Below are positions 1-64,000 of a stretch of DNA of 64,000 nt, one piece after another. Numbering within the stretch: position 1 is the first letter of the stretch; the number at the start of each line of letters is the position of its first letter. The position numbers were made by a program, and so were the translations under genes. The notes under the pieces were generated by a model. It saw only the letters and a program-made list of their open reading frames with translations. It did not search any database and was not told where the DNA came from. The DNA is from Atriophallophorus winterbourni (taxonomy: Eukaryota; Platyhelminthes; Trematoda; Plagiorchiida; Microphallidae): positions 1 through 64,000 of the forward strand of contig JACCGJ010011417.1 in the NCBI GenBank assembly GCA_013407085.1, written 5' to 3'.

Positions 1-199
1 AATCTCATTCGTTAAATGAAACAAAATGAACACCTTATGATGCAGAGGAATCCCAAACGTGGTAATCAAGATGTTGAAAACGTTATTAAACAGCACCTAC
101 AGAATCAAATGTAGGAGCTGTTTGGTTGTTTACTTATGGACGACTTCCAAGAAATTCACATTAAATCGAAGAATACCGAAAGAGACATCCCATGAATGC

Positions 200-400
200 G
201 AGGGAATATCAATCCCTTATGCGTAATTCCGCCTTGTCAGAGCAAGTTTTCAGATATAAGCCACAAGGACGATGTATAAAATGTGGAAATAATGAGAGGC
301 GGTATTAAACCGCATGTCGCACGCTTACACGCTGAGGCAGTCGAAATTGCCGAAACAAGATCACTGACAGTCAATTAGGTGGATGTGTCAGAAATCTTCA
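200..400 (+). pseudogene. possible decayed gag zinc-knuckle remnant
   Basis: One frame reads GRCIKCGNNERR, then a stop, then TACRTLTR. This looks like a degraded Cys-X2-Cys nucleocapsid knuckle of an LTR retroelement in which the His is replaced. Stops interrupt it and no flanking pol was found, so this is only a hint of an old element. The rest of 1-1,600 shows nothing else I can support. Confidence 0.2.
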
Positions 401-1599
401 CAATTTTGCACTGGGCGCTGTTGCCAAAATAAGTATTTTTTATTCACCTTATACCTACTGTTTATTCAGATTTTTTGTTTTTCTTTAAAAATGACCTAAC
501 CTAAGCACAGTCAGTTATGCCCTTTTCCGCACGTTGTTCGCGAAGTCAACCGACTTTCACCGTCTTCACTTGTATTGGTTTTCTGTGTAGACACAGTGAT
601 AAGAAAAAACGAACACTGGTGCTGGTTATTCCCACGAGACTGAGCACATTGTTAGCGTATTGAGGGCTGTTTTTTGCGATAGAGTCAACTAAGCGGAGGT
701 GGGTTGAATACTAATAAATCATGATCCCCGTCCTGACTATAATCCTTGTTCTGACAAAACGTCGGTGTCATAAGTGAAACTTCATCCAAAATTGCTCCTA
801 TCGATTGCACTAAAATTTATTTGCAATAGAGAAAATGCCATGTATAAAAGTGAGTGTTAGCACGATAGTTTATAAAAAATTCCGTTGTTAAGGTATGTAT
901 CGGAAAACGTTTTTGACTGATCTGGAAATCACATTCACGTAAGACAACGTTCGTTAGAAATCACACGTTGTATAACATATCCAACAGAACCTTGGTAATT
1001 CAGAATTGAAAAATGCGTACAGCAAAAGGTTATCTCCTAGACAGCATTACAATATGACGGTGTGCATACAGTTAAATAATATAGAACACTGAACATTGAG
1101 CAGCTGTGTCTATCTACTGCACGATTTTACATTGAGTCTTCGAAATTTAAAGAGAAACCAGCAATAGTTGCATCTTACAACCCCGAAATCGATTTTTGAG
1201 TTATTTTTGAGGCAATTCCAGACAAACGATGAATGAACAAAATTTATATATTTATATACAAAGCACGATTGTTTGCGCAAAATATTCAATGTTGAGCAGC
1301 AGGAGTGGCAATTAATTTGGACAGTTAATGGTGAAATTCATTCAATTGTTCGTGTGGATCTCACTTAAGATCTTACCATATGCACGCGTCATAGAGTTTA
1401 TACCATTTACTTAATATTACAACAAACATGTTCCAGATTTCATGGAAAGTATCCGTTTGTAAATACATCATCTACAGGAACATATTTTTGTAAGATTTTA
1501 GGATGAAGTTAACGCGTTGTCACCGATGCAACATGGCGCATTTATTTTTCTGAATATCTGAAAATTCGAAATGATTGGTGCTACCCGAGTGAAGTAAGT

Positions 1600-3330
1600 A
1601 GCAATAAAGGAATTGCCATGAATATTGTTTTTCTCTGCTCTTCAGGAAAACTGGAATTTGATGTCGTTAGACTGGTTATCAACACGAAATAGACTCTTGT
1701 TACATAAAAAATACAAACGAAGTATAGCCGTTAATCCGGAATTACCTGATATTTCAGATTTGCTAGTCAATAGACGCTCATTATTTCTAAAGTTGCAAAA
1801 AAGTGTAACACGGAAAGAACAATCCGTGTAGTTGTTTGCAATGAGGTTTTGCCGTTAGTAATATGTGTTAAGTTAGTCGGATGGTTCAAAATAATTGATA
1901 TCAACTTTCGACGCTGAAATCACGACTTTCGGCCTGAGTTACCGTCCACCGGTTTAATAATCCTGATTATGCCTTCATGATTAGTCATCCCCATCACATG
2001 AAAAAGCCAGTAACATTTATTAATGTCCAAATCACATGTAATCTTTTTATCAGGTTTTTCATCAACTTTCCTGTGAGCTTGTAGTCAAAGAATAAGATAT
2101 AACTCTCTCCAAATCTATCAAGCAACGATGCTTATCAGATTTATTCGATGTTATCTTACACTGTATCTGATCTGAAGGCCAGACGCGTATATCTCATCAC
2201 TTAGACGAACACACTAATACTCAACGGTCGGGCAGGTCACACAACTCAAATCTGTCAGTCTGACAAAACATTCATGAAGTCTCAATCGCGATCGTTCGAA
2301 CCGTGGGAAGGCGCTAGAAGGCGTGAAACTACATCGGCAACGGTCCTGGTTCCGAACTGGATCTGAGAGCCGATATAGATTGAAAATGAGGTAAAATGAG
2401 TGCGAAACAGGAATCCAATTCTTCTTATGTTGACCGCTTAGCAATTATTTATAATATTTTGATGCACATTTACTGATGAGTAGTAATAGTTATGAGAGTT
2501 TGCGCAAAGATTGTTGACAATATGGCGAGAGGTGATGTGAATATGTAAGTTAGCTATGACAGTAAAACAAGGAATTATGTTACGTTGATCAACTATTGTT
2601 TAAATTTATCTAATTCTCTGATAAAGTTTATTCTCTCTGTAATTGTTAATTTACAATTGACAATCAGCAATTTAGGGATTTGCTTAATACTTTACGCAAT
2701 ATTTTTTTTCGTTTTTTTGCGACTGTGACCCATGGTAAATAATACATGTCCATTGCTATACACGCGCGTCGATCAAAAGTTTTAGCTCAGCATATTAGGT
2801 CGTGTTCAAACCTTTGAAAGCATAGACTGTATGCATTGACGATCATGTAAATCCTCCTTCATGTACCACAAACATGTCCGCAGTTGGCGGTATTGCAGAA
2901 GTTGGAATCAATATTTTGCGGTGAAACAAATAATCGCTTTATATGTACCAATGGATTATAGCCATAAGATATATAGAGTGTGCATTCAAAATTCAATCGA
3001 AATATTTTCTTTGTATGAATTCATGTTGGTTCAATATACAGAGCCATTAAATGAGTGTTCTTTGTTATAAGCAAAGAGACTCGATTTGAAATCGCAAATC
3101 GTGTTAGCTTTCGAAATATCCTATAATAATAAATTCCACAGATAAAAATGCATCCAAATTCAACTTATGAACGCTAAGGAACTGGATAAGTGGATTGATC
3201 ATCATGTCTCAATGCAAATTGACTTCCATAAAATCTCTAAGAGTATGCGTTTCCTTACTCGGAGATTTATAATGCAGGATCATGTCGATCCTTACACTCA
3301 GGTGCGTACAATGGTTTAATTTCAGCATGC
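1600..3330 (+). repeat. dispersed repeat family A, copy 1
   Basis: This block matches 8,480-10,150 in the same orientation and 15,690-17,180 in reverse. Shared landmarks are the stretch beginning GGAATTTGATGTCGTTA (1,660 and 8,525), the stretch around CATTTACTGATGAGTAGT (2,467 and 9,327) and a closing segment around AATTGACTTC (3,216 and 10,068). There is no long ORF; short ORFs here do not match in frame between copies. It is a non-coding repeat of about 1.7 kb of unknown class. Confidence 0.7.
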
Positions 3331-4062
3331 CTATTAAATTTCGATATATAATGTGTTGCCTAAAATCAACTAAGTTCGACTCTTAGTGGTAAATTATGTT
3401 CGAAAGCACACTCAAATTTACCAATGCAAAATTTGATTAATTTTTCACTGTTAAATCTAGATGACTGGTTATAAAAAATTGATGAAATAAAAATAGACTA
3501 TATCTAGTTTCATATCAATGCGTAACAAACATCAGTAGATAAAAATAATAATTTCATCCTAAACAGTCTATTTGATACCATTGGGAATTTCAGATATCAT
3601 AATGTAACTGAACCTAATTTGATGCTATTCTGATATTTTTTAATCAATTGTCAAGAGAAATAAAGTTGGGTTCAAATATCACTGGTACAAATATCAGTAA
3701 TAATAATATTGCAATATTGTGTGTAATGTTTTTGCTAATGCTTTGCGGATGTGGCTACATAACTTAGCTTATAATTTTAAGAGTGAAGTTTAATGTGGCA
3801 TTCGCAGTAGAAGTGCGACCATATACATGATATCAGCTATAAAGATAATTGTAGAAAAATGTTTAGAAAATCTATGGTTTATATATCGATTTCCGACGTT
3901 CTGACGAAGGCCAACGATTTTGTAATCATAAATCAAGTTCAGCAATCTTGATGGTTTAGGCTGCTATGTAAAACTATTTCAAACAAAATGAATAAATAAT
4001 GATTGTAATTATAAACACTAATCCTTATTGGGAAATATTAATTTTTCAGTCTCATTCAAAGT

Positions 4063-4076
4063 CGAATAATTTTAAT
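4063..4076. repeat. left target-site duplication of the hammerhead element
   Basis: CGAATAATTTTAAT occurs exactly here and again at 4,540-4,553, flanking the dimeric element. The pair joins back into uninterrupted family B sequence. A 14-bp exact duplication points to insertion by target-primed reverse transcription or a similar staggered cut. Confidence 0.8.
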
Positions 4077-4110
4077 GTGTTGCTCACATCCCCATCCTTT
4101 ACACACCACT

Positions 4111-4143
4111 ACCGGTTTCAGGCTGTTTTCCATCGTCGGGTGG
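4111..4143 (-). ncRNA. hammerhead-like core, unit 1
   Basis: On the minus strand CCGACGA is followed by a short segment with an AAACA loop and then GAAAC. The first U of CUGA is replaced by C, so this copy is probably inactive. Confidence 0.4.
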
Positions 4144-4351
4144 AGACAGTAAGATCAGGTTCAGTGAGCCTTGAAACAGAGGATTAAAGGTAAACAATGT
4201 TATACTTGTATGCCAACTGTTATATAGGGTTCGTACAACGAACTATGATGTTCAGACACGGAATCACAAAGTGATTCTTGGCCAACCACTCGAGGCGCTT
4301 ATGGATAACCGAAGTGATGTGTTGCTCACATCCCCATCCCTTACACACCAC

Positions 4352-4385
4352 AACCGGTTTCAGGCTGTTTGCCATCGTCAGGTGG
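4352..4385 (-). ncRNA. hammerhead-like core, unit 2
   Basis: On the minus strand CTGACGA fits the required CUGANGA, then TGGC-AAACA-GCCT can form a short stem II, then GAAAC. A three-pair stem III (ACC with GGT) is possible, but the base after it would be G, which is not expected at an active cleavage position. I therefore call the core and not activity. Confidence 0.5.
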
Positions 4386-4539
4386 AGACAGTAAGATCAG
4401 TTTCAGTGAGCCTTGAAACAGTGGGTTAAATGTAAACAAGGTTATACTTGTATGCCAACTGTTATATAGGGTTCGTACAACGAACCACAATGTTCAGACA
4501 CGGAATCACAAAGTGATTCTCGAGGCACTTATGGATGAC

Positions 4540-4553
4540 CGAATAATTTTAAT
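4540..4553. repeat. right target-site duplication of the hammerhead element
   Basis: Exact copy of the 14 bases at 4,063-4,076; see that entry. Confidence 0.8.
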
Positions 4554-7500
4554 TATAACGTTTCTGATGTGGTTGTATCTTTCTCCAAATCTGGATTTTG
4601 TTTACGCGACAACTATCGAAACGCCAACTGATACCAGCGCTCGTCTCATATAGCTTTTGAAAACCAAGTTTATTAACCTATTTGCAGCGTTGTCCTATTT
4701 TACCGGGCAATAGTGGTTCTAATGACAAGATAATGGGCGATGGCGACTGAATGGCGCTTCAAAAGAAGAGTCCTCTCTGTATTTGAAGCTCGTACTATCA
4801 TGAAATCAGCCAACAAATAAAAAGGAAAAAAAATTCTCAAACCTCTACGACTTCGAGGATGTTTGAAGTAACGAAAATGGCTTCAGTTGTCAACCTCGAG
4901 AAACAACCACAAAAAATGGCTAGTTGTCATTCTAGAGCTGTACTTAACTGAGACGAAAGGCCTGTCGAAATTTATCATCCTTGCTTTTTCATCGATGATT
5001 ATGGCGTTGTGGATAGGGAGCGCTCACTGCATGATCAATTGCTAGTAATCCATATTGAACTGCCCTTGATTACATCTCATGGCACCCATTAAGATATACA
5101 CCACCATGCTCAGGGATAATAAAACGGAACGCAGCATATAACAGTTAAAAGCTATGGCTCCGCTTGAGTGAAGCTCAGCGTTATAAGACTGGTTTCGGTG
5201 GTGGATTAGATTTTTTGTACAGACGCCTTCTGCTCAATAAAGGAAGTCCCCAATCAATATTGTACCGTCTCGCCAATTTTAGCGACTTTCAATAACGCAT
5301 CCTAATTATGGATGCACGGAGAAGCAGACTCTGGGAACATTGAACGTCCGGCCCATTAACTCAGAATTTCATGAAAAGGTCTCGAACATGTGAAGTTACT
5401 ACTTCGTGGACTAAACACAGATATGAACACAAACATGGTAATTGACAATGTAATGTGAACTACAATAAACGACATTTTGGTGGGGATCGGTGAATTTTCG
5501 TCGCAAATTTTGCTCGAACATTTGTTAGCAAACGTGATAGATACGATATTATCGGAGATAATCCCGATTCCGGAATTAGGTTTCCGATCTAGTTCCCCAG
5601 TAGAACAAATAGTGATAAATTTTTCAATGCATGGTTAAACTTTATTTTATACGAAGCGTCACGGTTTATTTCAACAAATTTAAAAAATATCCATTCTGGA
5701 TGTCACTATTACATTTTGTGGAAATTCAGTGGGATGCACATAAATGTCTTACAAGAGAGAATGTTCAAATAATTCACAGTCATGATAAACTGGAAAACGC
5801 TTTTTAATACGTGATTTTACTCGACGATGCCTAAGCATATAATAACCATCAGCTACAGTAAAAATGGGTATAGCACATCTGTAAGCTGATAAAAACGAAA
5901 AATAAATTTTCTTAGGTGCACATCGGCATATTCTGGTGAATCATTTGAGTTAACTTTCGGTTGACCACGTTTAATGCTTGCTACTAAACCTTCAGAAACA
6001 TGGTGCTTTTTGTGAACTTGGAAGTGGTACCAGTTTTACAAAACACCGAAAGATGTGCACTCCTCGATGGTGTGTGCAGAAAAACATAATCATATTCACA
6101 CGTTCTTATATTCACACTGAAATTGAATTAAAAATCAATAGTCATATCCACGACGCCAGCGATACTAGTCTTAATATAACCGACATATAGCGTGAACAAT
6201 CAACGAAGAAAGCTAAAAACCTTGTTGAGAATATAATGTTATACACCGTCTATTTTATGCCTGTTAGAATATGAATAAAATTATTATGGATTGTCATTTG
6301 ATCATTCACGATATTCGCCGTAGTTCACAATTGCTCTTGATTTTCTAGTTATGGTAAGGTTTGTTCCTCAAGCGTTCCAATCGATTGAGAGGTTCACTTG
6401 TTTAACATTTTTGGAACCATCGATAAGTGCTGTGTTGACTTTGCTATCAAATCCACGATTAGAAGGATACTGACATGAATCGTGGTACCTGATTGGATTT
6501 GCAATAGGCTTGTGCAAAGTGTCATCTTCAATTTCAAGTATTTTCAGCATAATTGTTCCGGTCTTCTCCTATGCGATACCCGTAATTAGACAGTAATCAT
6601 TCAGTTGATAATATAATACACCGACTAAACATCTTTCTAACAAAAATATATCTCACAAAATCGAGATTTAAATAACATGTTTGGTGTATTTCGGATAATA
6701 GACTGTTTACAATTACGATGCTTGAGCTGGAAAATATAAAAAACGACCAGGTTTATAAAATGTGATTAAGCACAAGAGATATATCGGGCGTTAACGTACA
6801 AACAAAGTTTTCGCATATACCAACTAATGTCGAATGTTTTAGCGCTCCAATAAATGCCCGCAATCATGTGATATTAGCCACTGAGTAGCTTATGATGATT
6901 CGAAATAGCTTCCATTATCACCAACAACACGTACATGTTAACTTGAACCTCGGAATAACTTTATTAATGCAAGCATTGTGGAATCAGAATTGATAATTTT
7001 ACGGAATACTTCTGGACATGACTAAGTATATAGTATTAATTGCGAAAATCAATGTAGCTTTCGCAGTGGAAGATTGACTGTATATATCATATTCACCGTA
7101 AAGCAAATTTGAGAAAAATTTTTATAAGAACCTATGGTTTAGATAGACTAGATAGATTCCGAAGGTTTGACTTCCCCCTTACGAATTCGTAAGCACAAAT
7201 TTAAATAATGTAGGCTTGATCGCATAGGTTGTTACGTAAAACTGCATGATCAAATAACGAGTGTAATTGGAACTCGAATGCCTAATGGGATATATTAATG
7301 TTGCATTCATATTCAAATATCAAATGATTTCAAGGGATAGTTTCTCGTGTCGTTGTACCTTTCTCCATATCTGGATATTGTATACACAACAACTTTCAGA
7401 AACACATAATGATAACAGCTTCAGGTAAAATCGATATGACTATGCGTTAGTTGTCTGCGCGGTTTTACTGACAACTTTTTGTTATCGACAATGTTCTAAT

Positions 7501-8479
7501 AGCGCTCGTCTTCTATAGCATTTGCGAATCAAGTTCATTATCTGACGAGCAGATGTTGTCCTGTCTGACCCGGAAAATTGCTTCTAATGTCCAGAGAACG
7601 GGCGTTGGCGAAGCACCGGCGCTGGAAAACCAGTCTGCTTTGTGAATATAAATTTCACCCGTCCATGAAATTGATTAACCTAGGATGATAAACACATTTT
7701 CTCAAACTTCCAGGTCCTCGAGCCTATATTCAATCAAAGGAATGACTTCAGTAGACAATCTCGGGGTAACATCCGGAGAAGATAGCCAGATATGCCGCAT
7801 GACGTTGTCTTCAACTGAGACCTACTGAGTCCTGTGACGGCATCGCTGTTCAAAGTTATCAGCCAAGCCTTTTTATTCTATCCTAGTTTCTCTCTGGATA
7901 TGGAGCAATCGCTGCATGGGCAATTGCTAGTAATCCATATTATAATGTAATTGAGTTTAACTTACGGTCCCAAATATGTTGTGTACCATCTCGTTTACGG
8001 ATAAGTAGACGGTACGCAGCATGTAACACATGAAAGCCATTGCTCCACTGGACTAAAATCTCAGCGTCACGGGTCTTCTTTTAACGGTGGATTCGCTTTC
8101 ACGTCTTATTTTACAGCTATCGTTCGCCTGAGGCAAGGTAGTTCCCCATCAATAAAGTGTCGTCTAGCCACCTTCACCTTTTCTCATTATGCGCAGGCTA
8201 ATTCTGATAAACGGTTAAACTGACTGTAGATTTTCACAACAGTAATACAATCAATTAATACCCAAGTTAACCTCTGAAACTCGGAACTTGGAACTTCCGG
8301 TTCATGCCCCATATATCTCATGAAAATGTATTTAATATGTGTTGTTACTTTCGTGCGGACCAAACAATATGAGACCATAATTTGGTGTATTGCCTTTGGT
8401 TTTAATATAACTGTAATGTAAAAAAACGAAATATTAATTTTCTTATGTTCTCATTGGCATATTTAGGTGAATCAAAGGG

Positions 8480-10150
8480 ATTGCATTAATTATTATGTTT
8501 TGCACTGCTCTTCAGGCAAACTAGAATTTGATGTCGTTAAACTGGTTATCAACATGAAATAGACTCTTGTTACACAGAAGATACAAACGAAAAAAAGCCG
8601 ATAATCCGGAATTACCTGATATTTCAGAATGACCGATTTACTAATCAATGGACGCTCATCATTCCTATAGTTGCAAAACGAGTGTTGCACGGACAGAAGC
8701 ATCCGTATAGTCGTTAGTAATGAGGTACGACGTACGACGCTGAAATCTCGACTTTCCGCCTGAGTTACCGTCCACCGGTTGACTGATCGCGATTAGACCT
8801 TCATGAATAGTCCACAAAAGCATCGTTTTTCCCATCAGCTGAAAAAAGGCAATAACATTTGTTCAGGTCCAAAATATATGTAATTATTTTATCAAGTTCT
8901 CTGATCAACTATCTTGTGATTTGTAGTCAAAGAATAAAAAAATGTTCTCTCCAAACCTATCCATCAACGATGCTTATCAGATTTAATCGATGTTAGCTTA
9001 CACTGTATCTGATAAGAAGACCATACACGAAGATCTCATCACTTAGACAAACACAACCGATTTTGCTCACTAATACTCGACTGGTTAGGTGGGCGACACA
9101 ACACAAAAGTCTCAATTTGACAAAACATTCATAAAGTCTTAATTGCGATAGTTCGAACCGCGGAAAGGTGATCAAATGATTGAGACTACATTGGCAATGG
9201 TCATGTTCTCAAACCTGATCTGAGAGCAGATATAGATTTATAATGAGCTAAAGTGAGTGCGAAACTGGAATTCAATTCTCCATACGTTGACCGTTGAGCA
9301 AGAATTTATAGAAATTTCGATGGACATTTACTGATGAGTAGTCATAGTTATGAGTGTTTGCGCAACGATTGTTGACAATATGGCGGCAGGTGATGTGAAT
9401 ATGTATGTTTTCTATGACATCAAAACAAAAAACATGTTACGTTTATAGGCTATTTTTCAAATTTATAGAATTCTCTGATTAAGTTTTATCACTCTGTAGT
9501 TGTTAATTGAGAATTGATAATCTGTAATTTATGGATTTGCTTAATACTTTACGCATTTTCCCCATTTTTTGCGACTGTGACCCATGGAAAATAATCCATA
9601 TCCATTGGTATACACGAGCGTCGATCAAAAGTCATAGCTTAGCATATTCGGTGGCGTTCTCACCTTTAAAAGCATAGACTGTATGTGGTGACGATCATGT
9701 AAATTCTCCTTCATGTACCACAGACATGTCCGCAGTTGGCGGTATTTCAGAATTTGGAATCAATATTTTGCGGTGAAACAAATAATCGCTTTATATGTAC
9801 TAATGGATTAAAGATATAAAATATATAGAGAGTGCATTCAAAATTCAATTGAAGTTCCGATTTTTGTGGATTCATGTGGGGTCAATATACTGAGCCATTA
9901 GATGAGTGCTCTTTGTTATAAGCATACAGATTAGATTTAAAATGGCAAATCGTGGTAGCGTTCAGAATATCCTGTGATGATGGATTCCGCTGAAAAAATT
10001 CCTCTACATTCTAATAACGAGTGCTATAAAACTAGATAATTGTAGTGACCGTTATGTTTCAATGCAAATTGACTTCTATCAAATCTGTAAGATGATGCGT
10101 TTCCATACTCGGAGTTTTATATTCCAGGATCCTGTCGCTCCTTACTCGTA
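8480..10150 (+). repeat. dispersed repeat family A, copy 2
   Basis: Same orientation as 1,600-3,330 and alignable along almost its whole length. It starts exactly where the family B unit at 5,500-8,470 stops, so A was either inserted at the end of B or belongs to one larger composite repeat. 10,150-10,460 after it shows no feature I can support. Confidence 0.7.
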
Positions 10151-10459
10151 CGCGTGCGTAAAAAATTGATGTATTTTATTAGATAATTAATAATGAAAGT
10201 AGAATAGTCACAACAGACACAAAAATTTACAAATTATTTCGCATGAAGCATGTGGTATAGAGTGCGAGCGCACAGGGTCTCGAAATTGAACGATGCTTCC
10301 TACAAACATAACACCACATGCTAAATGTGAAATCATAATTTTTCAGTTGCATGCATTATAATTTTGAATGACCACAGAACAGAATTTTTGCTAATGAACG
10401 ATGTTCTTGAATAAAGAAAATGAAAATTGTAGGATATCTTTACCAACACATTATGAATT

Positions 10460-13400
10460 ACAAGGGCGAATGTTTAAATTAATTTCACAGTCATGATAAA
10501 CTGAAAAACGCTTTTCAATACATGATTTAACTCGACGACGCTTATGCATATAATAACCATCAGCAACAGTAAAAATGGTTATAACACATCTGTAAGCTGA
10601 AAAAAACGAAAAATAAATTTTCTTAGGTGCACATCGGCATATACTGGTGAATCATTTGAGTTAACTTGCGGTTGACCACGTTTAATACTTGCTACTGCTA
10701 CTAAACCTTCAGAAACATGGTGCTTTTTGTGAACTTGAAAGTGATACCAGTTTTACAAAACACCGAAAGATGTGCACTCCTCGATGGTGTGTGCAGAAAA
10801 ACATAATCATATTCACACGTTCTTATATTCACACTGAAATTAAATTAAAAATCAATAGTCATATCCACGACGCCAGCGATACTCGTCTTAATATAACCGA
10901 CATATAGCGTGAACAATCAACGAAAAAAAGCGAATATAAGAATATAATGTTATACACCGGCCATTTGATGTAGGTCAGAATATGTATAAAATTATTATGG
11001 ATTGACATTTGAACATTCACCACATCCGCCGTAGTTCACAATTGCTCTTGATTTTCTAGTTATGGTCAGGTTTGTTCCTCAAGCATTCCAATCGATTGAG
11101 AGGTTCACTTATTTAACTTTTTTGATAATATAATACACCGACTAACCAACTTTCTAACAAACTATATCTCACAAAATCGAGGTTTAGATAACACGTTAGG
11201 TATATTTCGGATGATTGACTGTTTACAATTACGATGCCTAAGCTGAAAAATTTCAAAAAACGATGAGGCTCATAAAATGTGATTAATCACAAGAGATATA
11301 GCAGGCGTTAACGTACAAACAAAGTTCTCGCATAATCCATATACAGTCGATTGTTTTGACGCTCTAATAAATGTCAGCAATCATGCAATATTAGCCACTG
11401 AGTAGCTTATGCTGATTCGAAATAGCTTCCCTTATTACCAACAACAGGTACATGTTAACTTGAACTTCGGAATAACATAATAATGCAAGCATTGTGAAAT
11501 CAGAATTGAGATTATTAAGGAATACTTCTGGACACGACTAAGTTTATAGTATTAATTGCGAAAATCAATGTGGCTTTCGCAGTGGAAAATTGACTGTATA
11601 TATCATATTCACCGTGAAGCAAATTTGAGTAAAATGTTATAAGAATCTATAGTTTAGATAGACGTTTCCGAAGGTTTGACTATCCCTTACGAAATCGTAA
11701 GCACAAATTTAAATAATGTAGGCTTGATCGCATAGGCTGTTACGTAAAACTACATGATCAAATAACGAGTATAATTGAAACTCTAATGCTTGATGGGATA
11801 TATTAATGTTGCATTCTTATTCAAATTTTATTTGATTTCCAGGGACAGTTTCTCGTGTCGTTGTAACTTTATCCATATCTGGATTTTGTATACACAACAA
11901 CTTTCAGAAACACATAATGATAACAGCTTCAGGTAAAATCGATATGACTATGCGTTAGTTGTCTGCGCGGTTTTACTGACAACTTTTTGTTATCGACAAT
12001 GTTCTAATAGCGCTCGTCTTCTATAGCATTTGCGAATCAAGTTCATTATCTGACGAGCAGATGTTGTCCTGTCTGACCCGGAAAATTGCTTCTAATATCC
12101 AGAGAACGGGCGTTGGCGACGCACCGGCGCTGCAAAACCAGTGGGCTTTGTGAATATAAATTTCACACGTCCATGAAATTAATCAACCTAGGAAGATGAA
12201 CACATTTTTTCAAACTTTCAGGTCCTCGAGCCTATACTCAATCAAAGGAATGTCTTCAGTAGAGAATCTCGGGAAAACATCCGCAGAAGATAGCCAGCTA
12301 TGCGTACGACGTTGTCTTCAACTGCGACATACTAAGTCTTGCGACGGCATCGTTGTTCCAGTTTATCAACCTAGCCTTTTTATTTTATCCTAGTTTTTCT
12401 CTGGATAGGAAGCACTCGGTGCATGGGCAATCGCTAATATTTCATATTATAATGTCATTGCGTTTAACTTACGGTCCCAAATATGTTGTGTACCATCTCG
12501 TTTACCGTTAATTAGACGGTACGCAGCATGTAACAGTTGAAAGCTATGGCTTCACTGGATTGGAGCTCAGCGTCACGAGACTTCTTTTGACGGTGGATTC
12601 GATATTCACGTCCTATTTTACAGCTACCGTTCGCATGAGGCAAGGTGCTCCCCAATTAATAAGGTGTCGTCTCGCCGCCCTCACCTTTTCTCATTATGCG
12701 CAGGCTCATTTGGATAAACGGTTAAGCACACTGTAGATTTTCACAACAATAATATAATCAATTTATACCCAAGGTGACCTCTGAAACTCGGAACTTGGAA
12801 CGTCCGTTTCATGCCCCCTATATTTCATGAAAAAATCTTTAATATGTGAAGTTACTTTCGTGCGCACCAAACAATACGAAACCATAATGTGGTGTATCGC
12901 CTTTGTTTTTAATATAACTGTAACCTGAAAAAACGAAATATTAATTTTCTTAGGTTCTCGTTGGCATATTCAGGTGAATCATTTCGGTTAACGTTACGTT
13001 GACCAAGTGATGTGCATGTTGCTAAACTTTCAGGAACACGGTGCATCGTGTGAACCGCAAGTTGATATCAATTTTACCAAACAACGAAGATGTGCACTCA
13101 TCCAAGGTCATTGCAGAAAAAATAATCATATTCACATAGGGTTTTCATAAAAAATCAATGGTCACAGCCATCGTGCTAGCGACACAACTAATAATATGGC
13201 CGAAATATAGCGTGAAGATTCAGATACAAAAAGCCAGAAAACGTTTGCGAACATTGTGTTAAAAACCAACGATTTGATGTTTATGAGAATATGAATAAAC
13301 GTATTATGGGGTGTCATTTTAACTTTAAAACATCCGCCCTAGTCCACAGCTGCCCGCAATTTCTAAGTATTATTAGGTCTATAACTTAATCGTTTCGTTT

Positions 13401-14170
13401 GACTGACAGGTTCACCATAACTGGTAATGTGTATTTTTATACGATTTACATTATTAGACAGTAATTATTCCCATCATAATATGATACACTGACCGATCCA
13501 CATTTTCACAAACAAGATCTCAAATATCAAGATTTTGATAACATGGTTGGTGCATCTTGGATGATTGACTGTTAACCATTACGATAGTTAATCTAGAAAA
13601 TGTAATTAAAATGATCAAGTTCATAAAATATAATTAAGCACAAGAGATATAGCAGACATTACCGTACCTACCCAAATTTTGGCTAAACCAATACATTGTG
13701 AATGTTTTGAGTCTCAAATAAATATCCACAATCAAGTGATATTAACCACTGAGTAACCCATGAAACTTCGAAATAGCTTCGGTTATCACTAACAGCTAGC
13801 GAATGTTATCTATGAATTCCTAATAAATTAAAGATAGCATTGTGGAATCAGAATGAAGATTAGTTAGTCTCACTTCTTGCCGTTTTGAATCCAATTGGCT
13901 ACGCTTTCGTTGTGATTGTCGTCGCGGTTTCAGGGATAAGCTCTCAATATAAACAAAGCTTTAATATCGCTCGTCTCATATAGCATTTCAAAACAATGTT
14001 CATTAACCTCCTCGCACGCGTTGTCCTGTTTTACTCGGCAATAGTGGTTCTAATGACAAGATAAAGGGCGATGGCGACTAAATGGGGCTCCAAAAAAGAG
14101 TCATTTCTGTATTCAAAGCTCGTACTTTCATGAAGTCAGCAAACAAATAAAAAGCAAAACAAATTAATTC
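10460..14170 (+). repeat. family B array, second location
   Basis: A nearly complete unit (10,460-12,970) is followed by a shorter, more diverged one (12,970-14,170). The segment 10,660-10,910 is almost identical to 5,940-6,190, and 11,880-12,180 to 7,380-7,680, so this pair of copies separated more recently than the others. No conserved ORF. Confidence 0.7.
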
Positions 14171-14179
14171 GAATTTGAA

Positions 14180-17100
14180 TATGACTGCCAAATTAATATT
14201 ACCCATTGAGCATCAGTTTGTTTTTAATTACATTCGTTTTTTGTTCTTCTAGTTTTACACAGTTTTACATAGCCGCCCAAACGCTCAAACCTGATGAATT
14301 TGATTTATGAATAGGAAATCGTAGGCCTTGCTCGAAATGTCGGAAACTGATATTTCAAATAAGCTTTACATAAAATATCATTTATACGGTCGCAATTTCA
14401 CTGCGAATGCCACATCAAGCTTCACTCTTAACACTTTAAGCTTAATCATGTATCCACATCTGCGAAGCGAAAGCAAAAAAGTACACACAACATTGTAATA
14501 TTATTATTTTTACTGATATTTACACCATTAATATTTAAACCCACCTTTAATTCTCTTGATAATTATTAAACAAATATAAGTTAAGTATCAAAGTAGAATC
14601 AGTTTCTATTTTTTTCGCATTATGATATGCGTAATTTCCGATCGTATGGATTGCACGTTTCGGGATTAAATTATATAAAGAGCAAAAACCGAATCATAGT
14701 TATCTACAGATATTTTTCTCGCACTGATATGAAAGTAGATTCAATCCTTTATTATTCCCTCAAGATTGTATAACTAGTCATTTAGATTTAACAGTAACAA
14801 ATTAACCAAATTTTGCATCGGTAATTTTGAGTGTGCTTTCAAACATATTTCACCACTAAGAAAAGAAGCAGAATAAGAAGGAAAGTGGCTTCATTGGAGT
14901 ACACAAATTTTCAGCGATACAATTAATTCGACCACACGTAATAAAATATACATTTTTTCAAAAAATACATGTCAAATAAGAATGATCCCACTTCAGTTAT
15001 TATACTGTCAGTTTCTTCCTAAAATCGCGAATAACTTTTGTATGATCAACCAAATATCGAGCCAGGCAAGGAATAAAACAGTTTTCGAATTTCTCAGTTC
15101 TTGCATACGGAACGATATGTTGACTACGCGTAGCTGAAAACTATCTGCAAGTCATAAGGGTCTCATGCAGTGGGTGTGCATCATCAGACGATATGTCTCT
15201 GAACAATCTGTCACATTCACGAAAGTGGCGTTCGAAGATCATATTACGAATTAACTTGGTAGAGAAAGAACTCAATCTCAAAATTAATTTGATTTCTCTT
15301 CTTATCATCAAAAAATCATTTTCAAAAAGAGCAGGAAAAATTATAGGGGATGCGTAGATTAAAATGGGAACAATGCAAGTAAAAAAACATCTAACAACAT
15401 CAGGAGGAAGAGCTAAGGAACGCAGGCGTAAGGCATGAAATGATAACCCTCTAACCTTCAGATTGGTCGAACCTACTTGATGTAAGTCAACAGATTATAT
15501 ATCCAGCGCACAAAGGCATGCTTAGATTAACCCATTGTACGCACTTGAGAGTAAGAAGCGATATGTGTTAGGAGGGCACCCTCTGTCGTATTGACAGTGA
15601 ACGAACTATCGATTAATCGGCCAATCAAGATCGATGGCGAGTTCCAATTGTAATTATTATCCATTGTGATATTCACACACTTGCTCAATTGTGATAGTCT
15701 TTGCATTTAGTGAATACACAAGTTCGGTGACGGTTGTGTTCTCTTTGGCCACACTGGCTGGGCCAACAATAGTGCAGTACAGATATAAAAATATGATCCT
15801 GTATTATAAAATCCCCAGTAAGTAAACTCATCCTCTTAGAGATTTGATAGAAGTCAATTTGCATGCAAACATAGTGGTCACTCCAATAATCTAGTTTCAT
15901 AGCACTCGTTATGGAATTCATCATCAAAGGATATTCTTAACGCTACCAAGATTTGCGATTTCAAATCGAACGTCTATTCTTATAACAAAAACACTCATCT
16001 AATGGCTCTGCATATTGACCCCACATGAATCCACAAAAATCAAAACTTCAATTGAATTATGAATGCACCCCCTATATATTTTATGGCTATCATCCATTGG
16101 TACATATATAGCGGTAGTTTTTTCATCGCAATATATTGATTCTAAATCCTGCAATACGACAATCAGCGCACATGTCTGTGGTACAAGAAGGAGGATTTAC
16201 AAAGTCGTCACTGCATACTGTCTATGCTTTCGAACGTGAGAACGCGACGTAATTTGCGGAGGCATACATTTTGATCGACGCGCGTGTATAGCAATGTATA
16301 TGGATAATTTACCATTGGTCTCAGTCGCAAAAAATGGAAAAATATATTCCGTTAAGTATTAAGCATATCCATAAATTGCAGATTACCAATTCTAAATTAA
16401 CAATTACAGAGAGATTGAACTTAATCAGAGAATTCAATAAATTTGAAGAATATATGATAAACGTAACTTGTTTTTTTTGTTTTTCAGTTATAGCAAACTT
16501 GAATATTCACATCACCTGTCGCCATATTATCAACAATCTTTGCGCAAACTCTCATAACTATGACTACTCATTAGTAAATGTCCATCGAAATATTCATAAT
16601 AACTTGCTCAGCGGTCGGTATAAGAAGAATTGTATTCCATTTCCGCACTAACTCGAGCTCATTATCAATCTATATTGGATCTTAGATCAGGTATGAAACC
16701 GGGACCATTGCCAATGTAATCTAACAACTTTTAGTTCTTTTCCATGGTTCGAACGATAGCGATTGTGACATCCTGAATGTTTTCTCACACCGATACACAT
16801 GATTTGTGTGGCCTGCAAAGACCAATCATTTATTAGTGAGCAAAATCGGTTGTGTTTTTGTCTAAGTGATGAGATCTTCGTGGCTGGTCTTCACATCAGT
16901 TACAGTGTAAGTTAAAATCGATTATGTCTGATAACCATCGTTGCTTGATAGATTTAGAGAGAGTAATTTCTTATTCATTGACTACAAGCTCACAAGATAG
17001 TTGATCAAAAAACCGGATAAAATGATCACATCTATTCGGTACCCAAACAAATACTACTCGCTTTTTTTAGCTGATGTGCAAAACAATGCTTTGGAGGCCT

Positions 17101-17200
17101 ATTCATGCTGGCTTAATCGCGATCAGTCAACTGGTGGATGGTAACTCAGGCGGAAAGTCGAAATTTCAGCGTGGACCGTTGTTATCATTATATTTGAAGC
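14180..17200 (-). repeat. inverted copy of the 1.9-4.0 kb repeat block
   Basis: 14,280-14,880 is the reverse complement of about 3,380-3,990 (family B start) and 15,690-17,180 the reverse complement of about 1,900-3,330 (family A). The two parts lie in the order expected for one inverted duplication, interrupted by about 0.8 kb at 14.9-15.7 kb that I do not recognise. The 105-codon ORF at 16,334-16,651 lies inside the repeat and has no matching ORF in the other copies, so I do not call it a gene. Confidence 0.6.
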
Positions 17201-18690
17201 GTCATGCTGTGCTGAGCGTAGCTGGGGATGAAATTTCCAATGACGCTCGAATTCCAGTGATATTGGATAAGCTCTTCCGATTAGTAATAGCAAGTGTAGT
17301 ATTCCATTTAATTAGCTAAATAATATTTGAAACTCACCATGAAGGCTGAGTTGTCGGTAGTTAAAACAGTATTAACCTTCAAGCCAGGTCTTAAGGTAAT
17401 CGTCTAAATTTCATATTGACGGATCGACGGGTTTAGATGTGCAATGTCGGGCTTTGTAACTAGCTAAAGACAGTTGGTATCTAGCGACAGCGTCATCAGT
17501 GTTGTTAAGAATTATCCACATTGTGAAAGCGGCGTCAATGCTTGCGATGTAACAATTGTAATTACGTGGGAATGCAAATGCACAGTGTGCTTGTACATGA
17601 ATTCAACATTGATACCTCTGTCATCAACAGATTGCTTCGAGTCCTAAATTCAGAGGTATTGATGCAATGATGGTCAGTGTTTCAACTATCCATGAATAGA
17701 AATGAGACAAGGAAAATAAAACAAATGTATTTGAGATGGTCAGCCGCTTTGCTGGATCACACACTATCTGACATCAGTCACTTGGACAAATATGAAACAA
17801 AGTCATATGTAAAAACGGTTTTCATGTGGTCATCTTGATAGACAGATTGTAATCAAGTGGTGAGAAGAGAAAATTGTGGCAGCTTAATCATGAATCACCC
17901 TATTGTGTTTGAGACATCCAACGTGTTCACAAAAATCGATGCAATGAGTTCCATACCAATAAACTAGGTTATAGATAAACGATCGTTAGGTGTGTTAGCC
18001 TAAGTACTCTGCCCCAGATCGACATAGAGCAGCTCAAAATTATTCGGTGCCGAGTTGGTTAGAGAGATCCTCATCAGGAACAATAACACTCTATCGGATG
18101 CATACATACCTAAACAATTACAGTGGAGAAAGACAGCCGATTGACAAGGCCGGTAGACTTGTGCATTTCTATCACAATATGCGTAGCTTTACCACATTTC
18201 CCTATTATACCCAGGTTGGTTTATCTATCGAACATTTCCGGGAAGTCAACAGAGACATTTTGTCAAGTAGCTAAGGTCTCCTCATGTCTGCTAAGGAAAC
18301 CCGGGAAAATTGAGGAGCATATGGGAGTGAACGAGTGGGATTACTAATGGGATAAGAAATTCCTATTCACCATATAGGAGAGTATCCGCTGAGAGTTTGC
18401 GATGGAAGAATGCATGAAGTCGCGATGCCTTTTGTTCGTGGTAATGACTAACAGTAACCGTTAACGTTATTGATTGTTTCACAAAAATACAATTCATCAA
18501 CCTCCTATATACATTTAGACAGAGAACGCATTTCAAAATTGATGTGCATTGTTATGCAAGTAACCAAATTGTATGCCAAACAATGTAAACGAATTTAACA
18601 CACACATCACGAATACTCAAACATCACAGGTGAGAAAACTAAATATTTTGAGTTTTCGTGAATCGCGATACGTGAAATCAGCTCAACGCT
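17200..18690. other. no gene or element recognised
   Basis: AT-rich sequence with overlapping short ORFs (for example at 18,047-18,347) but no domain, convincing splice pair or repeat seen elsewhere in the window. It may hold later exons or intron of the minus-strand RhoGAP gene. Confidence 0.4.
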
Positions 18691-18693
18691 TAC

Positions 18694-18743
18694 CTGAGAC
18701 AAGTAGACACACGTTTCTCCCCAATAGCATACATTTGTTTAAG
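18694..18743 (-). CDS. RhoGAP gene, candidate exon F
   Basis: Bounded by an acceptor ending GCTGCAG and a strong donor CAG-GTAAGC. The frame from the previous exon (phase 0) gives LKQMYAIGEKRVSTCL plus two bases. If 18,744-18,869 is an intron, it removes an in-frame TAA that would otherwise follow the previous exon, and the intron contains a CTAATAC branch-point-like string. It should carry part of the second half of the RhoGAP fold, but I cannot align it confidently. A read-through model with the stop retained is the alternative. Confidence 0.4.
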
Positions 18744-18869
18744 CTGCAGCATTGTGGCCAATGGCCATGGGGCGTCATTCTGCGGACTGTATTAGTGGTC
18801 AATGGCCCGAGCGGAATCTAGCACAAATGAGACTGATTTTGGCCTCCACTTGTCCACGCCACTTGTTAC

Positions 18870-19121
18870 ACAATCATCTCCCGCGTCTCCGCATTGATTC
18901 GGAGTTATTGTTGGCGAAGTTGAGCCTGGTGCGACAAGTTCTAGCAGCTCAGACGAGCACGAGGCATGGTGTGCCGTAGCAAGGAGTGCCGTTTCTCCGT
19001 CCGGGCCGAAGAGTCCATGGGGGATTGAGAAAAGTAGTTTATTGGCAACATTGGCGACCGTGTACACGTTGTATTCGTCCCAGGATATCGATTCACCAGA
19101 GTTGAATCGTTCCAAAATAAG
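18870..19121 (-). CDS. RhoGAP domain, second part (exon E)
   Basis: This 252-bp exon, phase 0 at both ends, begins after the acceptor GGTTACAG. It continues the RhoGAP fold: ERFNSGE, then VANVANKLLFSIPHGLFG. RhoGAP domains stimulate GTP hydrolysis by Rho-family GTPases in the cytoplasm. The layout (n-SGE, then V-x-x-x-x-K-x-x-L-x-x-I-P) resembles the ARHGAP20/TAGAP branch. The conserved Lys of the L-K-x-F-L-R-x-L-P signature is present, but the usual Arg is Ser (LFSIP), which may weaken catalysis. Ser- and Pro-containing sequence follows. The donor TGT-GTAACA is a moderate match; without it the ORF runs to a stop at 18,792. Confidence 0.6.
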
Positions 19122-20272
19122 CTGTAACCAATGGTGCATGAAATGGAACTGATTTTGAGATTGCACGAATAAGTATACCGTGTGTAGATGAATAGATACA
19201 ACAAGCAGCGGTAAACATTTACACGATACTGCGATGGTGCATCGATTTTTCTAACACAATTCTTTTAAATGTAACAAACTTTTCATTATATATAGAGAGA
19301 GACAGAGGTTTCGGCGCATGTATCGATGACAATATCTGTAACTGATTGGTCTGGGATGGGTGATAAATAATAACTCGAGTCAGGCAATTAATACCAGTTC
19401 ATAATGTTCGGTGCAAACTATTGTTTAACCATTGTAGCGTCATACAATCTTCAATCTAACTGGCACCAAAAACGACATAAAACCAATCTAGACAGCTTGC
19501 TAGTATGGTTAACACGAGGTTTATACATTCAAATACCCTACGTCTGCGAAGGTACGTAGTACAAAATTTATATAGTTGCAAACAATGTTTAAGTTTGTCT
19601 CATATCACATTGTTTTGCTTGATGATAAGGGTTTTAATTTCGAGAAAAAAGATGCTTCAGAGTTGTGAATTTAAGGAGCAGCAGTAGCTTGTTTACATTC
19701 ATTCCATTTAGTTTTTTCAGTCCGTAAATCGACCAATATGTGACACACATGTTGCAGTATGCTGTCGGGTAAAGTAGTAAGCGTCATGGTTTTATATGGA
19801 ATTTAATGTGGATACATTGGTGGCTGTAGAATCAAGATTTTGCATGAAATATATGATCGCATAAGACAGTTGGTATATACTGTCTTCATCTGAATATTTT
19901 CCATCAACTTTCTCAGTAACATGGTTTCCGCTCGTAGCCGGAAGAAACAACCCAATGTAACTCAAGGTTTTATGAATTACTCAAACCATCTCACTTCTTT
20001 TGGATTTGGCTTTTTTGCGACAGAATTTCTGCAATTATTTGAAACACAATGTCAGAAAAATAAATGTTAAACGAATAAAATAGAAGCTGATATCATCTAC
20101 CGATTTAAAGTCATTACAATATTAATCCTGCACACCAAACCATTATTCGGATTACAATAAGTTATCAATACTGTTTTGTCTAAAATTAAGACATGGTCGT
20201 GAACATAGACGGCAATGTAATTCGGACTTTAGCAAGATTGAAATTCAAAACGTAGGATAATATATCACTCAC

Positions 20273-20371
20273 CCGCATGTGGGACACATTTCCGGGTCTT
20301 CGAAACATGTCACTGACACTCACTCCTTGCTGAGCCAAATAGACAAATAACGCAAGCACCGGTTGCGGTAT
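20273..20371 (-). CDS. RhoGAP domain, arginine-finger exon (exon D)
   Basis: This 33-codon exon contains the diagnostic start of a RhoGAP domain: IPQPVLALFVYLAQQG, then DMFRRPGN with the arginine finger (the first Arg after Phe) that inserts into the Rho active site, then NVSHMR. It ends at a strong donor CGG-GTGAGT in phase 0 and joins in phase with exon E to give the usual R-x-L-x-E-R-F-N-S-G-E continuation. The start is less certain. The same frame is open upstream except for one TAG at 20,390-20,392. A 30-bp intron (GTATGG to GTCAG, 20,372-20,401) would remove it, and introns of about that size are known in schistosomes. Otherwise the gene has a nonsense codon here. Confidence 0.7.
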
Positions 20372-20401
20372 CTGACATTCGCCTGGATTCTAACCCCATA
20401 C

Positions 20402-20614
20402 AGAACTTGAGTTTGATTGCTGCTGTTCGAACCAATTAGGATGTGCTCCTGCTGATGGTTCCGTATCTGTTTGCTTGCCACAAACGACAGCCGAACAAAA
20501 CCAAGACGGACTTGAATGTACAATTTCAGGGCAATTGACGGACATTGATTCAGTGTGCTGCAACTCACTGGAGTCTTGTTGCATGCCGAAATCAGTTGAA
20601 GCAATTGATCTATT
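20402..20614 (-). CDS. RhoGAP gene, linker exon C
   Basis: Acceptor TTTTTTGCTCATTAG with a good pyrimidine tract, 71 open codons in phase 0, composition rich in Ser, Gln, Asn and Pro (for example WFEQQQSNSSS), typical of a disordered linker ahead of a domain. It sits directly upstream of the arginine-finger exon in the same frame. A second frame across this interval is also open, but only this one fits the phase-0 exits of the neighbours. Confidence 0.5.
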
Positions 20615-20833
20615 CTAATGAGCAAAAAATCGTGCGTAGAAATGAGTACGTGCAATTGATCATTCCGTATCAAACACGGGACCAACTATAAATAAGTGGT
20701 TGCAAATATCAGCATCTAAGTATAATAAGATGCCTAAATAATATTGTTCATCGTCATTCTGTGCATCATTGGACAAACATTGCTCATAAGCGAAACGATT
20801 TAATATGATTGCAGATAGTAGGAAAATGCTTAC

Positions 20834-20910
20834 CTTTTGTGAAAAAAGTGGCGTTATCCAAGGATGAGTAGGAGGTAATATGTTCGGCGCGGCTGACATA
20901 TTAGCATTTT
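20834..20910 (-). CDS. RhoGAP gene, exon B
   Basis: This 77-bp exon is bounded by an acceptor ending ACTTAAAAG and the strong donor AAAAG-GTAAGC. It starts in phase 1 and ends in phase 0, matching both neighbours, and encodes NANMSAAPNILPPTHPW and a short tail. It is followed by a 219-bp intron. No domain recognised. Confidence 0.5.
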
Positions 20911-20999
20911 CTTTTAAGTTTGATGAAACAAACAACCAGAACACTTGGCAGATATCGAATTGAAGTTTCTTTAGCCACTAGAAGCGCGTGATATTACCT

Positions 21000-22190
21000 A
21001 CGTCGTTTTCTATAAAACGAAACAAGTGAAAAATAACGTTTTCCTAATTTGAAATGGAAAAGGTTTGATATGAACTTATATGAATAAATGTAACTTAGGG
21101 TATTAGGATGAAAGAGCACGAGCCTGATCCATGCAAAGTGCCGCACAGTCAAGGACGATCTGTCAGGTGCTCAGGCTTAACAGATATGAGGGGGGGAATG
21201 AAATGGTAGTGAGACTACAGCGTGTTTCAGCATGCAGCTCACTACGGTTGGCCAATCAATTTAGCACGATGGTAGCCGCAGAACACAGAAATGCTTCATA
21301 ATTGCACATCTGTGTGCGTGTAACTAGCGGGATACGAGTGAGAATGGATGTGGGAATAACGTTGGATCGAAAAAAACTATACGAGTTACAGAAATGTCGT
21401 CAAGTATAAAATTATCATATCTCGTTATAAAAACGATAATCAGGCTGACATGAAACCGATAGTGTGTCAAGCTGCATAAATAAAGGAAATAGATATGCCT
21501 CTATGATATTGAATTATCAGGACGTGGACAAATAACATTCAGTAATTAAGACATAAAATAACCTATGTTTGAATAACATGACTAGCATTTAACTAGATAT
21601 TTACACTGAAACACGATTTTGCATCAGTAATAAGCAATGAACTCTCGTATCCCATGTATGGCGTCGTACAAAAGTCCAAAAAGCTCTCATCTCACAACAC
21701 GATGCAAAACAATCGGGTGGAGAGGATATTCGAAACAACCTAACGCAATTTAAAACCTCGGGTGCGTCAAGCTCAGCTTTCTATTATATTCTTGTGAATT
21801 ATGGTAATCATGAAATGAATATTTGTCTGAATAGATGAAATGTTCACAGTCGAATAACATAAGGTTAAGAGACTGCTGTCCGAACAAATCATAACGAAAT
21901 CGTTTTGTATTGAGCGAGTTTCATAACGTTTTACTCCACATACCATGCATTTTCTTATTTTTTATAATAATTTTCACTGTTTTGTTATACCCTCGTGCCA
22001 ACACGAAAGTTGCCACAAATTGTTTATTAGATTTCAACATATTTACGGCAAGAAGCCGGATAAATGAAATCATTCGCATGCAGCATGCAACGATGATTGA
22101 CGTTACGTTATTAAAAGAACATGAAATCATAAATAAATCTCAATACACCCTGCCTTGATACTGAGTGAAAAAATAATTGATCTATCTCCC
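21000..22190. other. probable intron, nothing else recognised
   Basis: Lies between exons A and B of the minus-strand RhoGAP gene. AT-rich, with short ORFs on both strands at 21,910-22,158 that show no conserved pattern. Confidence 0.4.
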
Positions 22191-22193
22191 TAC

Positions 22194-22378
22194 CTATTTC
22201 AGACAACGTGGCTGCACTTTCAAAGTTGCCCACAGTTACCACTTTGAAATACGAAGATGATGTGATCATTGGATGTGTAGTACTCAAAAAGAACTCTTGA
22301 ATTCCGCGCACTGCTGTGTTAGAGAGAATAACTACCTGGTCAGAAATGGTTACATATTTTGAAACGTCTTGGAACAAT
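22194..22378 (-). CDS. RhoGAP gene, exon A
   Basis: This 185-bp exon lies after the acceptor GATTTCTACAG and ends at donor G-GTAGGG. Frame 1+61 codons+1 fits the phase-1 entry of exon B. The peptide alternates hydrophobic and polar residues (KYVTISDQVVILSN, then SYFKVVTVGNFES), as in a folded beta-rich domain such as a PH domain, but I cannot assign it. Earlier exons should lie at higher coordinates and need to end in phase 2. Confidence 0.45.
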
Positions 22379-22860
22379 CTGTAGAAATCCTAGTTTATCC
22401 TAAATTCAGCCACACTGAGTCACATCGCCCACATACTATTATATTGTGTTTATACCTAAAGTATTGTAGGTAAGCACAATACTGTAAGTATGGTTTTGTA
22501 AAAGGAATGTGTATTGGCAGTATAACCAGTCAAACAAATAACTGCTGACCGGTTACCATTACTTTGGTAGTTACAAATTACTGAAAAAAATAAAAACAGT
22601 TGAAAAATTTCGATTCCCACTCGATTACGTAACATCTGGTTACCATAGCTTTACGAAAATACGAAAAGCCTTATCCAATCTTATAACTGCTTGCACGTTC
22701 TATTGTGCTAAAATCGATTCAAGCCACCCGGTGATAACTTTCTTCATTGGTTGTGGTAAGGCTTTATACATATCCCATTCTTACATCTACTAAACTAGCT
22801 CCGTGCTCTTCGTGTAAATAGACCTGATCAAATATATATTGAAGATTGACAGAAAGGTCG

Positions 22861-23064
22861 TTATACACTAATACAGGTTGACAGAATCAATTCGCGGATA
22901 ATGCCTCTAAATTTTCGAATTTCGCGAGGAACTATTATTGAACCTTTCATTTCAAAAATTATGTTCAAAACCTTCAAGACTCGCTCAGTCTGCATTGTCC
23001 ACTTTTCGACGATCACCTGGATATTTGGGCTAACACAATCTCTTCTTCTGTTAGCATAGATTTC
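22861..23064 (-). CDS. orphan exon candidate
   Basis: An open stretch reads SPNIQVIVEKWTMQTERVLK and continues with a charged helical pattern (VPREIRKFRGIIREL). Possible acceptors end CTAACAG and TGTTAG; possible donors are GTATTAG or GTATAAC. It lies upstream of exon A of the RhoGAP gene on the same strand, but none of these donors gives the phase 2 that exon A needs, so either an exon is missing between them or this is chance. No family recognised. Confidence 0.25.
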   Translation of the reverse strand, partial: EIYANRRRDCVSPNIQVIVEKWTMQTERVLKVLNIIFEMKGSIIVPREIRKFRGIIRELILSTCISV

Positions 23065-23328
23065 CCAAACAAATAAGACAACTATTTTTATTGAAAGGTA
23101 GATTGAAAACATTCTGTCAATCTACCGAAATGCGCATTGATGCTTTTGAGGTAAAGCACGCCAGAAGGTACGTTATTTTCAAGGTATCATCAACTAAAAT
23201 CGGTTAATAGTGAACGTAACCTAAGTAAAATTGTGACACAAACGCTTATATGCACTGACACAAACAGACACGATTATGCTGCAAACTGCGCAAGGTGACG
23301 TGTTAGTTCAAAGTTCTCTTCGAAATAT

Positions 23329-23415
23329 ATGAGACCGGATTTTCAATTAGTCTTAAATGGAAACTTTCTACAAACTAAGGAAAGAAGTGTGCAGCTGGAA
23401 AAAGTGCAACAGCTG
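23329..23415 (+). CDS. candidate first coding exon, orphan
   Basis: ATG followed by 29 open codons ending exactly at a strong donor CAGCTG-GTGAGT (phase 0). The peptide starts MRPDFQLVLNGNFLQTKE and ends in a short heptad-like stretch. No partner exon was identified, so it may be chance. Confidence 0.25.
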
Positions 23416-23419
23416 GTGA

Positions 23420-24570
23420 GTAAAATGGTACAAAGATTGAAATAACTTCCGGAGAATATTTAACATCTCAACATTTTGTCGCTCAGATTTCGGTTTATGC
23501 TGTTAATTCGTCGGATAATACTAGGAACCTAGCGTCTAGAGAGGAACTACACGAGTTATTCTTTCTAAGACTACGAAAGTAAAGAACTCTAAGCCCAAGA
23601 CAAGGATTTGCGCTTCCAAAATAAATTTTTAAATCGTGAGATGTGCTTCCGGATAAGATTAATTGTGCGAAATCCTAAACAATTCTAGGCAACAAGTTAA
23701 CAATGTCCTCTCAGAAATCACAGGGAAGTTGTAGAACAATGTACAGGATTTCTTCATCCGAGTTTTTTTATGTAGTATGCTGCTGATTAGGAAGATATGT
23801 AGAAGGTTAACCCTCTGTCTACTGAAGGTAACTCTAGTTAACACCTCAAACAAGCAGTCGATTGCTCAGTAGCTCCCGTCGGTACTTTCAATCACCATCG
23901 GATTTCACTTGTCAGGCGGCGTCTGGCATCTGATCCATAAAAATTAATCATGTGTTTTATTGATGCCATAATTAAGCCAAATAACACAAAAATATCATAA
24001 AATACGTAGATAAATTGCCGTGGACAAAGGGTTATATGAGATTAACCACCTGTTGTTCATTACGAAGGAGAAGACATGACGAGTGGAAAATATGTAAATT
24101 ATATAGACGTCACCTTATTCGACAAGCTAACTGAATCCATAATCTAAATTCTCACATAATAAAACTTCGTGCTCTTTCATTTTATGCACTTTAACTTCTT
24201 TTGCTTCGCTTCGCATTTAAGTTTACTTCTCATCTCAGAATTTCTTGTATTTTACTCCAAATTGTTTACTGTTCCATAGCTGTTTTTCATGAAATTTATT
24301 CAAAAGATTTTGTCTTGCTCTAACGTTTTATCAGAATCGTTCTACAAACAAGCTCTATATCCTACGAGAAAAGATCTTCAACAAAACTAGGTCTTAATTT
24401 GTTCTTTTTGTATTCATTATCAAATACTATACTCAATAATGATTCTCACCTGCTGAAAAACGGTCTTCTCAAAAGTCAAACCTATGTCAGTGAGTTAATC
24501 AAAAAACAACATTCTGCTTGTAGAAAGTTTTCATGTGAAAGGTTTTGAAAAATATTTGCATCAAGATACA
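23420..24570. other. no gene recognised
   Basis: AT-rich spacer up to the gypsy LTR. I see no conserved ORF, RNA gene or repeat shared with other parts of the window. Confidence 0.4.
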
Positions 24571-24572
24571 TT

Positions 24573-25035
24573 TGTAGCGGATAAGCCGACCGTTATGTTG
24601 ATAAGAATCGTTATAAGTGTTGCTAATTAATGTAAGTGTATGAAATTATGTATAAATGTATATAATTATATTTATGCAAGAGAATACACTATGTAACAGC
24701 AGACTTACGAAATCCTTGTGTTGTCCACTCGGATTATTGCTAACAATGAATTTGACCCGTATTATTTCTTCAGCGGGATAATTGCTCGTCGTAGATGGGA
24801 CAAGCAGTGAATTACCGAAAATGGAAGAAATATTCTAGGTCAGTAATCTGAAACAATTAATTAGTGGTTCGAAACCAGGCAAGTTTTTCAGACGTTCACG
24901 CTGTAGGAAGCGCAAGTGTGTGTTCAGTTGATTTAAACAAAACGACACACGGCATCATGATGGAAAACGTTTATGAAAATAAACTTACTTTTTGGAATTA
25001 TTAAGAAATTATATCAATTGGGAATAATTCCTACA
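24573..25035 (-). mobile_element. 3' LTR of a Ty3/gypsy element
   Basis: 463 bp with perfect inverted termini TGTAG...CTACA, placed just after the pol stop and a purine tract, as expected for a 3' LTR of the minus-strand element. It is AT-rich, with a TATA-like CATAAATATAATTATAT near 24,660. No second copy lies in the window because the element's 5' half is missing, so the boundaries rest on the termini and the position relative to the purine tract. Confidence 0.6.
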
Positions 25036-25038
25036 TAA

Positions 25039-25048
25039 CTCCACCCCT
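25039..25048 (-). other. polypurine tract of the gypsy element
   Basis: AGGGGTGGAG on the minus strand, three bases before the LTR. This is the standard position for plus-strand DNA priming in LTR elements. Confidence 0.55.
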
Positions 25049-25083
25049 AGAGCGGTGGCTGTTCAGCCATGCTCGACATCCAT

Positions 25084-27801
25084 CTACGGTGTGTACCGAC
25101 GAGGTCGTGCCACGGTACGGCCAGTGCGTGTGCGCGGGGTGTCCGTGTCGTCGGTTGTCACCGCTGTCCGTGAATGCAGCGGGGTTTCCATCATGGGTTG
25201 TGTTGCTGGCGTGGACGGGGGTGAAATGCACAAGTCCTCGCGCATCGGCTGCGTATCTGGAGTCGACAAAAAGGGAGACGAGGGAAAAGAAACAAAGGGG
25301 ACTGGCTGTGAAGGGATAGTCACAGTCGTAGGGGATCCTGGGTCTGTATTCGATTTCATGTACGCGGGCTTCAATCGGTCGATGCTGACTGAATCCGGTT
25401 GGCCATTGCGTTCAATGACGAAGTAGTTGGCACTGCGGGAGATGACTTTGAATGGGCCGTCGTATGGTGCTTCAAGGGGCCGTTTTACACGGTCTACGCG
25501 CGTGAATACGTACGGGCACGACAGAAGATAATTGTCGACGTGACTTGTACGAGAAGTTACACGAGTAGGCGGAGCACGTATTTCTCGCATGAAGGCTCGG
25601 AGCCGGGAGACATACGGAGCAGTTTCAATCGCAGTCAGGGGTGTGGAGTCCGTCAGCAGTTCGGCGGGGAGTAGCAGAGTAGTTCCGTAAACCATATCGG
25701 CTGCTGTGCAGCCGATGTCCTCTTTTGCGGTATTGCGGATGCCGAGCAGAACCAGTGGCAGTTTGTCAACCCAGGATGCGCTGGATTCGGTGGCGACGAG
25801 CGCAGCCTTCAATTGACGATGGAATCGTTCAACGAGGCCGTTCGCAGCTGGATGGTAAGCCGTCTTCCGAAAATGTTCGCATCCCAGTAGACGATTCAGT
25901 TCTGCGAAGAGGTGGGACGTGAACTGGGCTCCGCGGTCTGTTGTGATTTGGGACGGGACACCGTAATTCGCGATCCAACCAGAGACGAAGGTGCGAGCTA
26001 CGGTTTCCGCAGATGTATCCACTAGTGGGCACGCTTGGGGCCAGCGTGTGAATCTATCGATGCACGTCAAAAGATGAGTGCACCCACGGGATGAGGGTAA
26101 TGGTCCGACAAGATCAATATGTACATGCCGAAAGCGTCCATCTGGAAGTGGGAATTTTCCAGGGATAGAGCGGGTATGGCGATGTACCTTACTGCGTTGG
26201 CAGGCAAGACACTGTTGTGCCCAACAACGAATGTCGTTTCGCATGCCATGCCAAACATAGCGGTCTGTGATGAGTTTTGTGGTTGCGCGTTTGCTCGGGT
26301 GGGATATTCCGTGCAGGTGCTCAAAAATCCGTCGTCTGTAATCCTTTGGTACAAAGGGACGTGGATTTCCTGTCGATGTATCACAATGAATACGTATTCG
26401 ACTGCCTGGCACTGGTAAGAGAGCAAACTGCAGGGAAGCTTCGGAAGTGATTTTTGAAAATTCCGGGTCGTCTTCTTGCAGGGCGGCGATTTCCTCTAAG
26501 TCAATCTTCGCGATCTGGGAAATAGATGCGCGTGACAGAGCATCTGCCTCGACGTTGCTGGGTCCCTCGATGTACCTTAAGTCAGTGGTGAACTGCGCGA
26601 GGTAGTCCAAGTGGCGAGTTTCTCGAGGCGAGTAGCGGTCGGCGGCAGCGCTGAAGGCGTGGATCAAAGGCTTGTGGTCCGTGAAGATGGTGAATTGACG
26701 TCCTTCCAGGATGTGTCGAAAGTGCTTTACTGCGAGGTACATCACAAGTAATTCTCGGCTGAAGGTAGAATACCTGGTTTGAGCCGGTTGCAGCTTTCGT
26801 GAAAAGAAGGAGAGTGGTGCGCACTCATCGTCATGGACTTGTTGTAGAACGGCACCAACAGCAACTTGAGAAGCGTCTGTTTTGAGCACGAGCTTCACTC
26901 TGCTGTCTGTGGAGAGATGAGCCAGCGAAGTGAGCGTGATGAGAGATGCTTTGACTGATTGGAAAGCGGCGATAGCTTCCGTTGTCATGTTGAACTTCTT
27001 TGGATTTCCCCGCAAAAGATCAGTTAACGGTCTGCATTTGTCCGCGCATTTTGGTATGAATCTGCCGTAGAAGTTAATGAATCCGAGGAATCGACGTAGC
27101 TGGCGAAGAGACGTTGGAGGTGGGTAGTCTTCAATCGCCGATATTTTCTGCGGAATGGCAGTGATTCCACGAGAATCGATTGTGTGTCCAAGAATTTCTA
27201 GGGCTGGTCGGCCGAATTGGCATTTGGCCGGGTTGATTACGACGTTGTATTCCTGAAGACGTTGGAAAACCAGTCGAAGGTGATCCATATTCTGCTCGTG
27301 GCTTTCACTAGCGACAAGAATATCATCGATGTACGTGAAGGTGAATGGTAGACCTCGCATGACTTGATCGATGAAGCGCTGGAAAGTTTGAGCGGCGTTT
27401 CTGAGTCCAAACGGCATGCGAAGAAATTCGTAGAGACCGAAAGGTGTAGTGACAGCAGTCTTCGGAACGTCGACGTCTGCTACTGGGATTTGATGATAGG
27501 CGCGCACAAGGTCGATTTTGGAAAAAATCTTCTTGCCGCAGGCGCTCAGGGATAAATCCTGGATGTGAGGTATGGGATACCTATCAGGCACTGTGAGCTT
27601 GTTGAGGCCTCTGTAGTCACCACATGGTCTCCAGTCGCCTGATTTTTTTAAAACCATATGTAGAGGCGATGACCATGGGCTATTAGAGGGTCTAATTATC
27701 CCAAGTTGTAGCAGTTGCTCGAACTCCGCTTTGGCAGCGGTGAGCTTGTCAGGGGACAATCGTCGCGGTCTTGCGTTCGTCGGCGGGCCGGTCGTGAACA
27801 A
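25084..27801 (-). CDS. pol: Ty3/gypsy Pol polyprotein (RT-RNase H-integrase), 5'-truncated
   Basis: 905 open codons. In order: reverse transcriptase starting at [13 protein letters not shown] with catalytic YIDD (in [11 protein letters not shown]) and LPFTF just before it; RNase H with [22 protein letters not shown] and FTDHKPL; integrase with an HHCC zinc finger (HLHGISH ... CLACQRSK) and DDE residues in [17 protein letters not shown] and [11 protein letters not shown]; a GPF-type motif (APYDGPFKV); a Pro/Thr-rich tail. Protease and gag are absent: homology begins abruptly near 27,797 and an in-frame stop lies about 50 bases upstream. No stop or frameshift lies inside, so it is a recent but 5'-deleted insertion. 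GC-richer than its surroundings. Not infectious material; an ordinary worm retrotransposon. Confidence 0.93.
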
Positions 27802-28756
27802 GTTATTAGAAAAATTATGGTCGAATTTATCTCCTTGGTATTATGCTCATTTTAACAAACGTTTCTCTGTGTATTTCAAACACTTGTAAGAATTTTAACT
27901 TCGGGTAATTTTCTGATAATTCTTTGACATTATATTCAATGAGAAATAATTTGAATCGTCTCAAAGAGTGGTTAAACAATTTGGTTGATAAAAACAAGGT
28001 TTTTTCTTTCAAAGTTTTTTTTTTTGTAAATTATCCATTTCAATTTATTTTGATATATATATATATATGCGCGTAAGAAAAAAATTGAAAGCAAAGTAGT
28101 ACGTTGTAAAATAGCGCAATTCACATTCAATAGATATGCAAGACTTTAATCTGCCTAAACTATATAACCGAGTAGATCATCCACCCCGACCTCTAGACTA
28201 TAAAATTTGGGAACTGTTCGATTACAATCATCGAATAATCATGTTTTTACAATAAACTTCAAAACGAAATTTACAACAGACATCTGATGTAGAGGTAGTC
28301 TTACACTTGAAGCCACAACAGTTGAATATTTTTAATACCATTCTTCACTATGTAGAAGGTAAATTCACGTTCAGTTGTTTTATTACGTGTAAAACAAACA
28401 AAACTAAATAGAACAGTGGATTACATTATTTTACTGGCGTCCAATTGACATAATATAAATGGGAGTTATCCGGACTCGCATAGCAGTAACCGTACATATA
28501 AAATCACCAAAATGTTCCATTTCAATTCTTCCAACGTCATAAAACTTAAGAGAAATGATCTCAATATTAGAACTCGCTTTTTCACTCTCAAATTGTTTAT
28601 AATGCAAAATTAGGCATATGCTACTCATGAGGTAAGAAAAACAGGATCGGCTTGCACAATATTTCGCAAATTGATTAATCTCATCCGAAAGTATAAACAA
28701 TATCATCAGATTCAACTAGCAGTAAGAATGTTGGAAAATCCCAAATTATTTTATTT
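27802..28756. other. spacer with microsatellite and a weak exon candidate
   Basis: AT-rich. An (AT) repeat lies at 28,053-28,068. On the minus strand 28,434-28,590 reads like a possible last exon (FYDVGRIEMEHFGDFICTVT, ending SIGRQ and a stop), but its acceptor is poor, so I do not call it separately. Confidence 0.4.
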
Positions 28757-29154
28757 TATTTCGTTTCGAAGGGTGAATCGTTCCAACGAGAATTCCTAGA
28801 TACGAATTTGGAGCTGAATCTGGTGCAGAATGTGAACGATCCTACGTGGAAATGCGTCGGGCAAGTTCCTTCGATATTGGATTTGGTGGTCACACCTAGA
28901 TTCTCTGATGTTACGAATCTGTCTATTGAGACCCCCATTGGTTGCAGCGATCACTGTTCTTTATGGTTCGTTTGGAATCGGGGTCTTCAACCGAGAATAC
29001 GTACGCATGCCCGGAGAAAATACTGGAAATTAGACACAACGTGTCTAATCATGTCTGTAAACTCGATGGACTGGTCACTCCCTCTATCAACGAATGTTGA
29101 TATCTGTTGTTTGGACTTTTTGGGTAAAATAAGATCGCTTGAAAATTATTGTAA
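28757..29154 (+). pseudogene. CR1-like LINE A, end of endonuclease domain (5' fragment)
   Basis: One open frame reads REFLDTN, NVNDPTWKCVGQVPSILDLV and IGCSDHCSLWFVW. These match the final third of the APE-type endonuclease of CR1/jockey-like LINEs (S-I-L-D-L-V and G-C-S-D-H-C). It is truncated on the left and interrupted on the right by the gag-only LTR element. The remainder of the same ORF2 resumes at 30,776. Confidence 0.75.
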
Positions 29155-29159
29155 TGAAT

Positions 29160-29358
29160 TGTATTGTATTGAATTGAATAATCAGCCCAAGAATGTAAGT
29201 GAGAACAACCGCGCTCACTTGAATCACAGTATGTATTGAATAACAACCAGAATGGATGAATGACAATCACAACTTGAATAATAGTACTATTGATTATTGT
29301 TAAATGAATGGTGATGAATGATTGATTATTATCGATCGTTAATCGAACAATCACCACA
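29160..29358 (-). repeat. 3' LTR of the gag-only element
   Basis: Aligns with 30,586-30,774, with about ten substitutions and one gap of about ten bases by eye. Termini TGT...ACA on the minus strand. Confidence 0.8.
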
Positions 29359-29364
29359 ACAACC

Positions 29365-30552
29365 TCAGTTTGCGAATGATCCTGGGTTTGTATAATCCCA
29401 GTACGGCTTGTTCAACAAACGTTCTGATCTCCACGGGGGTTCCAGCGAACCCGACACATCATCCACATTTACCAACAATTGTATAGCTTTTTCGAAGGCA
29501 GTAGTCCAAGGTGCCAGTGAGGCTTTTTCTCTAGCGGTTTTGAAAAGAATATTATCTGACGATCGTTTGGATGAGCTAAAAGGCAGAGGTGAATTCGCTT
29601 GATAAGATGAGTTTGGTGATTTATTCGAAATGGTATCTGATGAATTCTGAAGTTTGCAAACATTGAAGCCACTTTCTTGGTAATGAAAACTAGATTTTCC
29701 GTTTGAAACAATGATACGGGCGGATTTGGACATGTTACCAGGAGTATCGCTTGAATCGGTTGATAGGGAAGTCAAATTTTCATCATCAAATAAAAGAGCT
29801 TTAGCACGAAAAATGGCACTGTTAGAAATCGGTCGAATTGTTTTTCCAGATGCAGTTTGATTATCCAGAATAACGGGAGTGTTCTCCATACTATGATAGG
29901 ATGTATGAACGTCAACGTTTCCTTTTTCGCCAAGCGGCATAGTTAAGGTATCATCATCATTTGTCTGCATCAGAGCCTTGGCTTTTTCACGTTTATGTGT
30001 GTTGAACATGATGGAATTTTCTGCTGGCGACAAATCTGTTTTTGCCACACGCGTATGTTCATAATGTTCGCAGTGAGCTCGAACATCTTTAAAAGAGGGT
30101 TTTGGCAGCTTCAAGAGTTCATTCTGTAGAATACTGTCATGTATTCCAGCGATTATACGATCTTTCAATTGCATATCTAACGACTCACCTAAGTTCCATT
30201 TCGCTGCCTGAATTAGCAATTGTAGAATAAAATCACGAATTCCTTGTTTGGGCTGACGCACCATGGAATGAAATTTTGCACTTCCGGTTGGCTCGAAATG
30301 TACAGATTCCACGTTTCGCATCAAAAGCGTCTTCAACGTTTCGTATGGAAGAGAAATAATAGAATAAGGATAGGCTAAATTCTTTATTAACGCATATTCA
30401 GATTTTCCAACTGCATTTAGAAAATGAACCGATTTTTTATCATTCTCAGATTTCGGTCGTGTCATACACCAAATTTCGAATCTTTCACAATAGTCTTCTA
30501 TTTCTCGAGCATTTGAATTTATATCGAGAGGTTCTAGACCTGAATTTGCCAT
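29365..30552 (-). CDS. Gag fused to BRCA2 BRC-like repeats
   Basis: 395 codons. Residues 1-170 are a Ty3-type Gag capsid region (FEIWCMTRPKSENDKK, LIKNLAYPYS, Y-E-T-L-K-T-L-L, HFEPTGSAKFHSM, F-I-L-Q-L, L-K-D-R-I-I-A-G-I). There is no zinc knuckle. Downstream, three segments resemble the BRC motif F-x-T-A-S-G-K-...-S-x-x-x-L-x-K-A-K-x-L-F that binds RAD51 in BRCA2: a shrunken one at 183-197 (FNT, then KAKALM), the clearest at 233-257 (TASGKTIRPISNSAIFRAKA and LLFDD) and a diverged one at 337-361 (FKTAREK, then AFEKAIQLL). The Ser-rich spacers look like BRCA2 linker. I infer capture of part of a host BRCA2-like transcript. The ORF has no stops. The Gag call is firm; the BRC call is likely but rests on short motifs. 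Confidence 0.75.
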   Translation of the reverse strand: MANSGLEPLDINSNAREIEDYCERFEIWCMTRPKSENDKKSVHFLNAVGKSEYALIKNLAYPYSIISLPYETLKTLLMRNVESVHFEPTGSAKFHSMVRQPKQGIRDFILQLLIQAAKWNLGESLDMQLKDRIIAGIHDSILQNELLKLPKPSFKDVRAHCEHYEHTRVAKTDLSPAENSIMFNTHKREKAKALMQTNDDDTLTMPLGEKGNVDVHTSYHSMENTPVILDNQTASGKTIRPISNSAIFRAKALLFDDENLTSLSTDSSDTPGNMSKSARIIVSNGKSSFHYQESGFNVCKLQNSSDTISNKSPNSSYQANSPLPFSSSKRSSDNILFKTAREKASLAPWTTAFEKAIQLLVNVDDVSGSLEPPWRSERLLNKPYWDYTNPGSFAN

Positions 30553-30560
30553 GAGGAAAT

Positions 30561-30573
30561 GATCGCGACGCCA
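30561..30573 (-). other. candidate primer-binding site
   Basis: TGGCGTCGCGATC on the minus strand, 12 bases after the 5' LTR. It begins TGG, as expected for pairing with a tRNA 3' CCA end. The tRNA was not identified. Confidence 0.35.
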
Positions 30574-30585
30574 AATTTAATGAAA

Positions 30586-30774
30586 TGTATTGTGTTGAAT
30601 TGAATAATCAGCCCAAGAATGTAAGTGAGAACAAACCCGCTCACTCGAATCACAGTATGTATTGAATAACAACCAGAATGAATGAATGACAATCAGAACT
30701 TGAATAATACTACTATTGAGTATTGTTGAATGATTGATTGATTATTATTGATCGTTATTCGAACAATCACCACA
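30586..30774 (-). repeat. 5' LTR of the gag-only element
   Basis: Direct repeat of 29,160-29,358. On the minus strand this is the upstream LTR and precedes the Gag-BRC ORF. Confidence 0.8.
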
Positions 30775-30775
30775 A

Positions 30776-32110
30776 TCATGACCCATGGATGAATGGAAGA
30801 TCTCCCGCTAAGGGACCGCCGTGGTTTGATAACGTTATCCGTGAATACATGAAGGTAAGAAATCGGTTATGGCGGAAGTTTTGTTCTAGTGGATGCACCG
30901 ATGACTATGTAACCTACAAAGTTATCCGCAACAAGTGCACCTATCTCAAAAGAGAAGAAAGGCAGAACTATGAAACTCGCTCGGTGGACGAAGCCAACTG
31001 GACGCCGAAACGCTTGTTTGCGTACATAAGAAGTAGAACGAAAGCTTCTTAACGAGTACCTTGCTTAAGATCTATGGGAGGTTCGACTGAACATGAAGAT
31101 GAACGTAAAGCAGTTCTTCTCGCCGCTCAGTACAATTTGGATTACACAGAGGAGACGTTTCCCATTCCTCTGCTTCATGAGAGCAACGCCGAAATGCCGG
31201 ATATCTCGATCTCGCCAGAGATGGTGCAGTATTTGCTAGAACGACTCAATGTACACTCAGCACCTGGCCCGGACGATATACACCCGATGCTTTTAAAGGT
31301 ATTGTCGAGTATCATACATAAACCACTGGCGCTAATCTTTAATTTATCCCTGAGGTATGGTAGGTTACCTGAAGATTGGAAGTATGGCATTGTCAAACCT
31401 ATGTATAAGGCCGGTGAAACCAGTGATCCGGCTAACTACCGACCGGTTACCCTCACTTCGGTAGTTGTGAAGACTCTGGAACGACTGCTGAAGAAACAGA
31501 TTAAAGATTTTCTTCTTACAACCAGTCAGTTAACATCTGCTCAACATGGTTTTACGACAAGACGATCATGCTCATCCAATCTCATCACTCCTCGCGAGCA
31601 CTGGTGTGCTGAACTTGATCTGGGTCACCCGGTAGTCACTGCCTTCATTGACTCCAGTAAGGCTTTTAACCGTGTTCCATTTCAACGTCTATTGCTCAAG
31701 CTCCGTGCTCGTGGTGTGAAGGGACCTGTTCTAACGTGGATTGAAGACTTCCTTGTCGACCGTTATACACAGGTCGAGGTTAACGGAGTCAAATCGCAGG
31801 TTACACGTCCAACTTCCATGGTTCCGCAAGGATCTGTTCTCAGCCCGTTACTTTTTAAAGTATATGTTGATGACCTCCCAGACTCATTAATTAAGAATTG
31901 TCTACTTTTCGCGGATGATCTGAAAGTTTGGGGTACAGTATGCTCTTCTGCTGATAATACCATTTTCCAAAACGAATTGAACAGATTGCCTGTAATCACG
32001 GCGAAGCTGAACAACACTGGACAGGATTTCTTCAACTGAGTTTCTTCTGGACTACGTTGCTGATATAAATAGATGCGGCTTACACGGGCTTGACCCCCTG
32101 TTGTCTATCA
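30776..32110 (+). pseudogene. CR1-like LINE A, reverse transcriptase (3' fragment)
   Basis: Continues the ORF2 interrupted at 29,154: PPWFDNVIREYMKVRNRLWR linker, then RT blocks SAPGPDDIHP, LPEDWKYGIVKPMYKAG, ANYRPVTL, FIDSSKAFNRVP, VPQGSVLSPLLF and the catalytic LLFADDLKVW. One TAA at 31,050-31,052 interrupts an otherwise continuous frame to a stop at 32,039. Motif A keeps its first Asp but has Asn where a second Asp is usual. The thumb and C-terminal part is shortened. The copy ends in an (AAG) run near 32,105. Confidence 0.85.
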
Positions 32111-33320
32111 AGAAGAAGAAGAAGAACCACGTAGCTGGAAGACTGTTTTTCTGATCATGACTACTACAGGCTAACTGATTCTGTTTACAAACCCGCCGTC
32201 CATCTAGCAAGTATTTATCAAAAGCTCTAACGCATCAAGTTTGTGTCCACACAAGTCATACCACGCCTGCTCATATATATGCATTGGATATTTAACAAGT
32301 TCCCTAAAACTTTTGTTGGCCTTTCTAGTCAGTGCGCGTTTATCATGTAACATTGTCAGAGGATTTAAAATCAATTGTTGGATAGATTTTCCGGAAAATA
32401 CTGGATAAAAATTTCCCCAGTAATTCCATCCAAGATACGGTCAATGTACTTTTATTGAACATCATAAGATACTTATACTCCAGAGTATTTTTCAATCAAA
32501 CCAAGACTATATATGACTTTTTCCTAACTGCTAAACCATTGATTTTTCTACTACTTTATTTTATAGAGATATTCATTTCCCTTCTCAAATATCCTAAGGT
32601 GTTGAACAGCTCCAAGCTATTCACAGCATAAGTTCTTTAAACATGAATTTTAAATCCTTTTATTGAATAAGCATTGCAATAACTTCCATGTAATTAAGTG
32701 AGACATTGCTCCTTCTAAAGTTGTTTTTAAATCGCTATCTTTAGTCTGTAAAAAGGTTATCCCTAAATGGACAGTTTAAAACAGTGGTCCATGCATGAGT
32801 ATTAGACAGGTAATCGCTCAACACAATGAAATCGAAAGTGTGTACCCTGCAGATGATGCGTTTAGGACGTGCAGTGTGAAGATAATCAGGCTGGCATCGT
32901 AAAGGTGCACACACTTAAAGTGTTTGGAAAACAAACCATCTCTTCCTCTGTCAGCATGGTTTCGTCCTTCTTAACAATGTTTTCTTGCAATCTGAACCAT
33001 TTAGATCAGTGCTGAACACACTATCCAATTTAGCGGACCCTTAAAAATTTGTTATACACTCAAATAACCGTCGTAGTACAAGTACTGATTTTTTCATTTT
33101 CCATTCCTGTGTATCCATAGCCTCATTTGGAAATGAAAGTGCTACTTGGTTCCAGCTACTTCCTAGCTTAAGCGTTATAAACATCTTTAAATAGTTGCTT
33201 AAGTTACTCTATCAACTTGTACATCCGTAGATGTTGATGATACAATGTTTTATTTTCAAATGATTTCACGAATGCTGTGTGTCAGTTTCAATGGAATTAT
33301 GTTCCTCCTTTTTTATTTAG
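32111..33320. other. no gene recognised
   Basis: AT-rich spacer between LINE A and the orphan exon at 33,321; nothing supported. Confidence 0.4.
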
Positions 33321-33388
33321 AAACAAAACATATTTTGAATCGCGTTGACGGATCAACGTTCGATCATCAGCAAATTGATTCTGATTAC
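33321..33388 (+). CDS. orphan internal exon
   Basis: 68 bp between an excellent acceptor (TTCCTCCTTTTTTATTTAG) and a strong donor (TAC-GTAAGT). Only one frame is open (phase 1 in, phase 0 out): TKHILNRVDGSTFDHQQIDS and two more residues. The product is not recognised. It could belong to the same plus-strand gene as the exon at 42,913-43,122, whose entry phase (0) would fit, with LINE B inserted in the intron; that link is speculative. Confidence 0.45.
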
Positions 33389-33389
33389 G

Positions 33390-34814
33390 TAAGTTTAGTC
33401 GCAAAATGTAGCCAAGATTTCGAAATAGTGATATTCTGCACTAGTGAAAATCTGTCGGGCGAATGAGGGATCTATCTTGAACGCCACAGAACCCCGGGTG
33501 ATTATAATGTTTTATTTAGAATATTACCCACCACTTTAGCGATAAAAATTGTATAAAGGCTTCAGTTATTGCAAAATCAGTTGAATTTTAAGTTGTTTAA
33601 GCCGAATATGATTGATTGCGAGCTGGTGATTCATATGGTGATTGTTGTTCACATACCAAGTAGAGTATTTTGGTTCGAACTCGGGAGATAATTATATAAT
33701 CGATGGGTTTTAGCACTCATAAAGACGACTAACGTTTGTTTAAATCAGTGCATCACGAATAAAACAAAGGTGGAACTCAAAAACAATTTTGCAGGCGTGA
33801 AATGAGTAGTCTGGTATTGAACATATTTCAACCTACAATTTAGTACATGAGGTATTCTACCATCAAATACACCTAAATTTAATAATATAAGGACTCAAGA
33901 CACACAGCCATTATTTGCCCTCACAAATAGGCGAAACTGCGGCAGCATCACTGTCCAAAATATTTATTCCGTCACGAGTTTTCTCTGTAGCATATTGGAA
34001 ATTATGTCGCTAACCAGTGAATCTAATTTTAAATGTAGCAGCTGTCAAGGTATATAAGTTGTTTTTGGCCACAGTTTGCAAACAATTTATTAGTATATCT
34101 GTTATGCACACGCAGGTGAAGATCAAGTTTACCTAAATATAACGATTCTGAAACCTATGGTATGTTTGGAATTTTTAATCGTACATACAATTTTATAGAT
34201 TGAAATATGAACTAGGGTTTTTTTTAGAAATTTTTATTCCATTTTTAACAAATTTCTTGGAATTGACCTTGACTAACCGGTGTTATTTATTGAATTCGCT
34301 TCATTTTCTTTACGCAGTTAGGCATTGAACAATATTTTTGAAACTATTCATCTATTTCAAATATTTTTTCCCGTTGGAACAGACATTCATAAAATCTCCA
34401 TGAGAAAACATTGTCTTATTGTCTTATTTATTACAAGCGCTCCTTGTCTTATTTCCGTTATAATCTTTTTCGTTCCTAGAATTATACTTCTCGCCAGGAC
34501 TGACATGTCATGTAACCACCTTTCCCAAAGATGGCCGAGCGAACGTTTGAGCAAAATATTGGGGAAAGCAATTATTTTTGTATGGTGTCGCATACCACGA
34601 GCTTTATGATTATGTATGTATCCTTTCCTATGCATATTACGTACAATATTTCAGTGAACAGCTGTTATATTTTGTACCATAAATATTGAATAATGAGTCG
34701 TGAGCTCTGTTAGCTAATTACAATGTTTTATGCTACAGCAAACAAATAGAACCTAGATCCTAAGTATTTTTGAGGAAAATGTTTTCTGGATTGAACACAT
34801 GAAACACATGTTTG
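33390..34814. other. no gene recognised
   Basis: A 94-codon hydrophobic ORF at 34,325-34,609 overlaps an 82-codon ORF on the other strand and has no recognisable pattern. I treat both as chance. Confidence 0.35.
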
Positions 34815-34905
34815 TTATGTTTGTCTGGTTTGCAAGGCCAAATCAACACCGTCAGCCTCGGCGACGAAAACCCCCGAATATGTTATTGAGACGCGTCTAA
34901 ATGGA

Positions 34906-35943
34906 ATGGAATCCAGTATTCAAAAACTGAGTGATCTGATAATAAACGTCATAAAGACTCCGTCGTTACCCGACTTAGAGGTTACTGCCGAAGAGCCGGT
35001 AGATAATCCATCATACTCGAGCAGGCCAACATTTGCCCAGATAACCGCACAGATGGTGACTAAAACGGGGAGGCGTTCGTTGGGATCAGTGACTCCTCGA
35101 CTTAACAGAAAAGAAAAAGGACTCAACGAAACCACTGCTTCTAAAACGACTGACTCACATTATAAAACAAAATCTACGGGTGTAAACCTTAGCGTTATAT
35201 GTAATAACGTGACAGAGTCGCAGGAAACGCTGTTTGAAGCTAAGCAAAAACATGACTTAGCTGAGTGGTATAAACTCTGCAGTCTGATGAGCATGGCCGC
35301 AGTTACTCCTTCATCAGTAGTTCGATTAAACCGCCACCTGAATTCTCCTCACAAGGATGATCCTCGCCTTTTAAGAATAACGCTGCAATCTGCGGAGGAC
35401 GTGGAAAACGTACTCTTAAATGCTTACATTCTTAGAGGTGTTCCAGAGACTACATGTCGTATCCATGCAGACTTACCATGGTGGGAGCGAAAGTCGTCGC
35501 AGAAATCTCGTGGAGAATGTAATCCGAGAAGTATTGTAATTCTAGGTGTTCCGGAAGATGCTGCTGACGTACCTTCTCAAGAAAAGTCTGAGCACGACCA
35601 CAAACAATGGAAATATCTAGCCGAAACAATTGGTATTAAACATGCCATACTTGTGGATGCTTCTAGGATACCGCGGTCTTCCAACTATAAAGGGCAAGGT
35701 CCTAGTTCTATAAAGCTAACCTTCTTCACAACCGAAATGACGGATACTATCAAACGTGAATGGAAAGCTAATAGAAAAAACCTACCACAAAACGTCATGT
35801 TGAGCTTGCCCAAGGTAATAGCCGGAAGCAAGTTAACGGATGGTACTGACCCACAAACGCCTAGTGATGAGGTTCAACCTGAATGTCACGCGATAGCTCC
35901 AAAAAACTTGAGTATTCCGACTCTAACCGAGTCGGCCCTCTAA
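34906..35943 (+). CDS. LINE B ORF1 protein
   Basis: 345 codons without interruption. Charged and Ser/Thr-rich N-terminus (RPTFAQITAQMVTKTGRRS); the middle has short sequence blocks (DDPRLLRITLQSAEDVENVL, PRSIVILGVPEDAADVPSQE) that look like the RNA-recognition fold found in LINE ORF1 proteins. In CR1-like elements ORF1 binds the element RNA. Its end overlaps ORF2 by about 60 bases in another frame. The first ATG may not be the true start, because the frame is open upstream. Confidence 0.8.
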   Translation: MESSIQKLSDLIINVIKTPSLPDLEVTAEEPVDNPSYSSRPTFAQITAQMVTKTGRRSLGSVTPRLNRKEKGLNETTASKTTDSHYKTKSTGVNLSVICNNVTESQETLFEAKQKHDLAEWYKLCSLMSMAAVTPSSVVRLNRHLNSPHKDDPRLLRITLQSAEDVENVLLNAYILRGVPETTCRIHADLPWWERKSSQKSRGECNPRSIVILGVPEDAADVPSQEKSEHDHKQWKYLAETIGIKHAILVDASRIPRSSNYKGQGPSSIKLTFFTTEMTDTIKREWKANRKNLPQNVMLSLPKVIAGSKLTDGTDPQTPSDEVQPECHAIAPKNLSIPTLTESAL

Positions 35944-38760
35944 TAACTTTTCATGATTTGAACACCACGAACTTTATAAGATGTTTATATACAAATGCAC
36001 AAAGCCTTCCGAACAAATTAGCTGAGCTAACCGAGATATGTTCGCGCTACTCACCTGACATTATCGCCATTACAGAAACATGGTATTCTTCCCAATTGAT
36101 TGAATCGGAGATATCAATTCCAAATATGAATTTGATAAGGAACGATCGAGAGAGATGCGGTGGTGGTGTTGCTCTTTATTACCATAATAGACTCCAGTGC
36201 CATCCAATAGACAAGACAGAATTCACGCTCGAGGATACAATTTGGTGCACTTTAACACTGATGTCAGGTGAAGTCTGCATTATTGGTGTGGTCTACCGGC
36301 CCCCTTCATCTACGGAATCGTACAACGAAAGGTTGATCCAAGTGCTTCAGCGCTTGACTCGCACACAGCAAGCAACGACACTTATTATGGGTGATTTTAA
36401 TCTGTCCACCCTTTATCTCAGGGACGATCACTCCCCACAAACACCAGAATACCGATTTAGAGAGGTACTAGATTCAATCCCGTTATACAACCATGTTCAC
36501 GAATGCACCCGGAGGAGAGGTTCTGACCGCCCCTCTGTCTTGGATTTGGTGTTAACGTCGGAGGAACAATCTATCGAAGCGATCGAATTCCAGGCTCCAC
36601 TGGGTCTTAGCGACCATTCAGTGCTTATGTTCGACTATGTTTGCAGTACTCAGCAATCGCTTACTCCGAATGGGGTGGTTCGACGGGTAGATAAATTGGC
36701 CCTGAGTAAATCGCTCGTGCAGATTCCGCACTTTCAGACGGACAATATAACCCCTGACTCGCAATGGAACGAGCTTGTAGGTTTTCTGAAAATGAAGATA
36801 GACGAGAACTCGCAGATCGTTCAGAAAAGATGCGTCGATGAACTTTGTTTTGTTGTCCGCAGCAGAACAAAAAAGTGGATAGCACTGAAGCGAGCAGCGT
36901 GGGTGCGGCATAAAGCCAACACTACTTCTACTTCTTGGCAACATTTTCGTATGTTACGCAACAAAGTGACTGCGCTTATTCGAGAGGATGAGTAAGCGCA
37001 CCAATTGATGCTCCTGTCGAAAATGGAACGCAACCCAAAGTTATTATACAAAATCGTGAACGCGAAATCAAAAGTCAAACCAGGTATTTTTCCCATCCAG
37101 AATGGCGAAAAACTAACTGAAACAGCGTTAGAGACCGCTAATGCTCTGGCAATTTACTATTCTAAGGTGTTCGTGCCAAAGGTTTTAGTGGAACGTTCTG
37201 AGTATTCAATTGAAACAGGAATCGAAACGTTGTGCGATATTTCGATAAATCCAATGAGTGTTGCAAGTCATTTGCTCAAACTAAAAGTAAGAAAATCCCC
37301 AGGAGCGGATGGCATCACACCGGATGTGCTCAGGTTCTGTCACCGTCAGCTTTGTGAACCGCTCTTCAGCCTGTTTAACTATTCGTTGCTTAAGGGAGTT
37401 GTACCGAAAGATTGGAAGACTGGCGTGATAACACCTATCTTCAAAGGCGGTTGCCGATCTGACGCTGCAAATTATCGTCCCGTCACACCTTTACCTGTTA
37501 TTGCTAAACTTATGGAACGTATCGTCTCGGAAAGAATAGTTGCACACTTTGAATCGCATAATTTGTTTTCGACAGTACATCATGGATTTCGATCACACCG
37601 ATCTTGTCTCACAAATCTTCTCATAGCATTAGACGACTGGACGAAGGTGTTGGATAGAAGTTCTTTTATCCACGTCTGTTACCTAGACATTTCGAAAGCT
37701 TTTGACGGAGTCAATCATCATCTGCTTCTTCAAAAACTGATGCGATCAGGAATAAGTGAACCACTCATCTCATGGTTGTGCGACTATCTGTCAGATCGCG
37801 ACGTCAGAGTTAAAGTTAACGGAGCGCTATCCCAAACGTTCAAAACCACCAGTGGAGTCCCACAAGGATCTGTGCTAGGCTCACTCCTCTTTCTGTTGTA
37901 CATAAATGATTTACCCCCCTCATATCGTCCAAAATGGTCCTGTTCGTGGATGATATGAAAATTTAGACGCCAATAAGTTCTGCAGAGGACTGTGAGAAAC
38001 TGCAAACGGATTTGGACAGCGTGTCGAATTGGGCGGCCATGAATGACATGTCATTCAACATACAGAAATGTAAGATGATCCATCTTGGCAAGAATGTTCC
38101 TTGGACATATCGATTGGGAAGTGAAATCCTAGCATGGAGCTCGTTAGAAAAAGATCTTGGAGTGTGGATTAGCGGGAACCTGAAGAGCACAGCGCACTGT
38201 GAGAACATATATCGACGAGCAAACAGATTGCTAGGTATTTTTCGAAGAATATTTGGAAGATTCTCTCTGGTAACGTTACCAGGGATAATAAATGTCTACC
38301 TTCGCCATACGATGGAGTATGCGGTAGAGGTGTGGGCTCCTCGGCTGCGAAAGGATATTGCTCTCTATCTATCTCTATCTATCACAGAGCAACAAAGTTA
38401 GTGATGGGTCTTCGCAATGTTCCGTACACCGAAAGATTACGACGTCTGGGTCTATGCGATTTTACCCAAAGGAGGATACGACGCGATATTATTCTGACTT
38501 ATAGAATTGTGTCTACCGAAGGACATCCACTAAAACACTTGCTTGATGTATGTGATGGAAAAATAACACGCGGACATACCTTATCCCTTTACGTCCCAAG
38601 TTCCCGTATTGACTGTCGGCGCCATTTTTTCGCCATACGTGCTATATTTCTTTGGAATTCCCTACCCCAAAATGTGGTGGACTCTCCTTGCCTGGCGGCG
38701 TTTAAAGTGAAATTGGACTTACATATGCAAAAGAATAACATTCGTGAGCCTTACATTTGA
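35883..38760 (+). pseudogene. LINE B ORF2 (endonuclease-reverse transcriptase), lightly damaged
   Basis: APE endonuclease: CLYTNAQSLPNK, DIIAITETW, GGGVALYYH, VVYRPPSS, MGDFNLS, LDLVLTS, LGLSDHSVL. RT: KSPGADGITP, DWKTGVITPIFKGG, YRPVTPLP, FRSHRSCLTNL, YLDISKAFDGV, GVPQGSVLGSLLF, FVDD (37,943-37,954) and the C-terminal region to NNIREPYI. Lesions: TAA at 36,993-36,995 (frame resumes directly), a frameshift near the C run at about 37,913, TAG at 37,964-37,966, and a frameshift in a TCTA tract at about 38,357-38,385. All catalytic motifs are still readable. LINE ORF2 nicks target DNA and copies its RNA at the nick. Confidence 0.9.
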
Positions 38761-38854
38761 TATTCACTATTGCTTTTATACTATTGTATTTTTTCTGTTT
38801 TTATTCATACCGTCATCCTGTGGTGTTGTATAGTATTAACTTTTTTAACCATAA

Positions 38855-38880
38855 ATCTTTGAATCTTTGAATCTTGAATC
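38855..38880 (+). repeat. CR1-type 3' terminal short repeat
   Basis: Two to three copies of an 8-base unit (ATCTTTGAATCTTTGAATCT) close LINE B. CR1 elements characteristically end this way instead of with poly(A). Confidence 0.7.
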
Positions 38881-39214
38881 ACGTAGCTTCCTTGCAATTT
38901 GATTCTACTTCCGAATTTCAAGTCCCTCCATTGTTCTTTAATTTAGTTACAAGAAATGTACGTCTACCCGATCATGAATGCTGCTTTGCAGTTCGCTAAA
39001 CGTTGTACTATAATCTCACTGGGGAATTCAAAAGAACATCTGTGTAATTCCATCTTTTGTTTAATGTTTATTTGTGGTTTCTTCTAAAGTTTCCATCTGA
39101 CAGCTTCAAACCTTATATGACTAATGCAAACTTTTGAAGCAGGATTGTTTTTCCAACTTCTTCCGTTCGAAATCACATTAAGATTCTATATTCAAGTTAT
39201 TATTTATGTCGCGT

Positions 39215-40005
39215 AATGGTAAACAAGTAGCTCTTGTATGACACTTTTGCATAAGCCTGGTACGACAAACCCGTTTAATAACATGTGTATAATACCAGTT
39301 TAATGGGATTAAACCGATTACTAAGAACCATAATGTTCATTTGCATGCAATACCAGCATATACTGCCGGTTTTGTGCTGTTTGTACTAATCAAGAAAAAT
39401 AAGAATCAGGAAAATAAGATCAGTATCCGCATGAGCGTGAAACTGTACTGCAAATGTTAGGAAGTAGGGCATACATGTCACTGATGCATAAGGCTGGTAT
39501 GGCTAACGTGGTCAATCAGATGTATCAAAACACAGGTTAAATGGGGCTTAACCCATAAACATTAACCCAAATATTCATTTGCATGAACTTTCATTACACA
39601 CAGTGGGACCGGTTTCGTGCTGTTTGCACTCATCGAATAGGTATAGTAAGATCAAGATCCGAATGTTCTTGAAACAGTGGAGGAATGGTAAACACGTAGC
39701 GCTTGTATGTCGCTGTTGGATAAGGCTGGTACGAGCATTTCCATCAAACACCCTACAATCGGTTTCGTGCTGTTTGTAGTCATTTGGTGGGATCATTAAT
39801 ATCATCATCAAACGTTCTTCAAAAAGTGGATGAATGTTAAACAAGGAGCGCTTAAATGCCGCAGTTAGATAAGACTAGTACGAGCGAAGGTTATAATAAC
39901 AGGTGTATGAACATGTTTAATGAGGTCAAACCTTTAACCATGAACCAAGATAATCATTTGCATGCATTTCCACCACAATGGACAGTTTTCGTGCTGGTTG
40001 CACCA
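39215..40005 (-). mobile_element. tandem array of the 242-bp hammerhead family
   Basis: About three and a half units. The conserved ribozyme segment recurs at about 39,367, 39,609, 39,760 and 39,983 (spacings 242, 151, 223), so one unit carries an internal deletion. The full period equals that of the dimer at 4,077. A second landmark, TAAGGCTGGTA or variants, recurs at 39,252, 39,488, 39,721 and 39,870. Units are diverged from each other, so the array is old. Confidence 0.65.
39608..39637 (-). ncRNA. hammerhead-like core with perfect stem II
   Basis: Minus strand: TTCGATGA, GTGC-AAACA-GCAC forming a perfect four-pair stem II, then GAAACCGGT. This differs from the CUGAUGA consensus only in the first two bases. 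Stem III and the cleavage base are not convincing. Confidence 0.5.
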
Positions 40006-40096
40006 TTCAATATCAATTCCTCCCGTTTAAGTTTCAGGATTTACCGATATCAAATGAAATTTTATTTTCTCAAAATTTATATATTTTGACAAAGCA

Positions 40097-40336
40097 TCAT
40101 GCGTAACATTGTTTGTGGCCGTATTCATCCCTCAGTGGGAGACGGATAAGCAAACTGTCGTTGTCTGCCGATTGAGTCAACTTTGATTTCAGTAGAAGCG
40201 GCTTGTTCCAACTCGGCGAAAAATTGGTAAAAAGAGCGGAAACCTTGAGGTATAATCCTACTTGGAATAGACCCGTTTCAATAGGTCGTGCATAGCACAA
40301 CGTTAACTCATCTTCAATTTTGAATTTTTCAGTCAA
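40097..40336 (-). CDS. micro-exon gene, alternative last exon 2
   Basis: Starts after acceptor ACTCAG in phase 0 and ends at a TGA after QCYA. 79 codons: GLFQVGLYLKVSALFTNF, PSWNKPLLLKSK, SLLIRLPLRDEYGHKQCYA. Aligns with the exon at 41,081-41,326: about half of the residues are identical, length differences are in whole codons, acceptor and stop positions are the same, and the reading frame is intact. Both can receive exon 43,447-43,511 (phase 0), so they look like alternative last exons or the ends of two paralogous genes. The acceptor pyrimidine tract is poor. Confidence 0.5.
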   Translation of the reverse strand: MTEKFKIEDELTLCYARPIETGLFQVGLYLKVSALFTNFSPSWNKPLLLKSKLTQSADNDSLLIRLPLRDEYGHKQCYA

Positions 40337-41080
40337 CTGAGTTTATTAATTATAATGTGTCAATTGAATGTGTTAAATCGTGATTAATCACAACATACAC
40401 GCATTAAATCAGCCCAGCATTCATGTATCACCTCTGGCCATTATTTTCAATTCCGCACACGTGTTTTGTTTGAAATCCGGTACAGAATCTATTGGTATCA
40501 CTGCTTACTTCATTAATTTCATTTGAAATTGTGAAACGTATTCATGCGTAAAGATTGGACGAAACCAGCATATTAAAACATCGCATGTATTCACCGGAAC
40601 TATACGAGAATTCACATGTTTATTCGTCATTACATTTTTACTTTGAATCATAGTGTAGCCCAAAGGCTTTTTTCAGAATCAGACAAATCAGCATAAACCT
40701 TAAAGGTGATGGAACACAAATTATTGTTCCCTGTTTCCAATCAGAATGGGAGTTGCCTTTCATGAGAACGATTCAAACGAGACCCTATTTGCCTCATATG
40801 TAGTAGGCTGATAACTACGGCGTTTTAAAGCTCCCAAAACACTGTGTTCTAATGAGGTTAATTGAATGTGATATGGCATATAGAGCATTGTGATGTACAA
40901 AGAATGCGTTCCTGATATTTATGACTAATTTACGCAAACATGGCACATGCAACTATTTGCGCATTTTCAATTTATTCGTATGTATTTTCTTTCATTTATA
41001 GATGACTCCCATTTATGTTTCAGGATATAAGATATCAAAAGACATTTTATTTTTCCAAAATGATGTATTCATGCAAAACA

Positions 41081-41326
41081 TCATGGGTAACATTGTTCCG
41101 TACCGTATTTATGCTTCATTGGGAGACGGATAAGGAAACTGTCCTTCGCTCCCGGTTCAATGAACCTTGATTTTAGTAGTAGCGGCGTGTTCCAACTCGG
41201 CGGATGAACGGTAAACAATTGAGAAACCTTGAGGAATAATCCCACATCGAAAAGATCCCGGTGACCAGGAATACGTTCTGTAGCGCACGCAATTTTCTCA
41301 TTTTCAAGATTGAATTTTAGACGCAA
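41081..41326 (-). CDS. micro-exon gene, alternative last exon 1
   Basis: Acceptor CTACATACAG, phase 0, 81 codons and TGA: LRLKFNLENEKIACATERIP, LFDVGLFLKVSQLFTV, PSWNTPLLLKSRF, FLIRLPMKHKYGTEQCYP. Duplicate of the exon at 40,097-40,336 within a tandem genomic duplication. The conserved blocks (GL-x-LKVS-x-LFT, PSWN-x-PLLLKS, LIRLP) suggest selection on the protein. Fold not recognised; the hydrophobic alternation fits a beta-sandwich. Confidence 0.55.
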   Translation of the reverse strand: MRLKFNLENEKIACATERIPGHRDLFDVGLFLKVSQLFTVHPPSWNTPLLLKSRFIEPGAKDSFLIRLPMKHKYGTEQCYP

Positions 41327-41979
41327 CTGTATGTAGTAATAATGAGATGTCAAAAATATGTAAAATCGTCATTAATCACGACATACACGCATCGACTTAG
41401 CAACATTAAAAGTGCCCAGACTTCATGTATCTGCTCCAGCCGATATCTTTCATCCCTTAGATGCGTTTTCTTTGGAATCCGGTCCCGAATCTATTGTTAT
41501 CACAGCAAACGCCATGGATGTCATTCAAAATTGTGAAACGTATTCTTGCGTAACGGATAGACGAAACCAGCAAATTCGAACGTGGTATGTATTCACCTGA
41601 ACTATTGGATGATTTACATGTTTATTCGTCATTACAATGATTTTTTTCAGAATCAGATAAATCAGCATAATCTTTAAATGGGATTGAGCACTAATTCATT
41701 GACCCATTATTCTACTAATCGGAATTGGAGACGAATTTCATGAGACTGATTAAAACGGGACCATTTTCGCCACAAATGTTGTGGGCTGAAACCACAGCGT
41801 TTATGAATCGCGCAATTGCTTTCAAACCAAAGTGTTTGAATTTATGATCATGAATCTATTTTAATTAATTTCCTTCAGTGTGCTTCACAAATTCGACCTA
41901 TTTACACAATGGGAAACTTAATCAATGCTGGGGATAATTTTTTGTTGAATTTATGTAAATGCAAATATTCTACTACAAG

Positions 41980-42912
41980 CTAGAAATTAATGTTTTTAAA
42001 ATCGACCTGATGAAATGCGAATAAATGTAAAAATTGCGATTTCGGACACTAGATATCATGCTTTATTAAACGATTAAATTGGTGCTTTTATACCCTTCCA
42101 ATATGCGAAAAAAATCAAATTTAACAAACAATTAAATTGTCCGAATTGAACTCACATTTTCACGTATCTGTGTTTCATGTAAGCCCCTCCTTTGAGGATC
42201 ACTGAAAGCACTGTCGGGTTGAAAACCAAAACGTTTTTCCATGTGAGGTCGATTCAAGTTTATCAATACAAATTATCACTGAAACTGTTTATACTAGCAA
42301 TGGGATACCCAAATTACATTCACAACGGAGAATAATTTGAACGTGAATTGCATTTAATTCCATTGAACAAACAACACGTGCGCCTTAGTGCTGTTTGCAA
42401 TCAAAACAATTTGACTTTATCTACAATGCAAAGTTTTATCGGTATTTGTTTTTCCGACGTAATCAATGAAACATTTGATAGTGACAAAATAGGCTAACAT
42501 TAACGAAAATTAGACGTGTAAGCTACTGTTTATAAGATTAAAACAACCGACCTGCTCGATTCTATGTACCGACGCCCATGTAGATGGTAAGAATCACAAA
42601 ATCATCAACAAAAATGCGCAGTTTCATAAATTTTGTTCACGCAAATTACAGGCAGATAAATCATTTCATGCAATATTTTGATGAAAAATATATTTACTGA
42701 AAATATGTTGAATTCGGCAATTACTACTATTTTTGCCTTCTTTTAGGAAAACGCTGATTTTCATTATCTATCGCACAACAACTTAAAACGAAACAGTTAT
42801 TTTTTGTGTTCAACAAACTAATCGGATTCTTATTCGAATCACATTTTCATAAAAAATGCAACGCATATCATTGTACTTTGTTATAATGGGAACTCACTCA
42901 GCCATTTTTCAG
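41980..42912. other. intronic or spacer sequence
   Basis: AT-rich. A degenerate hammerhead-family fragment (TAGTGCTGTTTGCAATCA on the plus strand) lies at about 42,388. Nothing else supported. Confidence 0.4.
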
Positions 42913-43122
42913 TACTTGATACTCCTAAATAATCTAAATATAGAGAGGCGGTTTACAATTTCACCACGTCGAAATCTGGTTAACTGTCTACTTGCTTATG
43001 CAACAACTCACATTCGCACGGTATTTGCTGGATTTGCCATGCCACCACCTCAGTTTTTAATAATGACTTCATCTTTTCCTGGAAGCGGACCTGATTTTCG
43101 AATGAGCCGTAATATTCAGAAG
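42913..43122 (+). CDS. orphan internal exon, opposite strand
   Basis: 210 bp, 70 codons, phase 0 in and out, between an excellent acceptor (CTCAGCCATTTTTCAG) and donor AAG-GTAAAC. Peptide includes RRNLVNCLLAYATTHIRTVF, GFAMPPPQFLIMTSSFPGSG and RMSRNIQK. The other strand is closed in all frames here. Product not recognised. It lies inside the intron between the last exons of the minus-strand gene, so it would be a nested gene or part of a longer plus-strand gene. Confidence 0.4.
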
Positions 43123-43446
43123 GTAAACGATGCGACTGGTATTGGAGCTCGAGGAACACATGACCTATAACATTGTGTATAAAACATTTGTGTTGTTTTT
43201 ATGAATTCCCTATATTTTTAATCTAGGGTTACTGTAAAGTATTTACTTTTTGGATTATTAAAACTTTGAATATCATAGTATAAAGGAGGGGATGTGATGC
43301 CTTGCTCAACTTCCCTGCAGTAGTCCGGTTTCGGATGAAGCAATTCCGTCACCTGGAACAATCGAACTAATGGTTAGAGGACAGTGAAATTTTGAACGGT
43401 AAGTTTCATAACACATTTTCAAAGATTAGGAACTATATTGACTCAC

Positions 43447-43511
43447 GATAGCACAGGCTGTCCCTTCTGCAACTATATCCATAAATTTCAATTCCGTTTG
43501 CATGTGGTATA
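43447..43511 (-). CDS. micro-exon gene, exon 8
   Basis: 65 bp between acceptor GTTTACATTCACAG and donor ATC-GTGAGT. Phase 1 in and phase 0 out, exactly what exon 7 and the two last exons require: YHMQTELKFMDIVAEGTACA and Ile. Only frame agreement and splice sites support it, but both are strong. Confidence 0.55.
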
Positions 43512-44129
43512 CTGTGAATGTAAACAGTTAACATGAAATATCAACGATAAGCTATTGTCTTCTAAGCAATAAAACACTGCGTAAGAACGGAAACCGCGAA
43601 AATGATTTTGACAGCCATAATGATAAGTAATTCATGTTTTGTTAAGTTGAATTATTATGTTTTACGCGTTCAATTATTTTACTTGATTTAAATAGTAGAA
43701 GTTGAGTAGAACAAACTCAACATGTTTGAGAAAATTTGCAATTGGTAATGATTTTTATTTACAGCTTGATAACTAGCTCAGCGTCTTCACATATTATGTT
43801 TTTTTATTAGCACGTGCGCGAATGACGTAATAGACGCTTAGATGATTTGATGTAATCTAGTGTTTTGTAATTACCAGATCAAGGGTAACCTGATAAATCA
43901 ATTTTAATTCACAGGACAAGTGGATATGAATATGTAAATGAGTAATGCGTCTAACGATGGTTTACTAGTATTCGAAGCCACAGTGAAAAACGGAATAAAT
44001 GATATGGCAGTATTTGTGATCTCCACAACATTTACCAATCGTTATTATTCCGATTCACTACCAGTTAAAATTGACCCAATGACAGTTGAGGACCTCAAGG
44101 CGTTTAAAATCGTTATAACACTAGTTGAT

Positions 44130-45020
44130 TTCTAATGAATTCAGCAAAATAATTTCAAAATATCTTAATAATTCCTCTTATTTTGGAGTTTATCTTACAC
44201 CCTCGTCGCTGTTCTCCTTTATTCGATCAGATCGTTTATTTGTCCATACATCTCTTTCAGTGTTGTCCATGTGCGATGTAGATCATTCTATCTTATCATT
44301 ATTACAAACCTAACTTAATCAAAACTATAACAAAAATGAATTTTTTTACCATAATAATGTCGGAGAAATCTATAGATTTTATATGACATTGTTGAACCAT
44401 ATAATTACGTGCACAGGTATACTTTAATGTTATTTTGCCAGTAATTGAAACGCGTGAAAATGGGTTTGAGTAATTAATGCTCACCAATTAAGTTAGGTTT
44501 CTCTAATGGTTTCGATAGATGAAATACGAAGGTATGCATTATTACGGGATAATATTAATTATTATTATTGTGAATTTCACCAGTCTTATTAAATTTTAGC
44601 CTCATCATCGTTTATTTAATTCATGTATGTGCACATTTTTAAACCAAATTCTGTTGTGCAGCTAAACATTCACAGCTACAATAAATTGTCAAAGACAATA
44701 TTTTTGAGGTTGTAAAATATTTCGTCATCATTTTGTCAAGCGAATTTTTAGAATGTACAATATGTGTTATGTTTTGTTACGTGGAACATCGTTGGAATTG
44801 AGAATAATTAACAAATATAATCAAACACATTCATGGTTGTAGTTCTTCTCTAAAAGCATATCTTTCAGGCGATTCTTTTCACTATAATATTTGCATGTGA
44901 CATTACTGCTTCATGTTACATTGTGTGGAAATGACAAGCATCTGACTACTTGATCTAAACTGTTTTGTTAAAATTCAATTATCCTGTTTGATGTCAGCAA
45001 CACACTGTGTCAAATGAAAC
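44130..45020. other. intron, nothing firm
   Basis: A 65-codon ORF at 43,938-44,135 (plus) and a 61-codon ORF at 44,302-44,487 (minus) have protein-like composition but no usable acceptor in frame. I leave both uncalled. Confidence 0.35.
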
Positions 45021-45024
45021 TCAC

Positions 45025-45271
45025 CGACGTCTGCTAAATATTCGAATTCGAAGTTTTGTTTACATTTGCCACCAGTGCTCTGCACATTATCGTTGAACAG
45101 TTTGGAATACACAACCCAGGGTTCAGCTAACCAGACACCATGGAGATTATTTGGTTCCTTAGGATTCCATAAATTGACCTTCACACCGTAAATACCGTTT
45201 CCGTTTAAACTTCTTTTGTGAATATTTATCTTGACTTCCCCATCATTGAATTTGTCTAGAAGAGGTTGAAT
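45025..45271 (-). CDS. micro-exon gene, exon 7
   Basis: 247 bp, acceptor CCTTGCCTTTTGCAG, donor GTCG-GTGAGT; phase 0 in, phase 1 out. Encodes IQPLLDKFNDGEVKINIHKR, IYGVKVNLWNPKEP, HGVWLAEPWVVYSKLFND and GKCKQNFEFEYLADV. Well-formed protein sequence with no stop and canonical splice sites. No family recognised; an extracellular or lumenal beta-rich domain is a guess. Confidence 0.65.
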
Positions 45272-45279
45272 CTGCAAAA

Positions 45280-47360
45280 GGCAAGGTTAGCATCGCTGTG
45301 AAGTTGGAATCGTTGCATATTGCATTATGATGAAACATCGTGATTGTTTATTCGTGAAATACCACCGGTAATTCTTGGAATTCATTTTAATTTTCGTGAA
45401 AACGTTCATTACATACAGCAAATGATTTTAGGTGAACTCTTGATCTGAGTGAAAACATCGATAGTGAATCAACGCTATCATAAACTCATTGAACGACTGT
45501 TTGTATTCGGCACTTCATCGCGATCGCCGTAATTTGTTTCGCATACGATATCCCTGTTTGATCGGTCGGAAGGACCATTTCTATTGCACAAACTTGCACA
45601 CACTTGTGTAACACTGAACAATGCTACGCATTACTCTTATCAAACGATTTTTTTATTTTTTATCTCGAGTTCATCAGCTTGTCGGCATTTCATGCTTAAT
45701 ATGCGCAAATCGAATTAAATTTTGACCAGATTAGTTTGCTCTATCTGGTTTCAGTCTACAAAGCCGAGTAATTTCATGTGACTTTGCATTCTGTGTATGT
45801 CCCACTTGAAGATTTATTTATTATTTCATTTGACAGTGCTTTATCAATCAGGAGATTATTGGAAACAGAGTGCGCTGTATTTATATTAGTATATCTGTAA
45901 TCGCTAAGGACAATATCTTTTGTGATTTTGCGTATTCAGCATTTTTCCTATCAAGCATGTTACTCATCTGAAAGATAATTTCAGTTTACGTGGTCCATTA
46001 CCGTCGCAATTTGCCAAGAAAGGCTGTATGGATTTATCAACGAAAACGGTGTTTTCTACAAAAATAGTATCTGCCAGAAAGCTCTTTCGCCTGTAATAAT
46101 GCTACGCTTGCTTGTGAGCCTCACTATTGCTTGCTAGCACAGGGATGCAAAGATTGTTGAGTTTGCGGTTCGATGTCTTTCTCATATAAACTGTATTATT
46201 CCCCCGTTTGAACAATAGCATATTTGCAGGAATATAAATATTCTTAGAATTGTTAGACCGAAGTATGTACGAATTTAGGAGAAGGTTTCTCAGGTCCCAC
46301 CTATAACTTTAGTTAACCCTATATAGTCTGGCTTTATCTAGATGAGGCAAAATTACGTCGCTTAATTAACTGAGTTAGTGGAAACGCACCACTGTTCTAA
46401 AATTTATAAATAAACAGTCTTCCTTCCATTTATGTTCAACGTGTTTTTGACGGTTAATAAACAGTGTGCATTCTAGCTCAGGAACCTCAATTAGCATCAA
46501 TCAATATTATTCAGACCGACGTTCCATAAAATGCAGGGGCCAAATCGGTATATAAAGGTCAATATCACGATGGCCAACGGTTGTACTTATTTGTCTACAT
46601 TATTAATCCTAAATATTTTGTTTTCGTCGAAACATACAGAAAAACATGTTCAGCGACGTTTCCAATAAAAAGCTGAAATGGTAATTAGGGTAAATGTTCG
46701 ATCTTGTCGGAATCAAACTGAAACTCTACAGAAACTGGTTAACTGATAATGACAGATTGTGCAATCCCAAAGCAGGTATATTGGTCATTTCTACACATAA
46801 TCATCACTTAATGAATCAAAGATTGTAGCGAAAATATCTCAGCTTTTATTAGATAAACGACCACCGTACGACGTGCGCATCGTCGGACAAACAATTACTG
46901 TTAATGATACATTGTTACATACCCTAAACTTAAACAAATGCCTCTATACAAAATACCAAAGTTTGATCAATAAATGCACTGTACATACCGAGCTGTGCAA
47001 ACGTAACTCAACAGACCTAGTTTCTGTTACTGAAAACCGATTTTAATCTTGTATGACAGGAAGAAATTTGTCCATCTTAAACCTCATACGTTTACGAACG
47101 ATACATAGTTGTGGTGTTGCTTTATGTTGTCACGAACGTCTTAAGATCATGAAGGTTCACAATCCTAATCTTTAATTATAAAATACTTTCTAAAGGATAA
47201 AATACCTATTTAGAAGTTTCGAATAAGCGAGATTTTCATTAGAACGACGAGTGCTTGTATATCACAACAACGAAACACATTGTAACGAACTCAGAGAGAA
47301 ACTTCAGTCAAATATATAGTAGAATTCGTGATATGTTAATATACGACAAGCAAAATTTAG
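45280..47360. other. intron sequence, nothing recognised
   Basis: AT-rich; no supported ORF, RNA or repeat. Confidence 0.4.
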
Positions 47361-47369
47361 GCATTGTTT

Positions 47370-48560
47370 TAGCGCAAAAAATGGATCGGACAAAAAAATC
47401 CTGCTTCGGTTCAATCCAAAAATACGAGACTAATGGCTCCCGTATTCAAAGAAATAGAAAGCACTCATCAAGAAAGACAAAAAAATTACTTTAGATTTAT
47501 ATCTATTAAAACGACATGAAACTATCACTTCCGTTAGGGATTGTGAATGCTCGATCAAGAGTAAATTAGGATGTTTTTCATGTGCTTATTAAGAATGGAT
47601 CAGCAGTATTATAAAGAGAATAACTACGGAAGCTCTCACTCAATTTTATGCTAAAATATTCGAACTTCTGACATTTAGATTGGCTTGAAAAGGTAACACA
47701 TCACGTATATTCCAACACCTGACTGGTATAAAGATAAATTATGCGATTATACTCAGAAAATTGCTAAAAATGGTCCATAAGAATTGTCAAGCAGACAAGG
47801 AATTACACCATCTGTACCGATATCTCTTGGTCAGAGGCTGTGCGAACTATGTACAGAATTGATCAAACATTCTACCCCATTTGGTTTGCTGCATGCGTGA
47901 ATAACTGGAGCAATATCGCTTAGTTACATGGGTGGTAGCCGTACAAATCATTGAGATTACCGTCCTGTCACCATATTGCGTGTGATAACAAATGTTCTAG
48001 ATGGTATAGTTTAACTGTTGTAATCACGATATTATATTTGTAGCACAGTATGGATTTCCTAATAATCGCTTAAGCTTGTCAAATTTGATGGCGACGCTAA
48101 CGGACTTGACCTAAACGTAATTCGGAGGAGCAATCTTCCGCTATGTGGACATGTTTAAAGTTTCGACCAATTTGATAACTTTTGAAGTCTACAGAAGCTG
48201 AATCAGATTGCAATGGGCTGACAACTACTTGTATGGCTTTAACTTTACCTCAACGTGAGCAAGGCATGCATTCGAATCAACGTGGTGCAATTACGCGTTA
48301 TTTAAGTCTTCAGAATCGTACCACATAGTTTCTTACATGGATCAGTTTTAGCCTAACAAAGATCCTGTCGTAGACTGTGATGCTCTTTTCTGATTATATT
48401 TGACTCTTACAATAGAAAATCATACTGCTGTCCTCGTAGATGATTTGAACAAACTTGAACACTACACCCCCTTTATGAAATCCGTTGAACTTATAAAATA
48501 TCAAATAATACATATCAGCCGTTCATACGTTTAGCCGAGTACCGTGAGTCACAACATACG
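47370..48560 (+). pseudogene. heavily decayed CR1-like LINE fragment
   Basis: Aligns by eye with LINE B over the linker and RT. Examples: GTCAGAGGCTGTGCGAACTA at 47,832 against the segment at 37,348 in LINE B; AGATTACCGTCCTGTCACC at 47,955 against 37,471; the segment at 48,048 (CACAGTATGGATTTCC) against 37,578. Many stops and frameshifts. It lies in the intron between exons 6 and 7 of the minus-strand gene, in the opposite orientation. Confidence 0.6.
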
Positions 48561-49104
48561 GGCAGCCACTCGGTGACACTGCAAATTATCTATTCCTGTA
48601 TCGGCTGTCACCGATATCTTCATTATGTATGTGTCTGCTCAACTAGTATTAACTTCCTCTAAATTATTGTTATCGAACCCAGGTCCAAAAGTCTAATTGG
48701 ATATTATCACAATTATCTGTTGCTTATCCATTTGAAGACACCCGCGAATTGACTCATTGCAGCTTTTTAACTGGAATATATGTGTCATTACATGATTAAT
48801 TGTTACTTCTTTTTTATTATTGTGAAATGTATGTGCTTCAGGTTACCATAGATTATTCAATCTTGCATAATACTAACGAAACAATTCAATACTACCAAGC
48901 ATTGTCAGGCATATTGATAATTGATAACTCGGATATTGTTTATTTAATTAAATACCTTAAATGGTCTAGCATTTCAAGGATACTAACTCAAACACCGTCA
49001 TGTTTACTCGAAATCAATTAGAAGGACATGATTCTAAAACGTCAATGGCAATTTATGTGAACAAATGTTATGTTATAATAAACCGGGTTCATATGTTTAC
49101 TTAC

Positions 49105-49199
49105 TGGTTTTAAGAGAGAGTCCTGATGTTGGCTTGAATCAAATCGTCTTACACCTAACACAGTATCGCCGTCACACAAATGCGACACATAAAGAAATT
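49105..49199 (-). CDS. micro-exon gene, exon 6
   Basis: 95 bp between acceptor TTGCCTCTTCCACAG and donor CCA-GTAAGT. Phase 1 in, phase 0 out, consistent with exon 4 or 5 before and exon 7 after. Encodes FLYVSHLCDGDTVLGVRRFD and SSQHQDSLLKP. Both splice sites are strong. Confidence 0.6.
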
Positions 49200-49434
49200 C
49201 TGTGGAAGAGGCAATGAACATCAATGTGACTTTTTTATCAGACGGAGTATGGCTAACATAGACATGGTCCAGTCAAATTTAATATGTATGTCATCAAATA
49301 TACCAAATTGTCTAACAATATTAATAAGGTAATGCACAAAATGCGTGTTTTTCGGACGTACGCGGCGTAATTACATGATACGCTAGAACACGATTTGCTA
49401 TTTTGCCAATAAATGATACACGTTTTGCGTATTG

Positions 49435-49920
49435 CTGTTGGCCTCCGTCGGTCGATGTTGAGCATGGATGTACATCACATCGCATGAATTTCATGTTTTG
49501 CAACTTTTTGAATGACTAAACAGTCCGATTCGGGAGGAACAATCTCTCCCACAGCGCTTGCAACGATAGTCAGAACTCTGATGTATTGCATCAGTTGCAC
49601 GCCGGCGGCGTGATCTGCGTTCAGCAGCCAGGAGCTGTATTTGCTCCTCCCTGGCTTGCAGTCGACGCTTTACACAATGCCTCCAAAGTGAGCGGTCAAG
49701 AGCAAGCTCTTCCCAGCTTGCGGAGTCAATGTCAAGAGCTTTCATATCTCTTTTGCAAACATCTTTGTACCGCAAGTGCGGTCTGCCCAATGGTGGACTT
49801 CCTAATTGCAACTCACCGTAGAGTAGATCTTTCTTCCATTCTATAGACATGACCAAGCCAACGCAGGCGGCGCTGACGTAATAGGGTAAACATTTTTCGA
49901 AATATGTTCGTCATCATTTC
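49435..49920 (-). pseudogene. RTE-like LINE, 5'-truncated copy 1 (C-terminal domain)
   Basis: The 121-codon ORF at 49,491-49,856 is the complete C-terminal domain of an RTE-like endonuclease-reverse transcriptase: LLYGELQLGSPPLGRP, LRYKDVCKRDMKALDIDSAS, WEELALDRSLWRH and a final zinc-finger-like YRCKRCGRDC, SRIGLFSHSKSC. The frame extends upstream into the helix before it. After the stop, the 3' UTR (CATCGACCGACGGAGGCC) matches the copy at 58,230-59,530. It lies in an intron of the minus-strand gene in the same orientation. RTE assignment is tentative. Confidence 0.75.
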
Positions 49921-50134
49921 TATGCTATCGCTGTCTTGTGCGACAGTTTTAATGAGAAAAACTTTCGCGTAAAAAGCAAATTTGTCAGCTCTATTAGAAG
50001 CTCGAATATAATAAAGAAACAGTAGTTAAAATCTAGTTAAAAATATCTGTAAAATTATGAACAACAATTATGATTGTGATGAAATTAAAATTGTGAATAT
50101 GTATACCATTTTCTGAATTAAAGTACAAACTCAC

Positions 50135-50158
50135 GATATGCTTCGTTATTTTCCTGAT
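50135..50158 (-). CDS. micro-exon gene, exon 5 (24-bp micro-exon)
   Basis: Acceptor TATTTTATCCCAG, 24 bases, donor ATC-GTGAGT. Its length is a multiple of three and it sits between exons joined in phase 1, so it can be included or skipped without a frame change. In frame it adds QENNEAY and flanking split codons. Micro-exons of this kind are a known feature of schistosome genes. Confidence 0.45.
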
Positions 50159-50248
50159 CTGGGATAAAATATATTGTTCAACATTGTATGTTATGTAGAT
50201 GTACTAATAATTGTCGATATTGTTCCATTCATCTAACGTTCAACTCAC

Positions 50249-50465
50249 GAGATGATAACTGGATTTGGTCACTAACGATGGCCACTAGATTGAATTTAAG
50301 ATTTTCAATATTGCCTTTCAACAAGAAATCGGTAGTTAATTTCGCCATTACCGGGCCTTGTTTCTTGATAGAAAAACGGATTTCAGCAACAAAATGCAAA
50401 ACACGTTTTTCTAGGTCATACGTGTAACGGCGTAACTTCACCCGGTAACCCGTTTCATCCTTTAT
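50249..50465 (-). CDS. micro-exon gene, exon 4
   Basis: 217 bp, acceptor GCACGTTTTGTTCCAG, donor TCTC-GTGAGT; phase 0 in, phase 1 out. Encodes IKDETGYRVKLRRYTYDLEK, LHFVAEIRFSIKKQGPVMAK and NIENLKFNLVAIVSDQIQLS. Regular alternation of hydrophobic residues fits a beta-sheet domain, loosely like lipid-binding TULIP folds, but there is no diagnostic motif. Confidence 0.65.
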
Positions 50466-50624
50466 CTGGAACAAAACGTGCAAATATTCTCATAATCTAT
50501 TGAGATGTATATTTTCAATAACTCAGTAATACAACATTTGTTCAATCACTTTTCAACATGTGCTGATGAAACACACAAGTGTTAATTAAAGAAATGTTTT
50601 TCGCATTCAAACAAAACTACTTAC

Positions 50625-50719
50625 TGATTGTAAATATGCTATAAGCACACTTTCTGTCAAGCCGAAATCCACATATTGTTGAATGTTTTCATTCACGGCA
50701 ACATTTCCGTACATCAACG
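50625..50719 (-). CDS. micro-exon gene, exon 3
   Basis: 95 bp, acceptor TTTTGCTTTTCCCAAG, donor TCA-GTAAGT; phase 1 in, phase 0 out, matching exon 4. Encodes LMYGNVAVNENIQQYVDFGL and TESVLIAYLQS. Confidence 0.6.
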
Positions 50720-50904
50720 CTTGGGAAAAGCAAAAAATATTTCATGAAATCAGAAATTATTTATTGGTAGATAATTTCTATCGTTTAACATATTATTGTT
50801 GTCTATCAAATGTACAGTTTTGTTGCAATTTACAACAACATTCCGCAAACCATCCAGCAATATCCTCTGATTCAAAGCAAATTCAGCACAATCACACGAT
50901 TTTG

Positions 50905-51330
50905 TTTCTGCAGCTTCTTGAATGACTCTTCAGAACTATTTTGCAGAAAACAATATCTCCCGCATAAATCACAAATATATAGACAGAACTTGGACGACTA
51001 CCATTAGTCACAGGTTTACGGTGTAATCTGCGTTAAGCAGGTAAAAGCGGAGTTTTTAGCCTCTCGAGCTTGCAGGAGACGCTCAAAGCAATTCATTTAA
51101 TATGAGCGGTCATGTGAATGTTCTTCTCAAATCAAGGGTGAATGGCAGGAGCTTCCATATCACTTTGGCATACGTATTTCTACCGCAGAAGCGGTCTCTC
51201 CAATGGTCGCGTTACTGATTGAAACTCACCATAAAGTAGGTCCTTGCGAATACGCAAATTATCCATTCTACATACGCGGCAAAGCCAAGCAAGCCTGGCT
51301 GGGGTAGTAGCGTAAATATGCTCCGTAAGT
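50905..51330 (-). pseudogene. RTE-like LINE, 5'-truncated copy 2, decayed
   Basis: Reverse-strand remnant of the same C-terminal region as 49,435-49,920. The order of landmarks is the same (the zinc-finger end at 50,905-50,970, the helical region at 51,050-51,200, then GGTAGTAGCGTAAATATG corresponding to the RRLRWL helix near 51,310), but many stops interrupt it. Confidence 0.6.
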
Positions 51331-51339
51331 CAGCTTTTA

Positions 51340-53490
51340 TAAGCACTTTATTTTTATGCAATTTGTTTGTTTAATTCATGTTCAAGATACGCTAAATTAT
51401 TCGTTCGCCATTTTCCTGCCGAAAGTACTACCTAACTACAACATTGTAAACAAAGAAACAGCTAGGTTGATACATTTGTACACTGATTTCGCCGCAGTAG
51501 ATGGCAAAGCAAATACAAATATACAAATTTGGACTGCCTCACGATATTCCTGCTTCGCGATTTACTCAAAATTGACTACTGAAACTATTTCGGTGATTGT
51601 ATGTATTGGAGATTTGATATAATGTTTTTCCTTACCTTAATTGAATAGACATCTTAAGCATATTAGCCCAACATAAACAAAGCATGCTGGTTTTGAGGAA
51701 TCACTAAGTTGCCTTATCTCGTTTTTCTCTCGGTAGTTGCAAATACCGTCAGGTCACATGCGTGTAAGTTGAGGAGGTGAGCTTGGTTTGCTGAGGCTAT
51801 ATGAGATGCTCTCCATTAGAGCAATTTTGAGATTGGGAGTTATTCCAAAAACACTCCTTTCCTGACAACAAATTCCTCTCCATTCCGATTTTACCAAATG
51901 CGGCTATCCATCGGTGGTTCCATAATTGTCACATATGCAAAGCGAATGTTGGGGTAAGATACAAATTCAGCCGTCACAAGCTATATCAAATTTTATTGGA
52001 ATTCGAATGTGACGGTCAATCATGTAATTTCTTGTTAGAAATTATCGTTTCATTCGTATATTTTATTCGTTCATGTAGTTTCATGGGGCAGCCTGAACGA
52101 TGAAGCATGTTGCAACTGATTTTCTGGTAGCATTTTCCTCAAATTAGCTCCAGGAAAAATGCCATGTCTACGGCCGAACTTCCACTGCGAAATCCACATT
52201 GTGATTTGCAGTTACCTCGATAAGCTAGTTCATGTAGCCATATTTACAAACCATAAGCAAACAATTTGCCCACGAAAAGTTAAATATTATTTTTATTTCT
52301 TATGATTATTATTATTATTAATAATATTGATAATAATATTAATACTGATTAAATCTCACCTATGTTCGCTTTGTTAATTGAAAATATGAAAAGAGTGTCA
52401 AAGTCGCATGATTCACAAATTATTTACATTACTATACACGATTTTTCCGATGTTAATATTTTTACTATTAAATCTCAAGTTCCTTTGCTTTGACAAAATA
52501 AATTAATAGAAAAGTACCAAAGTCGCATGAGTTACAATTTTTTCACATTATGATACATGTAATTTTCGATGGTATCGAATACCATCGATAAACATTAAAT
52601 AACGGATTGCTCATTAATGTTATCTGTTAGATATTTGTCAGGTTTTGATCTGAATCTAAAATCGATACGGTCTTTTTCCATGATGGATAGTTCGTCAATT
52701 TATAACAAATGGCTCAATAACTCTACAAATATTGTTGGATAAAGTAACGGTTGGAGTGTGATTCTTTTTATCACGCAACAAAGAACATGTAATAAAATAA
52801 AAATCTACGAGCATCATTATTCAGAACCGCATATGCAAGGCAGCCTCGAATAAATGGAACCATGCAATAACAATGTCGACGAGCTTGAATGATTGAAGGC
52901 TAAGAGATCGAGGGCAAAATTTTTCATAACTTGTTCTATAGACATGTAATTAACAAATCAAATATATTTTGTTGTGCCGAGTTGAACTATGTATTGGCGA
53001 TAATGGATAGGATTCAAACATATTTCATAATTTTAGAGTAAAAATATCGTACAATTTTCATTTTCTATACTTCAGTAATTCCATTACTCCGTGTGTAGGA
53101 ACACGTGACGGAATATATTGATCGTTCCAAAATTATACAACAGTGGCATGAAAGATATACTTATTTGCCCTCCCTCCGCGCTTTCAAGCACAAACGCAGC
53201 TCAATCGTAATATGCGTTCTCGAATAGTGCAAACTGAGCAAAACCTTTCGTGCGGTGAGTAAGGTAATATTGCATGCATATGCGCAACTAACACTCCGAT
53301 AGTAATGTGCGATTACATATCAGTAAGCAATCATCAAGCATGTTTGTTGGGTAGTGCATTCATCTCCTAAACTGCATGCTGAATGCAATATATTTGCAAA
53401 CTTGGTGCATCGATTGCACAATAGCCTAATTGTGCTTAGATGTTTACAGACATAATAGAAAACATAAATCTCTAAATCATTTGCAGCATG
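51340..53490. other. intron, nothing recognised
   Basis: AT-rich; (ATT) runs at about 52,303-52,345. No supported ORF. Confidence 0.4.
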
Positions 53491-53498
53491 ATACTTAC

Positions 53499-53513
53499 AG
53501 TCGTAAAAGTCAT
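53499..53513 (-). CDS. micro-exon gene, exon 2 (15-bp micro-exon)
   Basis: Acceptor ATTCCCTCATTTCAG, 15 bases (ATGACTTTTACGACT), donor GTAAGTATC. In the phase 1 reading required by exon 3 it adds DFYD with split codons at both ends. Both splice sites are near consensus. Confidence 0.45.
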
Positions 53514-54415
53514 CTGAAATGAGGGAATGTATTATAAATTCCAACTTAGAAACGAAGTTCCGTTTAGATTACCATTGCTTACCGAATAATGTGTCTTGAT
53601 GCATCGTTGCTATAAAAATGCGATGATAGAGGATTAAATAACGAACTAATGGAATCACGCACGAAACACTTGTGTATAATAAATGTGAATGTTTAAACTT
53701 TTCATTATGGAATTTAGTACACAAATGTAATGAGCTATTGAAAGGTTCACAAAATCAATTGGATGAATTCAATGATTATAAGATTGGTTGGATTTGTTGT
53801 CAAACGTTTGAAATTGCATCAGCATCGGAGTTCGGTTTTAATCGTTCAAAAGTTTCCAGATGCATGATGTATTGTGCAAAAAGTGAATACATGTACAATA
53901 CCATAATATATAACGAAATCCTACTTTTCTGGTTGGCTATGTTACAAATACTATCAGTAAAATGTTAAGGTATAAGAATACACGAAATGCGTCAAACATA
54001 CGGACACTGTTTCATCAAGAATGTGTACTGGATGATACTGATTCTCAATGCGGATCAAGATGTTGCAACAAGTTGTATCGAGGTGTTTGAATAGGGCATA
54101 TATATATATATGTGTGTGTCAGCAATACGTCAGTTATAAAGCGCCTGCGCCAGAGAATGCACAAACGAGGTCTAATCGGTCTCGCACATGCCGCAGTTTA
54201 GGCAACCCAGTGGTTTTTTGTTTCATTCTTTGAAACCAGCGTTCTTCAAATTTATTCGAAGGCATTCGACAGTTGCCATCGATCAAAAAATTAAATGTGA
54301 AATACTGAAATGTACTGAAACACAAAATGTAAGTTGTTTCGTTTAAAAAAGAGGCTTACAAATGATTAATGGAAATTTAAGAAAACTCATGGATGTATTA
54401 GTAGAATGAACTCAC

Positions 54416-54454
54416 TGATATTGATTATGCCAAATGTCACTTTGAAAATGATAC
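54416..54454 (-). CDS. micro-exon gene, exon 1 of the visible part (39 bp)
   Basis: Acceptor AAATTATTTAG, 39 bases, donor ATCA-GTGAGT. Phase 1 in and out, encoding IIFKVTFGIINI with split codons. The acceptor is moderate. Earlier exons must lie at higher coordinates; I found none. Confidence 0.35.
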
Positions 54455-54459
54455 CTAAA

Positions 54460-55590
54460 TAATTTATTCAAGGTTAACAAATATGTTATTATCGCAGGTC
54501 ATTTATCTATTTATTTAAACACTAATACACAAGGAAACAAAGCAACGGATAATAGGTTGACATGTGTTATTATATGCTGGGTTGCTTGCATTTTCACCAC
54601 AAAAGCACAATCTATGGCTGAGTTTGTACAGTTTCCAGTCATTAAGTATGAACAGTAAGCTAGGTATCCACATTCATTTGAAACAGATTGACATAAATGT
54701 TTTATTATTCTATATAAGTATGCTTTCCGTTTTATTTCGTACGAAAGGGACAGGCAATAATACATATTATAAAACCTATTTAGAAAAATTTAAAATAATA
54801 TCATCCATTCATTATGCAATTAAATATAAACTTGCCGAAAAGCGTTACTACGACTATCGCAAAATTCATGTTTTCAGCTGTAAATATGTTAGGTGTGTTT
54901 TGTAACTGACTTTTATACGTGAATGTAAATTGAATAGCCAATTGGAATGTGGCTGAACAGGCCAAACGTGTGTTATCAATATTATGACAAATGTTTAACT
55001 GCCAAAGAATGGTAACCCATAGTTAGTGCCATTGCACACGAAGCGGAATGACACATTCTCCTCGATGAACTGTCAATATGTTGGTGTTGATCCGTATATA
55101 TATGATAGGGAAAACGTGATTTATTATGTATAATAATATCTACGCGATAAATATATCCTCTTCGGAATTGTTGATCGATTTACACCGATGCATTTCAGGT
55201 ATACGTTGGCATATACCCTTGCAATCATTTACAAATAAAAATCTTGGAACTGCATAAAACAATAGTTTCGTCTCTTTAGGAGAAAGACATGTAACAGTTA
55301 GAGTGATGATAAGGTCCTCTTCAGTTGTAATTCACAATAAATAACTCGGTATGGTAAACGATTATTTGATAACATTAACAAACACAAATAAGTTGCATTA
55401 CATAGGTTATATAAATGAGTTGTTAGGTGATATCACTATGCATAAACATATCAGGTATTTTGATAAACAGTCTGAATGTTATAGGCGAATTAGTAAAAAA
55501 AACTCGCAGAATAAATAACAAGCGAAGTCAGCCTCAGTATTGATTGTTCAAATGACATTCAATAATAATTTAATTCACATTCGAATTTTT
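54460..55590. other. spacer with a hammerhead-family remnant
   Basis: 54,625-54,655 (minus strand: CTTACTGTTCATACTTAATG and GGAAAC) resembles a degraded hammerhead unit. Nothing else supported. Confidence 0.35.
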
Positions 55591-55599
55591 TATATATAC

Positions 55600-58020
55600 C
55601 GGGAAATTCAAATAATGTTTGTCGTTGATTTTATTTTTACGGTTTGGTTGTTAGTTTCTTTCAATTCAACACATTAGAATTCATTAAAATTGTCCTTCTG
55701 ATAGCTATGTCATTTTTCAAACATAATAGATAATCGATATGGAAAGTTCAACATCAAAATCGTGAATTGCATAATTCACGAATTCTAATTACGGAAATCG
55801 TAAATTAAAAGTCCAGATCAATAATAGTGAGAATAATTGAACATGAAAATGACACTTTGCACAAGATTATTGCAAATCAAATCATGTAACAGTTGGCTTC
55901 TGATCGTGTTTTAATGGCAATCTAAACACAACATTTATCGATTCTTTATAGAAAACTAAAACAAGTGAACCTGTTAAGAGCATGGAACGATCGATGACAA
56001 AACAGTCCTAAGTAGAAAATAGCAGACAAGTGTTAGCTACCGCAGATGTTGTGAATGTTAAAATGACAATGAATGAAAATTCTATTCAGATTCTCAGCGC
56101 CATCAAATCGGTAATTCATAACGTTATATCCGAAAAAACGTTTTTTGCGTTTTCGATGAATGTTCACGCTATCTGTCGGCCATATGATTTCTTGTGTTGT
56201 TGGCCTCGTGGATATGACCATTGGTGATTCATGAAAATTCAGTCAATATGATTATTTTCTGTGCACTTACCATGGATGGGCGCACATCCTTCGGTGTTTG
56301 GTAGAACTGATATCAACTTTAAGTTCAAATAGACCACCATGTTACCTAAAGGTTCGGTGCATGCACTTCACCGGGTCTACCAAATGATAACAGAAACGAT
56401 TCACATGAATATGCCAATGGGAACATATGAAAATTAACAGTTCGTTTTTGTTTCTTATTACGGATGTCCTAAAACCAATTTTGCTATGTCTGATGGATAA
56501 GAAATGCATATGCGTCGTCTAGTTAAATGTTGTATTAACTCGAGTTTTACGGTTCGATTTGGGGAATTATTTGAACATTTGGCATTTTGCGACATTTTAA
56601 CTGCATGCAGACGACGTTCACAAATAGGAAATAACGACATTCAGAATGTACGTGTTTTTTTGAATTTGTTAAAATAAACCGTGACGACATGATTAAAATA
56701 AATATTAGCTGAACCAAGCATTGGAAAATTTTCCATGATGTGTTCAGTTATGGAATTTTATGGGGAACCTAATTCGGAAATAGATATTTATCTCCGACAT
56801 TTATCTCCGTATTGATCCTGTTTGCTTACAAATATCTGGAGAAAGATGAGGGACAAAAATTCTATGATTGACCACAAAATATCGTATATTTTAGATCGCA
56901 TTAGATTGGCAATAAACATAATTTTGGTCACAGCTTTCGTTTTGTCCTCAAAAAGAAACTTCGCATAATCCAGAAATCGTCATGAAACTCTGGGGACATG
57001 GAATAGACATGTCAGTGAACCATTTTTAGAGCTAGACTTTGTTATTTAGTAAATATTGTTGTTGTTAATGAAATCTAAAATTAGCATTAACATAATTATA
57101 ATAGCTGAACGTGACAAGACGGCACCTTATTGATCGGGGAATACCTAGCGCGAGGCGGAGGGTATGTGCACAATAAAACCACAAAATGTAATGCACCGTC
57201 AAAAGCAGACCAGTGGCGCTGAGCATTTTGCCATAAGAGCCATAGCGGTAACCTGCTGTCTGCTGCGTAACGTGTTATTATCTTTAAGCGAGATGGTGTA
57301 CATGTCATTCGTTGCCATGAGATGTACTCAAAAGTAGGTCACTATGCATTACTAGCGATTGTTCATGCAGTAAGTGCTCCCTATCCAGGGCGATACTAGG
57401 ATCAATGGAAAAGCTATACTGATAAATTTGGACAACGATGCCGTCGCAGGAGGTAGCAGTTCGCAGATGAATACAACTTTATACTGCCTAGCTGCCATTC
57501 TCTTATGGATGTTTCCTCGAGGTCGACTACCAAAGTCCTTTTCGTGAATGTATATAGCCTCGAACACTTGGAGGTATAAAAATGTGTTCCTCTTCCTGTA
57601 TTTACTAACCTCATGGAAGTTTGACATTCACATTCCTAAATCTCACTGGTTTTGCAGTGCCGGTCCGTCGCCATCGCCCTTTGTCTTGTCATTATGAGCA
57701 CCTCGGCTGGGTCAGACAAGACAACACGTGCAAGTCAGTTAATGAAGTTGGTTGTCAAATGATATAGGAGACAAGCAACATTAGTGCATCCCTGGTAATG
57801 AGATCTCATCTTTAAAACGATGACAACTAGCGCATTTTACCTAAAGCTGTTATTAGTTGGTGTTTTCGGATAGTTATCGCGTATACATAATCTAGATTTC
57901 GAGAATGATACCACGACATCATAAGCATGTCATGGAACTTCAATCAAAATTAAATATATAAATGTAGTATTAATATTTCACGAAGCATTATTGTTTCAAT
58001 AATTTTCGTTATTTGTTCGT
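55600..58020 (-). repeat. family B, inverted copy
   Basis: Reverse complement of family B. 56,280-56,360 matches 12,990-13,110 reversed, 56,560-56,830 matches 5,500-5,770 reversed and 57,655-57,760 matches 4,650-4,760 reversed. Together with 61,000-64,000 it gives two B units facing the arrays at the left end of the window. Confidence 0.65.
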
Positions 58021-58229
58021 GTGGTTTAACATAGAAGATGGCGCCCGGGGAAATGAACAAAACAACATAAAGTATGTCGCCGCGCATAGTATAGTTCATT
58101 CAAAAAAGGGGACATTATTTTTATTTTGACAAGCGATGGTCATTAAAGATGTTCGATGATGATTGGACAATTGAGTTCCATAATAAACGTTTCCCGACAT
58201 ACAAAATATTTTACGGGGAATCTATGCTA

Positions 58230-59530
58230 AAAAATAGGCTGCAACACCCAAGGCTGCTCAGAATCTTTATTTCGTTCCGCTCAGGCATGAAAGGCTCAGT
58301 CCGTTTCAACGGTTGCAGTTGAGAAGCATTTGAATTTCGCTAAGGCGTCAAACAAAAGTGTTTTCTTGCTCCCACGCTGTTCGGCATTTTCTTTCCTCTG
58401 CTTCAGAATCGCGCTTTTAGGACGAGAACAGAACGCATTCACATACGCACATGAGGTGATGGTAAGCTTTTCAACCTGAACTGGTTGAGAGCACGAACCA
58501 AAGTACGGGATGTGATAGTCCGTGACCTGTTGTTTGCCGAGGATGCAGCTTTTATTGCTGACTCCTAAGGAAACTTACAGTCGCTAGTGGACTGTTTTTC
58601 ATCATCATGCAAAGACTTTGGTCTAACAATCAGCATTAGCAAGACCAAAGTCCTCAGTCGAGGGACTGTATCGTCACTAATCATCACTGTTTAGAACTGT
58701 CAGCTTAAACCAGTACATCATTTGGCATATCTTGGTTCAACCATTGCAGGTAACCCCTCGCTAGACACGGAGATTAATAAGCGTATTGGCAGAGCATCTG
58801 TTATTCTGTCTCGATTGAACTCTCGTGTTTGAGGTAACCGCAAGCTGACTGCAAATACAAAGATGATGTTATAGATCGCGTGCATACTTAATGCTTCACT
58901 ATACGGCATTAAAACCTGGACCACCCATAAAAGACACGAAGGGCAGCTGAATGCTTTCCATCTACGAAGCATCCGTCGTATCTTGAACATACCGTGGATG
59001 GACAGAGTGACTAACGCTGAAGTGCTTTCAAAAGCTGGTCTACAGAGCATGTTCACCCTATTACGTCAGCGCCGCCTGCGGTGGCTTGATCATGTCTATA
59101 GAATGAAAAATAGTCGTATTCCGGAAGATCTACTCTACGGTAAGTTGCAATTAGGAAGTCGACCATTGGGCGGCCCGCGGTACAAAATGTTTGCAAAAGA
59201 GATATAAAAGCTCTTGACATTGACAACGGCCAGTTAGGAAGTGCTTTCACTTTACCGCACACATTGGGTGCATTGTGTAACGCGTCGTCTGCAAGCTGGG
59301 GACAAGCAAATACGGCTCTTGGCGGCTGAACGCAGATCACGCTGCCGGCGTGCAACTGATGCAATACAACAGATTTCTGATTTTCCTTGCACGCTCTGAG
59401 GAAGAGATTGTTCCCCGCGAATCGGACAGTTATGTCATTCAAAATCTGCAAAACATGATATTCATGAGATGTGATGTACATTCATGGTCGACATCGACCG
59501 ACGGAGGCCACAATCACATTTTCCGAAACA
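58230..59530 (+). pseudogene. RTE-like LINE, decayed copy with RT core
   Basis: Reading across frames gives GVKQ-x-C-FLAPTLFGIFFS, DGKLFNL, the catalytic LLFAEDAAFIADS, LTISISKTKVL, HLAYLGSTIAGNPSLDTEIN, RRILNIPWMDRVTNAEVLSK, RQRRLRWLDHVYRMKNSRIP and DLLYGKLQLGSRPLGGP, then degraded C-terminal sequence and the same 3' UTR as at 49,435. Several stops and frameshifts; the catalytic motif has Glu-Asp where Asp-Asp is expected. Clade call (RTE-like) is tentative. Confidence 0.8.
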
Positions 59531-59539
59531 ACAAAATGT

Positions 59540-60240
59540 GTAGTATTTCGCTTTAAGGATCGCTATTAAATGTGTTTTCAATTGAAAGAAATCTTGCGGA
59601 TGTATGCGAAGATGATGATATTCTTATTCATTGACATGTATAAATATGCTCGGTTGCAAGCATTTCCATAACACAAACATCACGACCGGTTAATTGCTGT
59701 TTGTAATGATTAACTAGGGGCAGTAGCATCGGGATATGCATGCTCTTCGAACAGATTAACATTTGTTTTTTCCTCCGTTATATTTATATTTCGCATTTTT
59801 GTGAAACAGATAGACGGTAATAAATAGTAATAATCTGAATTGGAAAATGTCTTATATTTTTTGATACATTCATTATTCATTCACACGTATGAATGCGGAA
59901 AATTGTTACAACGACAATCGCGAAATTCATGTTTCCTGTTGTCAACATCTTAGATATGTTTTTCGGTTGGCGCATATATATGTGAATGTATGTCGAATAA
60001 CTAATACAAATTCAGCAATGCTATTACCATTACTGGAAAATATTTAACATACGAAATATAAACATTATCCGTTACGAGTCTTGTATCACAGGACTCGAAA
60101 TGGCACATGTTCTTGATGGACCGTAACGTTTAAAGCCAGTTGTGTTATGTGGAATGAACTGCTTACGAAAAACATATATATTAAATTCAAGAATATTGAC
60201 GCGTCTACTAAATTATATTATCTTTATTTTGCACAAATGT
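59540..60240. other. spacer with hammerhead-family fragment
   Basis: 59,680-59,745 (ACCGGTTAATTGCTGTTTG and following) is a decayed unit in the opposite orientation to the core at 60,289. Nothing else supported. Confidence 0.35.
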
Positions 60241-60288
60241 TCCCGGAAAACAGGAGACTGCTCCTGTAACTGATCTTACTGTATCCAC

Positions 60289-60313
60289 CTGATGAAAGCA
60301 AACAGCGAGAAAC
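60289..60313 (+). ncRNA. hammerhead-like core with exact CUGAUGA and GAAA
   Basis: CTGATGA, AAGC-AAACA-GCGA, GAAAC on the plus strand, preceded by AACTGATCTTACTGTATCCAC, shared with the units at 4 kb apart from one change. It has the best match to the catalytic core of all copies. Stem III could be ACA with TGT followed by A. It is a lone, partial unit. Confidence 0.5.
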
Positions 60314-60999
60314 AGATAGTGCAGTGTAAATGCATTACATAGGACGATTTTTCATTAGTCATGATTCAAGCATTTAAGTATAAAAACTAAGAGATGTGCA
60401 GAACCACAGGATCATAATATTAGTTTAACTTATATTACATTTGAGCTGTTGAAAAGATCCGCATTAGTTTTATTTGTGACTTACTGTCTGGAGATGATTA
60501 TCAATAATCCGTAAACCGCAATATCGAGTAAATTTACATCAGTTTGGATGTAATAACGTGTTTAACCGTGGAATTTAAAAGTAGGAATATATGAAGTGTT
60601 TTGATCATACAACGTCCGACAGTTACGAACGAATGAAGAAACAAACACGCAGCGCAAATAAAAAGCGACGGCAGTCCCGGTACTCAGTACTCAGAGTTCA
60701 GTAAGTTTTATTTTGGAAAAATAGTTAAGCTCAAAAGTGACCATTCTATCACGAGTTATTTTTAGTAGAAATATATAATCTCGTATTGTTTAATAACACA
60801 ACTCACATGTCGTGTTGTATATTTTTCCAGCACTGTGGAAACCATTCACATGTAGATTTGTGATCGGTAATGTTTGTAATGTAATTTTTCATGATTTGTA
60901 TTCAGGAAACTTATAAATTACAAAACTGAAATCATTCGGCCGACGATTATTTTAGTAGCATGTCAATTCATTGTATGACGTCAGCCAATTAATTTGGAC

Positions 61000-63900
61000 T
61001 CCATGATCGCTAATTTGCGTAGCCTGTATACGTTTTCACATTGATTACAGTGGAACATTCATAGAAAATGTGTATGCTCTTGTAATCATCGATGCATGCT
61101 AAACATGCCAAGAAGTAACAATAACTCATATCAATTTTGATTCCACAATGATAACTTTATCCATTTAACAGGGAGTTATAGTTAATATAAACAAGCTGCG
61201 AGTGTTAATCAAAGCCACTTCGAAGCTGCATGTGTTATTCAGTTGTTACTATCACTGGATTGCGGAGATTTGTTTGTGCGTCAAAACATTAACAATAAAA
61301 ATGATTAGAAGAAAATTGTGTAGATACCTTGAAGTCTGATATATGTCTTGTTCTTGGTTACATTTTTATCAACTTGATCGTTTTATTGACAATTTCTAGC
61401 TTCAATATCAAACAGTCAAACAATCAAAAACAACGAACCGTGTTTTCAAAATCTTGATATCTGATATCTAGTTTGTGGATTGGTCAGTTTATCATATTAT
61501 CATGGGTATGATGACTGTCTAAGTACGTGCATCGTCTAAGAAAATACCTCAACAATTATGGTGGAAAATACTTGAAATAAATACGACAGGTTGCACACGC
61601 TAATTGCAAATCAAACCATTAAACATGATTCATGTCAATTGCCTTGTGATTGGGATTCTATAGCACTCACGACGCAACAACTATCGATTCTTTCTAGCAA
61701 ACTGAAACAAGACAACCTGTCAGGCGAACGAAACGTTTGAGGAATAAACCTATTGATAATTAGCAAATCGCGGGCAACAGTGAACTACGGCAGATAAGGT
61801 GAAGTGCAAATGTCGCCCCATAATATTAGTATTCATATTCTCATCGTTACCAAATCGTTAGTGCATAACATTGTTCTCAAATGGTTTTTTTCACTTTTTT
61901 ATTTGTTCTTTCTTTTTTCTTTTATTCTTCTTTCTTTCTTTTCTTCATGCCATATGCTTAGTTGTATCGCTGGCTTTGTGGCTATGACTATTGATTTTTC
62001 ATGAAAACCCTATATGAATATGATTAATGTTTCTGCACTGACCTTAGATGTGTGCACATCTTCGTTGTTTGGTAAAACTGCTATCGACTTGAGGTTCACA
62101 CGATGCACCGTGTTTCTGAAAGTTCACTAACATGCACTTCACGGTTCACTAAAAGGTTAACCGAAATGATTCACCTGAATATGCCGATGAGTACCTATGA
62201 AAATTGATATTTCGTTTTTTTTCAGATTATAGTTATAATAAAACCAAAGGCAATAAACCAAGTAATGGTCATAGCTTGTGTGGTCCACAAGAAAGTAACT
62301 TCACATATTAGAGACATATTCTTGAAATACAGAAAGCACGGAATGGACGTTCCAAGTTCCGAGTTTCAGAGCTCAACTTTGGTATTCATCAACTGTATTA
62401 TTGTTGTACAGATCTAAGTCTGCTTGTCCGTTTATCCCGAATTAGCCTGCGCAAAAAGACTATAGCTGAACGTGGCGAGACAGCAACTTATTCATTCGGG
62501 ATTACTTGCTTGAGGCAGACGGTAGCTGTAAAATGAGACGTGAAAATCGAATCTACGGTTAAAAGCAGACCCGTGGCGCTGAGGTATACTTCAGTGAATC
62601 CAGAGCTTTCAACTAGTATATGCTGCGTACCGTGTTATTATTCGTAAGCAAGATGATATACATCTCATGGTGTGCCACATTAATAAAGTTATTCCGAAGT
62701 TCAAGTTAACATGTACCTGTTGTTGGTGATAATGGAAGCTAATTCGAATCATCATCCTATATCTCTTGTGCTTAATCACATTTCATGAGCCTAGTCGTTT
62801 TTTGACATTATTCAGCTTGAGCATCGTAATTATAAACAGTCAAGCATCCGAAATACACCAACCATGTTATCCGAATGATGGTTTTCTGATATATACTATA
62901 GAATGTTGGCCAGTCGGTGTATTATATTATCAACTGAATGATAACTGTCTAATTACGGGTATCGTATAGGAGAAGACCGGAACAATTATTTTGAAAATAC
63001 GTGAAATTGAAATGACACTTTGCACAAGCCTATTGCAAATCCAATCAGGTACCACGATTCATGTCAGTATCCTTCTTATCATGGATTTAAAAGCAACCTC
63101 AACACAGCGCTTATCATTGCTTTCAAAAAACTTAAACAAATTAACCTGTTAGGCGAACGGAACTCTCGGGGAACAAATCTATTCAAAACTAGAAAATCAA
63201 GAGCAATTGTGAACTACGGCGGATGTGGGATATGTTCAAATGAAAATCCATAATACTGTTTTCCATATTCGAAACGACATCAAATAGCTGTTGTATAACA
63301 TAATAATATTAACAATGATTTACGCTTTTTTCGTTGAATGTTCACGCTATATGTCGGTCATATTAAGACTAGTATCGCTGGCACCGTGAATGTGACCATC
63401 GATTATTAATTCAATTTCAGTGTGAATATAAACAAGTGTGATTATAATTATGTTTTTCTGCACACACCATCGAGGAGTGCACATCTTTCGGTGTTTTGTA
63501 AATCTGGTATCACTTTCAAGTTCACAAAAAGCACCATGTTTCTAGAGGTTCAGTTACACGCATCCAACGTGGTCAACCAAAAGTTAACTGAAATGATTCA
63601 CCAGATTATGCCGATGTGCAACTAAGAAAAGTTACTTTTCGTTTTTTTTAGGGCAACAGAAGTGTTTTAACCATTTTAACTGTAGATGATGTTTATTATA
63701 TGCATATGCGTCGTCCACTTAAATCATGTATTAAAACACGTTTACTAATTTATCATTATTGCGGATTATTTGAACATTAGCACTTGTAATGCATCTATAT
63801 GCATCCAACTGAATTTCACAAATAGGTAATAGTGATATTCAGAATGGATATTTTTTTGAATTTGTTGAAATAAACCGTGACGCCTCGTATAAAATAAATA

Positions 63901-64000
63901 TAAGCTTAACCAAGCATTGAAACATTTATCACTAATTGTTCTATTGAGGAACTAGATCGGAAACATAATTCCGAAATCGGGATTATCTCCTATATTATCG
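61000..64000 (-). repeat. family B, second inverted copy, cut by the window end
   Basis: 61,090-62,180 is the reverse of 12,990-13,870, 62,180-62,730 the reverse of the unit end near 12,500-12,960, and 62,820-63,660 the reverse of 10,480-11,220; 63,770-64,000 matches 5,500-5,750 reversed. A segment corresponding to about 11,500-12,400 is missing. Confidence 0.65.

Follow-up and report, generated by a model that had tools for sequence, protein, structure and literature searches.

A non-autonomous LTR retrotransposon of a trematode joins Gag in frame to a segment of the host BRCA2 gene

Introduction

Acute transforming retroviruses carry Gag fused in frame to captured cellular sequence, are defective and need a helper. 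For LTR retrotransposons the capture of cellular genes is, to our knowledge, best documented in plants. The maize LTR retroelement Bs1 carries cellular gene fragments and is an early case in which a retrotransposon took up host DNA; a title cited in the same review mentions a hybrid open reading frame (PMC13317346). In taeniid cestodes, TRIM elements have been assigned a candidate partner, lennie, by the match of LTR ends, primer site and length of the target-site duplication (PMC4558846). Rad51 pathway genes change the transposition of Tf1 and Ty1, in a direction that differs by assay (PMC5741268).

Here we describe a multicopy LTR element in a 64,000-nucleotide stretch of the Atriophallophorus winterbourni genome (contig JACCGJ010011417.1, positions 1 to 64,000; hereafter the window), in which Gag is joined in frame to a segment of the host BRCA2 gene. 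A transducing element of the Bs1 type is marked by an ORF that continues in frame into part of a cellular gene and by its presence in many copies, and both traits were found here. Bs1, however, comes from a plant and carries pieces of genes for an ATPase, a xylan endohydrolase and a glucanase, whereas the window element holds part of a single DNA-repair gene. The TR-GAG elements of plants have LTRs, a primer site and one Gag ORF without pol in common with the window element, which falls within that gag-only group, defined by LTRs and a Gag ORF in the absence of pol; the definition is not known to cover a fusion of Gag to captured cellular sequence such as our element has. Bs1 is of low copy number, against at least 105 genomic matches and an identified pol-bearing partner for the window element. 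Compared with the acute transforming retroviruses, no envelope was seen in the window element, and its captured gene acts in recombination and not in growth signalling. The taeniid TRIMs resemble it in being small non-autonomous LTR elements with a candidate partner and differ in having no coding sequence where the window element encodes a Gag fusion (PMC4558846). Membership of the TRIM class itself (short, without coding sequence) was ruled out by the 395-aa protein. Bs1 already shows that an LTR retroelement can capture host genes; a case carrying BRCA2 or a BRC segment was not found among the papers listed in the literature searched, a collection from which most subscription papers are absent.

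Results and discussion

A multicopy LTR element without pol

The element spans positions 29150-30774 of the window on the minus strand (Table 1). Its two LTRs, 199 and 209 bp long, share 88.9% identity across 208 aligned bases, and the element is flanked by a 5-bp target duplication that reads ATGAT/ATAAT in element orientation, with one mismatch. We searched the genome (537,331,230 bases in 15,840 contigs) with the ORF and obtained 2294 first-look candidates and at least 105 scored matches, 62 of the 105 without a stop as counted from the match table. Direct repeats flank the ORF in all of 30 copies, the aligned part being only 31 and 59 bases in L003 and L009, and both expected LTR ends were located in 28. 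With the best taken among several possible LTR ends, 20 of the 30 copies had a perfect 5-bp target duplication and four, the window copy included, had one with a single mismatch; four copies had three or more mismatches, and the LTR ends were not found in two. Identity between the aligned parts of the two LTRs ranged, in the 30 best-scoring copies, from 88.9% in the window copy to 100% in L030.

The sequence adjoining the 5' LTR is a putative primer-binding site. The site is conserved, and many other copies and the pol-bearing partner have TTTGGCGTCGCGAGC at this place. A tRNA scan of the window and an Rfam search at gathering thresholds were both empty.

The initial annotation had described two LTR-like direct repeats around one 395-codon ORF without pol, and had proposed looking for further copies with the same LTRs. 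The description was borne out, no pol lying between the repeats, and the copies found elsewhere in the genome share the LTR ends and the target duplications. The window element is a non-autonomous LTR retrotransposon: protease, reverse transcriptase and RNase H are absent, and integrase is reduced to a tail of about 21 residues.

Table 1. Features of the element, in window positions
Feature	Position	Strand	Remark
Target-site duplication, left copy	29145..29149	.	ATTAT (+ strand); one mismatch to right copy
3' LTR	29150..29358	-	TGTGGTG...CATTACA; edges placed by comparing copies
Single ORF, 395 codons plus stop	29365..30552	-	Gag - BRCA2 segment - integrase tail
Integrase C-terminal tail, RSERLLNKPYWDYTNPGSFAN	29368..29431	-	derived from the partner integrase C-terminus
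Captured BRCA2 segment, residues ~189-374	29432..29987	-	480/568 identical to C1431:74219-74786
BRC-like repeat b, residues 337-362, FKTAREKASLAPWTTAFEKAIQLLVN	29467..29544	-	FKTA present
BRC repeat a, residues 231-258, NQTASGKTIRPISNSAIFRAKALLFDDE	29779..29862	-	FxxA Phe replaced
Gag, residues 1-188	29989..30552	-	identity to Gag of the pol-bearing partner
Putative primer-binding site adjoining 5' LTR	30561..30575	-	TTTGGCGTCGCGATC in the window
5' LTR	30576..30774	-	direct repeat; edges set by comparison with other copies
Target-site duplication, right copy	30775..30779	.	ATCAT (+ strand)

The ORF is a three-part chimera

The ORF (codons at 29368-30552, stop at 29365-29367) consists of Gag, a segment of host BRCA2 and the C-terminus of the integrase of a pol-bearing partner element. 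The whole protein was of little help in searches: a protein database search gave 1755 candidates, none at E≤10, a sequence search of the PDB gave a best E of only 0.68, and AlphaFold gave a poor model (mean pLDDT 32.9).

The partner was reached from the ORF tail by way of a chimeric copy, L052, and the integrase that L052 holds in frame. In Pfam this integrase piece matched rve_3, the integrase core (E 2.5e-6, 27.6 bits, cut-off 26.5). At least 24 places in the genome, its own among them, match the piece in full length at 95-100% identity, besides many weaker matches. One partner, on C5932, has an open frame of 1292 aa with integrase at its end, and from the length of this frame we infer that its pol is whole. 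The partner sequence covered comprises the 5' LTR and the first ~340 codons, in two pieces, L064 with the LTR and primer site and L065 with Gag. Its LTR is 76-81% identical to those of the window copy and 89-91% to those of L030; the start is identical to that of the element and the end near-identical. Downstream of the partner Gag lie cysteine-rich knuckles (Pfam zf-CCHC E 0.02, below cut-off) and, by eye, a protease motif. The integrase match and this reading by eye suggest that the partner is of Ty3 type. A CRIPT match in the partner (E 0.0099, below cut-off) was taken for chance.

Gag of the window copy and of the partner (L065) are 82% identical in protein over residues 1-192 and 89.6% identical in DNA over 588 bp; for the young copy L030 the DNA identity is 94.3% over 601 bp. 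This identity stops at the junction where the element leaves Gag. The first 170 residues had been annotated as Ty3-type Gag, which was right, and identity to the partner extends Gag to about residue 188. Profiles had been proposed as a check at the same time: Pfam found no Gag match in the window protein, and Retrotrans_gag matched the partner weakly (E 0.04, below cut-off). The assignment is carried by the partner, a pol-bearing element with a homologous Gag. That the BRC segment might be native to the partner Gag was rejected for the one partner read, in which Gag runs into the zinc-knuckle-like sequence.

At the other end, the last ~21 residues of the element equal the C-terminus of the partner integrase, and the DNA is 93.3% identical over 282 bp that include the 3' LTR. 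A translated search of 50 copies (L001-L050) found the integrase tail in 44, the exceptions being L033-L038. Its absence from these six looks wrong, since by eye the tail is present in another frame beside BRCA2 sequence.

The middle segment derives from the host BRCA2 gene

PF00634, run against the whole genome, returned 102 rows at E≤10, and one 538-aa open frame on C1431 accounts for two of them. We read 931 bases of C1431, and this stretch holds two BRC repeats (41.5 bits, E 8.9e-11). BRCA-2_helical, which has a single match in the genome (C1431:77735-77941, E 8.6e-7, 36.8 bits), falls ~3 kb downstream on the same strand. Because two BRC repeats and the sole helical match occur together in one orientation, we took C1431 for the host BRCA2 gene. 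Nucleotides 566-1121 of the ORF are collinear with the C1431 open frame, 84.5% of the aligned positions (Table 1) being identical, with 12 gap positions. The captured stretch begins within one BRC repeat, holds the next repeat whole and includes a third BRC-like repeat. As the segment lies within one open frame, both an mRNA and a DNA donor are allowed; the donor might also be another copy of the BRCA2 gene region, there being 11 further BRC loci over the cut-off.

The initial annotation had supposed that the element captured part of a host BRCA2-like gene and kept it open, and had suggested locating the host locus and aligning the C-terminal half of the protein to it. The locus was found through its BRC repeats and helical domain, and the collinear identity shows the capture. 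None of the outcomes that the annotation had named as refuting it came about: BRC hits were obtained, although the window copy alone stays below the cut-off, the host gene is similar, and the repeats are LTRs in other copies. A chance or convergent resemblance to BRC motifs, which we regard as having practically no probability, might have appealed to a single-copy Pfam score below cut-off, to repeats a and b that are not significantly alike, and to an ORF that clearly beats shuffled sequences only against some human BRC repeats; the identity to the host gene at 480 of 568 positions refutes it.

BRC repeats and the RAD51-contact motif

By itself the window copy scored 16.5 bits against PF00634 (E 0.0057; 18.3 bits in the genome search), below the cut-off of 20.3. 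Of 22 copies scanned, 18 matched the profile, with a best E of 1.6e-4. The copy on C14987 reached 21.1 bits together with its in-frame neighbours, and L068 reached 28.7 bits as a fragment and 18.2, below cut-off, as a single stretch in the genome search. For the earlier claim that these segments fit the BRC motif, what decides is the DNA identity to host BRCA2, which lies far beyond chance. Its FKTA segment (repeat b) was rightly called BRC-type: alignment to the host shows it to be BRCA2-derived, yet it stays below the Pfam cut-off even in the host (16.6 bits). Repeats a and b were no more alike than shuffles, and their resemblance was dropped as independent evidence for BRC. When the ORF was compared with human BRC repeats, the score for BRC4 was reached by 0-2 of 200 shuffles and that for BRC2 by 15-76 of 200.

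Like the BRC repeats of BRCA2, those of the element have a TASGK core and a helix part, collinear with the host repeats. In contrast to BRCA2, repeat a is without the FxxA Phe, and the 395-aa protein has no helical or OB domain. The Phe was absent in all 54 copies in which the residue was read, being replaced by Ile, Asn or (in L052) Asp, while the host keeps it (GFQTASGK). In repeat b, FKTA was invariant in the 22 aligned copies; among 20 older copies the Phe was missing in two, FITA was present in two and the motif was out of frame in one. These motifs faintly suggest that RAD51 binding is possible, mainly via repeat b.

Outside C1431, eleven BRC loci over the cut-off have open frames of 77-272 aa: C6117:48624 (the highest, 27.3 bits), C15326:20024, C7964:8766, C15088:8994, C11926:1876, C13646:6360, C12479:4012, C4495:162104, C4098:11804, C13208:17389 and C13375:954. 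They might be other copies of the element, perhaps with the Phe intact, or copies or fragments of the BRCA2 gene.

Sub-forms and recombinants

The element exists in several forms. Six older copies (L033-L038) extend further into BRCA2, reading CVQSIQPADTEQASDEHATN against CVPSIQSAVTVQASDEQATN in the host, and a subgroup (L019, L021 and L027) is missing four residues from the helix part of repeat a. L068 (C5579:213700-214460), part of an open frame of 762 aa, has repeat a, repeat b and a longer BRCA2 end, followed by the integrase tail and LTR. With the host and L052 left out, open frames of at least 500 aa occur at 20 of the 102 PF00634 loci; these BRC-bearing frames, at L068 and 19 further loci, are 505-816 aa long and exceed the window ORF, and may hold more BRCA2 repeats.

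L052 (positions 2628-4253, on C11277) is a recombinant in which the element ORF is joined in frame to the partner integrase, as would be expected from co-packaging and template switching. A decayed Gag relic at L052:5620-6020 (+), ~57% identical in its first 44 residues, represents an older lineage of the same Gag. On C9367:13820-14865 (-), judged by positions only, a BRC match immediately precedes an integrase match in the same orientation. On C1283 an integrase match (34830-35306, -) with an 850-aa frame and a BRC match (37805-37873, -) are 2.5 kb apart, possibly a pol-bearing element that also holds a BRC segment. Whole or partial copies adjoin head to tail at C2908:8178-10778 (L020, L060) and at L034, L037 and L040, a pattern that cDNA recombination or unequal exchange could produce.

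Proposed origin and mobilisation

We consider it very probable that a non-autonomous element of Ty3 type was born when a template switch into BRCA2 made the fusion, and that it has been moved in trans by its partner. Reverse transcription in the particle of a pol-bearing relative would have switched from element RNA to host BRCA2 and on to the end of integrase. Nucleocapsid, protease, reverse transcriptase, RNase H and most of integrase would thereby have been exchanged for the BRCA2 segment with the frame kept. The product would be a Gag-BRCA2 fusion protein in which the BRCA2 part forms a C-terminal extension of Gag at the place of the nucleocapsid. Such a fusion would assemble with partner Gag-Pol, whose enzymes would copy and integrate the element in trans. 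The LTR ends and primer site of the element resemble those of the partner. The pieces and the insertions are read directly from the genome; the switch, translation of the fusion, mobilisation in trans and any role of the segment are what we infer from them.

Selection on the segment

Pairwise dN/dS among 22 aligned copies was 0.35 in Gag and 0.66 in residues 171-395, and amounted to 1.31 in repeat a, 0.74 in repeat b and 0.24 in residues 365-395. When only variants present in at least three copies were considered, Gag had a per-site N/S ratio of 0.15 and repeat a one of 1.42, on small counts. Comparison of older with younger sub-forms gave a dN/dS of 0.43 in Gag and 0.93 in the BRCA2 segment. 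A Gag value of 1.67 between two groups of older copies indicates that those copies are decaying. Host BRCA2 and the element segment compared at 0.45-0.93. By these ratios the BRCA2 segment is less constrained than Gag.

In a sample of 50 copies (the 30 best-scoring and 20 hand-picked from the rest), the segment was free of stops in 41 and Gag plus segment in 36, frameshifts not counted. Variation at 20 hand-chosen key positions of the BRC repeats was 0.060, compared with 0.098 at random segment sites, a deficit that 4.7% of 5000 draws reached. Among seven position sets only these pooled keys fell below 5% (repeat b 5.9%, FKTA 10%, TASGK 18%, repeat a 26%), and the non-key sites of both repeats varied more than average. 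Taken together, the stop-free segments and the slight deficit at BRC keys hint at some selection and argue against a pure passenger.

The private changes of the window copy relative to 21 others (6 synonymous, 25 nonsynonymous, per-site ratio 1.19) look neutral-like, with no sign of constraint. About 5% of random changes create a stop, so that ~1.5 would be expected per 31 changes and the finding of none is unsurprising.

What the BRCA2 segment may do

Overall we favour the BRCA2 segment as a weakly constrained extension or spacer, RNA filler included, and judge this likelier than an active RAD51 binder. That the stretch is nothing but RNA or length filler, serving the packaging or spacing of nucleic acid with its protein sequence irrelevant, is a plausible reading to which we give rather less than an even chance. 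The segment is near-neutral between sub-forms in which Gag is constrained, and the end of the ORF (residues 365-395) is conserved, as such a reading would have it; pure filler in an active lineage, however, should gather stops and frameshifts, and most sampled segments are stop-free. The same open segments, with Gag also free of stops in most sampled copies, fit a tentative alternative, raised in the initial annotation as recruitment of RAD51 to cDNA or capsid, in which a Gag-BRC protein binds RAD51, bringing it to, or keeping it from, cDNA or particles, and so aids integration, protection of cDNA or recombination. Invariance of FKTA in the aligned copies, the lower variation at the pooled BRC keys and retention of the segment in at least three sub-forms point the same way. 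The head-to-tail copies on C2908 could stem from cDNA recombination, and Rad51 pathway genes affect Tf1 and Ty1 transposition (PMC5741268). Against RAD51 binding stand the lack of the repeat-a Phe in every copy read at that residue and the high dN/dS of that repeat, the subgroup without four of its residues, the host-element ratio, the fact that a single pooled set among seven fell below 5%, and the imperfect FKTA of older copies. Somewhat doubtful, too, is a fuller version, by which the lineage swapped its nucleocapsid for host BRC repeats and Gag-BRC would bind RAD51 on cDNA or in particles, protecting the cDNA or steering it to recombination. If a RAD51-binding Gag-BRC did exist, its binding would have been tuned to repeat b as repeat a lost its Phe.

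The initial annotation had also offered that the LTR pair now encloses a co-opted gene, which would be a single host locus with a domesticated Gag-BRCA2. The window ORF is open despite 11% divergence between its LTRs, which would suit co-option, but the number of genomic matches and the neutral-like private changes of this copy speak against it, and we consider it very improbable.

One genome here supplies a named recipient element, its pol-bearing partner, the donor gene and a later recombinant (L052). The element carries that part of BRCA2 which binds RAD51 in the host gene's known role, and manipulation of homologous recombination by a mobile element through host-derived parts becomes a testable question. 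Annotations of BRC repeats in such a genome may be copies of the element, as only two of the 102 PF00634 rows lie in the C1431 BRCA2 frame.

Surroundings of the element in the window

By eye, the element sits inside a non-LTR element, with reverse-transcriptase-like and endonuclease-like frames on either side. A 918-aa frame at 25084-27840 (-) looks, again by eye, like another Ty3-type pol from reverse transcriptase to integrase, and no adjoining Gag frame was noticed. Integrase-like relics at 13461-13793 (-), 61201-61432 (+) and 6476-6934 (-) are 28-62% identical to pieces of the partner integrase. Three adjoining long frames at 34795-37958 (+) look by eye like a non-LTR element, with endonuclease in the second and reverse transcriptase in the third.
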